A stretch of DNA of 64,000 nucleotides. Origin: Roseiflexus sp. RS-1. Its GTDB lineage: Bacteria > Chloroflexota > Chloroflexia > Chloroflexales > Roseiflexaceae. How positions within the stretch are numbered: position 1 is the first letter of the stretch; the number at the start of each line of letters is the position of its first letter. Positions 1 through 64,000 of the stretch are shown in pieces. The translations under genes and the position numbers were made by a program. The DNA lies in the NCBI RefSeq assembly GCF_000016665.1, contig NC_009523.1, forward strand, positions 4,587,501 through 4,651,500, read 5' to 3'. The notes beneath the pieces were generated by a model. It was not told the origin of the DNA. It saw only the letters and a program-made list of their open reading frames with translations, and made no database searches.

Positions 1-208
1 TGAAGTCACGCTGCAGGCGAGAACAGAGATCGGCGACCGTATCGGCGATCTCGACGTCCCACAGGCGTGCGGCGCCATCGGTGCTGGTGGTGAGCACGCG
101 CTTGTCATCGGGGATGAAGGCGATCGCCCCCGCGAGGCCAATCGTTCCCGTATGGCCAACAAACCGCCGCACCTCCTGCCCGGTCGCCGGATCCCACAGC
201 TCAGGCAC
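1..208 (-). pseudogene. WD40-repeat protein, 3' fragment
   Basis: Reading the minus strand gives an open frame with two WD40-type blades: one containing LWDPATGQEV followed by a GH dipeptide, and one ending TSTDGAARLWDVE. It is followed by ADLCSRLQRDF, a C-terminal pattern I associate with chloroflexal WD40 proteins. The reading frame runs off the left edge of the window, so the true C-terminus is outside. On the 5' side it stops making sense near position 208, where sequence identical to the tandem array (positions 201-215) begins. The upstream part of the gene is therefore missing or displaced by repeats. WD40 propellers are protein-interaction scaffolds; no specific role can be given. Confidence 0.6.
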
Positions 209-215
209 GCGGTTG

Positions 216-331
216 ATGGAGATTGAGAATTTATTCCGCTATACCGCGCTAGCCGTGGGGCTGAAGCCCTCGGCTAACCAGGGCAAAGCCCGCCTGCGCG
301 GGCTATACCGGATTATTTATTCAAAGACCAT
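216..331. repeat. 116-bp MITE-like element, copy 1
   Basis: It begins ATGGAGATTGA and ends TCAAAGACCAT, which are imperfect terminal inverted repeats that extend inward (TGAGAATTTATTCCGCTATA against the complement of the other end). Inside are two strong hairpins, at 250-276 (stem AGCCG/CGGCT plus GGGCT/AGCCC) and 288-303 (GCCCGC-CTGC-GCGGGC). A second copy of exactly the same length is at 27071-27186. The element has no coding capacity. It splits one unit of the neighbouring tandem array between GCGGTTG and AAACCGC, which is the centre of a palindrome, and leaves no obvious target duplication. Confidence 0.8.
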
Positions 332-1342
332 AAACCGCGCCTGAGCGGACGCTTCGCGCCGGGCGACCGCCTAGGCGGTCGCCGTGGCAGCGTCCACGCA
401 GGTGGACGCCCGGCGAAAAGCCTTCCAGAGGCGATTTCAATCGCTGAACGCCAGGCAGCCTGAGCTCAGGCATGCGGTTGAAGCCGCGCCTGAGCGGACG
501 CTTCGCGCCGGGCGACCGCCTAGGCGGTCGCCGTGGTGGCGTCCACGCAGGTGGACGCCCGGCGAAAAGCCTTCCAGAGGCGATTTCAATCGCTGAACGC
601 CAGGCAGCCTGAGCTCAGGCATGCGGTTGAAACCGCTAGGAGGACGCTTCGCGCCGGGCGACCGCCTAGGCGGTCGCCGTGGCAGCGTCCACGCAGGTGG
701 ACGCCCGGCGAAAAGCCTTCCAGAGGCGATTGCAAGCGCTGAACTGAGGTAACTGCTCAGGCATGCGGTTGAAACCGCGCCTGAGCGGACGCTTCGCGCC
801 GGGCGACCGCCTAGGCGGTCGCCGTGGTGGCGTCCACGCAGGTGGACGCCCGGCGAAAAGCCTTCCAGAGGCGATTTCAATCGCTGAACTGAGGTAACCG
901 CTCAGGCATGCGGTTGAAACCGCGCCTGAGCGGACGCTTCGCGCCGGGCGACCGCCTATGCGGTCGCCGTGGCAGCGTCCACGCAGGTGGACGCCCGGCG
1001 AAAAGCCTTCCAGAGGCGATTTCAATCGCTGAACTGAGGTAACTGCTCAGGCATGCGGTTGAAACCGCGCCTGAGCGGACGCTTCGCGCCGGGCGACCGC
1101 CTATGCGGTCGCCGTGGCAGCGTCCACGCAGGTGGACGCCCGGCGAAAAGCCTTCCAGAGGCGATTTCAATCGCTGAACTGAGGTAACTGCTCAGGCATG
1201 CGGTTGAAACCGCGCCTGAGCGGACGCTTCGCGCCAGGCGACCGCCTATGAGGTCGCTGTGGCAGCGTCCACGCAGGTGGACGCCCGGCTAAAAGCTTTC
1301 CAGAGGCGATTTCAATCGCTGAACGCCAGGCAGCCTGAGTAG
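332..1342. repeat. Tandem array of about seven 145-149 bp multi-hairpin units
   Basis: The motif CTGAGCGGAC (or a variant) recurs at 341, 490, about 636, 781, 926, 1071 and 1216, so the period is 145-149 bp. Each unit contains several perfect or near-perfect palindromes: CGACCGCC-TA-GGCGGTCG, GCGTCCAC-GCAG-GTGGACGC, GCGATT-TC-AATCGC and GCTCAGGC-AT-GCGGTT-GA-AACCGC-GCCTGAGC. An outer pair (GCCGGGCG with CGCCCGGC) encloses the first two. No unit-specific spacers are present, so this is not a CRISPR array. Long open frames through it are by-products of the repeat and not genes. Confidence 0.9.
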
Positions 1343-1451
1343 TTACCTGCTGAGGACATAACGTCCATAACACGTCTGCAAGCGCCGCCACCGGGAGGTC
1401 GGGAACGCGGTAGAACATCGGGACGTTGGTGATGAACTTTGATAGCACTGC

Positions 1452-1580
1452 TCACGCAGCCCGGCGTTGCAGGTCATAGGGCTGGATCAAGACCTCAGCC
1501 GGCGCCCCTAAGCCCTGGTGTAACTTCCGAATCATCTCAAGCGTAACATGATCCCGCAATGGGATCAAGAAGCCGCGCCC
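1452..1580 (-). pseudogene. HigA/XRE-type antitoxin, C-terminal remnant
   Basis: The minus-strand frame encodes a tail with VTLEMIRKLHQGLGAPAEVL, which resembles the last helices of HigA-family helix-turn-helix antitoxins (LTLxMIRxLHxGLGIPAEVL). A stop codon lies directly upstream at about 1581, so no DNA-binding domain or start codon remains. It sits between the tandem array and further debris. The call rests on one recognisable segment only, so confidence is limited. Confidence 0.4.
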
Positions 1581-1589
1581 TTAATCGTT

Positions 1590-1783
1590 CTACAGTGGCA
1601 TTGCAAGTACACGCAAGGCATATGTTTCACCACCGACCCACTCGTCATCGGGTTCGCCAGGAACCACCGGCTCGAAGCGCAGGAGCGATGCGGAGACAAA
1701 GCATCGAGTCCGGGCGGTTGATCGCATCCCAGAATTGTTCAGCCGCACCATCGAATGTGGTTGAAATCCGTACCAGCGTGAAT
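1590..1783 (-). pseudogene. Frameshifted remnant of an unrecognised protein
   Basis: Two overlapping minus-strand frames join into one plausible protein: a first part containing FDGAAEQFWDAINRPDSM, and after a +1 shift RFEPVVPGEPDDEWVGGETY and LRVLAMPL before a stop at 1590-1592. There is no start codon in frame. The hydrophilic start followed by FEPVVPGEPD is loosely reminiscent of SRPBCC-fold proteins, but that is only an impression. It is listed because the shift point is visible and explains an otherwise empty stretch. Confidence 0.3.
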
Positions 1784-1821
1784 CATTCCTGTGCTGATGG
1801 TTGCGCCATCCGCCAGCCCGC

Positions 1822-2895
1822 TCAACGTGCAGTGCGAACCAGATCCATCATGAAGAAAAATGGCCGTGCCGGGGCAATCACGTTCAGGGTTCCGGTGATA
1901 TAGAGCGACCGCGACGGGCAGGCGAAGGCGAAGGACCCGGTCGAGCCGGAATGGCCGACGAATTCAGGGAGCGGGGTAATCCAGAAGTAACGCGGCAATT
2001 GATAGTACATCAACCCGTAGCCGTAGCGTAGCGGAAAGAACAGCGCATTCCACTGCGTCATTCGCTGCAGGAGGGTCTGGTCGAACAGGCGCCCCTCGAA
2101 AAAGGCGCGCAGGAACGTCATACATTCAGCAGCAGTCGAAACCAGGCCGCCGTCCGACACGTTGGAAGAAAGGTATTTGGTGACATTGACCGGGGCGTTG
2201 TTCAGATACAGCGTTGCGGGTGGCTTACCGGGGCGAGGCTTTGTCCAATCGTAGAGGTAGGTGTGCTGCAAGCCAAGTGGTGCGCAGATGCGCTCCTCGA
2301 AATTGACCGTCATCGGCTTTCCAGTAAGGGCTTCGATAATCTCGCCAAGCAGGCGATAGTTGAGATTGGAGTAATAGGCTTTGCCGGGTGTTCCTGGCGG
2401 GAAATGAGGCGCCAGTCGGCGGGTGATCGTGAGCGCTTCGGCAGTGTCGATAGCGCGATCGTGACCGGCTATCAATTCCTCGAGGACACTTTTTCCGCCG
2501 CGGGGTTTATCTGTCTCGAAATCGGCCAGGCCGGACGTCTGGTTGACCAGCTGGAACACCTTGATCTGGCGACTGTAATCGGCACCTTTGTAGTTGTGAA
2601 TGCCATCCAGCAGATCAGCTGGCAGATAGTCTGAAACTGGCGCGGCGAGGTCGAGGCGTTGTTGCTCGTAAAGTTGCATGATAATCGCGGCAGTATACAT
2701 TTTGGTGATGCTGGCGATGAAGTAGGGCGTGTCAGGCTGCATCATCGCGCCGCTACCGGGGTCGGCCACCCCTGCCGCGCCGACGAAATCCAGGCGTCGG
2801 TCGAAAGACTGCACCGCAGCGACGATGTTGTGCAGTCCGCCTTTGCCAACCTGTGCCGTCAGCAGGGATTGAAGTTTTCTGGTTTTGTCGGTCAT
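1822..2895 (-). CDS. Serine hydrolase, beta-lactamase/D-aminopeptidase family
   Basis: 357 residues. The nucleophile motif SxxK is visible as ASITKMYTA near residue 62, where Ser acts as nucleophile and Lys as base. A YxN element follows (YYSNLNYRLLG, about residue 171), and an HSGSTGSF segment near residue 317 fills the KTG-like position. This pattern is typical of the class C beta-lactamase/DD-peptidase fold (Pfam Beta-lactamase). No signal peptide is visible, so it is probably cytoplasmic. AAGGA stands before the ATG. It is the last of three minus-strand genes (4283 to 1822) with short gaps. The substrate is unknown; esterase, peptidase or lactamase activity are all possible. Confidence 0.75.
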   Translation of the reverse strand: MTDKTRKLQSLLTAQVGKGGLHNIVAAVQSFDRRLDFVGAAGVADPGSGAMMQPDTPYFIASITKMYTAAIIMQLYEQQRLDLAAPVSDYLPADLLDGIHNYKGADYSRQIKVFQLVNQTSGLADFETDKPRGGKSVLEELIAGHDRAIDTAEALTITRRLAPHFPPGTPGKAYYSNLNYRLLGEIIEALTGKPMTVNFEERICAPLGLQHTYLYDWTKPRPGKPPATLYLNNAPVNVTKYLSSNVSDGGLVSTAAECMTFLRAFFEGRLFDQTLLQRMTQWNALFFPLRYGYGLMYYQLPRYFWITPLPEFVGHSGSTGSFAFACPSRSLYITGTLNVIAPARPFFFMMDLVRTAR

Positions 2896-2923
2896 GGTTT
2901 TTCCTTACTCGTTGCCATCGACA

Positions 2924-3580
2924 TCATGGGAACAACGCCAGCATGGTCGGCGCGAGGGAACCGCTCAGGGCCAGGATTTCGCTCAGACTATGTGAAATCG
3001 CCGTCCACCTGGCTGAACCGGTGCGCCAGGCGATGTAACCATAGGGCAGAGCCAGGAAGAACGTCGAAAGAACGAAGCCGAACATGTTTTCGGCGGGAAA
3101 AATCATCTGCGGAGCGACATGCCAGAGGGCAAACCCGACCGCAGGGTACAGAATTGCCAGCCAGGGATTGTGCGGAAAACAACGCACGTACAATCCGCGC
3201 CAGAGAATCTCTTCACAGCAGCCGTTCAGGGTTGCCAGCGGTACGGCGATCAGAATCAGGATCGGCGGGGCGCGGACGAACTCCCCGGTGTACATGAAAA
3301 CGGCAACCAGTGTGACCGTTAGCCAGAGCAGTGCCGCAGGCCAGTTCGCCCGGCTGAACAGGGGAGCGCGGTCATGCAATATCGTGGCAAATTCCGCTTT
3401 GCCCAACAGAATGCGGGGTATCATCAGGCACCAAAGCAGCCAGTAGAAGCCGAAGCCAAGCAGATAACCCGCCTGATCGCCGAGCCAGTGGGCAAATAAA
3501 GTGAAAATTCCGACCATGACTGGCAGGATCAGGAAGGGTAATCCGAACAGCAAGGAGGCACTGGAAATCTGACGTCTCAT
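2924..3580 (-). CDS. CPBP-family intramembrane metalloprotease
   Basis: About 218 residues from the ATG at 3580 (MRRQISS). It is strongly hydrophobic with several membrane segments. Diagnostic CAAX/bacteriocin-processing (CPBP) motifs are present: EEILWRG (the EExxxR motif) in a loop after NGCC, then ALWHVAP (FxxxH-type) and a later SHSLSE. In this family the Glu and His residues bind the catalytic metal inside the membrane. An alternative start at 3625 would overlap the upstream gene by about 35 bp and has no ribosome site, so the shorter form is preferred. It lies 10 bp after the upstream gene and 28 bp before the serine hydrolase. Confidence 0.75.
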   Translation of the reverse strand: MRRQISSASLLFGLPFLILPVMVGIFTLFAHWLGDQAGYLLGFGFYWLLWCLMIPRILLGKAEFATILHDRAPLFSRANWPAALLWLTVTLVAVFMYTGEFVRAPPILILIAVPLATLNGCCEEILWRGLYVRCFPHNPWLAILYPAVGFALWHVAPQMIFPAENMFGFVLSTFFLALPYGYIAWRTGSARWTAISHSLSEILALSGSLAPTMLALFP

Positions 3581-3590
3581 ATTCAAGGTT

Positions 3591-4283
3591 TTATTTTTGC
3601 AATGCGTGGAAGATTTCCATGGCACGGTTGACGCGGCGGGTCATGCTTTGGATATCGGCGGTCTTGAAATTGGGATCTATCTCGGCGAACGTAAACATAT
3701 CCCCGGCGGCATGGATCGTATACATTTCAGTCTGACCGAAAAAACGCGCCAGCGAATCATCCATAAACACGCGCAACCCTTCCGGGTCTTGCGAGGTAAC
3801 GACATATCGCTCACCCAACGCCGGGTATTGGGGAAATGCCACCGGTTCGCCGATTTTCGACATGCCCCATTCCACAACCTGATTGGCCAATCCGCTCAGG
3901 GCGTATTTTGGGTTAGATTTCGGAAAGAGCGCAAACGGCGGTAATTTCAGCGATGGGGAAATGATTGCCACTGCCTGTCGCTCGACCCAACTGTCATCAT
4001 TTCCGGATCTATCCACCAGATCGAACAGGAACATTGTTCCATCCGGGATGAGACGCCGGGAAACATGTCGCAACTGATAATTGTTTTTCGACCCTGGTCG
4101 CTGGTACAGGCTGGATATTTTCCCGGCAAGAGATCTATCTGCCTCGAATGAGGAGAAACCCAGGCTTTGGGTAAGCAGTTGTTTAGTTTCCTTCTCCTTA
4201 CGGCTCGATTGAGTAAATGTGTAAAGAAACCAGCCAAATACGACTATGAAACCGATCAGGAAGAGGATAGCAGTAAGATCCAT
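3591..4283 (-). CDS. Membrane-anchored protein of unknown function
   Basis: 230 residues. Residues 5-24 form one transmembrane helix (LTAILFLIGFIVVFGWFLYT), followed by a basic stop-transfer stretch (SSRKEKE), so the remaining ~200 residues should be cytoplasmic. The soluble part contains no motif I recognise. AAGGAG precedes the ATG by 8 bases. It is the first gene of the unit with the CPBP protease and serine hydrolase. Its base composition is slightly less GC-rich than most of the window. Confidence 0.6.
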   Translation of the reverse strand: MDLTAILFLIGFIVVFGWFLYTFTQSSRKEKETKQLLTQSLGFSSFEADRSLAGKISSLYQRPGSKNNYQLRHVSRRLIPDGTMFLFDLVDRSGNDDSWVERQAVAIISPSLKLPPFALFPKSNPKYALSGLANQVVEWGMSKIGEPVAFPQYPALGERYVVTSQDPEGLRVFMDDSLARFFGQTEMYTIHAAGDMFTFAEIDPNFKTADIQSMTRRVNRAMEIFHALQK

Positions 4284-4715
4284 TGTAGAAACTCCTTCGT
4301 TTTGGGGTGAACATCAGTGCTCGATGGTTGCGCGGGGCGAGCGGCTTGCCGTGGTTTCCCAAGCGTGTTCGTGGTGTATGCTCAGGAGATCGCACGATCC
4401 GATAACTCGACAGGTTCGTCGGCGGCCTTAGCGGATGTGGTGACCATGGAGACGCCTCCCTGGATAACGATCTGGCGAACGCAGCCTGAGTGTAACGTGT
4501 CCTCCTTAAGAGCAGTTTAAGGATGGCCGACTTCTGCTGATGGCCCTCTGGCTGGTCAGTTTCGATATTTGGAGGAAAAACCGGCTCGGATACCATTACA
4601 GTCTCTGTTTGCGATGCCACGCGCCGAGAAGTCTCGGCGCGTCGCCAGGGTCAACCGTCCCCAACCAACGGTGAGAGACAGGCCAGGTGCGAAACACGCG
4701 CATCAGGCGGGTTCC
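4284..4715. other. Intergenic region without a supported gene
   Basis: No frame here resembles a known protein and no RNA gene is recognised. The only clear structure is the palindrome at 4620-4641, listed separately. The promoter of the unit reading leftwards from 4283 should lie near 4290-4350, but no convincing -35/-10 pair is visible. Confidence 0.4.
4620..4641. terminator. Perfect 10-bp hairpin downstream of the MGMT-like gene
   Basis: CGCGCCGAGA-AG-TCTCGGCGCG is a perfect inverted repeat. It lies 75 bp beyond the stop codon of the minus-strand gene ending at 4716 and could terminate that transcript. No T-run follows, so intrinsic termination is uncertain. Confidence 0.4.
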
Positions 4716-5237
4716 TCAACTGAAGGAAAAGTCTGTGAAGAGATAGCGGCGGTAATCTGCCACAACATAGCGCCTGCCTTTGCGGGCGATGGTGAAGCCT
4801 TCTTGTTCCAGCAGCGCCCTGTGCGCCTCCGCGCCGCCGGGGAATTTCTCGTTCAAGAAGCCGTCAGCCTTCAGGGTGCGCCAGTACGGGATGTCCAGCT
4901 CCGGCGGCGCGCCGCCCGCCTCGACGGCGGCGTTAGCAGCCGTCATGATAACGATGCCGGTGGTCAGCGTGCAGCAGCCCCTGACCTGGTAGTGCCGGGC
5001 AAGGGCCTGACAGATTTCGATGATCGTGGTGAGATGGCCGTAAGGCATCTGCCGCATCAACGCCACCACCTCGCCAGAGTTCACCAGCACAACCGGGTCG
5101 CCGGCCTCCACGCCTATGCTGTGCAGGGCGTTGTAGCAGGGAAATCGTTCTTCCAGGGGCAGAATCTTCGGCAGACCTTCCTTGTCCGCCATCTTCTCCT
5201 GCCAGGTTTTACGTCTTGATGCCATGTGAGTGGTCAT
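4716..5237 (-). CDS. MGMT-like (alkyltransferase-fold) family protein
   Basis: 173 residues. The start (KTWQEKMADKEGLPK), the central block (MRQMPYGHLTTIIEICQALA) and the end (PYWRTLKADG, NEKFPGG, GRRYVVADY) match the small proteins usually annotated as MGMT-family. These share the DNA-binding half of alkylguanine-DNA alkyltransferase. The alkyl-acceptor motif PCHR is absent; the nearest cysteines are in RGCCTLTTG. It may therefore bind DNA or recognise lesions and not repair them. It starts 10 bp after the truncated prenyltransferase frame ends, on the same strand. Confidence 0.55.
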   Translation of the reverse strand: MTTHMASRRKTWQEKMADKEGLPKILPLEERFPCYNALHSIGVEAGDPVVLVNSGEVVALMRQMPYGHLTTIIEICQALARHYQVRGCCTLTTGIVIMTAANAAVEAGGAPPELDIPYWRTLKADGFLNEKFPGGAEAHRALLEQEGFTIARKGRRYVVADYRRYLFTDFSFS

Positions 5238-5246
5238 TCACGGCGT

Positions 5247-5804
5247 TCAGCCAGGACATATGCACACCTCCAGATCAAAGACCAGCACAATCAGCGCAAA
5301 AGTCCAGACGATGGGGCTCCAGGGTCGGCCCACGGCAATCCCGCCAAGGACAAAGGTGATGCCCACTGAGATGGCCACGATGAGGTTGCCCCACAGCCCC
5401 GCCGCCTTGAGCCGCCAGTTGTACAGGAAGCCAAGCAGCCAGATGATCAGGCTGAGCCCGAGGGCCAGCGGACTGAAGGTCGCGGCGGCGACAAGCCCGA
5501 GCAGCGCCGTGACCAGACCGAGCGTCATCACCTCGGCCGGGGTGAGGACACCGGCGGGCAAGGGACGGTGTGGCGCGTTAATCCGATCTACTTCCAGGTC
5601 AAAGTAGTCATTGGTGATCAGCGCCGAGCCGGACAGCAAGAAGCCGCAGGCAAAGCCAGTCCCAAGGACGGGCAACGGGGGAACAGCGCCCAGTGCCAGC
5701 ACCTCCCCAAGCAGGACGCACACGCCTGCCGCGATAGGCAACTCGGGACGGAAGATCTGGATCACGCCCCGGGCTTTCCTGGCGATGCTGACTGGCGGTT
5801 GCAT
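5247..5804 (-). pseudogene. UbiA-type prenyltransferase, C-terminally truncated
   Basis: 185 residues, where UbiA enzymes normally have about 280-300. The first Asp-rich motif is intact (NDYFDLEVDRINAPHRPLPA) and several transmembrane helices follow. UbiA enzymes transfer a prenyl chain to an aromatic or glycerol-phosphate acceptor in the membrane. The frame diverges after the segment FALIVLVFDLE, just before the second Asp-rich motif (usually a DxxD pattern after REIxxD), and ends with CICPG. Without that motif it should be inactive. A start at 5804 near the segment MQPPVSIARKARG is plausible. The MGMT-like gene begins immediately after the break. Confidence 0.7.
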
Positions 5805-5864
5805 AGAAAGGTAAAAGGTAAAAGGGTTTATGACGGTCGCTGCCTGACTGAAACGATGATCGTG

Positions 5865-5990
5865 TCAGGCACGCGCATGATCTCCGGCAGTTACAACAGA
5901 TTCGTCACCAGAGACAAATAGCAGGGTCGCCATCTTCACTGGCAGGGTATCGATGATGAAGCGCGAGATGTTCAGTTGCGTGCGGTTCAT
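5865..5990 (-). CDS. Short open frame of unknown function
   Basis: 41 codons from ATG, beginning MNRTQLNISRFIIDTLP and ending DHARA. It has no recognised homology and no clear ribosome site. It may be a remnant, since the surrounding 450 bp between the UbiA fragment and ssrA hold nothing else. Recorded with low confidence. Confidence 0.2.
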   Translation of the reverse strand: MNRTQLNISRFIIDTLPVKMATLLFVSGDESVVTAGDHARA

Positions 5991-6218
5991 GGCGAACTCT
6001 GAGTCATATGCGCGCATCCATCAACTGCTTCAACAATTGCGAAGGTGTTGGTGGAGGGTCTGAGCGTGGTGAACGATCACGAAATATGTGCTCAAACAGG
6101 GGTATGCTCCGCAGTACCAAGTATATGCCGCAAAGATGCCTGCGGGAGAGAAGAGATCGTTACGCTGGGGGAAGATTATTGTGCTCTCTACCCTTAACAA
6201 TGTTCTAACGAACAAGTC

Positions 6219-6247
6219 TTTACGTACCACTCATGATCGGTTACAAT
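6219..6247 (+). promoter_or_regulatory. ssrA promoter
   Basis: TTTACG (6219-6224) and TACAAT (6242-6247) are separated by 17 bp, and the mature tmRNA 5' end (6259) lies 12 bp after the -10 box. This is a standard housekeeping-sigma arrangement. Confidence 0.65.
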
Positions 6248-6258
6248 ATACTCCACAA

Positions 6259-6626
6259 GGGGATGACTGGTCTCGACAGGGAAGGATGTCTCAGGTTGCA
6301 AGCCGAGCCGCCCAGTCTCGTTAAAGGGGCAACGGCATAACTGCCAACACCAACAAAGTCGTCGCCTTCAAGCCGGCGATGGCTCTGGCTGCCTAAACAA
6401 ACAGCAGCCCGCTCCCTTGCTCTCACCCCGATGGAGTAAGTTCGAGCGTCAGCAAGTCGGGGCGCTCCCGGCGAATGCCTGCGGCGTCGGGCTAAGATCA
6501 GCAGGATGGCTCAAAGGTCGCTCTGTTCATCGTGCGACCGCGAGCGACAGCAAACGATGAACTAAGCTTGTAGACGCCTGAGTCTAACTTTTCTGGACGG
6601 GGGTTCGACTCCCCCCATCTCCACCA
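6259..6626 (+). ncRNA. ssrA: Transfer-messenger RNA (tmRNA)
   Basis: The 5' end GGGGATGACTGG and the 3' end GGGGGTTCGACTCCCCCC-ATCTCCACCA form the tRNA-like domain. The 7-bp acceptor stem pairs GGGGATG with CATCTCC and the CCA is encoded. The tag frame at 6343-6396 reads ANTNKVVAFKPAMALAA followed by TAA, with the usual alanine resume codon and ALAA proteolysis ending. tmRNA with SmpB rescues ribosomes stalled on broken messages and tags the peptides for ClpXP. The RNA is one piece of about 368 nt and not a two-piece permuted form. An AT-richer island lies directly downstream; ssrA 3' ends are a common integration site. Confidence 0.95.
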
Positions 6627-6631
6627 ACCGC

Positions 6632-6657
6632 AACGCCCGGAGGTTCCTCCGGGCGTT
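6632..6657 (+). terminator. ssrA intrinsic terminator
   Basis: AACGCCCGGAGG-TT-CCTCCGGGCGTT forms a 12-bp stem followed by TTG and TATTT. It starts 6 bp after the tmRNA CCA end. Confidence 0.75.
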
Positions 6658-6893
6658 TTGTATTTCGTTGAAAGCAAGCGGTGAGGAGGGCTGGAGCGGT
6701 GCGTCATCGTTGCGACCAATACCTTGTAGTACATTGACAAGTGGTTTACAGCATTGCTTTGATGCATCGGCGCGCCATTAGTTTGCAACTGACCGGTGTC
6801 GACTCTGATCAGTCAATCGGGCAGGCAAGATCTTACACCCCTGTCACCCCAGACAAGTTGAGTAATTAGCCAGAAGAGAATAACGTGAAACTC

Positions 6894-6922
6894 TTTACAT
6901 CAAGCGTGTGTTGAAGTATACT
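6894..6922 (+). promoter_or_regulatory. Candidate promoter of the STAND/HEPN island
   Basis: TTTACA (6894-6899) and TATACT (6917-6922) are spaced by 17 bp. It is the best promoter-like pair in the 550 bp between the ssrA terminator and the first island gene, and points toward it. Confidence 0.5.
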
Positions 6923-6928
6923 TTTTCT

Positions 6929-7242
6929 TGACAGTAGACCGCGTGCCAGAGTCGAAGGGTGCATACTACTTCGCGGTCTGGAAGTACCCCCCCTTGCTAA
7001 TTCTAACCCGTCTATGCGGTTACTGCTGGACGGTTGGCAGTGGAGTGAGAGGTGGTGTGCGTTGGAGAGAACTATCCGCCTTCCAGAGCATATCCTGGAA
7101 GCGGCGAACTAATAGCCGATGAATACTGTACAGTGCAGGAAGATGCGAACAATGATTTGTCTTACGTGGCGCAAGCAGTAAAAGAGGTGATCTGTTTACT
7201 TTCTTCAGATTGAAAGTCAGACATTGCCAAAGCATAAGTACG
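6929..7242 (+). other. Long, partly structured leader upstream of the island genes
   Basis: If transcription starts near 6929 the leader is about 310 nt. It contains the inverted pairs AGACCGCG (6936-6943) with CGCGGTCT (6972-6979), and CTTCCAG (7080-7086) with CTGGAAG (7095-7101). No small protein or known riboswitch is recognised. The stretch from 6660 to 6890 holds nothing identifiable. Confidence 0.3.
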
Positions 7243-10200
7243 ATGCTCTCGCAGATAATCCAACGTCAGATTCCAATAGGTAGCACTGTTATCTTTTCCC
7301 TGAAGGATGGGCAAGATGTAAGCGGAATCCTGGTAGAAATCGGACGCGACCACGTCACCCTGGAAAATGCCGGATATTCGGTGACCATCCTGCTAGAAAT
7401 GATCGGTACCTGGCGCGTTTCCAGGAGCCTAGAGCCACTGGAGCACACACCGATGCCAGAGCCGTCATCCGCTTCTCCACCTCCATTATCACCTCCAGAC
7501 CTTGCCGATCAGGAAACCATCAAGAGACTCCTGGAAATTGAAGCACGCTTTCAGGTCAGGCAACAGGTTTCTTTCATTCAGATAAAGGTGCCAGATTTTG
7601 TTTTTCCGGCGAATGAGATGCAGGGTAAGCAAAGCGCTAATGCACTGACAATCTGGAATCGCGTTAAGAACAAGTACGAATACGCAGAAAAAATAAATGA
7701 ACTGAGCGCTAAATTTGGTAGAATACAGTCTTTAGTAGGAGAGCTTGCTTCTCTATCAGAGCAATTTCCGCGTTCTTCTTCCGTGAAGCGGCACCTTGCG
7801 TATTTTTATCACCTTGCGGGCGATAACCAAAAGTCTCTGGCTTTGTATCAGGAATCAGCTTCCATTTCAAATAATGCCCTGGATTGGTATAACCTGGCAG
7901 CGAAGGCATTAGCAAAGGGCGATGAAGCGCTGGCTTGTTACTGTTTTGGGAATTTCTTCAAAGTGAATCCCATCACAGATGAATTGGACACCTGGTATAT
8001 CTACGCTGGCCTGATCAGGAAATTCTCCGACTATCAAACAATTAAAGAGATAGCCAGAAAAAGAGTAAAGATTGCATCGAAGGACGAGATTGTTTTGCTA
8101 TTGGAGACAGGGATCTACCTCTTAACTGCCACTGGACGCGGACAGATCGCCACGAATACTGTCCAACGCTGGATAAAAGACCATGCTCTCGAAGATTTAG
8201 TGATCGAGGTTTTTGACCATTTTCAAGAGCAAAAGGATGCAGCATACCATGAAAGAGTATCAGGTTTTTTAGAGGAAAAATCACCTGAATCTGTCCAAAT
8301 GAGTCTCGATAATCCACAAGGTTTTATTTTCTCATACAGGAGGGACCGTAACTTTGGTTTTCTCGAAGGTAAAGATGGAAGAAATTACTTTTTCCATATC
8401 ACTGCTGTATCTGATGACGACTTGCTTGCACAACTTCGTGATTTCACATCTGGCAAAAGGATACCGGTGATCTTCGAATCAAGTGAGGGACAGAAGGGTC
8501 CTATCGCGGTAAGGGTTGCGCTGTACCGTACTCTTGAAGAGATGTTTGCAAAGGCTGTTGAGTATGCCAATGATGGTGACTATTCGAAAGCGATTGCTTT
8601 TGTAAAGAAGGTACTGGATGCCAGACCCAATTTTCCATCTGCACAGGATTCCTATGAAAAGTGGCGTGAGTATGCCAGAGTTAGTGGTATTCCCAAAGGC
8701 TCAAATCCCTATGCGCGAGCCAAGCGTGTTCAACTAGTTGAGAAAGATCTTGAGCGAGCAGCCCAGCTGCTTCGTGATGCCATCAGGCAAGGCGATAATG
8801 TCGAAAGTGCTGTCAAAGACCTGGCAGCATTGCTGGTTCAACTGGGGAGACCAGATGAAGCCATTCAAGTGCTGGAAAAAAACAGGAGTCGTATTTCCAA
8901 CCAGCAGTCTGTGGATAATATGCTGATCAACTTTTATCAAAATGCTGGTCAACACGATAAAGCGATTTCACTACTTCACAAGCAGCTCCAGCAAGCCAAC
9001 ACAGAAACCAAAAAAGCACAGATTCTATGGCAGATTGCAATAGGATACCTCAGAAAAGAAGACTATGTTCGAGCCGAGCAGACTTTCCAGGAATTGCGAC
9101 GAGCGCAGCCTGACAACAAGTCCATACAAAGAAATATCGCTCTCTGTCTTTTTAAACAAGAACGTTATGAAGAGGCACGGAAAATACTGGATGGTATTTT
9201 ATTAACTACACCTGACCCCCAAGCGGCAGAGTTGCTGGAAGCAATTAGACAAGCACAGGTTGGTCAGGTGATTTCTATAAATGAAATAATTGTTGAGACA
9301 GCATTATCAGACATTCCTAGAGAAATTAGCGGATTTGCCAGGTTTTACCTGGATCGCTGTGATTATCAGGGGGTTCGAGCGGATCACATCCAGACAAAGA
9401 GTTTTGATCGCAGTGATATTTCGACTCTAGAACAGTTAGCTACACGTTCTCGAACTATTCGTCCGCGCGAACGCGCTAGTTATTACCTATCTGCAGCCAA
9501 AATAACTTCTTTGCTAGAAGATGAGGATCCGAATCAGTTTTATAAGTATCTTTGTCGTAGTTTCGCTTCGTCTGGCGACGCGATCGTTGTTGAAAACAGG
9601 CCATTAGATGCAGCGCGAGAGTATTACTGTGAAGCGCTAAGTGTATATGACGGAGATCGAAGCCGAAGCAGAGATGAACAGGATGCAGTCAATGCCTTGG
9701 TCAGATTTTTGTTTTCAACAATGGGACAATCACAAATCCCTATTAAACCAAGTATCCCCACTATTGATGAAACTCTGGAATTTGTTCTAACACGTCATCC
9801 TGATCGCAATAAAGCCTTCGATGCAATTGCCTATCTCGTTTTTCGTAGCCGGTACGCGGCTAATCGTTTGCTCAACCGAATCTACGACAAGTCGTCTCTA
9901 CAAGCAATGGCATTAGAGTATTTGAAGTCGGCAGGTGTATCTATCGGTATAGTAAAGCGCTTTGATGACTTTTTCAGGCTGTGGAACGGTTTGGTCAGGA
10001 AAATACTAGACGAAAACCGCTCTCTATTGAACGAATTTCGTATACTGAATCGAGTTGAACTTACTACTGCCTCCCTCGAACATGGAGTGGAAAGAATAAA
10101 GAAAATTACTGGAAGGTTATTCTTCGAACTCGATCGGCAAAGAGTGATACAAATTCAAAAGGTATTGGAAACTGCTCTTGAGTTGTGTAATCAGAACGCT

Positions 10201-11910
10201 TTTGAAGAAAAGGAGCGACTTTGTATTCAAATTGAGAATCGTTGCCAGGACCTGCTCAACGAGATTGAGATAAGCCCCACAAAGATTTCAGTAGAGGACA
10301 TGTACCCTCTTGTTAAAGGCATTCAGAGCAAGATAAACGCCTATTTGACACAACTATATGAAACATCAACACCACAGTTAACCATACGATTGCCTCTTGA
10401 AACTTACATGCCCGGAAATAACCGATTAATAGAGGCACAGGTTGGGATTAGCAACCGAGTGGGATGTAGCCCGGCCGAGGCAGTAGAACTGGTTATTCAG
10501 CAGTATGAAGAGACCTCTGCTATTAGGTTAGAAGGGTCTTTACGCGGTGGCGAACAGCGCATATTGAAAGTCCCTGTTCAACTCAGTGAAGAAGCTCTGT
10601 CCGCTCAGGCATTTTCGCTGCCCATCTACGCTCGTTACCGTACACGGTCAGGAGAAACTCAGCAGACGCCAGTTAACAACTTCTCGATTCGATTGAGCGC
10701 AGAATTTGAAGAAATCGAGAACCCCTATACCCCATATGCAGAGGGTGGTATTGTGGGTGAGTCTGCGATGTTTTATGGGCGTGATGAACTAATCGCCAAT
10801 GTGTCAAATGCATTGGATACATCCAGGGCGCAGAGCAAGTGCGTTGTGATATATGGTCAAAAGCGCGCCGGCAAGTCATCTATTCTTTATCATTTGCAGG
10901 AAAAGTTAAAATTAAAGGAAGATCTGCTCGTTGTGAATATAGGTAATATCGGGGGAATTCTCGATGAATTCTCGCGTATTCCCTTCTTGTATCATATTCT
11001 TTGGACTATTCTAAGTAAACTAAGGGATTCTCTTGAAGATAAGCTGAGTGAGGGTAGAAGCTCGCCGGATGTATCGTTTCCTTCTGGTATGGAGTTTTAT
11101 CAACATCAAAGTCCCCTATTGTTGTTTAGGGAGACTTTTGACCGTTTCCATCGATCGATTGAAAAACTTCCTGACTGGCGGGGTACGCGGGTTATTCTTT
11201 TGATAGATGAGTTCTCGTACATTTATGGATATATCTTGAAGGGTATGATCCCAGAAACGTTCATGAAAAACTGGAAGGCAATGTTGCAAGACAACTTCTT
11301 TAACGCCGTTCTGGTCGGACAGGACGTCATGCCTAAGTTTAAGCAACGTTTTCCGAATGAATTTGGGACAACTCAGGACGAGAGAGTGACCTATCTCAGG
11401 CGAGAGGACGCTATCAGACTGATTGATGAACCAATTAGGATTGGTGGGCGCCATGGAGAGAGTCGTTATCGTGAAAGAGCCATTGAGCGAATCTTGGAGT
11501 TAACCGCAGGAAGCCCTTTTTATATCCAGATATTATGCAATCGTCTCGTTGAGTATATGAACCGCAAGCGTGCCAGTCTTGTGACAGAAGCTGATGTCGA
11601 ACAGGTAAAAGATGAACTGATAAGAGGTGTAAATGCTCTCGGTAAAGATAAGTTCGATAATTTGATCAATTCGGGTGATACATCACAAGATGCAATCAGC
11701 GATGAAGATGCGTTAAAGGTGCTTACTGCGATTGCCGAGAACAGTCGCACCGGTCCCTGCAGTCGCAGCAGTATTGCCTGTGAGACCAGTATACCCGTCG
11801 ACGAGATTCTTGAAGACCTTGTCAGGCGTGATGTGATAGAACGTGAGCGGGGTCACTACTACTCCATTCGTGTCGGATTGTTCAGAGAATGGCTGCTTGC
11901 TCATAGTTGA
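7243..11910 (+). CDS. Giant LSm / TPR / cold-shock / STAND ATPase (putative sensor)
   Basis: 1,555 residues from the ATG at 7243; a TTG at 7210 would add 11. Neither start has a good ribosome site. Visible order: an LSm/Hfq-like beta fold (IPIGSTVIFSLKDGQDVSG, residues ~10-60), a Pro/Ser linker, TPR-like helices (~140-300), a cold-shock-like domain (~357-428: GFIFSYRRDRNFGFLEG, YFFH), more TPR helices (~445-690), a long helical region, a beta-rich segment, then a STAND-type NTPase from NPYTPYAEGG (~1165). Walker A is YGQKRAGKSS (~1203) and Walker B is VILLIDEFSYI (~1317); a winged helix ends the protein. LSm and cold-shock folds usually bind RNA, so RNA sensing is a reasonable inference. It is followed after 7 bp by the HEPN gene. 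The base composition is markedly AT-richer than its surroundings, which suggests transfer. Confidence 0.75.
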   Translation: MLSQIIQRQIPIGSTVIFSLKDGQDVSGILVEIGRDHVTLENAGYSVTILLEMIGTWRVSRSLEPLEHTPMPEPSSASPPPLSPPDLADQETIKRLLEIEARFQVRQQVSFIQIKVPDFVFPANEMQGKQSANALTIWNRVKNKYEYAEKINELSAKFGRIQSLVGELASLSEQFPRSSSVKRHLAYFYHLAGDNQKSLALYQESASISNNALDWYNLAAKALAKGDEALACYCFGNFFKVNPITDELDTWYIYAGLIRKFSDYQTIKEIARKRVKIASKDEIVLLLETGIYLLTATGRGQIATNTVQRWIKDHALEDLVIEVFDHFQEQKDAAYHERVSGFLEEKSPESVQMSLDNPQGFIFSYRRDRNFGFLEGKDGRNYFFHITAVSDDDLLAQLRDFTSGKRIPVIFESSEGQKGPIAVRVALYRTLEEMFAKAVEYANDGDYSKAIAFVKKVLDARPNFPSAQDSYEKWREYARVSGIPKGSNPYARAKRVQLVEKDLERAAQLLRDAIRQGDNVESAVKDLAALLVQLGRPDEAIQVLEKNRSRISNQQSVDNMLINFYQNAGQHDKAISLLHKQLQQANTETKKAQILWQIAIGYLRKEDYVRAEQTFQELRRAQPDNKSIQRNIALCLFKQERYEEARKILDGILLTTPDPQAAELLEAIRQAQVGQVISINEIIVETALSDIPREISGFARFYLDRCDYQGVRADHIQTKSFDRSDISTLEQLATRSRTIRPRERASYYLSAAKITSLLEDEDPNQFYKYLCRSFASSGDAIVVENRPLDAAREYYCEALSVYDGDRSRSRDEQDAVNALVRFLFSTMGQSQIPIKPSIPTIDETLEFVLTRHPDRNKAFDAIAYLVFRSRYAANRLLNRIYDKSSLQAMALEYLKSAGVSIGIVKRFDDFFRLWNGLVRKILDENRSLLNEFRILNRVELTTASLEHGVERIKKITGRLFFELDRQRVIQIQKVLETALELCNQNAFEEKERLCIQIENRCQDLLNEIEISPTKISVEDMYPLVKGIQSKINAYLTQLYETSTPQLTIRLPLETYMPGNNRLIEAQVGISNRVGCSPAEAVELVIQQYEETSAIRLEGSLRGGEQRILKVPVQLSEEALSAQAFSLPIYARYRTRSGETQQTPVNNFSIRLSAEFEEIENPYTPYAEGGIVGESAMFYGRDELIANVSNALDTSRAQSKCVVIYGQKRAGKSSILYHLQEKLKLKEDLLVVNIGNIGGILDEFSRIPFLYHILWTILSKLRDSLEDKLSEGRSSPDVSFPSGMEFYQHQSPLLLFRETFDRFHRSIEKLPDWRGTRVILLIDEFSYIYGYILKGMIPETFMKNWKAMLQDNFFNAVLVGQDVMPKFKQRFPNEFGTTQDERVTYLRREDAIRLIDEPIRIGGRHGESRYRERAIERILELTAGSPFYIQILCNRLVEYMNRKRASLVTEADVEQVKDELIRGVNALGKDKFDNLINSGDTSQDAISDEDALKVLTAIAENSRTGPCSRSSIACETSIPVDEILEDLVRRDVIERERGHYYSIRVGLFREWLLAHS

Positions 11911-11917
11911 GGCGGCA

Positions 11918-13432
11918 ATGTCGGAACGCGATTTTATAAATCCATTCAGTGACTATGGACATATAGTACACGGCGATCGTTTTATTGATCGTTGTAGTAG
12001 TATTCGCGCCGTCGAGAACCGCGTCATTCGTCCTAAAGAACCGGGTAATCTGGCAATCATTGGTGATTACCGGATCGGTAAAAGTAGCCTGGCATATCAG
12101 TCTATTATGGAGCGTAAGAATGATCTTCTGAAAGAAAGACGACTCCCTGTTTGGATCAACCTGGCAACTTTTGATCAACCATCTCTATTCTTTCGTGCGC
12201 TTGTTACCAGTAGTTATGATGAATTGGATAATCTGGGATGGCTTTCTAATGATATCAAGAACGCTGCTGCCCGTGCGCTTCAGGATGAAGTCTCCTGGAG
12301 CGAAGGGTATGGGCGGATTCAGCGCTACTTTGAGAAAGTACGTCGCTCTGGCATACGTATTTTGTTTATTCTTGATGAGTTTGATCATGCACGTAAACTA
12401 TTCAAAGGAGATGTTTCAGGATTTCAAGGATTGCGTGAACTGTCTTATCGACCTGAATGGCGCGTGACTTTCGTTACGACATCTCGAAGGTCGTTGCAAA
12501 GTATTGAGTTACAGACTGCGGCCATCTCAACCCTCGATCACACTTTTCATAAACATTACCTGGGTATGTTTGATGAAGATGCACTTGAGGAGTATTTCAA
12601 GCGATTATCATCGATAGGCATTACAATAACACCGCAAGTCAGAGAGAGGCTTTTTTTCTACTGTGATGGACATCCTTACCTGCTCGAAATGCTAGGTTAT
12701 GAAGTAGTGGAGCTGTTTCGTGAAACAGGCATTGTTGATGTAGATCAGGCGACTAAGGATGTTGGGCAATCTTTTATTGATCATTACGAGCATACATTGG
12801 AAGTGCTCAAGGAAGATGAAAAACTTAACAAGATGTTGCAGATTCTGTTTGGTCCTGTGATTGATGCGAAACTAACTGATGCTGAAGAGTTGCAAAGGTA
12901 TGGTCTTATAAAGCTCAACGATGAGGATGTTTATGTCGCTTTTTCGGAGCATTTCCAGACATATCTGAGGATAATAGAGCGCTATGTTGATTTGTGGCCC
13001 CTATGGCGGGAGACAGAGATGGCGTTACGACGTGTTATTACGGAAAAGATGATAGAGCATTACGGCGAGCAGTGGATTGAGAGGTTGTGCAAGGAGAAGC
13101 CTAAGATAAGGACAATATTTGAGAAGAGTGAAGAGGCGCAAAAGCAAGAGGAAAGATCTTTCGGCGATAGGGCATCTCGCAATCTAGTTGATTTTATGTA
13201 CCCAAGAGGCTTGTTTGATATCATATTTGCGGAATGGTCGGTTTTCAGGGATGTTTTCGGTAAAGACAAAAACTACTGGGATCAGCGTGCTCAGTTATTG
13301 TCAAAAGTGCGAAATCCTCTGGCTCACAATCGAGATATGGCACTCTATGACTATGAGCGTCGGATAGCAGAAGGATATTGCGGAGAAATACTCACAGCGC
13401 TAGAAAAATATCGATCGGCAAGTAATGCGTGA
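11918..13432 (+). CDS. STAND NTPase with C-terminal Swt1-like HEPN domain (putative effector)
   Basis: 504 residues. The ATG at 11918 follows GAGG and lies 7 bp after the upstream stop; a longer frame back to 11843 would overlap the upstream gene. The N-terminus (NPFSDYGHIVHGDRFIDR) resembles the entry to the STAND domain of its neighbour. Walker A is IGDYRIGKSSL (~residue 50) and Walker B is ILFILDEFDHA (~150). The last 100 residues are helical with LLSKVRNPLAHNRD (~460), the RNxxxH motif of HEPN ribonuclease domains, close to the Swt1-type. HEPN domains are established RNA-cleaving effectors in anti-phage and toxin systems. Tandem spacing and shared AT-rich composition indicate co-expression with the giant sensor. 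RNase function is inferred from the motif only. Confidence 0.75.
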   Translation: MSERDFINPFSDYGHIVHGDRFIDRCSSIRAVENRVIRPKEPGNLAIIGDYRIGKSSLAYQSIMERKNDLLKERRLPVWINLATFDQPSLFFRALVTSSYDELDNLGWLSNDIKNAAARALQDEVSWSEGYGRIQRYFEKVRRSGIRILFILDEFDHARKLFKGDVSGFQGLRELSYRPEWRVTFVTTSRRSLQSIELQTAAISTLDHTFHKHYLGMFDEDALEEYFKRLSSIGITITPQVRERLFFYCDGHPYLLEMLGYEVVELFRETGIVDVDQATKDVGQSFIDHYEHTLEVLKEDEKLNKMLQILFGPVIDAKLTDAEELQRYGLIKLNDEDVYVAFSEHFQTYLRIIERYVDLWPLWRETEMALRRVITEKMIEHYGEQWIERLCKEKPKIRTIFEKSEEAQKQEERSFGDRASRNLVDFMYPRGLFDIIFAEWSVFRDVFGKDKNYWDQRAQLLSKVRNPLAHNRDMALYDYERRIAEGYCGEILTALEKYRSASNA

Positions 13433-13642
13433 TTTTGTCAGCCTACGCGGGTATTTTGTGCTTACAGGAAATTGCGGCACAGTCGACTGCAGAATCGTGC
13501 AGCGAGCGCACATGCGGGAGGGACGTTCGTGCATCCAGCCCGGTGGAACACCAGCATCGTGCACACTGAGTGTGCACGTGGGTATACAGGATGCCCACGT
13601 ATCCTGCGCATGCGTGGTTCAATAATGCTGAGCTTTGCTCTA
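13433..13642. other. Island boundary with paired hairpins
   Basis: Between the HEPN gene and the convergent stress-protein gene are GTGCACAC-TGA-GTGTGCAC (13559-13577) and CGTGGGTAT-ACAGG-ATGCCCACG (13577-13599), which share one base. They may terminate transcription from either side. No copy of the ssrA 3' end is present here, so no attachment-site duplicate is visible. Confidence 0.4.
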
Positions 13643-14089
13643 TCATGCCTCCTCCCCCCGCTTCGTTTCGCGTGGCGCGCCGCTGCTTAGCGGCGCAACC
13701 TCGATCGGAATATCGGTGTCGCGGAGCAGCCGGGTGACGATGTCGCCGCTGATCCAGTGCCGCCAGGTGCGTGGGCGCGGTTTGCCGACGATGATGCGCT
13801 GTACGCCATGCTCGTGGGCATAGCGGAGGATCGAGTCGACGACACGGTGACTATCGATGACGGTGACGTGCGCTCCCAGGTCGCGCGCCAGGCGCAGGTT
13901 ACGCTCCAGTTGCTGCGCAGCGCGCGCCGGACGTCGTGTGGCAGCCCCCGGCGGCTCAACATGCAGTGCCAGCAATTCGGCGCCAAGTTCTACCCCTACG
14001 CGCGCTGCGTACCGGATAACCGCCTGCGATTGCGCTTCTTCGCTGATGCACACCAGAATGCGCACCGGCGCGGAACGTTGATCGGTCAC
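13643..14089 (-). CDS. Universal stress protein (UspA/KdpD-type) domain
   Basis: 148 residues: a beta strand (VRILVCISEE), then helix-strand repeats, ending with IIVGKPRPRTWRHWISGDIV, the position of the nucleotide-binding G-x2-G-x9-G(S/T) signature of UspA proteins. The form resembles the Usp segment of KdpD sensor kinases. Such proteins bind ATP or other adenine nucleotides and modulate partners. It starts 17 bp after the P-type ATPase gene on the same strand, so it may regulate that transporter. The partner assignment is inference from gene order. Confidence 0.75.
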   Translation of the reverse strand: MTDQRSAPVRILVCISEEAQSQAVIRYAARVGVELGAELLALHVEPPGAATRRPARAAQQLERNLRLARDLGAHVTVIDSHRVVDSILRYAHEHGVQRIIVGKPRPRTWRHWISGDIVTRLLRDTDIPIEVAPLSSGAPRETKRGEEA

Positions 14090-14106
14090 AGATCACACAC
14101 CATGCT

Positions 14107-16896
14107 TCAAAATGCAAACTGCACCGCCTGATAGCGGCGTCGCCACCATTTGAAGATTTCGTCGGCAAACAGCATAATCACCGGGAAGCATGCCAGCATT
14201 ACCCAATGCTCCGGTTGCGGCGGCACGAAGTTGAACAGCGTCGCCAGAGGTTCGATATAGACCAGCGCCAGCATCAAGACCACCGAGAGCAATGTTCCAA
14301 CCACCAGCGCCCGGTTTGTGAACAGACCGATCCGGAAGACTGAACTCCGGCGCGTCCGGCTGGCGAATGCCACACCCACCTGCGCCATCACGATCGCCAT
14401 GTAGGTCAGGGTTGTCGCCTGGGCATAGATCTCGCCGCTGCTCTCCATCGGCATGCCGGGTCGCCATCCGGCGCTCCAGTACACGGTGAAAAACGCCAGT
14501 AACGCCAGTGCGCCTTCCAGCATGCCGAGCATTGCAAATGTGCGCAGCAATGTCTCACGGTCAAGGAGCGGCGCGGTGCGTGGGCGGGGTGGTTGCTCCA
14601 GGATGCCCGGTTCGGGTGGTTCGGTGCTTAAGGCGACCGACGGCAGCAGTTCGGTGCCGACATCGATCGCCAGCACCTGGAGCACGGTCAGCGGCAGCGG
14701 GGCGCCGATAATGACGCTCACGACGATGACGGCGGCTTCGGCGACATTGTGCGCAAAAATGTAAGCGGCGAGTTTCTGGATATTGGCGAAAATGGCGCGT
14801 CCTTCTTCGATGGCCAGCAGCAGACCGGCAGGGTGTTGCGCGTTGAGCACAATATCAGCGGCAGCCAGGGCGACCGCCGTTCCCGACGCGCTGACAACCA
14901 CGCCGATTTCCGCCTGTCGCAGTGCGGGTGCATCATTGATGCTGTCGCCTAAAAAAGCGACGATTTCGCCGCGTTGCTGCAGCGCTTCGACGATTCGCCG
15001 CTTGTGTGTTGCGTCCAGTTGCGCAAAAATGACATCTTCCAGCGGTGCGAGGATCAATCCGAGGTTGGCGCTGCTCATGGCATCGAGATCCGCACCGGTG
15101 ACGATCTGGACGTGCGGCGCATCGATCAGCCCCACTCGCCGCGCAATTGCTTCAGCGGTCAGTCCATATGCGCCGGTCACGATGATGACGCGAATGCCAG
15201 CCTTGCGACATCCCTCGATCAGTTGCACCACTTCTGGTTGCGGCGGCTCCTGGAGCGTGGCAAATCCGAGAAAGGTGAGATCGTGTTCAATATCTCGCGC
15301 GCGCCACATGATCCCTTCGAGCGGCTCTTCGACGGAGCGTGTGGCAAAAGCGACGACCCGCTGACCCTTGCGGGCATACTCATCGATGGCGTCCTCGATC
15401 TCCTGCCTCATCGCGTCGTCCAGGTCGCGAACGACACCGTGATACTGGATGCGGACGCAGATTGAAAGCACGGCGCGACCTGTTCCGCGCACATACGCTG
15501 ATAGTTCGCGTTTCCCATCGCGTTCGATGGCAACCACCACGCTGCCAAGTTGCCGGCGCGGTTCGTAAGGGAAACTCTGCAGACGAACGATGCGGTGACC
15601 GAGTGATGCTTCATCGATGCCACCGCGCGCCGCAGTCGCCAGCAGCGCCCCTTCCAGCGGATCACCGACGATGTACCAGTCGGGGTGGCTTGCGTCGGGC
15701 GGCATCAGACGCGAGTTGTTGCACAGTACCGCAGCGCGCAGAACTGCGGTCAGGTCGGGTTCGGATGCGACCCGTACCAGAGCGCGTTCGTACAGAAATG
15801 CGCCTTCTGGACGGTAGTCGCTGCCGGTTGTCGTGTAGACGCGCCCGCCAGCCCAGATAGCGCTGACCGTGAGGGTTGTGCTGGTCAACGTCTCGACGCG
15901 ATCGGCGCACAGCACGGTCGCCGAACTCAAACTTTCGACGCCCGCCAGTCGTCGAACCAGCACCCCATACCGCGCCAGGCGGCGGCGCGCCAGCGCCAGC
16001 GCCAGGGTAACCGTCGGCAGCAATCCTTCCGGCACGAAGGCGACGATCATTCCAATAGCGAAGATGATGCCGGCTTGAATGGTGAATTGTTGCCCGAAAA
16101 CGGTCAGCAGGAAGGCGCCAAGACCGGCGACAATCGCCACGCGAGTGATGGTGGCAGCCAGCGTGTTCAACGCCTGCCCCAGCGGGCTTGGCTCTGCGCG
16201 GAGCGCCGCCGTGCTTTCCGCGATAGTGCCGAGCAGAGTTTGCATGCCGGTATGAATGGCGACCAGGCTGCCCTGCCCCTCGAACACGACCGTTCCCGCC
16301 AGCAGAATGTTGGGTCGTTCCACCAGCGCCAGCGTCGGATCGGGCATCGCTCCGGCCACCTTGGTTACCGGCGCCGCGTTGCCGGTCAATGCCGTTTGCT
16401 TGACCCGCAACCCCTCGCTGGAGATCAGGTAGCCGTCGGCAACAACCACCGTTCCCGGCTTCAACGGCAGAATATCGCCGGGGACAACATCCGTCGTTGG
16501 AATCTGGCGTACCTGCCCGGCACGGCGCACATACGCGGTTGCGGGTAATAACTGGCGGAGTGCAGCGATAGCGCGTTCAGCCAGATATTCCTGCCATGCT
16601 GTGAAGATGCCGTTGAGGAGTGCAACCACGAGGATGACCCACCCGATCACGGGTGTGTCGCTGAGGAATGCCAGCAACCCGGCGATCAGCAGGATCAACG
16701 AGATCCAGTTGACGAACGAGGTCGCCAGACGGCGAAACGTGGAAACCGGCAGCGTGTCGGCAATCGCATTCGGACCGTAGCGTTCACGGCGTTTGCGCGC
16801 CTCCGCTTCGTCAATGCCATGGGGAGCGGTCTGCAACGCAGCGCAGACCTCAAGCGGCGACATTGCCGCAAGCTGATCCAGCGAGTGGTCCGACAC
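14107..16896 (-). CDS. P-type cation ATPase homologue with degenerate catalytic motifs
   Basis: 929 residues from the GTG at 16896, which has GAGGAG 4 bases upstream. The overall plan is that of P2-type ATPases: N-terminal cation-ATPase domain, paired membrane helices, VPEGLLPTVTLALALA in M4, the P domain with GDSINDAPALRQAEIGVVV, and C-terminal membrane helices. Key motifs have changed: the actuator TGE is TGN (LTGNAAPV, ~172), the phosphorylation site DKTGT is DRVET (CADRVETLT, ~332), and TGD before the P-domain helix is TGA. The acceptor Asp is kept, but normal dephosphorylation and Mg/ATP handling look compromised. It lies 19 bp after nuoE and 17 bp before usp. It may be a pseudo-pump, sensor or subunit. 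Confidence 0.8.
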   Translation of the reverse strand: MSDHSLDQLAAMSPLEVCAALQTAPHGIDEAEARKRRERYGPNAIADTLPVSTFRRLATSFVNWISLILLIAGLLAFLSDTPVIGWVILVVALLNGIFTAWQEYLAERAIAALRQLLPATAYVRRAGQVRQIPTTDVVPGDILPLKPGTVVVADGYLISSEGLRVKQTALTGNAAPVTKVAGAMPDPTLALVERPNILLAGTVVFEGQGSLVAIHTGMQTLLGTIAESTAALRAEPSPLGQALNTLAATITRVAIVAGLGAFLLTVFGQQFTIQAGIIFAIGMIVAFVPEGLLPTVTLALALARRRLARYGVLVRRLAGVESLSSATVLCADRVETLTSTTLTVSAIWAGGRVYTTTGSDYRPEGAFLYERALVRVASEPDLTAVLRAAVLCNNSRLMPPDASHPDWYIVGDPLEGALLATAARGGIDEASLGHRIVRLQSFPYEPRRQLGSVVVAIERDGKRELSAYVRGTGRAVLSICVRIQYHGVVRDLDDAMRQEIEDAIDEYARKGQRVVAFATRSVEEPLEGIMWRARDIEHDLTFLGFATLQEPPQPEVVQLIEGCRKAGIRVIIVTGAYGLTAEAIARRVGLIDAPHVQIVTGADLDAMSSANLGLILAPLEDVIFAQLDATHKRRIVEALQQRGEIVAFLGDSINDAPALRQAEIGVVVSASGTAVALAAADIVLNAQHPAGLLLAIEEGRAIFANIQKLAAYIFAHNVAEAAVIVVSVIIGAPLPLTVLQVLAIDVGTELLPSVALSTEPPEPGILEQPPRPRTAPLLDRETLLRTFAMLGMLEGALALLAFFTVYWSAGWRPGMPMESSGEIYAQATTLTYMAIVMAQVGVAFASRTRRSSVFRIGLFTNRALVVGTLLSVVLMLALVYIEPLATLFNFVPPQPEHWVMLACFPVIMLFADEIFKWWRRRYQAVQFAF

Positions 16897-16915
16897 GACG
16901 CTCCTCGCGCACAGA

Positions 16916-17440
16916 TTACCGGTCTGCGTAGCGCCCTGAAATGCTGAGTTGCTCGCCAGACTCTGCACGCTGGCGGAGCATCGCCAGTACCTGTTCAACC
17001 TTCTCTGGCGTTGTCAGGTCGTGGTAATACTCCAGGTTTGCCTGCAACACCGGCGCATGATCACAGTCTGCCAGGCACTTGACCCGTTGCAGCGTGAACA
17101 TGCCATCAGGCGTCGTCTGGTCAACGCCGATGCCGAGTTTTGCCTGGAGCGTGGCGATCAGGTCTTCAGCGCCGCAGAACGCACATGGCACATCATCACA
17201 CACCTGGAGCACCCATTTGCCCACCGGTTGCTCGTACAGGAGCGAGTAGAACCCGGCGACCTCGAACACGTCAGTTGGCGGCATGTCAAGCAGTTCGGCC
17301 ACTTCGCGCATGGCTGCTTCGGTCAGGTAGCCATATTCGTCCTGTGCGATGAAGAGCAATGGGAGCACTGCACTCGGCTTGTGCGGATAGCGCGCAATGA
17401 TCGCTTCGATCTCGGCGCCGTGCTTTTCGATCAATGACAT
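16916..17440 (-). CDS. nuoE: NADH-quinone oxidoreductase subunit E (24 kDa)
   Basis: 174 residues. The thioredoxin-like ferredoxin subunit that carries the N1a [2Fe-2S] cluster next to the NADH-oxidising NuoF. Ligand cysteines are visible in VCDDVPCAFCGA and VKCLADCDHAP, and the helical N-terminus (IIARYPHKPSAVLPLLFIAQ) is typical. It follows nuoD by 18 bp. No nuoF follows; the next gene is the P-type ATPase homologue, so the remaining complex I genes must be elsewhere. Confidence 0.9.
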   Translation of the reverse strand: MSLIEKHGAEIEAIIARYPHKPSAVLPLLFIAQDEYGYLTEAAMREVAELLDMPPTDVFEVAGFYSLLYEQPVGKWVLQVCDDVPCAFCGAEDLIATLQAKLGIGVDQTTPDGMFTLQRVKCLADCDHAPVLQANLEYYHDLTTPEKVEQVLAMLRQRAESGEQLSISGRYADR

Positions 17441-17458
17441 ACTGAATCTCGTTTACGT

Positions 17459-18712
17459 TTATCGATCAACTTCTCCGAGTACCGGGTCGAGGGATGCAAT
17501 CAGCGCCACCAGGTCGGCGACAAGATGACCGCGCGCCATGTGGGGCAGCGATTGCAGGTTGACGAACGAAGGCGCACGGAAGTGGACACGGTAGGGTTTG
17601 GCGCTGCCATCGCTGACGATGTAGGTTGCAAGTTCTCCACGCGGTGATTCAACTGCTGCCAGTGCGTCGCCGCGCGGCGGTTTGAATCCTTCCGTCCATA
17701 GTTTGAAATGGTGGATGAGCGCTTCCATGCTCTGCGTGATTTCGCTCTTCGGCGGCGGCGCGATTTTGCGATCCGACGTCATGTAGGGTCCGGGACCTAT
17801 ATCGCGCAGACGTTGCAACGCCTGGCGGCAGATAGAGACGCTTTCGCGCATCTCCGCCATCCGCACCAGGTAGCGGTCATAAATATCGCCGTGAGTGGCG
17901 GTCGGAATGGCGAACGAATAGGTTTCGTAGCCGCAGTACGGCATCGTTTTACGCAGGTCCCACGCTACTCCGGTGGCGCGCAAGCCCGGTCCGGTCAATC
18001 CCAGGGCAATCGCCGCTTCGCTGTCGATCGCGCCGATCCCCTGCGTGCGCTCGATCCACAGCGGATTGTCGGTCAACAGAGCTTCGTATTCATCGATCCG
18101 CCCCGGCATGATCTGCAGAAATGCCTCGACGGCTGCATCGAACCCGGCAGGCAGATCATACGCCAGCCCTCCAACCCGGAAGTAACTGGTCATCATACGT
18201 GCGCCTGAGACCAGTTCGAAAATATCGAGGATCTGTTCGCGTTCACGGAAACCGTAGAGGAAGACGCTCATCGCCGCCAGATCGAGCGCATGGGTGCCAA
18301 GCCATACCAGATGGCTGGCGATCCGTTGCAGTTCCACCAGCAGCACCCGTGCAACGGTAGCGCGCTCTGGAACTTCGCAACCGAGCAGTTTTTCGACTGC
18401 CAGCACATAACTCAGATTATTGGAGAGCGGCGCCAGATAATCGGTGCGGTCGGTCAGCACCACCGCTTTCTGGTACGTCTTGCTCTCCATCGTTTTTTCG
18501 ATGCCGGTGTGCAGGAACCCGATGTCTGGCGCAACATCGACAACCGTTTCGCCATCCAGTTCAACGACCAGTCGCAGCACGCCGTGGGTGCTTGGGTGGT
18601 GGGGACCCATATTCAGCACCATGGTCTCTTTCTCTCCGGCAAGCGCCGGACGAGTGATCTGACTGGGTGCGGGAATGCTCAGATTGCGTGCGCGGATTTC
18701 GGCGACGGTCAT
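17459..18712 (-). CDS. nuoD: NADH-quinone oxidoreductase subunit D (49 kDa)
   Basis: 417 residues, full family length. Characteristic segments: NMGPHHPSTHGVLRLV near the N-terminus (quinone-site His), LAVEKLLGCEVPERA, VSGARMMTSYFRVGGL, and the C-terminal SFVNLQSLPHMARGHLVADL ending in DR. With NuoB it forms the quinone-reduction site of the peripheral arm. It is located 6 bp after nuoC in the nuoABCDE string. Confidence 0.95.
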   Translation of the reverse strand: MTVAEIRARNLSIPAPSQITRPALAGEKETMVLNMGPHHPSTHGVLRLVVELDGETVVDVAPDIGFLHTGIEKTMESKTYQKAVVLTDRTDYLAPLSNNLSYVLAVEKLLGCEVPERATVARVLLVELQRIASHLVWLGTHALDLAAMSVFLYGFREREQILDIFELVSGARMMTSYFRVGGLAYDLPAGFDAAVEAFLQIMPGRIDEYEALLTDNPLWIERTQGIGAIDSEAAIALGLTGPGLRATGVAWDLRKTMPYCGYETYSFAIPTATHGDIYDRYLVRMAEMRESVSICRQALQRLRDIGPGPYMTSDRKIAPPPKSEITQSMEALIHHFKLWTEGFKPPRGDALAAVESPRGELATYIVSDGSAKPYRVHFRAPSFVNLQSLPHMARGHLVADLVALIASLDPVLGEVDR

Positions 18713-18718
18713 AAAGGC

Positions 18719-19243
18719 TTACTCCTTCGCAAACGGTTTATGCGCATAGATTCGATCCTGGTTGAAGGTGAACGCCACCTCTTCGGCGCCGAGCGGCACA
18801 TCTTTGCGCAGCGGATGCCCCTCCCAATCTTCCGGCATCAGAATGCGTTCCAGACAGGGATGACCGGTAAAAATGATACCAAACATATCAAACGTCTCGC
18901 GCTCGTGGTAGTTGGCGCCGGGCCAGAGTCCGGTCAGGGATGGAACGGAAGGGTTATGCTCATCGACGCCAACTTTCAGGCAGATGCGGCTACGATTGGT
19001 AAATGATATCAGATGATAGACAACCTCGAAACGCGGCTCACGACCGAGATAATCGACGCCGCACAGATTCTCGAGGAAATTGAACCGCAATTCCGGGTCG
19101 TCGCGCAGAAAACGTGCGACATCGACGATCCGTTCCGGGCGAACGTACACGCTCAGGTCGCCGCGAAACTCCGCCGATCCAAGGATTGCATCAGGCAATG
19201 CCGCACGCAATCGCTCCAGCACGGTTGCATTGTCGAGCGCCAT
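18719..19243 (-). CDS. nuoC: NADH-quinone oxidoreductase subunit C (30 kDa)
   Basis: 174 residues from the ATG at 19243 (MALDNATVLERL), which has AGGAGAG upstream. A longer frame begins at 19390 but runs into nuoB. The family signature ERETFDMFGIIFTGHPCLER, followed by RILMPEDWEGHPLRKD, is intact. It is a structural subunit of the complex I peripheral arm. Confidence 0.95.
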   Translation of the reverse strand: MALDNATVLERLRAALPDAILGSAEFRGDLSVYVRPERIVDVARFLRDDPELRFNFLENLCGVDYLGREPRFEVVYHLISFTNRSRICLKVGVDEHNPSVPSLTGLWPGANYHERETFDMFGIIFTGHPCLERILMPEDWEGHPLRKDVPLGAEEVAFTFNQDRIYAHKPFAKE

Positions 19244-19281
19244 GTTTGAACTCTCCTGGCACAGGCTCGGCAGTGATTCCG

Positions 19282-19785
19282 CTACGAGAGGCGAACCGGC
19301 TCGCGCAATTCGCCATCGAGACGCATGCGCTTCACCTTCTCGTGCAGATGGATAATGCCATCGATCAGCGCTTCGGGACGCGGCGGGCACCCGGCGACGT
19401 AGACATCGACCGGAACGATTTCATCGACACCCTGCACGATCGCGTAATTGTTGAACACCCCGCCGCACGCCGCACAATCTCCCATGGCGATCACCCATTT
19501 CGGGTCTGCCATCTGATCGTACAGGCGGCGCACGACCGGCGCCATTTTCCGCGAGACGCGCCCGGCGACGATCATGAGATCCGCCTGACGCGGTGATGCC
19601 CGGTTGATCTCCATCCCGAAACGCGACAGGTCGTAATTGGCGCCCTGCGCGCCCATCATCTCGATGGCGCAGCACGCCAGACCAAACAGCAGGGGCCACA
19701 TCGCGCTCGATCGGCTCCAGTTGACCAGCTGTTCGAGCGATGCAGTGACGATTCCCATATCGCCCGCTTTTTGCTCTATTCCCAT
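19282..19785 (-). CDS. nuoB: NADH-quinone oxidoreductase subunit B
   Basis: 167 residues from the ATG at 19785, where GAGGAG sits 7 bases upstream. An earlier start at 19806 would place that ribosome site inside the gene. N2 [4Fe-4S] ligands are visible: the CC pair in [21 protein letters not shown], and [11 protein letters not shown]2 is the last cluster before quinone. The start overlaps the end of nuoA by 10 bp, which suggests translational coupling. Confidence 0.95.
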
Positions 19786-20132
19786 CGCAGTGCTCCTCGC
19801 CGCCACTCATAGATCAGTCCAATCACCAACACCACAAAGAACACCCCCATCGCCGCCAGCCCCGGAATGCCGAGTTGTCGATAGACCAGTGCATACGGGA
19901 ACAGGAAGATGATCTCGATATCGAACAGAATGAACAGCATCGCCACCAGATTGAATTTTATCGGAAAACGACGCTGTGCGGGACCAATCGGCTCCATGCC
20001 CGACTCATAGGGCATCAATTTGCGCCGATTGGGGCGCTGCGGTCCCAGGTAGCGTGAGAGGACGATCACGAAGACCGCAATGAACATTGCGACCAGAAAC
20101 AGCGTCAGAATGGGCAGATAGTCGATCAGCAT
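19776..20132 (-). CDS. nuoA: NADH-quinone oxidoreductase subunit A
   Basis: 118 residues from the ATG at 20132 ([12 protein letters not shown]), with AAGG upstream. Three transmembrane helices, with the conserved acidic loop PYESGMEP and the second-helix motif [12 protein letters not shown]. It is the first gene of the nuoABCDE string, driven by the promoter at 20224-20251. Confidence 0.93.
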
Positions 20133-20223
20133 CGATGGCGCCTTCGTCTGTATCGAATGGAGCAAACAAAGCGCGTGCCCGGGATGGCGGCGTCACCCGT
20201 GAAGCAGCGCCCGGATGCATGGC

Positions 20224-20251
20224 ATTATACGCCCTTCCAGATTTGTGTCAA
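20224..20251 (-). promoter_or_regulatory. nuo operon promoter
   Basis: On the minus strand TTGACA (20246-20251) and TATAAT (20224-20229) are separated by 16 bp. Both hexamers match consensus. The predicted start near 20217 leaves a leader of about 85 nt to nuoA. The -35 box begins at the stop codon of ogt. Confidence 0.85.
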
Positions 20252-20775
20252 GATGCACAAAGTTGAATATGCGCCGCCTCGTGCGCCAGCAGCGCGCGTT
20301 TCCGTTCGATCCCCCAGCGATACCCGCCCAGGGCGCCATCGGCGCGCACGACTCGATGGCATGGCACGATCAGCGCCACCGGATTGCTGGCGCATGCTCG
20401 CGCCACGGCACGCACTGCATACGGACGTCCCAATCGTTGCGCCACTTCCTGATAGGTCTGTGTTGCGCCATATGGAATGGCGCGCAACGCCTCCCAGACC
20501 AGGCGCTGAAACGGGGTTGCCATCACGTCGAGCGGCAGGTCGAGGCGTTTCTGGACGCCGTTCAGGTAGCTGTGGATCGTGTCGGTCAAGTTGTTGCTCA
20601 CATGCCCGGTATGCCGGATGATCGCGGTTCCGAACCTGCGCTCCAGGTCGTCCTGCAACATGTCCGGGTCATCACCGAGTGTCACAGCGCAGACCCCGTG
20701 CGCCGTCGCTGCGACGAGAAAGTATCCGAACCTGCAAGGTGCGATTGTTGCTGTGATTGTGCATGGATGATTCAT
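20248..20775 (-). CDS. ogt: Methylated-DNA--protein-cysteine methyltransferase
   Basis: 175 residues. The alkyl-acceptor site NPVALIVPCHRVVRADGALG is intact, followed by GGYRWGIERKRALLAHE. The helix-turn-helix RAVARACASNP and the upstream FQRLVWEALRAIPYGAT block are standard. It repairs O6-alkylguanine and O4-alkylthymine in DNA by transferring the alkyl group to its own Cys, a single-use reaction. It ends directly at the nuo promoter and stands 1 bp from the surface-protein gene. Confidence 0.92.
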   Translation of the reverse strand: MNHPCTITATIAPCRFGYFLVAATAHGVCAVTLGDDPDMLQDDLERRFGTAIIRHTGHVSNNLTDTIHSYLNGVQKRLDLPLDVMATPFQRLVWEALRAIPYGATQTYQEVAQRLGRPYAVRAVARACASNPVALIVPCHRVVRADGALGGYRWGIERKRALLAHEAAHIQLCAS

Positions 20776-20776
20776 G

Positions 20777-22033
20777 TCAGAGTCCTGGTCTGAACCGCAG
20801 CGCCAGCGCAGCGCCTGCCAGCAACAGCGCCGCTATCACCGTCCATGTGAGATGATCCGAACCGCCGGTGCGCGGCAGCGTCGCTGGTGCTGCCACGGTC
20901 GGCGTTGCGGCGATCCCGGCTGCTTCGGGAGTTGGTGTGGCTGTGGTCTCTACGGTTGGGGATGGCGTTTGGGTTGGTGTCGCCGGAACAGGCGTATCGC
21001 GCGGTTGCGGTTCCTCACGCGGAACCGGGCTTGGAGTTGGAGTGGATGTCGGGGTTGCTTCCGCCGGTCCGGGAATGATGCGGATGGGAACTTCCGCCTG
21101 GCGAGGCGCCTGGACTTCGTCGTCGAACTCGTCGCGCACGCCTGACGCTTCGGCGCGGTTGATGAATGCCGCCTCAACTGAGCGTAGCGCAGTGAAGACA
21201 GTCGTGACAGTAATGATTTCACCGGGTCGCAGTCGGGTCAGTCCAAGACCGGTCAAGACATTGTCCCATTCCAGCACGCCTTCTGTGATCGTCGCTGTCG
21301 ATGTCAATGTTGGCGTTGGTATGGCGCTTGCGAATTGGAGGTAGGTCAGGTCGAACGTATCGCGCAGCGGAATGCGGGTCAGATCGGCAGCGCCATCGTT
21401 ACTGATCGTGATCGTGAATGTGAGCGGGAGACCGCTGGCGGCAACCGTATCGGTCACGAGTTCTTTTCTCACAATCACCTGCCCGCCGATAGCATCGCCG
21501 GTGCTGCTTCGTTCGTCGCCGGCATATTCCTGCCCGCCAAACCCCACGGCGGCGCCGATGCGCGCCCGGTTCACGGTTGCGACCCGTGGCGCAATCGCGC
21601 GAAACACGGTGATGATTTCGATCGATTGCCCCGGATTGAGCGGACCAAAGACCGTATCGGTCGTCAGATCGCTCCAGGTGATCAATCCTCCGCCGGTTGC
21701 TGGCGTCACGATATTCGTCGACGAAAGCGGAATGGTGCGTTCGAGTTGCAGAATGCTCGACTCGTACTCATCGATCAGCGGCAGCGTGGTGATCGAGATC
21801 GTTCCGGTATTGGTGATTCGGATGGTGAAGGTCAACTCCTGTCCAACCTGAATGACATCCGAACCCTGCAGGCGTTTTGAGATCTCCATGCTCAATGTGC
21901 CGGTCTGCGCTGAAGGGGCGGCTGCCAGATTGGAGGGCACGGCGATGTAGCAGATCGCAACAGTTGCGACGGCAACGATCACTGCGGCAATGAACGGGCG
22001 CCATCCGGTTGATGTCGCAGGTGGTGGTGTCAT
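20777..22033 (-). CDS. Secreted DUF11-repeat protein with LPXTG-type anchor
   Basis: 418 residues. Residues ~14-36 form an N-terminal signal/anchor segment (FIAAVIVAVATVAICYIAVP). Two DUF11-like beta-sandwich repeats follow, each with VGQELTFTIRITNTG or LPLTFTITISNDGAADLTRI and a later GQSIEIITVFRA/GEIITVTTVFTA strand. A Pro/Thr/Ser-rich stalk of about 80 residues leads to LPRTGG, a hydrophobic helix and a short Arg-containing tail. That tripartite end is the substrate form for sortase. The protein is probably displayed on the cell surface. No sortase gene lies in the window. Confidence 0.8.
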   Translation of the reverse strand: MTPPPATSTGWRPFIAAVIVAVATVAICYIAVPSNLAAAPSAQTGTLSMEISKRLQGSDVIQVGQELTFTIRITNTGTISITTLPLIDEYESSILQLERTIPLSSTNIVTPATGGGLITWSDLTTDTVFGPLNPGQSIEIITVFRAIAPRVATVNRARIGAAVGFGGQEYAGDERSSTGDAIGGQVIVRKELVTDTVAASGLPLTFTITISNDGAADLTRIPLRDTFDLTYLQFASAIPTPTLTSTATITEGVLEWDNVLTGLGLTRLRPGEIITVTTVFTALRSVEAAFINRAEASGVRDEFDDEVQAPRQAEVPIRIIPGPAEATPTSTPTPSPVPREEPQPRDTPVPATPTQTPSPTVETTATPTPEAAGIAATPTVAAPATLPRTGGSDHLTWTVIAALLLAGAALALRFRPGL

Positions 22034-22066
22034 GCACGCCTCCTGTGCTTGTCTGAGCCGTGTGCG

Positions 22067-22837
22067 CTACTCGCGCGGTCGAACCTGCCCGCCACGCCCC
22101 TTTTCGGTAGCCGGAGGATTGGTGATCGCTGCTCGTTCGCGTTCCTGCTGCGCTTCCCGGCGCGCCTCGGCATCCGCGATCAGGGCGACGGTTGCGCGGA
22201 ATCCCCACACTGCCAGCAGCGCCGGCGCGATAAGGAGCAGTAAAAAGAATGGCGGCAGGGTTGCCAGAAACACAATAACGCTCATCAGCGCCTGCGTGAC
22301 GATAGTGAAGAGCGGTCTGCCAAACGCCAGCACCAGTGCGTTCCGAAACGCAAGCAGCAGGCTCTGGCGTTCCTGCAACAACGCCAGTGGACCGAGATAG
22401 ATCAACAGGCTGACCCACGCCGCCAGGAAATACGCGAACAGCATCATCAGGTAGATGCCGGGCGGCGCGTCTATCTGTGCATAGAAGACCACATTCACCA
22501 GGATGATGAGCAATCCCGCAAGCCAGGCGCCGTATATTTGCCATCCAAAGCGATAGTGCCGTCGTGCTCCTGCAATGAAGTCGCTCAGTGAAACGGTGCG
22601 CCCTTCGTGGATCCGTTGCGCGATCACCGTCAACCCGGCGCTCGCCATTCCCATTGGCAGGGTAGTCAACAGCAACAATGCCGCAGCGCCGAACGGCGCT
22701 CCACCAACCGCAAAGCCGGCTGCCAGGATCGGCAATGGAAGCGTGACCAGCAACCAGACCACGCTGATCAGCGTGAGTGGCAGCAGGTCCTCGAAGGTGT
22801 CGCGCGCTGATTGCCAGAAGACGCGAAATGGGTTCAT
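22067..22837 (-). CDS. Polytopic membrane protein, DUF624/YesL-like
   Basis: 256 residues with about six transmembrane helices. It starts MNPFRVFWQSARDTFED and has the early LLPLTLISVVWLLVTLPLPI helix seen in DUF624 proteins; the tail is basic and glutamine/arginine-rich (ARREAQQERERA). Function is unknown in this family. It lies 33 bp upstream of the LPXTG protein on the same strand, so co-transcription is likely. Confidence 0.55.
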   Translation of the reverse strand: MNPFRVFWQSARDTFEDLLPLTLISVVWLLVTLPLPILAAGFAVGGAPFGAAALLLLTTLPMGMASAGLTVIAQRIHEGRTVSLSDFIAGARRHYRFGWQIYGAWLAGLLIILVNVVFYAQIDAPPGIYLMMLFAYFLAAWVSLLIYLGPLALLQERQSLLLAFRNALVLAFGRPLFTIVTQALMSVIVFLATLPPFFLLLLIAPALLAVWGFRATVALIADAEARREAQQERERAAITNPPATEKGRGGQVRPRE

Positions 22838-22914
22838 ATGTCCAGATAATTGCGCGAATACTTTCGATGTGGCACCATTGTATCAGGCTTTTGCACAGAA
22901 CGATACACCCTTTC

Positions 22915-23907
22915 TCAACGGTCGCGGAGCAGGGCGTCGAGACGGCGAGCTGTTCGCAGGGTTCGCCATGGCGTTGGTGATGGTTCGAGCCAGGCGGCAA
23001 ACGCTTCTTCCGATACGGTGCGCCGCGCCTGGATCGCGCGGCGTTCGCGCAAGAGTTGCGCCCGGTCGTGCAGCGCCTCGATGCGCCCGGCGATCATTGC
23101 TGGCTGACGGGCAAGTGCAGCGTATGCCAGCGCCAGGGTATCGTATGCCAGAATATCCGGCAGGCAGGAACGCAGAACACCCGAAGGAAAACAACGAATG
23201 ATCGCGCGCAACCGGTTGCGTCCCAGCAATCGCTGCTTGAGCGGTGATCCCTGACCGCCGGTGGCGGAGTAGATGTGCCGCGCCCGCGCCGCAGGAACGA
23301 CCAGGCATTCCCATCCGCGCAGTTGTGCGCGCCACGCCAGATCGACATCTTCCAGATAGTTGAAGAAATCCGGCGCCATCAAGCCGATGTCGTCGAGCAT
23401 CGTCCGCCGGTAGAGCGCCAGCCCGCCGCTTGCCCCCATCACCGGTTGCGGTGCAGCGGGTAACGATCGCACGGCACGCCCCGTCCACAGATCGAGCGCC
23501 AGACCGTTGCGACAGGCGGTGATACCAGCAGAAGCCACCAGATCAGGGCGATGATCGAAGGTCAGCACGCCAGCAACCGCGCCAGAGCACGGGTGATCCC
23601 TCAGCGCCTCGACAAGCGCTGGCACGCATCCGGGTTCGACAAATGCGTCATTATTCAGCAGCAGAAGCAGATCACCACGCGCGGCGCGCAAGCCGGCGTT
23701 GACGCCGCCAGCGAACCCCAGATTTGCTGGCAGAGCCACGAGACGCACAGCGGACCAGGCATGCCGTAGCCACACGGCGGTGCCATCGATGGAACCGTTA
23801 TCGACGACAATAATTTCATCGTCGGGGTGAAGTTGCGCCGTGACCGCGCGCAGGCAGGCATCCAGGAATCGTCTGCCGTTCCAGGTCACAATGATGACGG
23901 AGATCAT
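22915..23907 (-). CDS. Family 2 glycosyltransferase
   Basis: About 330 residues from the ATG at 23907 (MISVIIVTWNGRRFL). GT-A features: IIVVDNGSIDGT (nucleotide-sugar binding), NLGFAGGVNAGLRAA, LLLLNNDAFVEPG (the metal-binding DxD equivalent), and FNYLEDVDLAWRAQLRGW (acceptor/catalytic region, EDVD). This resembles rhamnosyltransferase-type enzymes that build cell-surface polysaccharides. The donor and acceptor cannot be told from sequence. It is divergent from the membrane-protein gene at 23989. Confidence 0.85.
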   Translation of the reverse strand: MISVIIVTWNGRRFLDACLRAVTAQLHPDDEIIVVDNGSIDGTAVWLRHAWSAVRLVALPANLGFAGGVNAGLRAARGDLLLLLNNDAFVEPGCVPALVEALRDHPCSGAVAGVLTFDHRPDLVASAGITACRNGLALDLWTGRAVRSLPAAPQPVMGASGGLALYRRTMLDDIGLMAPDFFNYLEDVDLAWRAQLRGWECLVVPAARARHIYSATGGQGSPLKQRLLGRNRLRAIIRCFPSGVLRSCLPDILAYDTLALAYAALARQPAMIAGRIEALHDRAQLLRERRAIQARRTVSEEAFAAWLEPSPTPWRTLRTARRLDALLRDR

Positions 23908-23988
23908 GAGATGTCCACGATGCAACAAACCGGGTCATAAGAGCGTACAAGGTTATAGAATGTAGCGAAGCGGTTGAAGGAGAGAACA

Positions 23989-24447
23989 ATGAACGTTGTG
24001 CATGATAACCGACGTTCAGTCGTGGTGGGTATTGGTCTGATCCTGTTGGGTTTCATCTGGTGGCTAAACCTGTGGTGGCTGTTGCCGCCGGGTGCATTGA
24101 TTGCCGGTGGAGTGGCGGCATACATCCAGCGGCGCGCGCTACGAACCTCTGAAGCCGTCCAGGTTGGTTTGTGGGGTGTCGGGCTTGGGTTGCTGCTGCT
24201 GGTTGACTTTCTGTTCCCCGGCATCCTGTTCCTGGCTGGCGTCAGCCTCCTGATCCGCGGGCGCGAAGTCGGGATCGACGCGCAGATCCAGCACAGTATC
24301 AGCAGCTTGCGTCGTCCGCGCCAGAATACACCTCCGGCGTCGTCGACCAGCGTCCCGATCACCATTCACTCTGGCGCTGCGCCGCAAGCGCCTGTCACAT
24401 CGCCCGATCACGCGGCTACCGGTGAAACGACACGCCTGCGCGAGTAA
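23989..24447 (+). CDS. Small membrane protein with N-terminal helices
   Basis: 152 residues from the ATG at 23989, with AAGGAGAG upstream; a TTG at 23974 would sit on the ribosome site and is rejected. Three closely spaced hydrophobic helices (VVVGIGLILLGFIWWLNLWW, LLPPGALIAGGVAAYI, VGLWGVGLGLLLLVDFLFPG) are followed by a hydrophilic Pro/Ser/Thr tail. The layout resembles LiaF/DUF5668-type transmembrane modules. Function unknown. Confidence 0.55.
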   Translation: MNVVHDNRRSVVVGIGLILLGFIWWLNLWWLLPPGALIAGGVAAYIQRRALRTSEAVQVGLWGVGLGLLLLVDFLFPGILFLAGVSLLIRGREVGIDAQIQHSISSLRRPRQNTPPASSTSVPITIHSGAAPQAPVTSPDHAATGETTRLRE

Positions 24448-24469
24448 TAGCAGCGTCCAGCGGTTCTAC

Positions 24470-24504
24470 GAAACGACCCTGACGCCAGACGTCAGGGTCG
24501 TTTC
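24470..24504. terminator. Bidirectional terminator
   Basis: GAAACGACCCTGACG-CCAGA-CGTCAGGGTCGTTTC is a perfect 15-bp stem with a 5-nt loop between two convergent genes. It directly abuts the stop codon of the FtsB-like gene at 24505. T/A-rich outer ends suit termination in both directions. Confidence 0.8.
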
Positions 24505-24951
24505 CTATGGTGCACCCGGCACCGCGCTCAACGCCTGGATCCACGCACGCCAGTTGAGTTGAGGTGCAGGCGCAGGGAGCGGCGCTGGCGTCGGCGTCGC
24601 CTGGTTTGCAGGACGATCCTCGAAGGTTGGCAGAACAACCGTATCACCCTCAGCGGCGAGTCCAAGTTGCTCCCGCGCAATTTGTTCGGCATAGGCGGGG
24701 GACTCGGCATACTCCACCTGACTGAGCAGCGCGCGGTTTGTCGCCTCAATGCGGGCATTCTCGGCAAGCAACGCCTCACGCCGTTGCTCGAGTTGCGCGC
24801 CGGTCATGATCTGCCCGACGAAACTTGCCATCATCCACAGCGACAATACCACCATCGCCAGCGTGAGCGCGTGCACTCCGGCGCGCCCTGGATTCAGGCG
24901 TTCGCGCAATGTGAGGTTGCGTGACGCGGATACGTGTCGGCGACGGGGCAT
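24505..24951 (-). CDS. FtsB/DivIC-like septum formation protein
   Basis: 148 residues from the ATG at 24951 (MPRRRHVS). A short basic cytoplasmic end is followed by one transmembrane helix (LTLAMVVLSLWMMASFVGQI), a coiled coil (QLEQRREALLAENARIEATN), and the family block ESPAYAEQIAREQLGLAAEGDTVV, with a Pro-rich tail. FtsB/DivIC proteins bridge the divisome through FtsL/FtsQ. It lies 90 bp after bactofilin, and trmD is upstream, so a cell-envelope/division cluster is likely. Confidence 0.75.
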   Translation of the reverse strand: MPRRRHVSASRNLTLRERLNPGRAGVHALTLAMVVLSLWMMASFVGQIMTGAQLEQRREALLAENARIEATNRALLSQVEYAESPAYAEQIAREQLGLAAEGDTVVLPTFEDRPANQATPTPAPLPAPAPQLNWRAWIQALSAVPGAP

Positions 24952-25041
24952 CAATCTCGACTCCAAAAAAGAAAGACACCAGTTACCGCAGAGCGCCGTG
25001 GATGAGGTTCTTGTGTCTGGGTACGCTCTGGCGATGACCAA

Positions 25042-25473
25042 TCACGCCTTATGCTCATCGCGCCGGTCGGGACGTGGCGCTTCGAGGAGCAGCGGCTCAT
25101 CGATATTGGTCGTCATCGAACTCTGACCACGGAACAGACCGCCTGGTTCGATGTGCAACGCAGATGTAGTAATATCACCCCAGACTTTGCCTGTCGGCGA
25201 AATTTCGAGTTGTTCAATCGCGGTGATTTCCCCCTTCACCGCGCCGGACACGTGAACGTTCTGCGCCTTGATCGTTGCAATCACCTGCCCTGTTTCGCCG
25301 ATGATCAGATTTCCCAGAATCTCGATATCACCCTCGACTCTGCCATCGATCCTGATATTGCCATCAGATTTGAGGGTGCCGACAATGCTGGTGTTGGCGC
25401 CAATCACCGTCTCGGGCTTGCCGTTGAGATTCGCGGCGGGAAGAGCCTGAGACTGTTTTCTGTTGCCGAACAT
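25042..25473 (-). CDS. Bactofilin
   Basis: 143 residues from the ATG at 25473 (MFGNRKQSQ), which follows a strong AGGAGG. The core is a right-handed beta-helix with short repeats: TSIVGTLKSDGNIRIDGRVE, GDIEILGNLIIGETGQV, NVHVSGAVKGEI, GKVWGDITTSALHIEPGGLF. Bactofilins self-assemble into filaments without nucleotide and organise envelope or shape proteins. The frame stays open upstream to 25665 and includes a hydrophobic helix (YIIAAVAVLAIILAVLAAG), so a membrane-anchored longer form starting at an upstream TTG is possible. Confidence 0.85.
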   Translation of the reverse strand: MFGNRKQSQALPAANLNGKPETVIGANTSIVGTLKSDGNIRIDGRVEGDIEILGNLIIGETGQVIATIKAQNVHVSGAVKGEITAIEQLEISPTGKVWGDITTSALHIEPGGLFRGQSSMTTNIDEPLLLEAPRPDRRDEHKA

Positions 25474-25607
25474 CGCTCCTCCTCTAACGGCGGTGTTGCT
25501 CGTTTGATGGCGCCGGGCGCTACGGATGACGCTCCCGGCGGCCAGTACCGCCAGAATGATCGCCAGAACGGCGACTGCGGCAATTATATAAGACGTTTGA
25601 CCTTCGA

Positions 25608-26399
25608 TCAACTTTTTGTCGCAGCGGAGTGTTCCGCTCCCTCCCCTACCGTCGGATCGTTCCATCCCAGTGTGCGCAGATATGCACGATCCGTCTCAGT
25701 CAACGCCGCGCGCGCCAGCAGGTCGGGACGGCGTTCCAGGGTGCGCCGCAATCGTTCACGCCGGCGCCACTGCGCAACCTCGCCGTGGTGACCGGAGACC
25801 AGCACCGGCGGCACTGCGCGCCCCTCCCATACCGCAGGGCGGGTGTACTGCGGATATTCCAGCAACCCGTCACTGAACGACTCATCGGCGATTGACTCAG
25901 CATCGATGACCCCCGGAACCAGGCGTGCAACCGCATCAATGATGACCATTGCCGCCAGTTCACCCCCCGTCAGCACATAGTCGCCGATCGAGATCTCGCG
26001 ATCTATCAGCGCTTCGCGCACACGCTCGTCCACTCCTTCATAGCGCCCGCATACCAGCACCAGTCGCGGATAGGTCGCAAGTTCGGCGGCGATCCGTTGT
26101 GTGAACGGCTCACCATCGGGCGTCATCAGAATGACCGGCGGCTTCGGCGATTCTTCCGTCTCAGGCGCCATCGACAGCACCGCGCGGATGCATGCAGCGA
26201 GCGGTTCGGGTTTCATCACCATGCCCGCCCCGCCGCCGTATGGCGCATCATCGGTCGTCCGGTGACGATCAGTGGCATAGGCGCGAATGTCGTGCAGCAC
26301 GACGTTGATGACCCCGGCTTGAATCGCCCGCTTGAGAATGCTCTCGTTGAGCGGACCGGCGAACATGCCCGGGAATAATGTCAGAACATCGAAGCGCAT
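25608..26399 (-). CDS. trmD: tRNA (guanine37-N1)-methyltransferase
   Basis: 263 residues from the ATG at 26399 ([13 protein letters not shown]). Motifs of the trefoil-knot SPOUT enzyme are intact: [50 protein letters not shown], and [15 protein letters not shown]. It uses SAM to methylate G37 next to the anticodon, preventing +1 frameshifting. The -10-like TACAAT at 26406-26411 is only 6 bp from the ATG, so the message may be leaderless. The 3' end overlaps the possible longer bactofilin frame. Confidence 0.95.
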
Positions 26400-26405
26400 G
26401 CCTGC

Positions 26406-26411
26406 ATTGTA
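26406..26411 (-). promoter_or_regulatory. -10 element of a possibly leaderless trmD transcript
   Basis: On the minus strand TACAAT is followed by GCAGGC and then the ATG of trmD. Transcription would begin at or next to the start codon. No strong -35 is seen. Confidence 0.4.
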
Positions 26412-26536
26412 GCACAGACCGGTTGCATTGCTGCACCTCCGGGGTGACAATCCGATCACGTATAATCTTGACAAAATAAATCAAATAATGCAACATATGG
26501 TCGGACCGGTTGCTTGAAACGTAAGGAGCAAGATCC

Positions 26537-27034
26537 ATGACCCGCTTCGATGAATTTCTGAAGGCGAATGAAACATTTGCTGCCAGTTTCACCAAAGGTG
26601 ATCTGCCAATGCCGCCGGCACGCAAGGTGGCTATTGTCGCCTGTATGGACGCTCGTCTGCATCCTGAGAAGGTATTGGGAATCGACATCGGCGATGCGCA
26701 TGTCATTCGCAATGCTGGCGGACGCGCTCAGGACGCTCTCCGTTCGCTCGTTATTTCGCAGCGATTACTGGGCACACGCGAAATCGTCGTGCTCCACCAT
26801 ACCGACTGCGGTATGCTGACGTTCACCAACGAACAACTGGCGGCAAAGATTCAAGCTGATCTCGGCGTGGATGTGAAGGGACAGGATTTTCTGCCATTCG
26901 CCGATCTTGAACAGAGTGTGCGCGACGATGTCGCCTTCCTGCGCGACTCGCCGCTGATTCCGAAGGACATCCCGATCAGCGGCGCAATCTACGATGTGCG
27001 CACCGGCAGGGTGCATGCCGTCGTTCGCGCCTGA
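26537..27034 (+). CDS. Beta-class carbonic anhydrase
   Basis: 165 residues; TAAGGAGC precedes the ATG. Zinc ligands and the catalytic dyad are visible: CMDAR (Cys and Asp-Arg pair, residues ~36-40) and HHTDCGM (His and second Cys, ~92-95). The short length fits the compact bacterial clade. It converts CO2 and water to bicarbonate and a proton, which would help bicarbonate-fixing pathways. TTGACA at 26468-26473 is a possible -35, but the matching -10 is weak. Its terminator hairpin has been split by a 116-bp element. Confidence 0.88.
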
Positions 27035-27053
27035 GACCGGCGTTCACCACACG

Positions 27054-27203
27054 ACGACCTCCCGAAGTGAATGGAGATTGAAAATTAAATCCGCTATACT
27101 GCGCTAGCCGTGGGGCTGAAGCCCTCGGCTAAGCAAGGCGAAGCCCGCCTGCGCGGGCTATACCAGAATAATTACTCAAAGACCATATACTTCGGGAGGT
27201 CGT
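27054..27203 (+). terminator. Carbonic anhydrase terminator hairpin interrupted by a MITE
   Basis: The arms ACGACCTCCCGAAGT (27054-27068) and ACTTCGGGAGGTCGT (27189-27203) are a perfect 15-bp inverted repeat that would have a 4-nt loop if the element at 27071-27186 were removed. A near-identical uninterrupted hairpin stands at 27774-27806. Confidence 0.65.
27071..27186. repeat. 116-bp MITE-like element, copy 2
   Basis: It has the same length and ends (ATGGAGATTGA ... CAAAGACCAT) as copy 1 at 216-331, with roughly 10-15% differences by eye. It lies in the loop of the carbonic anhydrase terminator. The same two internal hairpins are present. Confidence 0.8.
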
Positions 27204-27310
27204 TGCGTTGGCGAGGATGACAGGCTGCAGGATCGAAAGCGGCACGACGGCGTAACAGGGGATGGTCTGTTTTGGAATAACTGTTCCGGTGAACGGGATC
27301 TACCGACTTT

Positions 27311-27541
27311 TCAGAAGTGCGAGGAGGCCGTTTCAACCCACACACGCTGAATGCCGATGAACTCTTGAGATGGCATGGTTTCCCCTTCAACCTCCAGACA
27401 CAATTCGATCGCTTCTCGTATTCGTTTCATCAGGGTATCGAGCGATTTAGCCTGTGTATGACATCCGCGCAGTTCAGGGACGCTGGCGACGTAGTATCCT
27501 TCAGAGTCGCGTTCGATAATAACGTTAAAGGCGCGAGGCAT
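27311..27541 (-). CDS. HicB-family antitoxin, orphan
   Basis: 76 residues. The partial RNase-H-like fold of HicB antitoxins is clear: FNVIIERDSEGYYVASVPEL, RGCHTQAKSLDTLMKRIREA, IELCLEVEGE. HicB neutralises the mRNA-cleaving toxin HicA. No HicA-like gene (small double-stranded RNA-binding fold with a GSH motif) is present on either side. The downstream region consists of the duplicated hairpin segment and the MITE, so the toxin may have been lost, or this may be a solitary HicB regulator. Confidence 0.75.
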   Translation of the reverse strand: MPRAFNVIIERDSEGYYVASVPELRGCHTQAKSLDTLMKRIREAIELCLEVEGETMPSQEFIGIQRVWVETASSHF

Positions 27542-27556
27542 TCTTCGTTTCCTTAG

Positions 27557-27903
27557 CGCGTGACGGTATTCAGTAGCAGGTGCTGCTCTCGAAAAACGTT
27601 GTGGATGCTACATCCGTAAGCAGTGTAAGAGGATAGCGACAGCGGTTATGCTGTATGCACGATGCTCATTTTCGCGCACTTCAATTATAAGATAATGAAC
27701 GTCCCTGGTCAACTCGTCGCCCCTGCGCCTGCACGGTGCATACCATCATTCACGCACCAGCGTCCGCCACACGACGACCTCCCGCAGTATCACTTCGGGA
27801 GGTCGTTGTGTCGGCGAGGATGACAGGCGGCGGGGATCGAAAGCGGCATGATGGCGTAACAGGGGATGGTCTTCTCTGGAACGTCCGTTCTGGCGAATGG
27901 AAT
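27557..27903. other. Intergenic segment containing a duplicated hairpin block
   Basis: 27767-27903 repeats, with about 85-90% identity by eye, the block at 27045-27060 plus 27187-27312 that follows the carbonic anhydrase gene, but without the MITE. Its hairpin (27774-27788 with 27792-27806) has one mismatch. Sequence from 27557 to 27766 holds nothing recognised. Confidence 0.55.
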
Positions 27904-28099
27904 CTACCGACTGCTCAACAGTCGGCGCTCATCAGCGGTGGGCGGCAGAACGGCGTGCAGTGTTTTGATGGCTTTCTCCACTGCCTCGCGCTGGCAGTCC
28001 CACAACCTCTTCGCGCGAGAACACGTCGGGATCGAACGTATTCCGGGTGACGGGCAAGTCGTTAATAATGATGTTATCCGCCATCTTTTGCAGGTACAT
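27904..28099 (-). pseudogene. Frameshifted small gene of unknown function
   Basis: From the ATG at 28099 a frame reads MADNIIINDLPVTRNTFDPD and FSREEVV. A shift of one base then gives CQREAVEKAIKTLHAVLPPT, ending ADERRLLSSR at 27904. The two halves join smoothly into an acidic protein of about 65 residues. It lies just downstream of hepT. No family is recognised. Confidence 0.3.
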
Positions 28100-28111
28100 G
28101 CGGGTCGTTTT

Positions 28112-28456
28112 CTACGGTTGGCTCTCCAGAATCTCCTTAAGAATCGGCTTGACAGCGGGGATCCTCTCCTTGATCGTTCGCCACACAAGCTGGTAGTCCA
28201 CGCCGAAAAAGCCGTGAATAAGCCGGTCTCTCATACCAGCCATCTCTCGCCAGGGGATCTCGGGATGTCTCCGGCGCAAATCATCGGGAATGAACCTGGC
28301 GGCTTCGCCAACGATCTCAAGTTGCCGCACGACAGCGCTCGTGGTTTTATCATCAGCAAGAAAATCGTCGAATGTCATACCGTGAACGAAGGTCTCGATG
28401 CGCTCCATGGCCTGAAGAACATCTTCCGTGTAGGCTCGATAGTTTCTCATATTCAT
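28112..28456 (-). CDS. hepT: HepT-like HEPN ribonuclease toxin (DUF86)
   Basis: 114 residues. DUF86 hallmarks: YTEDVLQAMERIETFV, AVVRQLEIVGEAARFIP, then MRDRLIHGFFGVDYQLVW, carrying the Rx4H catalytic motif of HEPN RNases and the trailing Tyr that MntA adenylylates in characterised systems. Length is normal. The ATG overlaps the stop codon of the mntA remnant (ATGA), the standard arrangement. Because MntA is truncated, the toxin may be unexpressed, neutralised elsewhere or defective; no missing active-site residue is seen. Confidence 0.8.
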   Translation of the reverse strand: MNMRNYRAYTEDVLQAMERIETFVHGMTFDDFLADDKTTSAVVRQLEIVGEAARFIPDDLRRRHPEIPWREMAGMRDRLIHGFFGVDYQLVWRTIKERIPAVKPILKEILESQP

Positions 28457-28512
28457 ATCGCTGTCATCTCTCTGAACACCTCTTCCCGAATTTCCTCGCG
28501 GAGGGAACGTTT
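28453..28512 (-). pseudogene. MntA-type nucleotidyltransferase antitoxin, 3' end only
   Basis: The last ~19 codons read RSLREEIREEVFREMTAI and a stop that overlaps hepT. This matches the usual acidic C-terminus of MntA partners only loosely; position and overlap carry the call. Everything upstream has been replaced by the IS5-type element, so the catalytic GSxxRxxxxxxSDxD part is gone. Confidence 0.5.
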
Positions 28513-29426
28513 AGAGCGTGATCAAAAACTAACATCTCGGATAGAGCCGATTCAGGAGCATTGCAATAGAACCAAGATAAAGAAAGGCTTCGCTTGATTC
28601 TGGATTGCGGTTGTTGCGGCGAATAATTATTCGCCGCTCCCAGCGATTGCGTCCCGCCCACGCAATCGAGCGTTCCACCACCCATCGCTTCGGGATGACG
28701 GCAAATCCCTTTTGTCCAGGCGGTTTTTCAATGACATTCAGGCGTATCGTCGTGTTCTGTTGCATCCATTCATTTAACCCTTGTTTGTATCCTTCATCCA
28801 CCCGAATCTCTTGCATCCGAGGAAACGATTGATGATGCGCGGCCAAAAGCCACTCCGCGCCTTCGGTATCAGAGATGTCCGCCGGATGGACGAGCACGCG
28901 CAGCAAGAACCCTTTTGTATCAACCCAGCATTGCCGTTTGCGCCCATTGACCTTTTTTTCCCCATCGTAGCCGCGTTCTCCGCCTGCTTCGGTCGTTTTG
29001 ACGGATTGGGAGTCCAGGACGCTGATGGACGGCTCCGGGTCACGATCCAACGCTTGTCGCGCCAGTTTCCGCAGCATATCATTCATTTTGACGAACGTTC
29101 CATCACGATTCCATTTGTCAAAATAGTACCGAACGGAGCTCATTGGCGGAACATCCGTCGGAAGCATGCGCCATTGACAGCCCGTGCGATGTTTGTACAG
29201 CAGGGCGTTGACGATCGCGCGGCGATCGATGTCGGTCGGACGCCCGCCGTTGGGCGACGGGGTGACGACGAGTGGCGCGATGGCGGCCCATTGCGCATCG
29301 GTCAGATCAGTTGCATCCTTGGTTGGATAGGATCGAAGCGCACGTCGTGGCATACGAGATTGCTCCTTATCAGAACGGCATGGTCGCCATCACGATACCA
29401 CAAATCCGGTTTTCTGATCGCCCTCT
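28513..29426 (-). mobile_element. IS5-family insertion sequence
   Basis: The ends AGAGCGTGATCAAAAA (28513) and, read from 29426 on the other strand, AGAGGGCGATCAGAAA match at 13 of 16 positions and bracket one intact transposase gene. No target duplication is visible: the left flank is the mntA tail and the right flank is a methyltransferase gene cut in its 3' part. Insertion was therefore accompanied or followed by deletion. Confidence 0.75.
28529..29353 (-). CDS. IS5-family DDE transposase
   Basis: 274 residues, apparently intact. The N-terminal DUF4096-like part reads LTDAQWAAIAPLV, GGRPTDIDRRAIVNALLY, TGCQWRMLPTDVPP. The DDE residues are in SVLDSQSVK (first Asp), IRVDEGYKQG (second Asp) and RWVVERSIAWAGRNR (Glu, with the Y/R signature region). 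It catalyses cut-and-paste transposition of its element. It is encoded in a single frame without programmed frameshifting. Confidence 0.9.
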   Translation of the reverse strand: MPRRALRSYPTKDATDLTDAQWAAIAPLVVTPSPNGGRPTDIDRRAIVNALLYKHRTGCQWRMLPTDVPPMSSVRYYFDKWNRDGTFVKMNDMLRKLARQALDRDPEPSISVLDSQSVKTTEAGGERGYDGEKKVNGRKRQCWVDTKGFLLRVLVHPADISDTEGAEWLLAAHHQSFPRMQEIRVDEGYKQGLNEWMQQNTTIRLNVIEKPPGQKGFAVIPKRWVVERSIAWAGRNRWERRIIIRRNNRNPESSEAFLYLGSIAMLLNRLYPRC

Positions 29427-30331
29427 GAAGGAGACCACTTGCCGACTCTGCTGGTTGCGATTCCCCAGGTGCCGCCGATGGCTTTCCAGTCAAGTTCGCC
29501 GGCTTCTCTACCATCACGGAGGTAACTGAGCCAGTACATGTACGGACGCAACTCGCGAATGTAGCTCATTCGATTTGGGTATGGCGGTGAGGTAATCACA
29601 CACGTATAGTAATGATGTGGCAATAATGCTGAAAGGTCTCTGGCATCGCAGAGAAAAATCCCAGGCGTCGCACGTATGTCGCTGCGGGCAGACGAAACGA
29701 TCTCGCTGACCGCAACTTCCCACGTCGCCCTCACCTCATCCGCGACATCATAAAAAAGCGGCGCGTTTATCTTTTGCTTGAAGGACATCGACTGGTGATC
29801 GAAACTGGCGCTCGAATGTGTGATTATAACTCTGCAAAACGCTATCTTGAGCAAATCTATAACCTTTTCCGGGTAAATCTCGCCCATTTTATTGATCATA
29901 CCCATCATGTTACCAATTATTTGAAGAACATCACTATCCCACCATCGCTCAATCTGGTGAATTGGCGGAATCCAGACACCAGCAGAATTGGAGAGAGTGA
30001 TAGATTCAGAAATAATCTGAGCGGCAGATTGAAGTTCCGCAATATCTTCCGAACTATATGGAGCAGTCTTAACTTTTGTCAGCCAGAGGAGAAAGGGATT
30101 GATATCGGTCGTATCGACAGTGATGCCTTTTTCTGCACAAACAAGGGCAGTTGTCCCTGTCCCGCAAAAAGGATCGAGGACAATGGCATCCTGTGGCGCT
30201 ATGTGAGAAAGTATTTCTTGAACCAGATGAACCGAGTATGCGGGAGTCAACCTCAACCATCCGTAACGCGTCTGCCTGAGGTTTGCTTTGTGTGTCAGGT
30301 GGCAGGATAATCCGGGTTTGTGTGGTATCAT
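29390..30331 (-). pseudogene. DNA methyltransferase truncated by the IS element
   Basis: 313 codons, the last ~13 of which come from the IS end. The SAM-binding motif is IVLDPFCGTGTTALVCAEKG (~residue 55) and the catalytic motif is VITSPPYPNRMSYI (~residue 235). The N-terminus reads LTHKANLRQTRYGWLRLTPA. A TSPPY motif favours N4-cytosine or N6-adenine modification. Authentic sequence stops after GTWGIATSRVGKWSP, so the C-terminal part, possibly including target recognition, is lost. No restriction endonuclease gene is adjacent. It belongs to a decayed defence patch with HepT and HicB. Confidence 0.7.
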
Positions 30332-30407
30332 GAGTTTTATTGTGGAGAAAAGCGTAGCATGGGTCGGTGCTGTACAGCACCTCGAATTCGCTCAGCGTCA
30401 ATCGTAA

Positions 30408-30454
30408 GTGTTCACATTTCTTCCGGGAGCACGCGCATCGTGCCCTCGGAGACG
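30408..30454 (+). repeat. 47-bp inverted repeat, left copy
   Basis: It starts GTGTTCACATTTCTTCCGGG and ends CCCTCGGAGACG. It matches the complement of 33041-33087 at about 43 of 47 positions. The pair flanks three of the four decarboxylase genes. Confidence 0.7.
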
Positions 30455-30492
30455 TGATGCGGGCGAGACGCCCGCGCGCCGTTCAGGTTCAT

Positions 30493-30903
30493 AGGTGCGC
30501 GCGCCTCCGGCGCGCATATCAGCAGCGCCTGCCCTGGGTGCGCGCGCCTCCGGCGCGCATATCAGCAGCGCCTGCCCTGGGTGCGCGCGCCTCCGGCGCG
30601 CATATCAGCAGCGCCTGCCCTGGGTGCGCGCGCCTCCGGCGCGCCCGCGCGCGAGACGCCCGCGCGCCATTCAGGTTCACGCGGGCGAGACGCCCGCGCT
30701 CCATTCAGGTTCACACGGGTGAGACGCCCACGCTCCGTACAGGTTCATGGGTGCGCGCGCCTCCGGCGCGCATATCAGCAGCGCCTGCCCTGGGTGCGCG
30801 CGCCTCCGGCGCGCATATCAGCAGCGCCTGCCCTGGGTGCGCGCGCCTCCGGCGCGCATATCAGCAGCGCCTGCCCTGGGTGCGCGCGCCTCCGGCGCGC
30901 ATG
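30493..30903. repeat. 43-bp GC-rich minisatellite in two blocks
   Basis: The unit contains GCGCGCCTCCGGCGCGC (itself a palindrome) followed by ATATCAGCAGCGCCTGCCCT. Three full copies and a part lie at 30493-30642, then three full copies and a part at 30749-30903. Between them are degenerate GCGGGCGAGACGCCCGC units with ATTCAGGTTCA. The region 30455-31000 has no gene; long open frames through it come from the repeat. Confidence 0.9.
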
Positions 30904-31003
30904 CCAGCGAGGATATGCCTCCGGCGTGCAGGCGGGCGGGACGCCCGCGCTCCCGGGCGCGTGGGTTACCCCAGGGATGAACAGTTACCGCTGCGCTTCG
31001 CCG

Positions 31004-32134
31004 TCACCCCAGCACCCCTGTCACCAGCGCCAGCAACACGCCGCCAGCGACGACGCTGCCCAGTTGCCCGGCGGTGTTGGCACCCATCGCGTGCATCAGA
31101 ATGAAATTGTCGGCATCTTCGTCGAGCGCCACTTTTGCTGCCAGACGACCTGCCATCGGGAAGGCGGAGATGCCGGCTGCACCGATCAGCGGGTTGATCG
31201 CCCCGCCGCTGACCAGCGCCAGGAACTTGCCGAACAGCAGCCCGGCGACGGTGTCCAGAATGAACGCCAGCAACCCCAATCCGAGCACTTGCAGCGTCAC
31301 CAGGTTCAGAAACGAATCGGCGCTCATCGTCGAGCCAATGGTCAATCCGAGGAACAGGGTGGCAATATTAATGATCTCGTTCTGCGCCGCTTTGCTCAAC
31401 CGATCCACCACGCCACTCTCACGCAGCAGGTTGCCCAGCATCAGCATACTGATCAGCGGCGTCGCCGCCGGCACCAGCATCCCGATAGTCAGAGTCACGA
31501 CGATTGGGAACAGCACCAGCGCCCGCCGCGACACCGGACGCGGTGCGTATGCCATGCGGATGATCCGCTCGCGGCGCGACGTCAGCAACCGCATCAGCGG
31601 CGGTTGAATGATCGGCACCAGGCTCATGTATGAGTAAGCGGCGACCGCGATCGGCGCTAGCAGTTCGGGCGCGAGTTGCGAAGCGACATAGATCGATGTG
31701 GGTCCGTCGATAGCGCCGATGACCCCGATCGAAGCCGCCTGATTCAGCGGGAAGCCGAGGAGCATCGCCAGGATCAACGTGCCGAAGATGCCAAACTGAC
31801 CGGCGGCGCCGAGCAGCGCCATGCGCGGCATCGCCAGCAACGGGCTGAAATCGATCATCGCTCCAACGCCAACGAAGATCAGCAACGGAAACAGTTCGGT
31901 GCTGATCCCGGCGCGGTAGAGGATGCCAAACAACCCTTCGCCGTCGGTCATGCCGGTCAACGGAATGTTCGCTACCAGGCAACCAAAGCCGATCGGCAGC
32001 AGCAACACCGGCTCGTACTGCTTCACCACCGCCAGGGCGATCAGCGTTGCCGCAACGGCGATCATCACCAGGTTGCCGGGGGTGAAGTTCGCCAGACCTT
32101 TGGTCAATTCGGGAATGAGCGTCGAAAAATCCAT
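31004..32134 (-). CDS. oadB: Sodium-pumping decarboxylase beta subunit (OadB/MmdB family)
   Basis: 376 residues, the normal family length, with ~10 membrane helices. Typical segments: PIGFGCLVANIPL, GALIDFSP-like VGAMIDFSPLLAMP, GAIDGPTSIYVASQLAPELL (Na+-site helix IV region), and a C-terminal NFILMHAMGANTAGQLGSVV, where the conserved Asn-Ser/Gly motif lies. This integral subunit decarboxylates carboxybiotin and exports Na+. It is the last gene of the operon mmdA-oadG-BCCP-oadB. Substrate specificity depends on the alpha subunit. Confidence 0.92.
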   Translation of the reverse strand: MDFSTLIPELTKGLANFTPGNLVMIAVAATLIALAVVKQYEPVLLLPIGFGCLVANIPLTGMTDGEGLFGILYRAGISTELFPLLIFVGVGAMIDFSPLLAMPRMALLGAAGQFGIFGTLILAMLLGFPLNQAASIGVIGAIDGPTSIYVASQLAPELLAPIAVAAYSYMSLVPIIQPPLMRLLTSRRERIIRMAYAPRPVSRRALVLFPIVVTLTIGMLVPAATPLISMLMLGNLLRESGVVDRLSKAAQNEIINIATLFLGLTIGSTMSADSFLNLVTLQVLGLGLLAFILDTVAGLLFGKFLALVSGGAINPLIGAAGISAFPMAGRLAAKVALDEDADNFILMHAMGANTAGQLGSVVAGGVLLALVTGVLG

Positions 32135-32149
32135 ATGGAAGGTCTCTCG

Positions 32150-32611
32150 CTAATCCGGCGTGATGACCAGCAACGCCTGATGGTGTTTGACCTGATCCCC
32201 TGCTTTGACGTGCACCATCGCAACAACACCGGACTGCTTCGCACGAATGCTGTTCTGCATTTTCATCGCTTCCAGCACGCACACTTCCTGCCCTGCGGTC
32301 ACCCGGTCGCCGGGCTGGACTTTGACAGCAACGATAATGCCGGGAATTGGCGCCAGCACTGCGCCGCTCTCAGGAGATCCACTCCTCGCTGGCATGGAAG
32401 CAGGCGTCGGTGTCGATGTCACCGGCGCCGGCGGCGGGACCGATGGCGGCAACCGACCGCCATCGAGCGAACCGATAGCCAGCACGGGTGACGCTTCAGG
32501 CCAGACCTCGAAGCGTTCTCCTTCGACGATAGCAATCACCGGACGCGCACTGAGATCGACGATCTCAACGTCGTATGCGGTTCCTTCGATCACGACACGC
32601 ACTTTCATCAT
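32150..32611 (-). CDS. Biotin carboxyl carrier protein of the decarboxylase
   Basis: About 153 residues from the ATG at 32611 (MMKVRVVIEG), which overlaps the stop of the OadG-like gene as ATGATGA. An N-terminal domain is followed by a Pro/Thr-rich linker and a biotinyl domain (PGIIVAVKVQPGDRVTAGQ, VLEAMKMQNSIRA). The Lys of EAMKM carries biotin. It shuttles CO2 from the carboxyltransferase to the membrane beta subunit. Separation of this domain from the alpha subunit resembles the methylmalonyl-CoA decarboxylase layout. Confidence 0.9.
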   Translation of the reverse strand: MMKVRVVIEGTAYDVEIVDLSARPVIAIVEGERFEVWPEASPVLAIGSLDGGRLPPSVPPPAPVTSTPTPASMPARSGSPESGAVLAPIPGIIVAVKVQPGDRVTAGQEVCVLEAMKMQNSIRAKQSGVVAMVHVKAGDQVKHHQALLVITPD

Positions 32612-32952
32612 GGTTCCCGTCCCGGTCGCCCAAAGCGAACCATGCGCGTCGCCGCCTGCCATGGGCTGACTGCTGACGTTGGCGACACGCTGCTGCGTAC
32701 CATCTGCTCTCGTGCCAGGGCAACGGCAACCGCCGCCGCTGCCGCACGCCGTCGTCGTTCGCGCATGGCTTCCTGATCCGGCAGCGAAACGCCAGCCTCA
32801 ACCGATGGGGCGGCGGTCGTTTCTTCCCCGGCGCCCCCGGACGTCAGAAACGTGAGCAGCGCCATCAACCCCCACAGCAGAAAAAGCGCGCCAAAGGTGA
32901 TGCTCATGCCAAGCGCCAGGATCTGCAGGGCAACGTTGAGATTATCGATCAT
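32608..32952 (-). CDS. Decarboxylase gamma/delta subunit (OadG/MmdD family)
   Basis: 114 residues. One N-terminal membrane helix (ALQILALGMSITFGALFLLW), a linker and a basic Ala-rich tail (ERRRRAAAAAVAVALA) are typical of OadG-like assembly subunits, which tether the carboxyltransferase to the beta subunit. The end overlaps the biotin carrier start by 4 bp, so the two are translationally coupled. Confidence 0.8.
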   Translation of the reverse strand: MIDNLNVALQILALGMSITFGALFLLWGLMALLTFLTSGGAGEETTAAPSVEAGVSLPDQEAMRERRRRAAAAAVAVALAREQMVRSSVSPTSAVSPWQAATRMVRFGRPGREP

Positions 32953-33040
32953 AGCGTCACTCCTCCGCCACTACCCCAGATCACTGTTCACACCTGGAGG
33001 AACACACGCGCCTGGAATCGCGGGCATCCCGCCCCTGTCG

Positions 33041-33087
33041 CGTCTCCGAGGGCACGATGTCCTCGCTCCCGGAAGAAATGTGAACAC
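33041..33087 (-). repeat. 47-bp inverted repeat, right copy
   Basis: This is the complement of the left copy at 30408-30454 with about four mismatches clustered in the middle. It lies in the gap between the carboxyltransferase gene and the OadG-like gene, not outside the whole operon. Confidence 0.7.
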
Positions 33088-33090
33088 GTA

Positions 33091-34707
33091 CTACACCGGC
33101 ATATTCCCGTGGCGTCGCGGCGGCGGCGCAACTGATTTGTTGCGCAGCGCGTCGAGCGCAGCGATCACCCGCGCGCGCGTCTCGCGCGGTTCGATCACAT
33201 CATCGAAAAAGCCAGCCGCCGCCGCGTGGTAGGGATTGTTGAACTTCCGTTCATATTCGCGCGCGAGACGCGCGCGCTCGGCGGCGGGGTCGGGCGCTCT
33301 GGCGATCTGATCGCGGTACAACAGGTTCACTGCGCCATCGGCGCCCATCACCGCCACTTCGGCGCTGGGCCAGGCAAAGTTGATGTCGCCACCCAGCGGT
33401 TTGCTGCTCATCACGATATACGCCCCGCCATACGCCTTGCGGGTCACAATGCTGATCTTCGGCACGGTCGCTTCGGCATAGGCATAGAGCACTTTCGCGC
33501 CATGCCGGATGATGCCGCGATGCTCCTGGTCGATGCCGGGTAGAAAGCCGGGCGAATCGACAAAAGTCACCAGTGGAATGTTGAAGCAGTCGCAGGTGCG
33601 CACAAACCGTGCAATCTTGTCGGAGGCGTCGATATCGATCACGCCAGCCATAACGCCCGGCTCCTGTGCGACGATTCCGACACTGCGCCCGCCCATGCGC
33701 GCCCATCCGGTGATAGCGTTCATTGCCCACATCGGTTGCAATTCCAGCCAGGATCCGCGATCCACGACACGCTCAATGACATCGTGCATGCGATACGCCC
33801 GACCTGGATCAAGAGGAATGATCCGGTTCAACTCTTCATCGGCACGCAATGGGTCATCGTCATTCGGGAGAACAGGCGGGTTCTCGGTGTTGTTCGAGGG
33901 CAGGTAGGAAAGCGCGCGCCGACAGAGCGCCAGCGCCGTCTGATCGTCCGGCGCGGTCAGGTGACACGTACCGCTGATGGTCATATGCACATTTGCACCA
34001 CCAAGCCCTTCCAGGTCGATGATTTCGCCGGTGACTTCCTTGATCACGTCGGGACCGGTGATGAACATGAAGGATCGCCGTTCGACCATGATGATCAGAT
34101 CGGTGACGGCGGGCGAATAGGCTGCACCACCGGCGCACGGACCGAGCATCACGCTGATCTGCGGTACGACGCCGGAACATCTGGTGTTGCGGCGGAAGAT
34201 TTCGCCGTAGCCGCCAAGACTGTGGACGCCCTCCTGAATGCGCGCGCCGCCCGAGTCGATCAACCCGATGATCGGCGCCCCTTCACTGAATGCCAGGTCC
34301 ATCACCCGACAGATTTTGCGCGCCTGCGCTTCGCCAAGCGACCCGCCGAGAACAGTGAAATCCTGCGAGTAGACAAATACCGTGCGCCCGTCGATCCTGC
34401 CTGCGCCGGTCACGACGCCATCGCCGTAGAACGTTTCGCCATCGACCGGTCTGCCGGTGGTGTAGGGTTCCAACTCCTGAAAACTGCCGGGATCGAGGAG
34501 CAGATCAAGTCGCTCACGCGCCGTCAGTTTGCCGCGCGCGTGGTGGCGCGCGATGCGCTCTGGACCGCCGCCCTGCCGCGCACGTTCGCGCATTGCGCGC
34601 AGTTCCAGCACCCGCGGGTCCTCACCGGTCAGTGATTGATCGCCCGCGTCAATAGCCTGTGCTGTCGAGATATGTTCCTGCGATGGAGCGCCATCGGTCT
34701 CTGCCAT
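33091..34707 (-). CDS. mmdA: Acyl-CoA carboxyltransferase (decarboxylase alpha subunit)
   Basis: 538 residues from the ATG at 34707, which has GGAGGAACGG upstream. Biotin-dependent carboxyltransferase domains: ERIARHHARGKLTARERLDL, GRTVFVYSQDFTVLGGSLGE, LIDSGGARIQEGVHSLGGYG (acyl-CoA oxyanion hole) and, in the second half, FVDSPGFLPGIDQEHRGIIR and TRKAYGGAYIVMSS. It transfers the carboxyl group of methylmalonyl-CoA (or a related acyl-CoA) to biotin. Propionyl-CoA carboxylase beta is nearly identical in motif, but the three downstream subunits argue for the Na+-pumping methylmalonyl-CoA decarboxylase. Confidence 0.88.
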   Translation of the reverse strand: MAETDGAPSQEHISTAQAIDAGDQSLTGEDPRVLELRAMRERARQGGGPERIARHHARGKLTARERLDLLLDPGSFQELEPYTTGRPVDGETFYGDGVVTGAGRIDGRTVFVYSQDFTVLGGSLGEAQARKICRVMDLAFSEGAPIIGLIDSGGARIQEGVHSLGGYGEIFRRNTRCSGVVPQISVMLGPCAGGAAYSPAVTDLIIMVERRSFMFITGPDVIKEVTGEIIDLEGLGGANVHMTISGTCHLTAPDDQTALALCRRALSYLPSNNTENPPVLPNDDDPLRADEELNRIIPLDPGRAYRMHDVIERVVDRGSWLELQPMWAMNAITGWARMGGRSVGIVAQEPGVMAGVIDIDASDKIARFVRTCDCFNIPLVTFVDSPGFLPGIDQEHRGIIRHGAKVLYAYAEATVPKISIVTRKAYGGAYIVMSSKPLGGDINFAWPSAEVAVMGADGAVNLLYRDQIARAPDPAAERARLAREYERKFNNPYHAAAAGFFDDVIEPRETRARVIAALDALRNKSVAPPPRRHGNMPV

Positions 34708-34842
34708 TATTCCGTTCCTCCTGATATGCCTCCCATTTCCCGAAGACGTTCCGCTGCCGGGTTGTCGTCCATAGTGCAGCCATCTGGATCGGCACCGTCT
34801 CGGTCGTGATACAATGCCGATACAAACAAGGAGCATGCGCCT

Positions 34843-35748
34843 ATGTCTGATGTCGTTACCCTCGGCGAGTGCATGGCTGTTCTGTACCCGCCCGATCCTG
34901 TCTCGCTGGACGAAGCCCGCACCCTGCTGATCGACATCGGCGGCGCGGAGGCGAACCTTGCCATCGCGCTCTGCCGACTCGGTCACAGCGCGCGTTTCAT
35001 CAGTCGGGTCGGCGATGATCCGTTTGGGAGGCGGGTGCGCGCTGTGCTATCTACCGAGGGAGTCGATACATCCGCGCTTCTGATCGATCCCGAAGCGCCA
35101 ACCGGGGTCTTCTTCCGCGAATGGCTCGCCGATGGCGCGCGACGTGTCTACTATTATCGCCGCAACTCAGCCGCGAGTCGAATCACGCCGGACGATCTCA
35201 CGCCAGCACAGTTCAACGGCGCGCGCATTGTTCACCTGACCGGCATCACGCCTGCGCTGAGCGCGTCCTGCGCTGCCGCCTGCGAGCGCGCGATTGAACT
35301 GGCGCGCGCTGCCGGTGCGCTGATCTCCTTCGACCCCAATTTCCGTCCACGATTATGGAGCGCATCACAGGCGCGCGATACGCTCCTGCCGTTGATGCGC
35401 GCCGCCGATATCCTGTTGATCGGGCATGAAGATGCGCAGGCGCTCCTGGAAGTTGACAACGACGACGACGCGCTGATGGCGGCGGCAGCGCTGGGTGCAC
35501 AGGTCGTGGTGCTGAAATGCGCCGAACGCGGCGCACGTGCGCTGGCGAACGGGCAGCACGTCACGACGCCAGCTTACCCGGTCCGCCAGGTGGTTGATCC
35601 GGTCGGCGCTGGTGACGGCTTCGATGCCGGTTTTCTTGCGGGATGGCTGCGCGGATGGAGTATGTCCGATTCGCTGGCGCTCGGAGCGCGCATCGGCGCG
35701 GCTGCGGTCGAAACATTGGGCGATTACGTCGGATATCCGCGCGTCTGA
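34843..35748 (+). CDS. PfkB-family sugar kinase (2-keto-3-deoxygluconate kinase-like)
   Basis: 301 residues; AAGGAG precedes the ATG and a TACAAT -10-like box is at 34810-34815. Ribokinase-fold signatures: GGAEANLAIALCRLG near the N-terminus, DPNFRPRLW in the middle, and the ATP/anion-hole motif DPVGAGDGFDAGFLAGWL with the catalytic Asp. VTLGECMAVL at the start and the YYRRNSAASR segment are closest to KDG kinases. It would phosphorylate 2-keto-3-deoxygluconate to KDPG; other sugars cannot be excluded. Confidence 0.82.
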   Translation: MSDVVTLGECMAVLYPPDPVSLDEARTLLIDIGGAEANLAIALCRLGHSARFISRVGDDPFGRRVRAVLSTEGVDTSALLIDPEAPTGVFFREWLADGARRVYYYRRNSAASRITPDDLTPAQFNGARIVHLTGITPALSASCAAACERAIELARAAGALISFDPNFRPRLWSASQARDTLLPLMRAADILLIGHEDAQALLEVDNDDDALMAAAALGAQVVVLKCAERGARALANGQHVTTPAYPVRQVVDPVGAGDGFDAGFLAGWLRGWSMSDSLALGARIGAAAVETLGDYVGYPRV

Positions 35749-35794
35749 ACGATGCACCGTTCAGACAAGGCGCTGCGATCACCGTATCACCAAA

Positions 35795-36319
35795 TCACAT
35801 CTGCTCACGGAACGACACACCGTACCGCTTGCGCGCATCGAGCCAGGCGCGCCGGATAAGTTCGCGTACCTCTTCCGGTTGATGCACATTGCGCAGCGTC
35901 ACTTCCGGCGTCGACGGATCTGCGCCACGGAGGTGGATATCGCCAATGCCGAATATGCGCTCACCGGCGTTCTGCGTGAAATCGATATCCTGCAATCGCA
36001 CCAGTTCGATATCGTCGATATTGCGTCCGATCAACCCACGATAGATGCGCACGCGCTCGGTTGTCAGCACATAGCGCTCGGTGATCGAGAGGAACGGACG
36101 CCCTTCCCACAACACACGCTCCTCCCCGGAGACCTCAGCAGAAACCCGAGGCGCTACCTCATCGAGCATCTGGTTCACGGTCGGCAGCAGGGTATCGGCG
36201 ATTGCCGCCACCAGACGATCCTGCTGATCGCGCGGTACTGACGAGAGATCGACGCCGCTCTGTGCGATCGCCTGCCAGACGGCGGCGACCACGCGGGCGC
36301 GATTTTGTTCAAGCGTCAT
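35795..36319 (-). CDS. PH-domain (bPH) protein
   Basis: 174 residues; AAGGAGTGTCAT precedes the ATG. A helical N-terminal half (residues ~1-60) is followed by a bacterial PH-like domain: EERVLWEGRPFLSITERYVL, TERVRIYRGLIGRNIDDIEL, DIDFTQNAGERIFGIGDIHL. No membrane helix is seen. Such domains often mediate oligomerisation. It lies 18 bp after glgC on the same strand; a role with the GlgC pair is not evident. Confidence 0.7.
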   Translation of the reverse strand: MTLEQNRARVVAAVWQAIAQSGVDLSSVPRDQQDRLVAAIADTLLPTVNQMLDEVAPRVSAEVSGEERVLWEGRPFLSITERYVLTTERVRIYRGLIGRNIDDIELVRLQDIDFTQNAGERIFGIGDIHLRGADPSTPEVTLRNVHQPEEVRELIRRAWLDARKRYGVSFREQM

Positions 36320-36337
36320 ATGACACTCCTTGTCGTT

Positions 36338-37585
36338 TCAGCGATTGATCGTCGCACCGCTGGAAACGACCGTCTGCCCGCCGAACGACGCCGCAGTGAC
36401 GCGGGGACGGATGACGACATTCCTGCCGATGCGCACATTCGCCGGTATCTGCGCACTCCGCCCGACGAGGGTCAGACCGGTGTTCAGCAGTTCAGGAGCG
36501 CGCTGGTTGGGGGTGTTATCCTCGCCATCGCCAACAATTGTGTTACTGCCGATCACGACTTCTTTATCAACGATGCAGCGATCCACCACCGCGCCCGCTT
36601 CGACGACTGCGCCGCTCAGCAGGATCGAGTCGCGCACCGTCGCACCTTCGGCAACGACCACTCCAGGAGCGATGATCGAGCGTGCCACCGTGCCATAGAT
36701 GCGGCAGCCATCACAGAGCAGGTTGCCATCGACCCGCGCATTTTCGCCGATTTCAGCAGCCGGACGCTCCTCGCTCTTCGTGTGGATCACCCATTCGGGA
36801 TCGTGCAGATCGAGCGCCGGGGTTTCGACGAGCAGCGCCATATTTGCCTCATAGTACGCCTGCACCGTTCCGACATCAGCCCAGTACCCCTGGAAATGGT
36901 ACGACACGACGCTCGTCTGATGCACCAGTTTAGGCATCAGGTCGCGCCCGATATTCTGTTCATCGCCGCTCGCCAGCACTTCCATCAGGAAGTTTTTGCG
37001 GAAGACGTAGATCCCCATCGATGCCAGGCTCGAACGCGGACGACGCGGCTTCTCCTCGAACTGCGTCACAATACCGTCGGCATCGACCGAAACGATGCCG
37101 TAGCGATGCGCTTCGTGCGGGCTGACGCTATGCACCGCCAGGGTGAGATCGGCATCGAGGTCCTCGTGCAACTGAAGCATGGGGCGATAATCCATCTTGT
37201 ACACATGGTCGCCAGCCAGCACCAGCACCGCATCGACCTTCTGTTCGGCGATGATGTCGAGGTTGGCGCGCAGCGCATCGGCATTGCCCCGCTGCCACGC
37301 CCCGCCTTCGCTGGTCAGATACGGGTGCAGCACACGCACCCCCCCGATGCGCCGGTCGAGGTCCCACGGCTTGCCGACGCCGATGTGTTCGTGGAGCGAC
37401 CGCGGGCGGTACTGGGTCAACACGCCGACGTTGTAAATGCCGGAGTTGACGCAGTTCGAGAGGGTAAAATCGATAATCCGGTACTTGCCGGCAAACGGCA
37501 CCGCTGCTTCCGAACGCTCGGCGGTCAGGACGCTCAACGCCGGACTTTCGCCGCCAGCCAGGATCATTGCGTATGTGCGAAGCAT
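36338..37585 (-). CDS. GlgC paralogue with altered nucleotide-binding signature
   Basis: 415 residues with the complete two-domain form of ADP-glucose pyrophosphorylase: a GT-A-like domain with [29 protein letters not shown] (metal Asp) and FEEKP (sugar site), and a left-handed beta-helix. The first loop reads [20 protein letters not shown] where active enzymes have GGxGTRLxPLTxxRAKPA. The catalytic Arg and Lys are therefore missing. It lies 8 bp after an intact glgC on the same strand. By analogy with GlgD and the plant large subunits it may be a non-catalytic regulatory subunit of a hetero-oligomer; that is inference. Confidence 0.8.
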
Positions 37586-37593
37586 ATGCGCCT

Positions 37594-38847
37594 CTAAATC
37601 GTCTCACCCGACTTGACATCGCCTGCCGGGAAATCTTCTTCCTCGCGGTCGGCATTAATGATGACGTTGCGCCCGATCCGGATGTGCGGCGGAATATGGG
37701 CGCCTTTGCCAACAATGGTAATGCCGGTCATCAGTTTATCGGGCTGCTCACGGTTCGGGGTTGTGAAATCATCGCCGCATCCCAGGCGCACCCCCGCTCC
37801 AACGACCACGTTCTTGTCCACGATCACCCGGTCGAGCACCGCGCCAGGACCGATCCAGGTATCGTTCATGACCACGCTGTCGCGCACAACTGCGCCGGGA
37901 GAGACGTACACACCCGGCGAGAGCACTGAATGCTCAACCGTGCCGCGAATGATGCACCCGTTGCAGATCAGACTGCGACTGACGCGCGCCTGCGGTCCCA
38001 TCTTGGCGGGTGGGCGCTCCTCGCTGCGCGTATGGATGACCCATTCGGTATCGTACAGGTTGAGGGTATTGTTCGGGTTGAGCAGATCCATGCTCGTTTC
38101 CCAGTACGACTGGATCGTTCCAACATCGACCCAGTATCCCTGGAAGGGAAACGCATAAACCGCATCGCGTCCGATCATCGCAGGAATGACGTGCTTGCCG
38201 AAGTCGATGCGCGGCGATCCTTCGCCATTTTCGCTCAGACGTTTGACCAGCGTATCGACATTGAAGAGGTAAATCCCCATGCTGGCCAGTGTTCCCTTGT
38301 CGCGGTTCTTTGGCTTTTCGGTGAACTCAATCACCCGCTGATTCTCATCGACAGTCATAATGCCGAAGCGATCCGTCTCTTCGAGCGGCACATGCATGAC
38401 CGCGACGGTCATATCAGCACGTTTTTGCTGATGAAACTCGATCATTTCGGCATAGTTCATTTTATAAATGTGATCGCCGCTCAGGATCAGCACCAGATCG
38501 GCGCGGCGCTCGTGAATGTAGTTGAGGTTCTGGTACACCGCATCCGCCGTGCCCTTGTACCAGCTTTCGTCGCGACGCCCCTGGTACGGTTGCAGCAACT
38601 GCACACCGCCGTTGGCGCGATCAAGGTCCCACGGCTTGCCGTTGCCGATGTGAGCATTCAGCGAATGCGGACGGTACTGCGTCAGTACCGCGACATCGAA
38701 GATGCCGGAGTTGACGCAGTTCGAGAGGGTAAAATCGATAATGCGGAACTTCCCGGCAAACGGCACCGAGGGCTTGGCGCGTTTCTCCGAAAGGACACTC
38801 AGCCGCGTTCCCTCGCCGCCAGCCATGATCATGGCAACGACTCGCAC
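37594..38847 (-). CDS. glgC: Glucose-1-phosphate adenylyltransferase
   Basis: 417 residues from the GTG at 38847, which has GGAGG 6 bases upstream. A longer frame to 38943 lacks a ribosome site. The signature [20 protein letters not shown] is intact, with [35 protein letters not shown] and the C-terminal beta-helix hexapeptides ([26 protein letters not shown]). It makes ADP-glucose from glucose-1-phosphate and ATP, the committed step of glycogen synthesis. Paired with the degenerate paralogue immediately downstream. Confidence 0.93.
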
Positions 38848-39018
38848 AGTCGGCCTCCAGCCACTGACGACAGGCGCAAAAGAGCGCTGCCGAAGGCGTA
38901 TTGCAGAACGTACAGATGGGCGACCTGATGAGTTGCTTTCCATTTCAAACTATACCATACTCCTGCGTATGCTGTAAAGCGTTTCCGGCGCATTTTTGGG
39001 TCTTTCCACCTTCAAACG

Positions 39019-39795
39019 TCAACCCTGCCGGATCGCCTGCAACACCTGTTCCAACAGGACGCTATTGGTTCCGATTGCTTCGCCAGCGTGGATCGTTGGA
39101 ATACCATTCCAGTCGGTGAATGTGCCACCCGCCTCGGTCACGATCGGAAAAAGCGCCGCGCAATCCCAGACGCTCATCACCGGGTCAATCATGATCTCGG
39201 CGCGACCGGTTGCGACCAGGCTGTAGCCGTAGGCATCGCCCCAGGTGCGCACCAGACGCACCGATCCTGCCAGACGACGGTAGGCGGATTCGCGCCCATG
39301 CGGCGCCATGCTCTCGGCGTCGCTGGAGAGAAGGGTCGCCTGGCGCAACTCGCTGACCGGTGAGACGCGCGCACGCCTGCCGTTCCACAGACATCCCTGC
39401 CCTTTCGCTGCGGTCAGAAAATCACCGAGCGCGGGGAAGGATACCGCACCGACCACCGATTCGCCGTCGCGCTCCAGCCCGACCAGGACACCATAAAGCG
39501 GCACGCCCTGAACGAACGATTTCGTGCCGTCAATCGGGTCGAGGATCCAGCGGTGCGACGCGCCGGGGCGCGTTTCGCCCTCCTCCTCGCCGAGAATACT
39601 GTGGTGTGGATAGCGATCCTCGATCATGCGACGCATCAATCGCTCCGCCTCGCGATCGGCAACAGTCACCGGCGTCTGATCGTCCTTGATATCCGGCGTG
39701 AGACCGGTTTGAAAATAGCGCAGCGTCAACCGACCGGCATGCCACGCCAGGTCGGCGGCGAATTCGCGCAGCGCGTCAAGCGTTTCAGAAGCCAT
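39019..39795 (-). CDS. Inositol-monophosphatase family phosphatase (HisN-like)
   Basis: 258 residues from the ATG at 39795, with GAGGAG upstream. Metal-site motifs: GEEEGE (Glu), WILDPIDGTKSFVQGVPLYG (DPIDGT) and SVWDCAALFPIVTEAGG (WDxAA). Proteins with this spacing are often annotated as histidinol-phosphatase; myo-inositol phosphate or 3'-phosphoadenosine phosphate are alternatives. It is divergent from the DEAD-box gene, with facing promoters between them. Confidence 0.82.
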   Translation of the reverse strand: MASETLDALREFAADLAWHAGRLTLRYFQTGLTPDIKDDQTPVTVADREAERLMRRMIEDRYPHHSILGEEEGETRPGASHRWILDPIDGTKSFVQGVPLYGVLVGLERDGESVVGAVSFPALGDFLTAAKGQGCLWNGRRARVSPVSELRQATLLSSDAESMAPHGRESAYRRLAGSVRLVRTWGDAYGYSLVATGRAEIMIDPVMSVWDCAALFPIVTEAGGTFTDWNGIPTIHAGEAIGTNSVLLEQVLQAIRQG

Positions 39796-39841
39796 GCGCT
39801 CTCCTCTGCGAACCACGGGTTTTCTGCTCACCAGCCTCTGC

Positions 39842-39893
39842 ATTATAGGATATCTTGCTGATCCGGTCGCAAGCCCCGAATGTGTGGTATAAT
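39842..39893. promoter_or_regulatory. Divergent promoter pair
   Basis: TATAAT on the plus strand at 39888-39893 (facing the helicase) and TATAAT on the minus strand at 39842-39847 (facing the phosphatase) are about 40 bp apart. Both -10 boxes are consensus but the -35 boxes are weak, so a shared activator is possible. Confidence 0.55.
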
Positions 39894-39964
39894 GTCGAGG
39901 TTGTTATCATCGAGATTGAGCTGAGTGGACGACTTGGCTCAAACGTAGCCAGGGAGGACACTCA

Positions 39965-41368
39965 GTGTCGTTCGACTCATTTCGCTTTCATCCGCAGATT
40001 ACCGCCGGTATTCGCGACCTCGGATACCATACGCCGACTCCTATCCAGGAACAGGTTATTCCCCACGCTCTGGACGGGCGTGATGTCATTGGCATCGCGC
40101 AAACCGGCACCGGCAAGACGGCAGCGTTCGTACTGCCCATCCTGCAACGCCTCATGCGGGGACCGCGCGGTCGTGTGCGTGCCATGATCGTCACGCCGAC
40201 CCGTGAACTGGCGGAGCAGATTCAGGGGGTGATCGAGGCGCTCGGCAAATACACCGGGCTTCGCAGCGTCACCCTGTACGGCGGCGTCGGGTATCAGGGG
40301 CAGATCCAGCGGCTGCGACGCGGCGTCGAGATTGCCGTCGTTTGTCCGGGGCGTTTGCTCGACCATCTGGAACGTGGGACGCTAACGCTCGAGCATCTGG
40401 ATATGCTGATCCTCGATGAAGCCGATCAGATGTTCGATATGGGATTTTTGCCCGATGTCCGCCGAATTCTGCGCCTTGCGCCGGCGCAGCGTCAGACGAT
40501 GCTTTTCTCGGCGACAATGCCCGACGCGATTCGCGCACTGGCGCGCGAGGCGTTGCGTGAACCGCAGACGATTCAGATCGGGCGCAGTGCGCCGGTTTCC
40601 ACTGTCACCCACGCGATCTATCCGGTTGCCGAGCACCTGAAGACGGCACTGTTGATCGAGTTGCTGCGCCACACCGACACCGGATCGGTGCTGATTTTCA
40701 CCCGTACGAAGCACCGCGCGCAACATCTCAGCGATACACTGGCGCGCATGGGGTACCGGGCGACAGCATTGCAGGGCAATATGTCGCAGAACCGTCGCCA
40801 GGCGGCGCTTGACGGGTTCCGCAGCGGCAGGTATCAGATCCTGGTCGCAACTGATATTGCCGCGCGCGGCATCGATGTGGCGCATATTTCGCACGTCATC
40901 AACTACGATATGCCGCAAACCGCCGAGGCGTACACCCATCGCATCGGGCGCACCGGGCGTGCAGCGCGCACCGGGGACGCATTTACGCTGGTAACCCGTA
41001 GCGATACAGGAATGGTGCGCGCTATCGAGCGCCTGATCGGCGAGCCGTTGAAACGCGAAACCGTGCCCGGCTTCGATTATCACGCGGCAGCGCCGGCACA
41101 CGATGCCCGGTCTGATCACGCACCCCGTCACCACGCAATGCCGCGCCACTATGAGCCACATTCCCAGGATGAGCGGGACAATCGGGCGCCGCGCCGCCAC
41201 GATGCGCAAGAGCGGCGATCTGATACCGCGCCGCGCCGTCGCGATGTGCAAGAGTGGCGATCTGATGCCGCGCCGAACCGCCACAAACCCCGCTCCCGCG
41301 ATACGTCTGCGCGTTCAACCCGCGCCGATCGCTCTGATCGAACGGTTTCGGGGCGGCGACGACCGTAA
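39965..41368 (+). CDS. DEAD-box ATP-dependent RNA helicase
   Basis: 467 residues from a GTG at 39965, with GGGAGG 6-7 bases upstream. All core motifs are present: Q motif (GYHTPTPIQEQ), AQTGTGKT, PTRELAEQ, VLDEADQMF as LILDEADQMF, SAT, FTRTKHRA, ATDIAARGID and HRIGRTGRA. The C-terminal ~90 residues are low-complexity, rich in Arg, His and Asp (RHDAQERRSD, RRRDVQEWRSD), a flexible RNA-binding tail. Likely involved in ribosome assembly or RNA decay, as is usual for RhlE-type helicases. Confidence 0.93.
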   Translation: MSFDSFRFHPQITAGIRDLGYHTPTPIQEQVIPHALDGRDVIGIAQTGTGKTAAFVLPILQRLMRGPRGRVRAMIVTPTRELAEQIQGVIEALGKYTGLRSVTLYGGVGYQGQIQRLRRGVEIAVVCPGRLLDHLERGTLTLEHLDMLILDEADQMFDMGFLPDVRRILRLAPAQRQTMLFSATMPDAIRALAREALREPQTIQIGRSAPVSTVTHAIYPVAEHLKTALLIELLRHTDTGSVLIFTRTKHRAQHLSDTLARMGYRATALQGNMSQNRRQAALDGFRSGRYQILVATDIAARGIDVAHISHVINYDMPQTAEAYTHRIGRTGRAARTGDAFTLVTRSDTGMVRAIERLIGEPLKRETVPGFDYHAAAPAHDARSDHAPRHHAMPRHYEPHSQDERDNRAPRRHDAQERRSDTAPRRRDVQEWRSDAAPNRHKPRSRDTSARSTRADRSDRTVSGRRRP

Positions 41369-42059
41369 TGTTATTCCAATGCACCGTTGCCCTTTATCCC
41401 CTGCCCTTACAGAGGCAGGGTTTTTGGAAGTCCCTGTGTTCCTTCGCTCGTTTTGGGCTTCAGGACGCCCAAACGCCCTCTTCTCCCCGTGTGGGTTGAA
41501 AGGGGGGATTCGCAGGCAGTGTGTCAACCGTTTCCGTTCCACCGCACACCTGGGCCGATCCGTCGGTAGCATGATCATCACGGAAGGATGGCACGTCACG
41601 GAGGATGAGGATGTCCCGCACGTCCACGGAACGGCTGTCTGGCGCGTGAACGGCAAATACGCGGGCAGTGGATGGCCCGCACGTCCACGGAACGGCTCGT
41701 GCAGCAGCAGCACCAGCCCCGCTTCCCGCGCGTGCTGCGGCGCTGGTGCTGCGCCCTGTCCCGCTGGGTTATGGGCGCCTGCCTGGCGGGGAGCGCCAAT
41801 GGTCCGGCGCTGGCGCCGCCGACGACCGGCGCGCCGCCGCGCCAGCGCGCGAGCGGCGTGGCGCAGCGGGTGATCCGCCTGCTCCAGCGGGGGAAGCACC
41901 AGCTGCGCTGGTTGCTGGCGCACAGGCGTTGGTGGGTCCGGTTGTGGGTGCGCCCGGAGCCGTTGCCGAAAAGAGGTGACAGGATCACCATGCATATGTA
42001 TACCCCGTCCCAATGCCTGAAATCGCCCTAAATCCCCCCCCTTTCACCCCCTTCTCCCA
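41369..42059. other. Intergenic debris with no supported gene
   Basis: 41387-41510 carries an inverted version of the dispersed repeat found at 48.6-49.7 kb (GGCAGGGTTTTTGGAAG, GGACGCCCAAACGCC). CCCGCACGTCCACGGAACGG occurs twice, near 41612 and 41679. Open frames across 41672-42031 are long, but have Arg/Ala-rich low-information translations on both strands; no family is recognised. Confidence 0.4.
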
Positions 42060-42745
42060 CACAGGGAGAAGGGGGATTCTGGGCGTCCTGATGCCTGAAA
42101 CGGGGGATAGCACGCGGGGGCGCGCCGCTGCCCCCTTCCTTTGCCCCTCATCCCCCCTGCCCTCTGCTTCCGCACGGGGAGAAGGGGGAGTTTGGGCGTC
42201 CTGATGCCTGAAACGGGGGATAGCACGCGGGGGCGCGCCGCTGCCCCCTTCCTTTGCCCCTCATCCCCCCTGCCCTCTGCTTCCGCACGGGGAGAAGGGG
42301 GAGTTTGGGCGTCCTGATGCCTGAAACGGGGGATAGCACGCGGGGGCGCGCCGCTGCCCCCTTCCTTTGCCCCTCATCCCCCCTGCCCTCTGCTTCCGCA
42401 CGGGGAGAAGGGGGAGTTTGGGCGTCCTGATGCCTGAAACGGGGGATAGCACGCGGGGGCGCGCCGCTGCCCCCTTCTCCCACACGGGGAGAAGGGGGAG
42501 TTTGGGCGTCCTGATGCCTGAAACGGGGGATAGCACGCGGGGGCGCGCCGCTGCCCCCTTCTCCCACACGGGGAGAAGGGGGAGTTTGGGCGTCCTGATG
42601 CCTGAAACGGGGGATAGCACGCGGGGGCGCGCCGCTGCCCCCTTCCTTTGCCCCTCATCCCCCCTGCCCCCTTCTCCCACAAGGGGAGAAGGGGGGATTC
42701 TGGGCGTTCTGATGCCTGAAACGGGGGATGGAGCGCACTGCTTCC
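42060..42745. repeat. Tandem repeat, 112-114 bp and 84 bp unit forms
   Basis: The marker TGATGCCTGAAACGGGGGAT recurs at 42090, 42202, 42315, 42428, 42512, 42596 and 42710, giving periods of 112, 113, 113, 84, 84 and 114. The short form lacks the segment CCTTTGCCCCTCATCCCCC. The same marker (as TGATGCCTGAAACGGAAGAT) is scattered through 48.6-49.6 kb. Open frames in all phases reflect the repeat only. Confidence 0.92.
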
Positions 42746-42854
42746 TTCAGGCGGTGCGGTCGTGATCGTTCCGTAACAAAACTGGCATGAAACCGCTAAC
42801 GTTCTGGCACATTTGCGAAAGAGGTTTGAAGTATACTGTGCGGTAGTAAAACGC

Positions 42855-43130
42855 GCCGCAGAGCCGCTGAGTGAAAAATCTTTTTTCCGCCCTCTGCGCC
42901 CCGGCGGTGAAAAATAAATGCACCGCAGCGACGCTGAGAACGCTGAGTGAAAAATCTTTTTTCCGCCCTCTGCGCCTTAGCGGTGAAAAAGCAAATGCAC
43001 CGCAGCGACGCTGAGAACGCAAAGTAAAGAATATTTTTTGCGCCCTCTGCGCCCCGGCGGTGAAAAATAAATGCACCGCAGCGACGCTGAGAAAGCAGAG
43101 TGAAAAATCTTTTTCCGCGCCCTCTGCGCC
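42855..43130. repeat. About four degenerate copies of a ~75-85 bp repeat
   Basis: The unit contains ATGCACCGCAGCGACGCTGAG, a GAGTGAAAAATCTTTTTTCC stretch and CCCTCTGCGCCCCGGCGGTG. Copies start near 42860, 42915, 42995 and 43070, and a final part continues after the IS110 element at 44281. The IS is inserted inside the last unit. Confidence 0.8.
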
Positions 43131-43145
43131 TAGTATAATCTAACG

Positions 43146-43290
43146 GGACACGGTATACCGTTCTGCGCCAGGTTCACGAGATCGCCGCGGAGTGTTGGGT
43201 AGCCGTGTCCTTCAACGCGACCAAGCCGAACAGTTATCTGGGCCCTCAAACCCGCATATGCTAGCAAGGCTGGCGCCGTTTTCCTCAGGA
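43146..43290 (+). ncRNA. Predicted IS110 bridge RNA
   Basis: The left non-coding end contains four segments in the order expected for a bridge RNA. TCTGCGCC (43162-43169) equals the left target flank (43123-43130). CGCCGCGGAG (43183-43192) can pair with the right target CTCTGCGGTG using two G-T wobbles. ACAGTTA (43230-43236) equals the right element end ACAGTTACT. TATGCTAG (43257-43264) can pair with CTAGTATA at the left element end with one wobble. RNA boundaries are guesses. The existence of bridge RNAs in IS110 elements is established knowledge; this assignment is by eye. Confidence 0.7.
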
Positions 43291-43300
43291 GGTTCTGTGT

Positions 43301-44263
43301 ATGGCTTCCCGTGAGTCGCTCTTTATCGGCATTGATGTCTCCAAACAGACGCTGGATGTGGCGTTTGGCGCCGACCCGCACGCGCCACGCGAGACGATAC
43401 CGTCTACCGACGAAGGTGTCCAGCTCCTGGTCACGCGACTCCAGCGCCTGCAGCCGACCCTGATTGTGCTGGAGGCGACCGGCGGGCTGGAGCGCATGGT
43501 GTTCGCCCAACTGCTCCAGGCTGGCTTGCCGACGGCGCGGGTGCAGCCACGCCGCGTGCGCGCCCTGGCGCACGCGGAAGGACGCCAGGCGAAGACCGAC
43601 CGCCTGGATGCCCGGTTGCTCGCCCGCTTTGCCGAACGGGTGCGCCCGCCGCACCACCAAGCGACGGACGAGCAGCGCGCATCCTTGCGCGACCTGCTGG
43701 TCCGGCGGGAGCAGGTGATTCAGATGCGGACGGCTGAGATCAATCGGTTGACGGCTGCCGCGCCGAACCTCCGCCCGGGCATCCAGCAGCATATTGATTG
43801 GCTGGATCAGGAGATCCGTGCGCTTGAGCAGGAACGCGACAACGAGGCGGAGCGCACCGACGAGGTGCGCCGGAAACGGGAGCTGCGCGAAAGCGTGCCC
43901 GGCATCGGCGCGATCACCGCACTGAACCTGCTGCTCCGCCTGCCCGAACTGGGGACCATCAATCGCACGGAAGCGGCGGCCTTTGTGGGCGTTGCGCCGT
44001 ATGCCAATCAGAGCGGCGCACAGCACAAACCCCGGCATAGCTCCGGCGGCAGGAGGGATGTGCGCAGCGTGTTGTACATGGCGACCCTGGCGGCCACGCG
44101 GCGCCGTCTGGTCAGGCGCGCCTTCGATCAGCGCCTGTGTCAAGCTGGCAAGCCGCGCAAGGTCGCCATCGTCGCTGCGATGCGCAAGCTGCTGACTATT
44201 CTCGGCGCAATATTGCGTCAGCAAAAGCCCTGGGATCCGGCTGTGCATACGAGCGCCCCTTGA
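43301..44263 (+). CDS. IS110-family transposase (DEDD recombinase)
   Basis: 320 residues, apparently intact; AGGAGG lies upstream of the ATG. The N-terminal RuvC-like domain has FIGIDVSKQTLDVAF (Asp), IVLEATGGLERMV (Glu) and AKTDRLDARLLARFA (Asp-Asp). The C-terminal Tnp_20 domain has ESVPGIGAITALNLL, AAAFVGVAPYANQSG and the serine region KPRHSSGGRRDVRSVLY. It forms the recombinase that acts with a bridge RNA. The stop codon TGA is part of the TTGACA box used in the circle-junction promoter. Confidence 0.92.
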   Translation: MASRESLFIGIDVSKQTLDVAFGADPHAPRETIPSTDEGVQLLVTRLQRLQPTLIVLEATGGLERMVFAQLLQAGLPTARVQPRRVRALAHAEGRQAKTDRLDARLLARFAERVRPPHHQATDEQRASLRDLLVRREQVIQMRTAEINRLTAAAPNLRPGIQQHIDWLDQEIRALEQERDNEAERTDEVRRKRELRESVPGIGAITALNLLLRLPELGTINRTEAAAFVGVAPYANQSGAQHKPRHSSGGRRDVRSVLYMATLAATRRRLVRRAFDQRLCQAGKPRKVAIVAAMRKLLTILGAILRQQKPWDPAVHTSAP

Positions 44264-44377
44264 CAAGCAACACAGTTACTCTGCGGTGAAAAATAAACAC
44301 ACCGCAGCGACGCGGCGGACGCGGAGCGAAACGTCTCCGCGTCCTCTACGTCGCTGCGGTTCATGCGTGCCGTGAAG

Positions 44378-46102
44378 TCAATGATGCACGGTGTGCTCTT
44401 CCATTCGCCGCACCTGCGGATACGCCGGCGTCCACATTGTTGCGTTGATGCGCGCGGTCTGCTCTTCGGCGCTGAGCGGCGCCGCCAGCCCGGAGCGCAC
44501 GGCCTCGGCAGCGACTGCCTGCGCCACGGCGCGTGAAACGTCGCGCACCTGGGTGAGCGATGGGTAGAGTGACGCCGTCGGGTCCTGGCGCGCCGGTGAG
44601 AAGGCGCTGAGTGCGCGCGCGGCGGCGATGAACATTGCGTCGGTGACGCGCTTCGCGCCAACGGCGATGACACCCAGCCCGACGCCGGGGAAGATAAAGA
44701 CGTTGTTGCATTGCCCGATCGTGAAGGTGCGACCGCCGTAGGTCACTGGCTCGAAGGGGCTGCCGGTCGCAACCAGTGCGCGTCCCTCCGTCCACGCGAT
44801 CAGGTCAGCCGGAACAGCCTCGCTCTTTGAGGTGGGGTTGGAGAGCGGGAAGATGACCGGACGCTCGACATGCCGCGCCATCTCACGGATGGTGCGCTCG
44901 TCGAATGCGCCGGGTTGCGCCGATGTGCCGATCAGACACGTCGGACGTACATTTGAAACAACATCATACAGGGTGAATGCTTCGCTCCCTTCGCGCGTCC
45001 ACCCCTCCAGCATCTCGTAGGGTTGGGCGTAGAGCATTTTCACCGCTTCGAGACCGGTACGCCGGGTGTGAACCAGATCGCGGCTGTCGATCAGCCAGAT
45101 CGTCCGCCGCGCCTGTTCGAGCGGGATGCCCGCTTCGACCATGACGGCCACGATCTGTTCAGCAATGCCGGTCGCTGCCGAACCTGCGCCCAGCATGACA
45201 ATGCGCTGATCCGCCAGCGGCACGCCGGAGATCTCAACTGCAGCAAGCCACCCTGCCAGTGTCACCGCACCGGTGCCCTGAATGTCGTCGTTGAAACTGA
45301 GAATCCGGTCGCGGTAGCGGTCGAGCAGGTTGCGCGCGTTATCCTTGGCGAAATCTTCCCATTGCAGCAATGCGTGCGGGAAAACCTTCTCCACTGCTGT
45401 GACGAACTGCTCGATAAAGTCGTCGTACTCTCTGCCGCGCACCCGCTCATGACGCCACCCCAGGTAGAGCGGGTCGTTGAGCAGCGCGGGGTTGTTGGTG
45501 CCGACATCGAGCACGATCGGGAGTGTGGTTGCCGGATGGATTCCGGCGCAGAGTGAGTAGAGCGTCAACTTGCCGATTGGAATGCCGATGCCGCCCATTC
45601 CCTGGTCGCCGAGGCCCAGGATGCGCTCACCGTCGGTGACCACAATCACGCGCACCTGATCGGCGAAGGGCCAGGCGCGCAGCATCGTTTCGATCTGATC
45701 GCGGTGCGGATAGCTGATGAACAGACCGCGCGGGCGGTGGAACAGGTGACTGTAGCGCTGGCAGGCGACGCCGACTTCTGGCGTGTAGATGATCGGCATC
45801 ATTTCGGTGATATGCTCAAGCAGCAGGCGGTAGAAGAGCGTCTCATTCCGGTCTTGCAGATCGGTCAGGTAGAGGTACCGATCCAGGTCGTTGGTGCGCT
45901 GCTGGTAGTTGCGGTAGACACGCGCCAGTTGCTCGTCGATAGTCGAGATGTGGTACGGCAGCAGCCCCAGCAGACCAAGCCCGATGCGCTCTTCTTCGCT
46001 CCAGGCGCTGCCCTTGTTCAGCACCGGCGTGTTGAGTACATCGTGTCCGGTACGGTCGGTCTCGACGGTTCTTCCTTCATCAGCGAACCGGATGCGGATC
46101 AT
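44378..46102 (-). CDS. maeA: NAD-dependent malic enzyme
   Basis: 574 residues, full length; GGAGG precedes the ATG. Large malic-enzyme form: [18 protein letters not shown] (catalytic Tyr), [40 protein letters not shown] (catalytic Lys and the metal-binding ND), [15 protein letters not shown], and the NAD site [17 protein letters not shown]. It oxidatively decarboxylates malate to pyruvate. The NAD-type assignment follows from length and family. Confidence 0.93.
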
Positions 46103-46231
46103 GGCGGCCTCCGAGTTTCAAAAAGAACGACGGCGCGCGTTGCGCCGTCGCTTCGCGATCTGCCTGGCGAAGGTATCATACGCCGCTCATCGGTCTGCGC
46201 GAGTGAAGGGATGCAAACGAAGAGAGAATAT

Positions 46232-48244
<2,013 letters not shown>

Positions 48245-48476
48245 GCCTCTGGGTCTCCTCTGGTTGATCCTGGTGACAATGCGCGTCTGGCGTGACGTCA
48301 ACGTCGCAGCGTCGGAAGCTATGAGACCGATATGCTTCCCCTCTTCCGCAGCAACAGCGCGCCAGCGCCCGGCAGGATGAACCGTGTGTCTCATCATCAG
48401 GGTATCTTTTTCATTATACTCTTTTTGCTGCATTCCCGCGCCTGTTGCCCCTCATCCCCCTGCCCCCTTCTCTCAC

Positions 48477-48642
48477 TAGCAGTTCTCAGATACGTTGACC
48501 CCTGTCCTGGTCTGCCATGTTGTGCGAGGCGCCCGTTGCCGGCAGAGCGTAGACCGAAATTCATTTCGGTCGCCGTGTGGGGCGCGCTATTCCCAGGAGT
48601 GTTCAACCTGTCTATCAGGTTCAACCTTTGTGAGAACTGCTA
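48477..48642. repeat. 166-bp MITE, copy 1
   Basis: The terminal inverted repeats TAGCAGTTCTCA and TGAGAACTGCTA are perfect over 12 bp. CAC directly precedes and follows the element, a likely 3-bp target duplication; the uninserted repeat reads CTCCCACAAGGGG at this point. Internal hairpins include GACCGAAAT-TC-ATTTCGGTC. There is no coding capacity. Confidence 0.85.
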
Positions 48643-49149
48643 CACAAGGGGAGAAGGGGGCGTTTGGGCGTCTTGATGCCTGAAACGGAAGATGGCGCGC
48701 AGGGGCTTCCCCAAAAAACCTGCCCCTGTAAGGTGGCAATACCTGGGAGCGCGCCTCCGGCGCGCCTGCGGGCGGGGAGGCCCGCACACCCGCGAGGTGG
48801 CAGTGCCTTCTCAAGGGTAGAGTTCTCAGGAGCAATGCGCGGTGTGCTGCATTCCCGCGCCTGTTGCCCCTCATCCCCCCTACCCCCTTCTCCCACAAGG
48901 GGAGAAGGGGGCGTTTGGGCGTCTTGATGCCTGAAACGGAAGATGGCGCGCAGGGGCTTCCCCAAAAAACCTGCCCCTGTAAGGTGGCAATGCCTGGGAG
49001 CGCGCGCCTCCGGCGCGTCTGCGGGCGGGGACGCCCGCGCACCCGCGAGGTGGTCGTGCCTTCTCAAGGGTAGAGTTCTCAGGAGCAATGCGCGGTGTGC
49101 TGCATTCCCGCGCCTGTTGCCCCTCATCCCCCCTGCCCCCTTCTCTCAC

Positions 49150-49315
49150 TAGCAGTTCTCAGATACGTTGACCCCTGTCCTGGTCTGCCATGTTGTGCGA
49201 GGCGCCCGTTGCCGGCAGAGCGTAGACCGAAATTCATTTCGGTCGCCGTGTGGGGCGCGCTATTCCCAGGAGTGTTCAACCTGTCTATCAGGTTCAACCT
49301 TTGTGAGAACTGCTA
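49150..49315. repeat. 166-bp MITE, copy 2
   Basis: By eye identical to copy 1 in sequence, flanks and CAC repeats. Both sit at the same place in the host repeat, so this is a duplicated copy and not an independent insertion. Confidence 0.85.
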
Positions 49316-49804
49316 CACGAGGGGAGAAGGGGGCGTTTGGGCGTCTTGATGCCTGAAACGGAAGATGGCGCGCAGGGGCTTCCCCAAAAAACCTGCCCCT
49401 GTAAGGTGGCAGTGCCTGGGAGCGCGCGCCTCCGGCGCGCCTGCGGGCGGGGACGCCCGCACACCCGCGAGGTGGTCGTGCCTTCTCAAGGGTAGAGTTC
49501 TCAGGAGCAATGCGCGGTGTGCTGCATTCCCGCCCTGTTGCCCCTCATCCCCCCTGCCCCCTTCTCCCACAAGGGGAGAAGGGGCGTTTGGGCGTCTTGA
49601 TGCCTGAAACGGAAGATGGCGCGCAGGGGCTTCCCCAAAAAACCTGCCCCTGTAAGGTGGCAGTGCCTGGGAGCGCGCGCCTCCGGCGCGCCTGCGGGCG
49701 GGGACGCTGGCGCACCCAGGGGATGGCAGTGCCTGGGAGCGCGCGCCTCCGGCGCGCATACAGGCGACTGACTCCCGCGCACCGATCAACCGATCGCCAA
49801 TCAA

Positions 49805-49813
49805 TGCTATAAT
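49805..49813 (+). promoter_or_regulatory. Extended -10 promoter element of mutS
   Basis: TGCTATAAT contains a TATAAT box (49808-49813) with the upstream TG of an extended -10, 47 bp before the chosen ATG. The -35 region is weak, as is common with extended -10 promoters. Confidence 0.55.
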
Positions 49814-49859
49814 AGAACATCGGTACGAGAAACGACGTGCAAACAGAGTGGAGCAACGT

Positions 49860-52800
49860 ATGACCCCTGCCGAGCGCCGCGCCTTCGAGCGCCAGTTGCA
49901 GCAAGAGTTCCCCGGTCTCGAGTTGCACGCCTGGTATCGCCAGTATCGCAGCCTCAAAGCTGCGCACCCCGACGCTATTCTGCTCTACCGTCTGGGCGAT
50001 TTTTACGAGACGTTCGACGATGATGCCAAACTGGTCGCCGATCTGCTCGAAGTGACGCTGACTTACAAAGAATTCGCCAGCCAGAAGGGGCGCGACCAGA
50101 AGCAGCGCTGCCCGATGGCAGGCATACCGTACCACGCGGTCGAAGGGTATGTGGCGCGGCTCGTCGGCGCCGGGTATCGCGTCGCTATCGCCGAGCAGAT
50201 CACTGAGACCCCTTCCAGTCGCACCGATACGCGCCCACGTTCGATCTTCGCCGCTGGCATTGAGCAAACGTCGCTCACCGGCAGCAACCGGATGGTCGAG
50301 CGCAAGGTGGTACGGGTGATAACGCCCGGCACGATCATCGAAAGCGGCATGATCCCTGCCGAGCGCAACAACTACCTTGCCGCTCTGATCGCCGATCACG
50401 GGCGGATCGGTCTGGCATACGCCGACCTGAGCACCGGTGAGTTCGCTGCCGTCGAGTTCAGCGGCGAACGTGCGGCGCAACAGGCGCAGGGAGAACTGAC
50501 GCGCCTCAATGCCGCCGAAATCCTGGTTCCCGACCGCGCCGACCTGCGCCTGCCCGGTCTTGAGCCGTCCAGCGCTCGCCTCGAGCAGGACCTGGAGTTC
50601 CTCACCCGCGAAGAGCGCGAACTGCTCCTTCCGGGTGAACGGGTGGCGCGGCGTGTTGAGCGTGAAAACAACGCGCGCTGGGCGCACGGGCGCGTGACCG
50701 CCTGGCCCGAACGACGCTGGGATCTGCGTAATGCGCACGATACGCTGCTCCACCAGTTCGGCGTCCGTTCGCTCGCCGGTTTCGGGCTGGAAGACCGTCC
50801 GCTGGCGATCCGCGCCGCTGGCGCTATCGTGCAGTACGCGCGCGAAACGCAGCAGGGAGTGGTCGCAAATCTGCGCTCGATCCGCGCTTACACCCCCGGC
50901 GATGCGATGTTCCTCGATCCGCAGACTCAGCGGAACCTCGAATTGCTGGAAGGCGCCAGCGGCACGACGCGCGGCTCGTTGATCGGTGTGCTCGATCAGA
51001 CGCGCACACCAATGGGGGCGCGCCTGCTGCGCCGCTGGGTTTCGCAGCCGCTGTGCGATCTGACGCGGCTGCATGCCCGCCACGACGCAGTGGAACGCTT
51101 TGTCACCGATGCCATCCTGCGCGCATCGGTGCGCGAAACCCTGCGACGAGTCGGCGACATGGAACGGGTCGTCAACCGGATCATTCAGGGGGTTGGGGTG
51201 GCAACGCCGCGCGATATGGCGCGGTTGCGCGATGCGTTGCGTGCGCTCCCTGAACTTGTCGCCGCGCTCGGCGATTGGACGCCGCCGCCGGGCGAGATCG
51301 ATCTCACTGGTGTGCGCACCCTCCCGCCGTCCGCAGCGACCGATCCCGTGTCGCTGACGGAAAACGGCAATGAGCGCATCGAACCGAACCAGACGTCGGC
51401 GGTCAGTCTGCGCGCACAGCGCGAGGCGCGTCGGCGGGTATCGGCGCGCTACGCCGATGAAGACCTGTTTGGGGAGGAAGAGCAAAACGCACCGCCCGTC
51501 GGGTCGTCGAACCATGCCGTCGGAACACAACCATCGGCAGATGATGAAGCCTCTCCCGTCACAGCGTTCGTGGACGACCAGGCGACCGAAACGCTGGCGC
51601 TTGATCCGTGCGCCGATATGCTGGCATTCCTGGAGACCGCCATCGATGACGAGCCGCCTGCGCTGCTTGGCGCGTCCAACTATCTGCGCGCAGGGGAGAA
51701 CGGCGAGCCGCCGCGTCGCGTTATCCGCCCCGGTTTTGAACCGGAGATCGATCAGGTGGTGGCGGCAAGCCGTGACGCACAGCGCTGGATCAGCGAACTT
51801 GAACCGAAAGAGCGGGAGCGCACCGGCATCAAGTCGCTGCGCGTCGATTATAACCGCGTCTTTGGCTATTACATCGAAGTGCCCAAAACCTACGCCGATC
51901 AGGTGCCGAAACACTACATCCGCAAACAGACGCTGACAACCGGCGAACGCTATTTCACCGATGAACTCAAGCGCTATGAGGAGATCGTTGAGCAGGCGCA
52001 GCAGCGTTTGATCGATCTCGAACGACGCGCTTTTGCGCGAATCTGCGATGTGGTGACCGGCGCCGGAGCGCGGTTGTTGCGCACGGCGCGCATGATCGCA
52101 ACCATCGATGTGTTTGCAGCGCTGGCGGAAGCGGCAGTACGCGGGCGTTACGTGCGCCCCGAACTGTACGACGATACCCGCCTGCGGATCGTCGGCGGGC
52201 GGCATCCGGTCGTCGAGCAGACCCTCGATGAGACGTTCGTTCCAAACGACATCGAGATGGACACGGAGACGCGCCAGATCTGCCTGATCACCGGTCCCAA
52301 TATGAGCGGCAAGAGTACGGTGTTGCGCCAGGTGGCGCTCATCGCCCTGATGGCGCAGATTGGGTCATTCGTACCCGCCGATGCCGCCGAGATCGGGCTG
52401 GTTGATCGCATTTTCACGCGCATCGGCGCTCAGGACGATATTGCCACCGGTCGTAGCACGTTTATGGTCGAAATGACCGAGACTGCGGCATTACTGGCGC
52501 AGAGCACCCGTCGCAGCCTGATCATCCTGGACGAGGTCGGTCGCGGCACCAGCACCTACGACGGGATGGCAATTGCGCAGGCGGTCATCGAGTACATTCA
52601 CAACGAGCCGCGTCTTGGGTGTCGCACCCTCTTCGCAACCCATTACCACGAACTGACCGACCTGGAACGCACCCTGCCACGTCTCAAGAACTACCACATG
52701 GCAGCAACCGAGCAGGATGGGCGGGTAGTGTTTCTCCACGAACTGCGTCCCGGCGGCGCCGACCGCTCGTATGGCATTCACGTTGCGGAACTGGCGGGCA

Positions 52801-53117
52801 TCCCTCAATCGGTCATTCGTCGGGCGAGCGAGTTACTGGCGGAACTGGAACGCCGCGCGCCGCGCAGTGCGCCGCCGACGGTTCCTGCACGCGGTGACGA
52901 CCGCCGATCTGCGGGACGTGCGTCATCGTCCGGTGCTGGCGCGGCGCGCGGCGAGCAGGGTCGCACGCTTCCCGACGGGCAACTCTCACTCTTCGACCTG
53001 GCACCCGGACCGGTGATCGAGATGCTGCGCCGGATCGATATCAATCAGTTGACGCCGCTGGAGGCGCTCAACAAATTGCATGAACTGCAAAAACTGGCGC
53101 GCGCTGGCGGCGGGTGA
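49860..53117 (+). CDS. mutS: DNA mismatch repair protein MutS
   Basis: 1,085 residues from the ATG at 49860, with GTGGAG upstream; a GTG at 49848 would overlap the ribosome site. The mismatch-reading motif is LLYRLGDFYETFDDDA (Phe-x-Glu). The ATPase part has CLITGPNMSGKSTVLRQVAL (Walker A), LIILDEVGRGTSTYDGMAIA (Walker B/D loop) and FATHYHELTDLE. The C-terminal segment LFDLAPGPVIEMLRRIDINQ is conserved. It is about 200 residues longer than typical. Some excess is a hydrophilic insert at residues ~485-620 (SARYADEDLFGEEEQNAPPV), rich in acidic and Ser/Thr residues, inside the lever/core region. Confidence 0.95.
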   Translation: MTPAERRAFERQLQQEFPGLELHAWYRQYRSLKAAHPDAILLYRLGDFYETFDDDAKLVADLLEVTLTYKEFASQKGRDQKQRCPMAGIPYHAVEGYVARLVGAGYRVAIAEQITETPSSRTDTRPRSIFAAGIEQTSLTGSNRMVERKVVRVITPGTIIESGMIPAERNNYLAALIADHGRIGLAYADLSTGEFAAVEFSGERAAQQAQGELTRLNAAEILVPDRADLRLPGLEPSSARLEQDLEFLTREERELLLPGERVARRVERENNARWAHGRVTAWPERRWDLRNAHDTLLHQFGVRSLAGFGLEDRPLAIRAAGAIVQYARETQQGVVANLRSIRAYTPGDAMFLDPQTQRNLELLEGASGTTRGSLIGVLDQTRTPMGARLLRRWVSQPLCDLTRLHARHDAVERFVTDAILRASVRETLRRVGDMERVVNRIIQGVGVATPRDMARLRDALRALPELVAALGDWTPPPGEIDLTGVRTLPPSAATDPVSLTENGNERIEPNQTSAVSLRAQREARRRVSARYADEDLFGEEEQNAPPVGSSNHAVGTQPSADDEASPVTAFVDDQATETLALDPCADMLAFLETAIDDEPPALLGASNYLRAGENGEPPRRVIRPGFEPEIDQVVAASRDAQRWISELEPKERERTGIKSLRVDYNRVFGYYIEVPKTYADQVPKHYIRKQTLTTGERYFTDELKRYEEIVEQAQQRLIDLERRAFARICDVVTGAGARLLRTARMIATIDVFAALAEAAVRGRYVRPELYDDTRLRIVGGRHPVVEQTLDETFVPNDIEMDTETRQICLITGPNMSGKSTVLRQVALIALMAQIGSFVPADAAEIGLVDRIFTRIGAQDDIATGRSTFMVEMTETAALLAQSTRRSLIILDEVGRGTSTYDGMAIAQAVIEYIHNEPRLGCRTLFATHYHELTDLERTLPRLKNYHMAATEQDGRVVFLHELRPGGADRSYGIHVAELAGIPQSVIRRASELLAELERRAPRSAPPTVPARGDDRRSAGRASSSGAGAARGEQGRTLPDGQLSLFDLAPGPVIEMLRRIDINQLTPLEALNKLHELQKLARAGGG

Positions 53118-53123
53118 TACAGG

Positions 53124-53624
53124 TTACCAGATGAACGGGATGATCTTCTTCACCCGCTTCTGGTAGTCGGCGTACTCCGGGTAGCGCTCGACCAGCCAGC
53201 GTTCCTCACGGCGCGATTTGAGGTGGAAGAAGACCAGCAACGCAACGCTCAATACCAGTGCGATGATGCTGCCGCGCAGCAGCGACCAGCCGAATGCGCC
53301 GATAATGATCCCGCTATAGATCGGGTGACGCACGATCGCATATGCGCCATGCTGCACCAGCCTGCCATCGTCGCGCGGGCGCGGAAAGGGGGTCAGATTT
53401 GCGCCGAGATGCAACAATCCGGCGCCTGCCAGCATTGCGCCGCATCCACACAGCACTACACCGACAATCAACGCTCCCTGTCCCAGGATCGTCGCAAGCG
53501 TCGGAAGTCCCGGAAGTTCCGGCGGCGCCGCCACGAGCGCGAACAGCAGACCAAACTGAGCGGTGACCCACCACCCGCCTCGTTCGATGAATGTTTGCAT
53601 CATGATCCGCACCTTCTGTATCAT
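53124..53624 (-). CDS. Isoprenylcysteine methyltransferase-like membrane protein
   Basis: 166 residues from the ATG at 53624; the longer frame overlaps the divergent ygfZ gene and is rejected. Four to five membrane helices and the ICMT/PEMT block LVQHGAYAIVRHPIYSGIII (RHPxY), then HLKSRREERWLVERYPEYAD (the EExxL and Y-x-Y motif region). This family methylates lipid or small-molecule carboxyls or amines with SAM; the substrate is unknown. It is convergent with mutS with a 6-bp gap. Confidence 0.75.
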   Translation of the reverse strand: MIQKVRIMMQTFIERGGWWVTAQFGLLFALVAAPPELPGLPTLATILGQGALIVGVVLCGCGAMLAGAGLLHLGANLTPFPRPRDDGRLVQHGAYAIVRHPIYSGIIIGAFGWSLLRGSIIALVLSVALLVFFHLKSRREERWLVERYPEYADYQKRVKKIIPFIW

Positions 53625-53732
53625 GTCAGGCGTTGTCAGAACAAAACACCCGTGATGGTCGCCGGTCTTCGTCCTTGATTGAACACGTTGCTGCACCGGC
53701 AGCGCCGGGTGAGTGCCGGTATGGAGCTCTGC

Positions 53733-54695
53733 ATGGATCGAGATATGTATGCCAGCGCATTGGAGCGTGCTGTTATCGCTGATGAGCGCACTGCCGGACG
53801 GATCTTTATGCGCGGACGCGACCGCGCGGCGCTGCTCCATCGCCTCTCAACCAACGACATCGAACGACTGAAGCCGGGTGAAGGGACGCTGACCGTCCTC
53901 ACAACCCCGATTGGGCGGATCATCGATCTGCTGACCGTCCACGCATTGAACGATGCGCTGCTGATCGTGACCAGTCCCGATCAGGGACCGCCGGTGTTCG
54001 GGCATTTGCGCCGCAACATCTTTTTCAATGACCAGGTGACCCTGGACGCAGCCGGGCGCACCCACGCGCAACTGGCGTTGTATGGACCGCAGGCGGCTCG
54101 CCTGATTGCAGAACTGACCGGTGCTGCCATTGACCTGCCACTCCATGGTATCACGACAACTGCCATTGCGGGGGTCAGTCTGCTGATAGCGCGCCGCAAG
54201 CCGATTGGCGGTGACAGTTTTACGCTGTATGTTCCGTCCGACGGGTATGATGCCGTCCAGGCTGCGCTCCTTGCCGCTGGTGCAACGCCGATCGACGGCG
54301 ACACGCTCGATGTGCTGCGGATCGAACGGGGATACGGCGCATTCGGGCGCGAGTTGAGTCAGGAGTATATTCCGCTGGAAACCGGCTTGCTGGATGCAGT
54401 CAGTTTCAGCAAAGGATGTTACGTCGGTCAGGAAATCATCGCGCGGATGGAGAGTCGCGGTCGCCTGGCGAAGCGCCTGTGTGGTCTCCAATTGAGTCAA
54501 CCGGTTGCCTCGCCCGCGAAACTGGTCTGTGACGGCAGAGATGCCGGTGATCTCACCAGTGCTGCGGTATCGCCACGGTTCGGTCCCATCGCGCTGGCAT
54601 ATGTGCGTACAGTGTATGCTGAACCGGGAACAGTTGTTGGAGTGGAAGGGACCGGAGTAACAGGCAGAGTAGTCGAACTGCCGTTTGCGGCGTAA
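53733..54695 (+). CDS. ygfZ: YgfZ/GcvT-family folate-binding protein
   Basis: 320 residues from the ATG at 53733, with GGAG 7 bases upstream. The YgfZ hallmark SFSKGCYVGQEIIARMESRG contains the K-G-C-Y-x-G-Q-E motif. LLHRLSTNDIERLKPGEGTL and IPLETGLLDAV match the folate-binding core shared with the glycine-cleavage T protein. YgfZ (IBA57) supports assembly or repair of iron-sulfur enzymes with tetrahydrofolate. No other glycine-cleavage genes are near, which supports YgfZ over GcvT. Confidence 0.85.
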   Translation: MDRDMYASALERAVIADERTAGRIFMRGRDRAALLHRLSTNDIERLKPGEGTLTVLTTPIGRIIDLLTVHALNDALLIVTSPDQGPPVFGHLRRNIFFNDQVTLDAAGRTHAQLALYGPQAARLIAELTGAAIDLPLHGITTTAIAGVSLLIARRKPIGGDSFTLYVPSDGYDAVQAALLAAGATPIDGDTLDVLRIERGYGAFGRELSQEYIPLETGLLDAVSFSKGCYVGQEIIARMESRGRLAKRLCGLQLSQPVASPAKLVCDGRDAGDLTSAAVSPRFGPIALAYVRTVYAEPGTVVGVEGTGVTGRVVELPFAA

Positions 54696-54720
54696 AGGCA
54701 GAGACATCCATCCAGCAGTC

Positions 54721-55680
54721 TTACGCTTCTTCACCGCGCAGACGACGCAGTTCGGCTTCCAGCGCGCGCAAGCGGGCTTCCACTTCGGCGCGGGCGCGGG
54801 CTTCGGCTTCGGCACGGGCTTCGGCTTCGGCGCGCGCTCGTGCCTCAGCTGCGCGAGCTTCGGCTTCGGCGGCGGCGCGGGCTTCGGCTGCAGCAGCGCG
54901 CGCTTCGGCATTCATCCACGCCTGCGCTTGCGCTTTGGCTTCCGCCAGCGCTTCGGCGACCCGCTCCTCCGACTCGATCACCTGCGTGACCAGGTCGGCG
55001 TAATCTCCCAGTTGTCGTCCCTGTTCGTCGAAGCAGTACACCTCGCCGTCGCGCACCCCGATCCAGACCCGCAGCGGTTCCAGCCACAGCCACCCGCGCG
55101 CATCCGGCGTCATCGCGCGGTACGCCGCGCCCGCGCGCTCATACCCCAGCACCCGCACCGTCGACGTCCCGCGTCGCTCCACGGCGTCCACAATCACATA
55201 GTACGGCACGCCCGCCAGGTCGTAGTGGTCGACCTTCTCGTAGAGGTCGAAGCGGCGCGTTTCGGGGGAGGTCACTTCGACGATCAGGGTCGGGCGCACC
55301 TGTTCCTGCGCCACGTCGAAGGTGCTCCAGTTGCGCACGGCGGCGACGCCGAAGATGACCATCAGGTCGGGACCGTGGGGGCGCAGGTCGGGAATGTCCC
55401 AGGCGATGCGCACGTCGCTGAGGACGACGGCGTCGGGACGGTCGGCGACGCGGGCGAGGAAGACGTTGGCGAGGTAGCGGACGCGCCGCTGGTGGTCGTA
55501 ATTGCAGAGCACCTGGTCGCCCTCCTCGGGGTGCAGCAGGTCGATGAGCCGCAGGGGGACGAGTTCTTCGTCGAAGCAGCCGTCGCCGAGGTCGCGGCGC
55601 ACGATGCGCCACCCGTAGCGGAACGGGTCATCGGGCGGGGTGTCGGCAGCGGGAGTTGGTCTGGTCGTTGCGGTCGTCAT
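54721..55680 (-). CDS. Uma2-family nuclease-fold protein, paralogue 1
   Basis: 319 residues from the ATG at 55680. The restriction-endonuclease-like Uma2 (DUF820) core: PHGPDLMVIFGVAA, VRPTLIVEVTSPETRRFDLY (the VEVxSPxT catalytic strand with Asp and Glu), EKVDHYDLAGVPYYVIVDAV. The C-terminal ~85 residues are a coiled coil of Ala/Glu/Arg repeats (AEARARAEAEARAEAEARAR). The -10 box TATACT lies 6 bp before the ATG, so a leaderless message is likely. The biological target of Uma2 proteins is not established. Confidence 0.82.
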   Translation of the reverse strand: MTTATTRPTPAADTPPDDPFRYGWRIVRRDLGDGCFDEELVPLRLIDLLHPEEGDQVLCNYDHQRRVRYLANVFLARVADRPDAVVLSDVRIAWDIPDLRPHGPDLMVIFGVAAVRNWSTFDVAQEQVRPTLIVEVTSPETRRFDLYEKVDHYDLAGVPYYVIVDAVERRGTSTVRVLGYERAGAAYRAMTPDARGWLWLEPLRVWIGVRDGEVYCFDEQGRQLGDYADLVTQVIESEERVAEALAEAKAQAQAWMNAEARAAAAEARAAAEAEARAAEARARAEAEARAEAEARARAEVEARLRALEAELRRLRGEEA

Positions 55681-55747
55681 GGTTTCAGTATAGCAGAGAT
55701 CGAGAGCGTATGGGACACAGACAAGCGTCTGACATTGCGGTGCCGTC

Positions 55748-56740
55748 CTATGCGTTGTCCGGATCGACCCCCAGCGCGCGCAGATGCGCTTCCAACGCGC
55801 GCAACCGGGCTTCCACTTCGGCACGGGCGCGGGCTTCGGCTTCGGCACGGGCTGCTTCACGCTGCGCCTGCGCTTCGGCTTCGGCGCGGGCGCGGGCTTC
55901 GGCTTCGGCACGGGCTGCTTCACGCTGCGCCTGCGCTTCAGCTTCAGCAGCGCGCGCTTCGGCATTCATCCATGCCTGCGCTTGCGCTTTGGCTTCCGCC
56001 AGCGCTTCGGCGACCCGCTCCTCCGACTCGATCACCTGCGTGACCAGGTCGGCGTAATCTCCCAGTTGTCGTCCCTGTTCGTCGAAGCAGTACACCTCGC
56101 CGTCGCGCACCCCGATCCAGACCCGCAGCGGTTCCAGCCACAGCCACCCGCGCGCATCCGGCGTCATCGCGCGGTACGCCGCGCCCGCGCGCTCATACCC
56201 CAGCACCCGCACCGTCGGCGTCCCGCGTCGCTCCACGGCGTCCACAATCACATAGTACGGCACGCCCGCCAGGTCGTAGTGGTCAACCTTCTCGTAGAGG
56301 TCGAAGCGGCGCGTTTCGGGGGAGGTCACTTCGACGATCAGGGTCGGGCGCACCTGTTCCTGCGCCACGTCGAAGGTGCTCCAGTTGCGCACGGCGGCGA
56401 CGCCGAAGATGACCATCAGGTCGGGACCGTGGGGGCGCAGGTCGGGAATGTCCCAGGCGATGCGCACATCGCTGAGAACGACGGCGTCGGGACGGTCGGC
56501 GACGCGGGCGAGGAAGACGTTGGCGAGGTAGCGGACGCGCCGCTGGTGGTCGTAATTGCAGAGCACCTGGTCGCCCTCCTCGGGGTGCAGCAGGTCGATG
56601 AGCCGCAGGGGGACGAGTTCTTCGTCGAAGCAGCCGTCGCCGAGGTCGCGGCGCACGATGCGCCACCCGTAGCGGAACGGGTCATCGGGCGGGGTGTCGG
56701 CAGCAGCGGCAGGAGCCGGTTGTGACGCAGCGGTGGTCAT
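55748..56740 (-). CDS. Uma2-family nuclease-fold protein, paralogue 2
   Basis: 330 residues from the ATG at 56740. The core is almost identical to its neighbours; the N-terminal ~20 residues and the coiled coil differ. Here the tail is built from AQREAARAEAEARARAEAE repeats. TATACT lies about 7 bp before the ATG. The C-terminus ends LRALGVDPDNA, unlike the ELRRLRGE end of paralogues 1 and 3. Confidence 0.82.
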   Translation of the reverse strand: MTTAASQPAPAAAADTPPDDPFRYGWRIVRRDLGDGCFDEELVPLRLIDLLHPEEGDQVLCNYDHQRRVRYLANVFLARVADRPDAVVLSDVRIAWDIPDLRPHGPDLMVIFGVAAVRNWSTFDVAQEQVRPTLIVEVTSPETRRFDLYEKVDHYDLAGVPYYVIVDAVERRGTPTVRVLGYERAGAAYRAMTPDARGWLWLEPLRVWIGVRDGEVYCFDEQGRQLGDYADLVTQVIESEERVAEALAEAKAQAQAWMNAEARAAEAEAQAQREAARAEAEARARAEAEAQAQREAARAEAEARARAEVEARLRALEAHLRALGVDPDNA

Positions 56741-56834
56741 AGCGTGCAGTATAGCACGAGAGCGACAGGCGCGCAACGCACGTATGCTCCTCGCCGTGAC
56801 GCGGGCGTCAATCTGCGCTCTATGTCCGCCGCTG

Positions 56835-57833
56835 TCAGTGCTGCTCGCCGCGCAGACGACGCAGTTCGGCTTCCAGCGCGCGCAAGCGGGCTTCGGCTTC
56901 GGCGCGGGCGCGGGCTTCGGCTTCGGCACGGGCTTCGGCTTCGGCGCGCGCTCGTGCCTCAGCTGCGCGAGCTTCGGCTTCACGACGCGCTTGTTCCTCG
57001 GCTTCGGCGCGGGCGCGGGCTTCGGCGGCGGCGCGGGCTTCGGCTGCAGCAGCGCGCGCTTCGGCATTCATCCACGCCTGCGCTTGCGCTTTGGCTTCCG
57101 CCAGCGCTTCGGCGACCCGCTCCTCCGACTCGATCACCTGCGTGACCAGGTCGGCGTAATCTCCCAGTTGTCGTCCCTGTTCGTCGAAGCAGTACACCTC
57201 GCCGTCGCGCACCCCGATCCAGACCCGCAGCGGTTCCAGCCACAGCCACCCGCGCGCATCCGGCGTCATCGCGCGGTACGCCGCGCCCGCGCGCTCATAC
57301 CCCAGCACCCGCACCGTCGGCGTCCCGCGTCGCTCCACGGCGTCCACAATCACATAGTACGGCACGCCCGCCAGGTCGTAGTGGTCGACCTTCTCGTAGA
57401 GGTCGAAGCGGCGCGTTTCGGGGGAGGTCACTTCGACGATCAGGGTCGGGCGCACCTGTTCCTGCGCCACGTCGAAGGTGCTCCAGTTGCGCACGGCGGC
57501 GACGCCGAAGATGACCATCAGGTCGGGACCGTGGGGGCGCAGGTCAGGAATGTCCCAGGCGATGCGCACATCGCTGAGAACGACGGCGTCGGGACGGTCG
57601 GCGACGCGGGCAAGGAAGACATTGGCGAGGTAGCGGACGCGCCGCTGGTGGTCGTAATTGCAGAGCACCTGGTCGCCCTCCTCGGGGTGCAGCAGGTCGA
57701 TGAGCCGCAGGGGGACGAGTTCTTCGTCGAAGCAGCCGTCGCCGAGGTCGCGGCGCACGATGCGCCACCCGTAGCGGAACGGGTCGGCGTCAGCGGCGGT
57801 CGCAGGAACTGCTTGTGACGCGGTGGTGGTCAT
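56835..57833 (-). CDS. Uma2-family nuclease-fold protein, paralogue 3
   Basis: 332 residues from the ATG at 57833 (MTTTASQAVPAT). It has the same Uma2 core, with a coiled coil that includes an ARREAEARAAEARARAEAEA stretch. TATAC lies about 8 bp before the ATG. It is the first of the three in transcription order; spacers of 94 and 67 bp, each with its own -10 box, suggest separate promoters and not one operon. Confidence 0.82.
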   Translation of the reverse strand: MTTTASQAVPATAADADPFRYGWRIVRRDLGDGCFDEELVPLRLIDLLHPEEGDQVLCNYDHQRRVRYLANVFLARVADRPDAVVLSDVRIAWDIPDLRPHGPDLMVIFGVAAVRNWSTFDVAQEQVRPTLIVEVTSPETRRFDLYEKVDHYDLAGVPYYVIVDAVERRGTPTVRVLGYERAGAAYRAMTPDARGWLWLEPLRVWIGVRDGEVYCFDEQGRQLGDYADLVTQVIESEERVAEALAEAKAQAQAWMNAEARAAAAEARAAAEARARAEAEEQARREAEARAAEARARAEAEARAEAEARARAEAEARLRALEAELRRLRGEQH

Positions 57834-57850
57834 AGCCTATAGTATACCAC

Positions 57851-57877
57851 AGGGGATGCGGCACATCCGCATCCCCT
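57851..57877 (-). terminator. Terminator hairpin between the glycosidase and Uma2 genes
   Basis: AGGGGATGCGG-CACAT-CCGCATCCCCT is a perfect 11-bp stem. It is 30 bp beyond the stop of the glycosidase gene (minus strand) and just upstream of the Uma2 promoter, so it would insulate the two. Confidence 0.7.
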
Positions 57878-57906
57878 GGGTCTGTCACCGATGTCGAACT
57901 GCGTTC

Positions 57907-59700
57907 TTAATCCTTCGGCATTGCCTTGAGCGCCAGGTACGCCGGGCGTGGACTCCAGTCGCCGTTGATAACGCCATAACTTGCCTGTTCGTGCAGTTCG
58001 TTGCCCTGCGCGCGCCAGGGAACGGCGAAATTGAGTTGCCACAGGAACATGCCGGTCATCCAGGGGGCGTAGTTGGTGCGCGCCATCTGGTAGGCGCGCA
58101 CAATGTACTGCGCCTGCTTCTCGAACGAGATCTGGTTGCCAAAGCCGTACCCCGGCGTATTGTTGCGCGTCGCCCATCCGAATTCCGTTACCCACATTGG
58201 CATATCACCCAACCCCGATTGCACCATGATCGCGCGCACATCCTCGACGCGACGGAAGTAGAACTCGCGGCTGTTGGTCCATCCCGGTCCCGGTCCTGGA
58301 TTATCGGGCCAGAAGGTGTCGGGCGGGTTGGCGGCGCCACCGGGGTGCACGCCAACAATATCGACGTTGGCGCGGAAGCGCGGATCGGCGAACATCTGGC
58401 GCAGGAAGACCAGGTCGCTGACTGCGATGGTTGGCGCATTCGTCTCGGTGCTCGACGGCGCTCCCGACACGATGAGCGCCGCCGGATCGTTCGCCTTGAT
58501 CGCCTGTGACGCCTGCACCAGCATATCCATGTAGAACGATGCATTCGGCACACGTCCGCCGTTTTCGACCGCCAGGTTCTGTTCATTCCAGATCTCATAC
58601 GCCTGCACTTTGCCGCGATAGCGTTTCGCCATCTCACCCATGAAATAGGCGAATGTGCCGAAATGCTCGCGCGACGGCAGTCCGTTCTTTCCGTTGGGGG
58701 TCGCCCAGGATGGTGCAGCGACGACGCTCAAGAGCACCTTTACTCCTTCGCGATGACAGTCTTCCACAATATCGTCGAGTTCGCCCCAGTAGATCGCCCC
58801 GGAACGGTCGTGCAGATCCATCCAGCGCACCTGCTGGCGCACCCAACCGAAGCCGCTCTCCTTCACCAGACGCAGAGCGCGTGGGCGATCCTGCCACGAT
58901 GTCGATCCATGACCATACAGAATGACATTGTAGCCGTAGGCAAATGTGTTCGATGGGGCGGGCGGCGGTTGATCCGGCGCGACGGCGCCAGGGTTGAACG
59001 CCGGATTCCCCTGGTGGTGCGCATCGCGGTATTCGTTGCCGAGCAAACCAAGCAGAATGCGATAACGCGGATCGGGTTCGTTGGGGTGCCACTCCATGCG
59101 CTGGCGCTCGAAGTATTGCACCCAGTAGACGTTGCCGTCCGCCTGGTTTACTTCCTGGAACTGCTCGGAGAGCGGGCGCCCAAACACTGCAAGACCGCCA
59201 TTGTTGAGCCAGAAATTGCGGAACGGCGCCGGCGAGTTGCGCAGCGTATGGCGCGTCACGCTGTCCCACGTGCCGTCGCGCGGATCGGGAACCGGCTGGA
59301 ACGGCGGTTCATTCTCACGCCCCTTGACGATTTCCGTCCCCAGCAGGCGTCCCAGGATATAGTAGGGGGTGCCGTAGTTCTCAGGATGCTCCTCCAGGAC
59401 TGCCCGCTCAAAGTACTGAACGCGGTAATACTCGCCGGGGTTGGTGAAACTCTCTTCGATGAACGGCGCCGAGATCGGATAGCCGAGCACAAAGAGCGCG
59501 TTGGGAGTCCGTTCCCAGAAGGAGAGAAACGAATTGACGGCAGTGTGCCCGGTTTCAGCAAACAAACGCGCCTTGAACGGCGGTTGAGTCGGTGGCACTT
59601 CCTCCGGACTGCGCGCTGCCGCCGTTGCGCGCAGCGGCACGATCATGGCGCCAGCAAGCATGATCAGGACGGCCAGTGATAGCCATGGCTTGAAACGCAT
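57907..59700 (-). CDS. Secreted GH-A clan glycosidase-like protein, paralogue 1
   Basis: 597 residues; GGAGAAGG precedes the ATG. Signal peptide: WLSLAVLIMLAGAMIVPLRA with an ATAAA cleavage region. Residues ~40-240 carry a repeated module (FVLGYPISAPF, YYRVQYFERAVLEEHPEN and NGGLAVFGRPLSEQF, YWVQYFERQRMEWHPNEP). A TIM barrel follows: WVRQQVRWMDLHDRSGAIYW, AYEIWNEQNLAVENG (acid/base Glu, ~373), MPMWVTEFGWATRNNT (nucleophile Glu, ~506). This fits clan GH-A (GH39/GH5-like). The polysaccharide target is unknown. A paralogue lies directly upstream. Confidence 0.75.
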   Translation of the reverse strand: MRFKPWLSLAVLIMLAGAMIVPLRATAAARSPEEVPPTQPPFKARLFAETGHTAVNSFLSFWERTPNALFVLGYPISAPFIEESFTNPGEYYRVQYFERAVLEEHPENYGTPYYILGRLLGTEIVKGRENEPPFQPVPDPRDGTWDSVTRHTLRNSPAPFRNFWLNNGGLAVFGRPLSEQFQEVNQADGNVYWVQYFERQRMEWHPNEPDPRYRILLGLLGNEYRDAHHQGNPAFNPGAVAPDQPPPAPSNTFAYGYNVILYGHGSTSWQDRPRALRLVKESGFGWVRQQVRWMDLHDRSGAIYWGELDDIVEDCHREGVKVLLSVVAAPSWATPNGKNGLPSREHFGTFAYFMGEMAKRYRGKVQAYEIWNEQNLAVENGGRVPNASFYMDMLVQASQAIKANDPAALIVSGAPSSTETNAPTIAVSDLVFLRQMFADPRFRANVDIVGVHPGGAANPPDTFWPDNPGPGPGWTNSREFYFRRVEDVRAIMVQSGLGDMPMWVTEFGWATRNNTPGYGFGNQISFEKQAQYIVRAYQMARTNYAPWMTGMFLWQLNFAVPWRAQGNELHEQASYGVINGDWSPRPAYLALKAMPKD

Positions 59701-59845
59701 AGACCTTCTCCATCTATCTCTGCCACCGGTCAGCGATGCGGCGCCTGCTGGTCTTGCATCTTGCGCCGGTTGTTCCTGTGGAGAGGAGCGCGCCGTTCGC
59801 CTTTTTCAGGCGTCGCGCCCCTTCTCTCCATTCCGATACATGTTC

Positions 59846-61651
59846 TCAATCCTTCGGCATCCGTTGCAGGGCAAGGTATGCCGGGCGCGGACTCCAGTCG
59901 CCATTAAGGATGCCGAACGATGCCTGTTCGTGGAGCGGGTTGCCTTCGCGCTGCGCCCACGGCACGGCAAAGTTCAGGTTCCACAGGAACATCGCTCCCA
60001 TCCACGGCGCATATTCGCGCCGCCCGATCTGGAACGCCCGCACGATCCATTCTGCCTGCTGTTCAAACGAAATCTGGTTGCCGAATTCGTACCCCGGCGT
60101 ATTGTTGCGCGTCGCCCAACCGAACTCCGTGATCCACATCTGTCGGTCGCCGAGACCGTACTGTAACGCCAGCGCCCGGTAATCCTCGACGCGGCGGAAG
60201 TAGAACTCGCGACTGGTCACAAAGTTCGGTCCGGGACCGGGACGGTCGGGCCACATGCTGTCGGGCGGGTTCGATGTGCCGCCAGCGTGGACGCCAATCG
60301 CATCGACGACGTCGCGGAAGCGCGGGTCGGCGAACATCTGCCGGAAGAACGCCAGATCGCTGATGGCGATATTCGGGTTGTTCGTTTCAGTGGCTGCTGG
60401 CGGACCCGATACGACAATCGCGTAGGGGTCATTCGCCTTGATCGCCCGCGCACCGGCGACCAGCACGTCCATGTAGAGCGCCGCCGAAGCGACCCGCCCG
60501 CCATTTTCGACCGCCAGGTTCTGTTCGTTCCAGATCTGATACGCGCCGACTCTGCCCCGGTAGCGTTTTGCCATTTCCCCCATAAAATAGGCGAACTGAC
60601 CAATGTTGGCGCGGTTGGGCAACCCGTTGCGTCCATTGTCGGTTGCCCAACTGGGGGCGGCAACGACGCTGATGAACAGTTTCACGCCCATCTCATTGGC
60701 ATCGCGCACGATGTCGTCGAGTTCTTCCCAGTAGATCGCACCCGAACGGTCGTGCAGATCCATCCAGCGCACCTGCTGACGCACCCAACCGAAGCCGCTG
60801 TTCTTGACCAGTTGCAGCACGCGCTTGCGATCCTGCCAGGGTTCGCGATCCTGGTAGAGATGCGCATTGTAGCCGTAGATGAACGGGCGCGGCAGCGAGC
60901 GTGCATCATCGCGGGGCGCGGGGGTGAATGCCGGATTGTTGCGATGATTGGCGTCGCGGTATTCATTGCCGAGCAGACCGAGCAGAATGCGGTAGCGCGG
61001 GTCAGGCTCGTCAGGGTGCCACTCCATCCGCTGGCGCTCGAAGTATTGCACCCAGTACGTTTTGCCGTCCGCCTTGTTTACTTCCTGGAACTGTTCGGAG
61101 ATCGGGCGACCGAAGACCGCCAGCCCGCCATTGTTGAGCCAGAAACTGCGGAATGGCGCCGGCGAGTTGCGCAGCGTATGGCGCGTCACACTATCCCACG
61201 TGCCGTCGCGCGGATCGGGAACCGGCTGGAACGGCGGTTCGTTCTCGCGTCCTTTTGCCAGTTGCGTTCCCAGCAATCGCCCCAGAATATAGTAGGGCGT
61301 GCCGTAGTTTTGCGGATGCTCCTCGAGGATCGCGCGCTCGAAGTACTGGACGCGGTAATACTCGCCAGGATTGGTGAAACTTTCCTCAATAAAGGGTCGA
61401 GAGATCGGATAGCCCAGCACAAAGAGCGCGTTGGGCGTATTCCGCCAGAAGCGCTCGAACGAATTGACGGCGGAGTGACCGGTCTGCGGATAGTACTGGG
61501 CGAGATAGGGCGGATAGGTGTCGGGGACTTCAGCCGGGCTGCGCGCTGCGGCGCGACTCTGGCGGGGTGCGACGACGATGCCGACGATGATGGCGATCAG
61601 CGTCAACAGCGACAGGAGACGGGGGATAGCGGTCTTCATTTGCTGGAACAT
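59846..61651 (-). CDS. Secreted GH-A clan glycosidase-like protein, paralogue 2
   Basis: 601 residues; AGAGGAGAG precedes the ATG. Its layout is the same as paralogue 1: signal peptide (LLSLLTLIAIIVGIVVAP), two copies of the YWVQYFERQRMEWHP-type module, and a TIM barrel with AYQIWNEQNLAVENG (~375) and RQMWITEFGWATRNNT (~509). The catalytic Glu pair is intact. By eye the two proteins are roughly 75-80% identical, so they arose by tandem duplication and have diverged mainly near residues 1-60 and 240-270. Confidence 0.75.
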   Translation of the reverse strand: MFQQMKTAIPRLLSLLTLIAIIVGIVVAPRQSRAAARSPAEVPDTYPPYLAQYYPQTGHSAVNSFERFWRNTPNALFVLGYPISRPFIEESFTNPGEYYRVQYFERAILEEHPQNYGTPYYILGRLLGTQLAKGRENEPPFQPVPDPRDGTWDSVTRHTLRNSPAPFRSFWLNNGGLAVFGRPISEQFQEVNKADGKTYWVQYFERQRMEWHPDEPDPRYRILLGLLGNEYRDANHRNNPAFTPAPRDDARSLPRPFIYGYNAHLYQDREPWQDRKRVLQLVKNSGFGWVRQQVRWMDLHDRSGAIYWEELDDIVRDANEMGVKLFISVVAAPSWATDNGRNGLPNRANIGQFAYFMGEMAKRYRGRVGAYQIWNEQNLAVENGGRVASAALYMDVLVAGARAIKANDPYAIVVSGPPAATETNNPNIAISDLAFFRQMFADPRFRDVVDAIGVHAGGTSNPPDSMWPDRPGPGPNFVTSREFYFRRVEDYRALALQYGLGDRQMWITEFGWATRNNTPGYEFGNQISFEQQAEWIVRAFQIGRREYAPWMGAMFLWNLNFAVPWAQREGNPLHEQASFGILNGDWSPRPAYLALQRMPKD

Positions 61652-61783
61652 GGCTCTCCTCTACACTCGATCACACGATTTCAACCGGTCGCTATCCGCA
61701 AGTATAGCGGGAGCGACTGATGGGTTCCTGACACACACCTGAAGGGGAAATTACCGATCCATGACTCTCGACGGCAACGTTCC

Positions 61784-62953
61784 TCAGCGGGGCAATTCTT
61801 CCAGCGTGATCCGTATTGTCTGTATGGCGTTGTCACGCCAGATCTCGATCTCGACCTCTTCGCCAACCTGATGTCGCGCCAGCACACGCAGCAACGGATG
61901 GGCTTCATCGATGCGCTGACCGCCGAGTGATAACAGGATATCACCCGGTTGCACACCAGCCTGCGCCAGCGCCGATCCACGCCTGACCGCCTGAATAAAG
62001 AGACCGTAATCGACCGGCAGGTTGTACCACGCCGCCAGACGCGGCGTAATCGGTACGAATTCGATCGGCAGGTATGGACGTGCCACCCTGCCGCGTGTTA
62101 TCAGTTGATCGGCGACATAGCGCACGGTGTTACTGGGAATGGCGAACCCGATCCCTTCCGCCTGTTCGGCGCCGCCGCGTATGATCGCCGTATTGATCCC
62201 GATCACCTCGCCATCCAGGTTCAACAATGGACCGCCAGAGTTACCGCGGTTGATAGTTGCATCCGTCTGGATCAGGTCGTCCAGTACGACGTCGCGGGTT
62301 TGCAGCGACCGTCCAAGCCCGCTGACCACACCGACCGTTACCGAGTTGCGCAGGTCGCCCAGGGCGCTGCCGATGGCAACCACCCAATCGCCTGCCTGGA
62401 CTGCGTCAGAGTCGCCCAACCGGGCTGCGGGATAGGTATCGCCTTCGATCTTGATCAGCGCCAGATCGCTGAACGGGTAGTCGCTCCCGATCAATTGCGC
62501 CGGGCGCTGTCGTCCGTCGGCAAGAATGACGTACAACTGCCGCGCGCCTTCAACCACGTGGTGGTTGGTGATAATGTACCCGCGCGGATCGATAATCACT
62601 CCTGAACCACGCGCTGGCGGCGGTTGGAATGTGCCGAAGAAACCGACCTGCGGCGGCAACTGCGACACCACCGTCACCACCGATGGTCCTGCCTCGCGCG
62701 CGATACGCGCCGGCGCCGTGCGCACCGGATCGTCCGTGGCGACGACCAGCGGTGTTGGAGATGGGAGAAGGGTGGAGGGGAGCGTGGCTGGTACGGTCGT
62801 CTGCGCTGTTTGATCGGCAATCGGGCGCGCAACAAAGAACCAGATCAACGCACCGCCGACAAGTGTGCCGACAACGCCGCTCACCAGGCTCAATCCGCCA
62901 AGGAGCGCATAGATCACACAGGGGGAACGTTTCTCGCCGGAGCGGTTTTCCAT
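61784..62953 (-). CDS. HtrA/DegP-type membrane-anchored serine protease
   Basis: 389 residues from the ATG at 62953 (MENRSGEK). One N-terminal membrane helix (YALLGGLSLVSGVVGTLVGG) and a Pro/Thr linker precede a trypsin-like domain with catalytic His in GYIITNHHVVEGA, Asp in PFSDLALIKIE and Ser in INRGNSGGPLLNLDG. A single PDZ domain follows (FIQAVRRGSALAQAGVQPGD). It degrades or senses misfolded envelope proteins. The anchor and single PDZ are typical of Gram-positive-like HtrA proteases. Confidence 0.92.
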   Translation of the reverse strand: MENRSGEKRSPCVIYALLGGLSLVSGVVGTLVGGALIWFFVARPIADQTAQTTVPATLPSTLLPSPTPLVVATDDPVRTAPARIAREAGPSVVTVVSQLPPQVGFFGTFQPPPARGSGVIIDPRGYIITNHHVVEGARQLYVILADGRQRPAQLIGSDYPFSDLALIKIEGDTYPAARLGDSDAVQAGDWVVAIGSALGDLRNSVTVGVVSGLGRSLQTRDVVLDDLIQTDATINRGNSGGPLLNLDGEVIGINTAIIRGGAEQAEGIGFAIPSNTVRYVADQLITRGRVARPYLPIEFVPITPRLAAWYNLPVDYGLFIQAVRRGSALAQAGVQPGDILLSLGGQRIDEAHPLLRVLARHQVGEEVEIEIWRDNAIQTIRITLEELPR

Positions 62954-63164
62954 GATGCTGCGTGGCACACGTATCGAACCAGCCAGGGCGCCGTTTCTGC
63001 ACTCACAAACCCGGAAATGCGCGGAAGGAAATTCGGATCGACACGAGAGACGTTGTACCGCAACGCCCCTGCCTTCTCAGGTGTACAGGGCGAGGTCGCA
63101 TTTGAGGTGCGACACCGTTTCTCGACAGCGGTATTGTAGAAGAGAGCTGCCGATGCGTCAAGCG

Positions 63165-64000
63165 CTACGACGGGGGATGACCGGAGACCGGATCGACAAC
63201 CGGGGCGGGCGAGGGATGACCGGCGACCGGATCGGCAACCGATGCAGGAGCAGCGGGAGGGACTGATGGAGATGTCTCGTCGGTTGGAAGCATCATCGCT
63301 GTGCGCCTGGCGCGTTCATAGAAGAACTGGGTGATCGAGGCAATCACGCCAGCGACCGGGATGCCAAACAGAACGCCCCAGCCCCCGGCGACTGTTCCAC
63401 CGAGAAGCAGTGCTGCAAAGACGAGCAGTGGATGCAACCCGATTGCCTGCCCGACCAGACGCGGCATGACAATATTGAACTGCACCTGCTGAACGATGAG
63501 CAGCGTCAGCAACAGCCATCCCAACCGATCAGGCGCAAACAGAATGGCGAAAAGCGCCGGCGGGATCAGCGCGAAAAACCCCCCTACCAGTGGAATGAAC
63601 ACAAGTATGGCAGCGACGACACTGGCAAGCGCAATATCGCCGAGACCGAACATCGCCATCACAATCGCGTTTGCAACCCCGTACAACAGTGAGTTCACAA
63701 ACTGCGCCCGCATGAACCCGCCAAACACCCGGTCGATCACGGCAAAAAGGTTATCGACTTCATCGTGCCAGGATTGGGGCAGGACAGCCACGAAACTCTT
63801 ACCCATGCGCGGACCGTCAAGCGTGATATAGAAACTGAGGATCAGCACCAGAAAAATATTGAACAGGACGGTGGCAATGCTGCCGGCAATACCAAGCGAC
63901 TGCTGGAGCATTGCACTGCCAAAGCCGGTCAGTTGCTGGGCGATCGCTTCAGGTTGCACAATTGCGGTAAGATCGCCGCGAAATCCGAAGCGTTCCAGAC
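63165..64000 (-). CDS. AI-2E/PerM-family membrane transporter, N-terminus outside window
   Basis: The frame stays open through the right edge (ERFGFRGDLTAIVQPEAIAQ), so the start is outside. Family features: FNIFLVLILSFYITLDGPRM, a cytosolic stretch with WHDEVDNLFAVIDRVFGGFM, GLGDIALASVVAAILVFIPL, and QVQFNIVMPRLVGQAIGLHP. The C-terminal ~40 residues are Pro/Ser-rich with two GHPxP-type repeats (VAGHPSPAP, VSGHPPS). These transporters export small molecules or ions; the substrate is not predictable. Confidence 0.85.
   Translation of the reverse strand, partial: LERFGFRGDLTAIVQPEAIAQQLTGFGSAMLQQSLGIAGSIATVLFNIFLVLILSFYITLDGPRMGKSFVAVLPQSWHDEVDNLFAVIDRVFGGFMRAQFVNSLLYGVANAIVMAMFGLGDIALASVVAAILVFIPLVGGFFALIPPALFAILFAPDRLGWLLLTLLIVQQVQFNIVMPRLVGQAIGLHPLLVFAALLLGGTVAGGWGVLFGIPVAGVIASITQFFYERARRTAMMLPTDETSPSVPPAAPASVADPVAGHPSPAPVVDPVSGHPPS

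Follow-up and report, generated by a model that had tools for sequence, protein, structure and literature searches.

Pseudo-enzymes are well known among kinases. Among P-type ATPases, human TMEM94/ERMA is a homolog with ten helices, a degenerate DKTGT motif (DKQGI) and no TGES (PMC12134183, PMC13322241). One group did not find ATPase activity (PMC12134183), while another claims D427-dependent Mg2+ transport (PMC13322241). In the potassium pump of E. coli, KdpB is regulated by KdpD via serine phosphorylation at S162 (PMC11018627). A review from 2023 on the families of P-type ATPases states that undescribed prokaryotic diversity remains, and the parts of it that are considered here make no mention of a dead bacterial pump (PMC10654040). 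The open-access literature searched yielded no precedent for a conserved, catalytically dead bacterial P-type ATPase, which is weak evidence, as subscription papers and preprints are mostly uncovered; for Roseiflexus together with P-type ATPase, it yielded unrelated matches only.

Here, we describe a P2-type ATPase homolog (referred to as pseudopump) from Roseiflexus sp. RS-1. It is encoded in a stretch of 64,000 nucleotides that was analyzed as a whole (the window; NC_009523.1, positions 4,587,501 to 4,651,500). The host genome (G000) is a single contig of 5,801,598 bases. The features discussed are listed in Table 1.

Rewritten catalytic centre

The open reading frame has no internal stop codon. 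Its GTG start is preceded, at a distance of 4 nt, by a Shine-Dalgarno sequence (GAGGAG), and residues are numbered with this GTG as 1. A TTG at 16998 was rejected as start codon, because it overlaps nuoE, whereas the GTG has the Shine-Dalgarno sequence. The initial annotation, made from the sequence alone, had described a full-length P2-type architecture. This is borne out by four Pfam domains in the expected order (Cation_ATPase_N, E1-E2_ATPase, Hydrolase and Cation_ATPase_C); the A, P and N domains and the ten-helix membrane domain follow each other as is standard for P2-type pumps. By sequence, the closest solved relatives are the H,K- and Na,K-ATPase alpha chains. The motif changes that had been listed (TGE to TGN, DKTGT to DRVET, TGD to TGA) are present, the sequence reading LTGN, CADRVETLT and VTGA, and so are the motifs described as kept, PEGL (VPEGLLP) and GDxxNDAPAL (LGDSINDAPAL). 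Further losses can be added to that list: EPPQ stands in place of DPPR, RGT in place of KGA, GDS in place of GDG and Gln (Q449) in place of the N-domain Lys.

Orthologs are found in four Roseiflexaceae genera and have 57-95% identity (88-95% in five congeners, 80% in G009, 57% in G007, 59% for a partial sequence in G013 and 61/64% for two fragments in G010). Whether DRVET and TGN are conserved had been raised as a check in the initial annotation. TGN, Arg333, EPPQ and TGA/TGG are kept across the four genera and, like GDS, are common to all orthologs that cover the respective site, for which reason chance and sequencing error were rejected as sources of the motif changes. In 31 canonical relatives, the standard residues are kept at the rewritten sites. 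These relatives are at least 95% fixed at 22 positions for which the clade has acquired another residue that does not vary within it; the switches include E173N, K333R, K470R, D550E, R553Q and G652S. The replacements are fixed, not scattered, which argues for a changed function.

A working enzyme would be expected to have DKTGT with its phosphorylatable Asp, the dephosphorylation motif TGE, and TGD plus DPPR in the P domain. The clade has DRVET (with Asn in place of Asp in G001), TGN in every ortholog covering the site, and TGA/TGG plus EPPQ. The clade has lost the DKTGT Lys, the DPPR Arg, the TGD Asp and the Lys of the ATP site, and often also the first Thr of DKTGT. In the GDG loop, which reads GDS[IV][NS]D in the clade, both Asp are kept, the Gly is lost and the Asn is sometimes lost. 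Of the HAD core, the clade retains T574, K632, D651, D655 and, in most species, D332. Asn at position 332 occurs in one genome only (G001), where the codon is AAT rather than GAT and the protein is 95% identical to that from the window. The contig has 395x coverage according to its record title, so an assembly error is unlikely.

With TGE, DKTGT, DPPR, TGD, KGA and the GDG glycine replaced, the alignments strongly support the view that the phosphorylation (Post-Albers) cycle cannot run as known. Canonical catalysis has very probably been lost. The protein may be capable of weak phosphate chemistry, given the HAD residues that are kept.

When 158 genomes of the class were searched, the pseudopump clade was limited to the four Roseiflexaceae genera. 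In a single-protein scan of genome contigs, which detects close relatives only, the nearest record with a name was a Roseiflexus MAG (95% protein identity). A bit-score gap splits the full-length or nearly full-length pseudopumps (lowest score 1252, the partial G013 protein) from the canonical pumps (from 857 downwards); the two fragments from G010 score lower because they are partial. Among 400 genomes of the phylum, 16 further high scorers from outside the class were examined, and all of these are canonical.

Table 1. Features of the pseudopump gene and its neighborhood (positions refer to the window)
Feature	Position	Strand	Basis and remarks
Pseudo-P-type ATPase gene	14107..16896	-	ORF, Pfam domains, ortholog alignment; 929 aa, GTG start
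TGN (T171-N173), replaces A-domain TGE	16378..16386	-	Clade-invariant N173; canonical relatives have E, sister L014 has T
PEGL (P289-L292), M4 ion-site motif kept	16021..16032	-	Clade alignment
DRVET (D332-T336), replaces DKTGT	15889..15903	-	Clade-invariant R333; G001 has Asn (AAT) for D332
R470, replaces ATP-site Lys of KGA	15487..15489	-	Alignment with canonical relatives
EPPQ (E550-Q553), replaces DPPR	15238..15249	-	Clade alignment
TGA (T574-A576), replaces TGD	15169..15177	-	Clade alignment
GDSIND (G650-D655), replaces GDGVND	14932..14949	-	Both Asp kept
M5 ion-site residues N717, E720 kept	14737..14748	-	Aligned to Na,K-ATPase alpha-3
M6 ion-site residues D745, T748, E749 kept (E749 for Asp)	14650..14664	-	Aligned to Na,K-ATPase alpha-3
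Conserved neighbor gene for a 148-aa Usp-domain protein that resembles the Usp of KdpD	13643..14089	-	Domain and NCBIfam matches, synteny
nuoE, directly upstream of pseudopump, apparently same operon	16916..17440	-	Family match, synteny
nuoD	17459..18712	-	Position and synteny; name from sequence reading, not family search
nuoC	18719..19390	-	Position and synteny; name from sequence reading, not family search
nuoB	19282..19806	-	Family match
nuoA	19776..20165	-	Family match
TTGACA-N16-TATAAT promoter-like site upstream of nuoA	20224..20251	-	12/12 matches; consensus match only

Gene neighborhood and a possible link to potassium

The pseudopump gene is apparently co-transcribed with nuoABCDE and with the gene for a Usp-domain protein. 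A consensus scan of the minus strand found no terminator-like site between nuoE and the pseudopump, which is weak evidence. The order nuoA-B-C-D-E-pseudopump-Usp occurs in seven genomes (six from Roseiflexus, and G009). In G010, the pseudopump is adjacent to Usp without nuo genes nearby. G007 lacks a clear Usp homolog, and the 19.5 kb that were examined there contain nothing that matches nuo; G013 also carries the gene without a clear Usp homolog. Usp is therefore not obligatory.

The apparently shared operon would be consistent with a protein that helps to assemble complex I or serves it as an accessory subunit. The protein could also be a partner subunit of the canonical paralog, which is present in most of the genomes carrying the pseudopump. 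In either case, it would have no ligand sensing of its own. We consider such a role unlikely, given the pseudopump-Usp pair without nuo in G010 and the lack of a nuo match around the G007 gene.

Complex I genes are scattered in the host genome. While nuoABCDE are in the window (16916-20165), another gene resembling nuoE and two resembling nuoH are found elsewhere (G000:C1:4438305, 2752730 and 3757345). Beyond the Usp gene, at 7210-13432 (+), the window has a low-GC stretch (about 44-50%) that codes for proteins of 1566 aa (TPR/cold-shock/AAA) and 529 aa (AAA-HEPN(Swt1)) and has a weak PADLOC match (PDC-M34B). It looks like a mobile defense-type island beside a conserved operon. Other ORFs in the window code for a 185-aa UbiA-family protein (5247-5804, (-)), which matches only profile positions 3-152 of 250 and may be truncated, for an adjoining methyltransferase-like DNA-binding protein (4716-5237) and for an IS4/5-type transposase (28529-29353, (-)).

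The best NCBIfam match of the Usp neighbor is to the Usp region of KdpD (PRK10490, E 6.8e-17; KdpD_non_kinase, E 9.5e-12), both matches being far below the curated full-length cut-offs. The N-terminal KdpD kinase domain is absent, since the alignment begins only at position 253 of the PRK10490 profile or 245 of NF038185. KdpD has an S-x-S motif for c-di-AMP, and this motif is not evident by eye in the Usp neighbor. Among the genomes searched, a KdpD_non_kinase protein from G027 provides, with its Usp domain, the nearest non-orthologous match to this neighbor (44%). The gene for this protein ends a kdpABC operon that starts about 4 kb downstream of L014, the sister pump (see below), and L014 is itself preceded by KdpD-like and response-regulator (KdpD/KdpE-like) genes. 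No kdpA was found in any of the six Roseiflexus genomes searched or in G009. The KdpD-like Usp, the kdp genes beside L014, the TrkA genes that follow the canonical paralog and the absence of kdpA point, through guilt by association, to monovalent-cation homeostasis, with K+ as the first candidate. K+ specificity of the pseudopump itself is suggested by homology and neighborhood.

Origin and related pumps

In a maximum-likelihood tree, the pseudopumps form one clade (100/100) that is sister to L014 (100/100) and stands beside canonical pumps from Chloroflexota. L014 (G027:C10:17189-19987) is a P2-type pump homolog. A grouping of L014 with the canonical pumps was rejected by the AU test (p 2.9e-5), a result that is strong but not final, as L014 has a long branch. 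L014 keeps DKTGT, DPPR, TGD and GDGTND but has TGT instead of TGE, and Glu instead of the KGA Lys. It shares about half of the switched residues of the clade, none of them catalytic. L014 is a likely intermediate toward the pseudopump. The simplest order, as read from this one sister sequence, suggests a stepwise loss in which the dephosphorylation Glu and the ATP-site Lys were lost first and the phosphorylation motif later.

The initial annotation had left two options, an ATPase with an altered cycle or a pseudo-enzyme that serves as a sensor or regulatory subunit. In the former, D332 would still be phosphorylated, with R333 acting for the Lys, and the loss of the Glu would make dephosphorylation very slow or divert it to a different path, resulting in a slow switch or a weak pump. 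Most orthologs do have D332, T574, K632, D651 and D655. In addition, L014 retains DKTGT when TGE is already lost, so that a phosphorylated and slowly released intermediate may have existed. Such a cycle is nevertheless quite unlikely, as the loss extends to the other catalytic residues, and one species has Asn for the catalytic Asp, which favors a pseudo-enzyme. The pseudo-enzyme part of the earlier reading is thus supported by the fixed motif losses and by Asn332 in G001; a sensor or regulatory role would be in line with the Usp/KdpD context.

Some related genes were observed in addition. L020 (G033:C75; L115:8441-11359) is another degenerate P-type ATPase from the same order, with TGE lost (QAE), PTGL for PEGL, GGAASD for GDGxND and the M5/M6 ligands lost, while DKTGT is kept. 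It is located directly upstream of a TrkA gene and has decayed or been repurposed along a line of its own. Two TrkA-type genes and a gene for a PAS histidine kinase come after the canonical Roseiflexus paralog L023 (G000:C1:3848203-3850956). Its counterparts in G003, G004 and G005 each have another P-type ATPase gene nearby on the same strand.

Ion site, predicted structure and selection

E290, N717, E720 and D745, which we take to be the M4/M5/M6 ligands of the K+ sites as aligned to Na,K-ATPase alpha-3, are conserved throughout the clade, as is E749, which is positioned where the second M6 Asp of Na,K-ATPase alpha-3 stands. Two canonical pumps (L101 and L113) also have Glu at this M6 position, so E749 is no sign of loss. 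AF2, run with a 13-sequence alignment, predicts a complete pump fold of the P-type with ten membrane helices (pLDDT 74.9, pTM 0.70). When the model was compared to solved structures, the best TM-score among the matches listed was that to SERCA (TMq 0.83), while VIA Z puts E2-type entries of SPCA, H,K- and Na,K-ATPase first.

The pseudopump is under strong purifying selection, with dN/dS (NG86) as low as that of the canonical paralog: 0.036-0.118 for the pseudopump, 0.076-0.121 for the paralog and 0.02-0.04 for nuoD, the ratios being rough for wider pairs, where dS is near or above 1. In nearly all comparisons, the P domain, site of the lost chemistry, has the lowest values (0.014-0.040). This bears on the idea of a passive cation channel or leak, in which the engine is uncoupled and a gated pathway is left through the membrane domain. 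The membrane domain and its ion-site carboxylates are retained and constrained, and, according to the title of a solved-structure entry, palytoxin can make Na,K-ATPase a channel. However, the P domain being the most constrained part would be odd for a plain leak, and we consider this function very unlikely.

The branch to G001, on which Asp was replaced by Asn, carries 59 synonymous and 22 nonsynonymous changes, compared with 32 and 8 for the branch to G000; this is no clear relaxation of selection. A dN/dS test had been suggested along with the initial annotation, which took the intact frame and the full membrane domain as arguments against simple decay, and the low ratios (0.04-0.12) together with the lack of stops agree with it. 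Nor do we see the alternative named there, a young pseudogene with normal sister orthologs, as no ortholog has DKTGT/TGE or stops. Although many catalytic residues are lost, a decaying pseudogene is hardly conceivable and was rejected, because dN/dS is as low as in the canonical paralog, the branch counts for G001 fit this, the frame is open in all complete orthologs, the replacements are fixed and gene order is conserved.

Proposed function

We see roughly even chances that the pseudopump is a pseudo-enzyme, a full-length but catalytically dead P2-type pump that is kept as a membrane receptor or regulator for a cation (probably K+) and is read out via the KdpD-like Usp. As far as can be read from the sequences, this proposal starts from fixed motif losses under purifying selection, retained pocket residues and a conserved linkage to Usp and nuo. 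From there, we infer cation binding, conformational signaling, Usp as partner and K+ as ligand. A monovalent cation, most likely K+, would bind to the intact M4/M5/M6 pocket (E290, N717, E720, D745 and E749). Its occupancy would set the shape of the A/P/N headpiece, with transitions between E1-like and E2-like states that do not involve phosphorylation. The co-encoded KdpD-type Usp would read this shape and relay the signal to K+ homeostasis or to the apparently co-transcribed complex I genes. Only tentatively do we go further and suggest that a bacterial P2-type pump was turned into a dedicated membrane K+ receptor which signals through a stand-alone KdpD-type Usp in lineages without Kdp, with a TGE-less intermediate surviving in a sister family.

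Comparison with known systems

With P2-type cation pumps (Na,K- and H,K-ATPase alpha, SERCA and bacterial P2 pumps), the pseudopump shares full-length homology, the same predicted fold, PEGL and the M5/M6 carboxylates, but their TGE, DKTGT, DPPR, TGD, KGA and GDG glycine are replaced. The canonical paralog L023 is 43% identical, has the same domain order and is a P2 pump with an M6 of the VDLGTD/IDLGTD type. It differs in that all of its catalytic motifs are intact and that TrkA genes follow it, not nuo and Usp.

KdpD and KdpD_non_kinase K+ sensors have the Usp domain that best matches the neighbor gene. The latter, however, codes for Usp alone, without a serine-kinase or histidine-kinase part. 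Because KdpD acts on KdpB (PMC11018627), contact between a P-type headpiece and parts of KdpD has precedent, but in E. coli this contact uses the N-terminal kinase domain of KdpD, which is absent in the Usp described here.

TMEM94/ERMA is the nearest analog found, as a P-type homolog with ten helices, a degenerate DKTGT and TGE(S) lost; the resemblance is likely convergent. It is eukaryotic and has its own GMN motif and PILPLL in M4, neither string being present in the window protein, where M4 reads VPEGLLPTV. TMEM94 keeps Asp-Lys and loses the GDGxND loop (GSSANL), while the pseudopump keeps the loop Asp residues and loses Lys/Thr. If the receptor reading is true, a primary-active transporter has been converted to a sensor. 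The nearest analog is itself disputed, and what a dead ion pump does can be tested directly in this small bacterial family, as it has a half-degenerate sister and a close paralog that works.

Follow-up and report, generated by a model that had tools for sequence, protein, structure and literature searches.

An IS110-group insertion sequence in Roseiflexus sp. RS-1 with a predicted bridge RNA whose guides account for 39 of 40 targets

The element and its copies in the genome

The window, by which we mean the whole 64,000-nt stretch analyzed here (contig NC_009523.1 of Roseiflexus sp. RS-1, positions 4,587,501 to 4,651,500), contains an IS110-group insertion sequence at 43130–44280, which is 1151 bp long with both copies of its CT core counted. 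The element encodes a DEDD recombinase and has non-coding ends of unequal length, 169 bp at the left versus 15 bp before the core at the right; the long RNA-carrying right end of the IS1111 group is absent. The features discussed below all lie on the forward strand.

42865–43130 (+), 76-bp tandem array from repeat analysis, the next unit of which is interrupted by the element
43123–43129 (+), left target (LT), TCTGCGC, equal to the left target guide
43130–43131 (+), CT core at the left junction, CT in 39 copies and AT in one
43134–43139 (+), TATAAT, −10 box of a predicted circle-junction promoter, from sequence only
43147–43209 (+), target-binding stem-loop of the predicted bridge RNA, stem 43147–43159 with 43198–43209, from covariation
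43162–43168 (+), left target guide (LTG), TCTGCGC, ranked first among 2290 windows by the left-target matrix
43183–43192 (+), right target guide (RTG), CGCCGCGGAG, pairing with the core and +1 to +8, of which +1 to +5 are constrained in nature
43193–43194 (+), putative target-loop handshake bases, the T pairing with donor position 7 (A), role taken from IS621
43216–43279 (+), donor-binding stem-loop of the predicted bridge RNA, helices 3–7 with 81–100% of cells paired
43230–43236 (+), left donor guide (LDG), ACAGTTA (ACAGGTA in three copies), equal to 44272–44278
43257–43264 (+), right donor guide (RDG), TATGCTAG, pairing with 43130–43137
43301–44263 (+), DEDD recombinase, 320 aa, with Pfam domains PF01548 and PF02371; IS621 and ISCro4 are relatives
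44260–44265 (+), TTGACA, −35 box of the predicted circle-junction promoter, overlapping the stop codon
44272–44278 (+), left donor sequence at the right end, ACAGTTA, equal to LDG
44279–44280 (+), CT core at the right junction, CT in all copies
44281–44288 (+), right target (RT), CTGCGGTG, pairing with RTG

Upstream of the 76-bp array, positions 42060–42645 hold two overlapping tandem arrays with units of 113 and 84 bp and 97–99% matches. A 378-codon open frame (43130–44266) runs antisense to the recombinase over almost the whole element and is probably a by-product of base composition.

Both IS110-family domains were found in the recombinase (DEDD_Tnp_IS110, 1.4e-24; Transposase_20, 3.6e-15), and a sequence search against solved structures gave ISCro4 (9t56) as the best match (E = 1.4e-45), with IS621 at 9.5e-43. 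When aligned to IS621, and assuming an inferred offset of 2 between the chain and the published IS621 numbering, the catalytic residues map to D12, E58, D100, D103 and S238, whose codons are identical in 40/40 copies. Among 48 aligned relatives, the window element included, E58, D103 and S238 were present in every sequence, D100 in 47 and D12 in 42.

The genome, a single contig of 5.80 Mb, contains 40 full-length copies of the element, each 1151 bp long and 99–100% identical. Four counts gave this number: the element search (40 scored of 122 first-look candidates), searches with the left and the right ends allowing at most 3 mismatches (40 each), and the protein search (40 matches of 63 candidates, all scored). 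LTG and RTG are unchanged in every copy, and the left non-coding end is free of any difference in 35/40, the variants being a core base (one copy), 43234 within LDG (three copies) and 43300 (one copy). We considered the LDG variant, a G at 43234, as a sign of co-evolution and rejected it, as the right end is unchanged and those copies differ elsewhere too. A draw of 400 genomes from the phylum yielded no relative closer than 58% identity, and of the four further genomes of the genus that it included, three had no match at 1e-20; the simplest reading is a recent burst of the element in this lineage. A plasmid search with the element found no match, and a scan of genome contigs with the protein found one distant relative (L085, 25%), which was left unused. 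Rfam returned five weak matches for 43000–44400 (microRNA and isrG families), all far below the gathering score, and none was used. Among the open-licence literature listed for this element, for IS110 in Roseiflexus or Chloroflexi and for bridge-RNA targeting, the titles and abstract beginnings do not name the element.

Two further observations concern the copies themselves. Across 43131–44280 there are 26 variable sites outside the core, 21 of which are A:T<->C:G transversions; the 19 of those located in the gene all alter the protein, without a single silent change, and the four-gamete test is failed by 96 of 136 pairs of informative sites. This pattern may reflect oxidative mutation and conversion among copies, or else an artefact of base calling or assembly in a repeat. 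In addition, two copies lie head to tail, 6 bp apart, at L054 1359–3661 (genome 2815351–2817658), as if a single repeat had offered two CT cores at a distance of 8 bp and both had been used.

Guide segments and the predicted bridge RNA

A preliminary description of this DNA had proposed that all four guide segments of a bridge RNA can be read in the left end, and each was indeed found there. The segment TCTGCGCC at 43162–43169 is identical to the left flank at 43123–43130; RTG pairs with 44279–44288 at 10/10 positions, two of them as G-T (row L001, the window copy); and RDG pairs with CTAGTATA at the left element end with one G-T. The identity of LDG with the right element end also holds, but its place there is 44272–44278 and not 44273–44279, an error of one position. 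The segments follow the order LTG, RTG, LDG, RDG, with the target loop preceding the donor loop as in the IS110 group and as first described, and excision with a single CT leaves CCCTCTGCGC-CT-CTGCGGTGAAAAATAAA, which by eye resembles the adjoining 76-bp array units, in keeping with the suggestion that removal restores a repeat unit. The two bases after LTG are C (43169) and A (43170), and most relatives have CT there; the A faces the core T, and pairing of LTG with both core bases, an IS621-like detail that does not define the family, is thus not seen here.

We compared 53 elements with a called left end, the window element included; loop anchors failed in 18, leaving 35, of which 32 had both flanks and represented 29 distinct guide pairs. 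The alignment used for the fold comprised the window and 28 of 32 stretches, the near duplicates L075, L080, L087 and L088 being left out. Across these 29 left ends we found a conserved two-loop structure, the feature on which the preliminary description had staked its reading: both-side changes occur in 17 of its 31 pairs, and 84 cells are compensatory versus 23.8 in shuffles, none of 500 shuffles reaching 84. Paired cells make up 94.6%, compared with 83.8% in shuffles and 33–44% when one strand is slid. Helix 1, the target stem, shows both-side changes in 8 of 12 pairs and has 98.0% of its cells paired. Folded alone, the sequence has an ordinary energy (z 0.01), which was rejected as evidence for a bridge RNA; the single-sequence centroid pairs LTG with RTG because the left and right targets are near repeats of each other.

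The base after RTG, which is the handshake position in the portions of the IS621 reports consulted (PMC11208160; PMC11208158), pairs with donor position 7 in 33/34 elements (G:C in 28, T:A in three, A:T in two), a count in which L057 was read with a misplaced right end. A donor-loop handshake with target position −1 fails for the window element, in which C faces the usual C.

Targets of the 40 copies and the two left registers

We found that the left core is CT in 39/40 copies and AT in one, while the right core is CT in 40/40; the latter count had CT in one search string, and the right-end search with 3 mismatches allowed agreed with it. Right flanks fit C-N-G-(C/T)-G in 40/40 copies compared with 97 of 6293 CT places elsewhere in the window. 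At right-target +4 there is a C in 36 copies and a T in four, and +1, +3 and +5 are invariant; the left target varies. A guide-pairing score of at least 9 was reached by 39/40 sites versus 104/6288 background CT sites in the window, and a score of at least 11 by 26/40 versus 5/6288; the weakest site, L053 (total score 6), is the only one under 9. We saw no copy with these guides at unrelated flanks among the 40, L053 being the weakest case, and the earlier view of a programmed insertion explained by its guides holds insofar as the targets are accounted for by the guides; expression and activity are presumed.

A weight matrix built from the 40 left flanks, with the register chosen without using the guide, ranked 43162(+), the start of LTG, first of 2290 element windows on both strands. 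The right-target matrix with the core ranked 43192(−), which is RTG, first of 2288; without the core dinucleotide, three CCGCGT windows in the gene outscore RTG across the whole element, and within the left end RTG comes first, tied with an overlapping palindromic window. The target hairpin was rejected as the recognized feature because only part of the 40 targets, judged by eye, fold into a hairpin repeat. Clustering the 40 sites at 75% identity over 61 nt gives 22 flank clusters, the largest with 11 members.

With the core fixed and two registers offered, the best fit of TCTGCGC lies at −7 to −1 for 26 copies and at −8 to −2 for the other 14. A guide-independent assignment placed 15 copies in the shifted register, and when offsets from 0 to 5 were offered, the best was 0 in 25 copies, 1 in 12, and 2 or 3 in three. 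Among the 35 element rows the left match ends 7 nt past the loop anchor in 28, usually followed by CT (7 was the smallest offset tried in that count, and the anchors of L079 and L112 are wrong in it); in the window element it ends 8 or 9 nt past the anchor and CA comes next, which looks as though the left guide lacked the base facing the core T. Our own reading, to which we give even chances, is that where the cut falls is set by the right guide together with the core, and that the left guide, having lost the base that would pair with the core T, functions in two registers, so that one RNA would have two target grammars and could use two repeat subfamilies. In the literature consulted, the nearest precedent for such register tolerance is a passage of Durrant et al. 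on IS621.

The competing account also invokes RNA guides, but has the right guide and the core do nearly all of the recognition, with second-register left matches arising as a by-product of octamer repeats (tandem CTCYGCGC units) and no slipped pairing needed. The invariance of right-target +1, +3 and +5 beside a variable left target speaks for it, as do the spacing counts: occupancy at gaps 1 and 2 follows the number of empty sites listed for each (13/86 and 11/53, p 0.49). Moreover, of the 97 CT places in the window whose right side matches, 16 reach a left score of at least 5 in the second register and five do so in the first. Repeat structure may therefore explain part of the register pattern. 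Against this account, L003, whose ortholog in a sister genome is a single locus, shows a 7/7 left match in the second register; that register is present in 9 of the 22 flank clusters; and hardly any insertion uses a spacing other than 1 or 2, with one of the 25 counted occupied sites versus 27 empty ones among the matches listed (p 0.049 against gap 2, p 0.18 against gap 1). The spacing counts came from narrow patterns, used in place of broad ones that matched 600 and 750 places. One narrow pattern gave 42 matches versus 19 for a reversed-pattern control; the other gave 119, of which 100 were listed, versus 109 for its reversed control, and its count alone therefore shows no enrichment. We regard recognition dominated by the right guide as a real but less than even possibility.

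Empty sites, relatives and known systems

For four sites the two flanks were joined and looked for in 20 related genomes, and eight stretches were compared. Gap-free orthologous empty sites were found for three of the four (L003 at 89.6%, L016 at 96.4% and L029 at 91.4% identity), with further gap-free ones for L016 (84.2%) and L029 (78.6–80.7% in three genomes); an additional L003 match at 68.9% identity has 9 gaps, and for L025 these genomes yielded no empty site. Together with the junction cores, these sites show insertion at a CT core without further target duplication. For L003 the empty site has AT, as does the left junction of that copy, and its right junction has CT, which fits the outcome of an exchange after the core T. 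The same sites bear on a spread of the 40 copies by duplication of flanking repeats, with the shared target simply inherited: L011, L042 and L051 do share about 310 bp at 89–94% identity beside the element, yet the number of flank clusters and the gap-free empty sites of three loci make this reading very improbable.

Joining the right end to the left end yields TTGACA-17-TATAAT with 0 mismatches. A candidate junction promoter with at most 2 mismatches was present in 12 of 41 elements, the window's included, four of which are near-identical copies from one genome; this count, too, read L057 with a misplaced right end.

Relatives of 39–59% identity carry different guides that match their own flanks. 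Over 29 guide pairs and 5000 permutations, which ignore kinship among relatives and sites that are non-independent, the cognate left match was 148.5 versus a permuted mean of 109.9 (maximum 128.5), and the cognate right match 142.5 versus 77.3 (maximum 98.0). An element's own guide was the best or tied in 20/29 relatives, and the other nine were matched better by the guide of another element. L056 (58–59% identical), for example, has the LTG TTTGTGTC at the target TTTGTGTC, and its RTG pairs with one wobble. That guides and flanks change together, and that the loop fold covaries, leaves scarcely any credence for a recombinase that reads GC-rich repeats directly with incidental guide matches, even though many targets lie in repeats and the right matrix, once the core is left out, no longer singles out one place in the element.

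Two groups of relatives deserve separate mention. L066, L088 and L089 are near-identical copies in one genome (G106) that differ within LTG and RTG, which is natural re-targeting between sister copies. L091–L094 (genome G005), three of them within about 9 kb, adjoin GCACGCTTTGTTAG(G) sequences that resemble integron attC sites; their core is GT at the left in three of four and CT at the right in all four.

The copies, guides, fold, junction and empty sites therefore point to the known bridge-RNA mechanism. We consider it very probable that this is an IS110-group element whose insertion is guided by a left-end bridge RNA with LTG and RTG in its target loop and LDG and RDG in its donor loop; the basis for this consists of the guides, targets and ends, the covarying fold, guide-flank covariation in relatives, the promoter sequence and the empty sites. 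By analogy with IS621, which supplies the circle, transcript, catalysis and strand exchange, the recombinase would most likely excise a circle whose junction sets TTGACA from the right end 17 nt from TATAAT of the left end and could thereby drive the bridge RNA. One loop of this RNA would pair with the junction, its second loop with a chromosomal target TCYGCGN(N)-CT-CNGYG, and strands would be exchanged at the CT core. The right guide would fix the core position, and the left guide would add specificity while tolerating one extra target base before the core, although of its role in the second register we are less sure.

Forty natural insertions with one unchanged pair of target guides show directly which targets a bridge RNA tolerates in nature: right-target +1, +3 and +5 are strict, C or T occurs where the guide has U or G, and the left register is loose. 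Such register tolerance bears on the specificity of bridge-RNA tools.

As far as the consulted portions of the IS621 reports go (PMC11208160; PMC11208158), the element resembles IS621 in its DEDD recombinase, CT core and handshake base, in a left-end bridge RNA with the target loop before the donor loop, in a promoter at the junction of right and left ends (predicted here from the bases alone), and in insertion into repeated sequences, which for IS621 are REP elements. Its guides and targets are different, and an A stands where the LTG of IS621 pairs with both core bases. Two left registers occur here among natural copies, whereas those portions mention tolerance of an inserted base only for off-target sites of reprogrammed guides. 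ISCro4 is the closest solved recombinase by sequence, a likeness that covers the recombinase sequence alone. The IS1111 group, in the part of the seekRNA report consulted (PMC11187229), likewise combines a DEDD transposase with a target-selecting RNA from a non-coding region, but in that group the longer non-coding region is found downstream of the gene and the guides come in reverse order, whereas here this region is upstream and measures 169 bp. REP-targeting insertion sequences, in the excerpt consulted (PMC1525189), also insert into repeated palindromic sequence, unlike part of the 40 targets here, which are not hairpin repeats. Set beside these systems, the mechanism is known and the element is new; the natural evidence is unusually complete, and one feature, the two left registers, is less expected.
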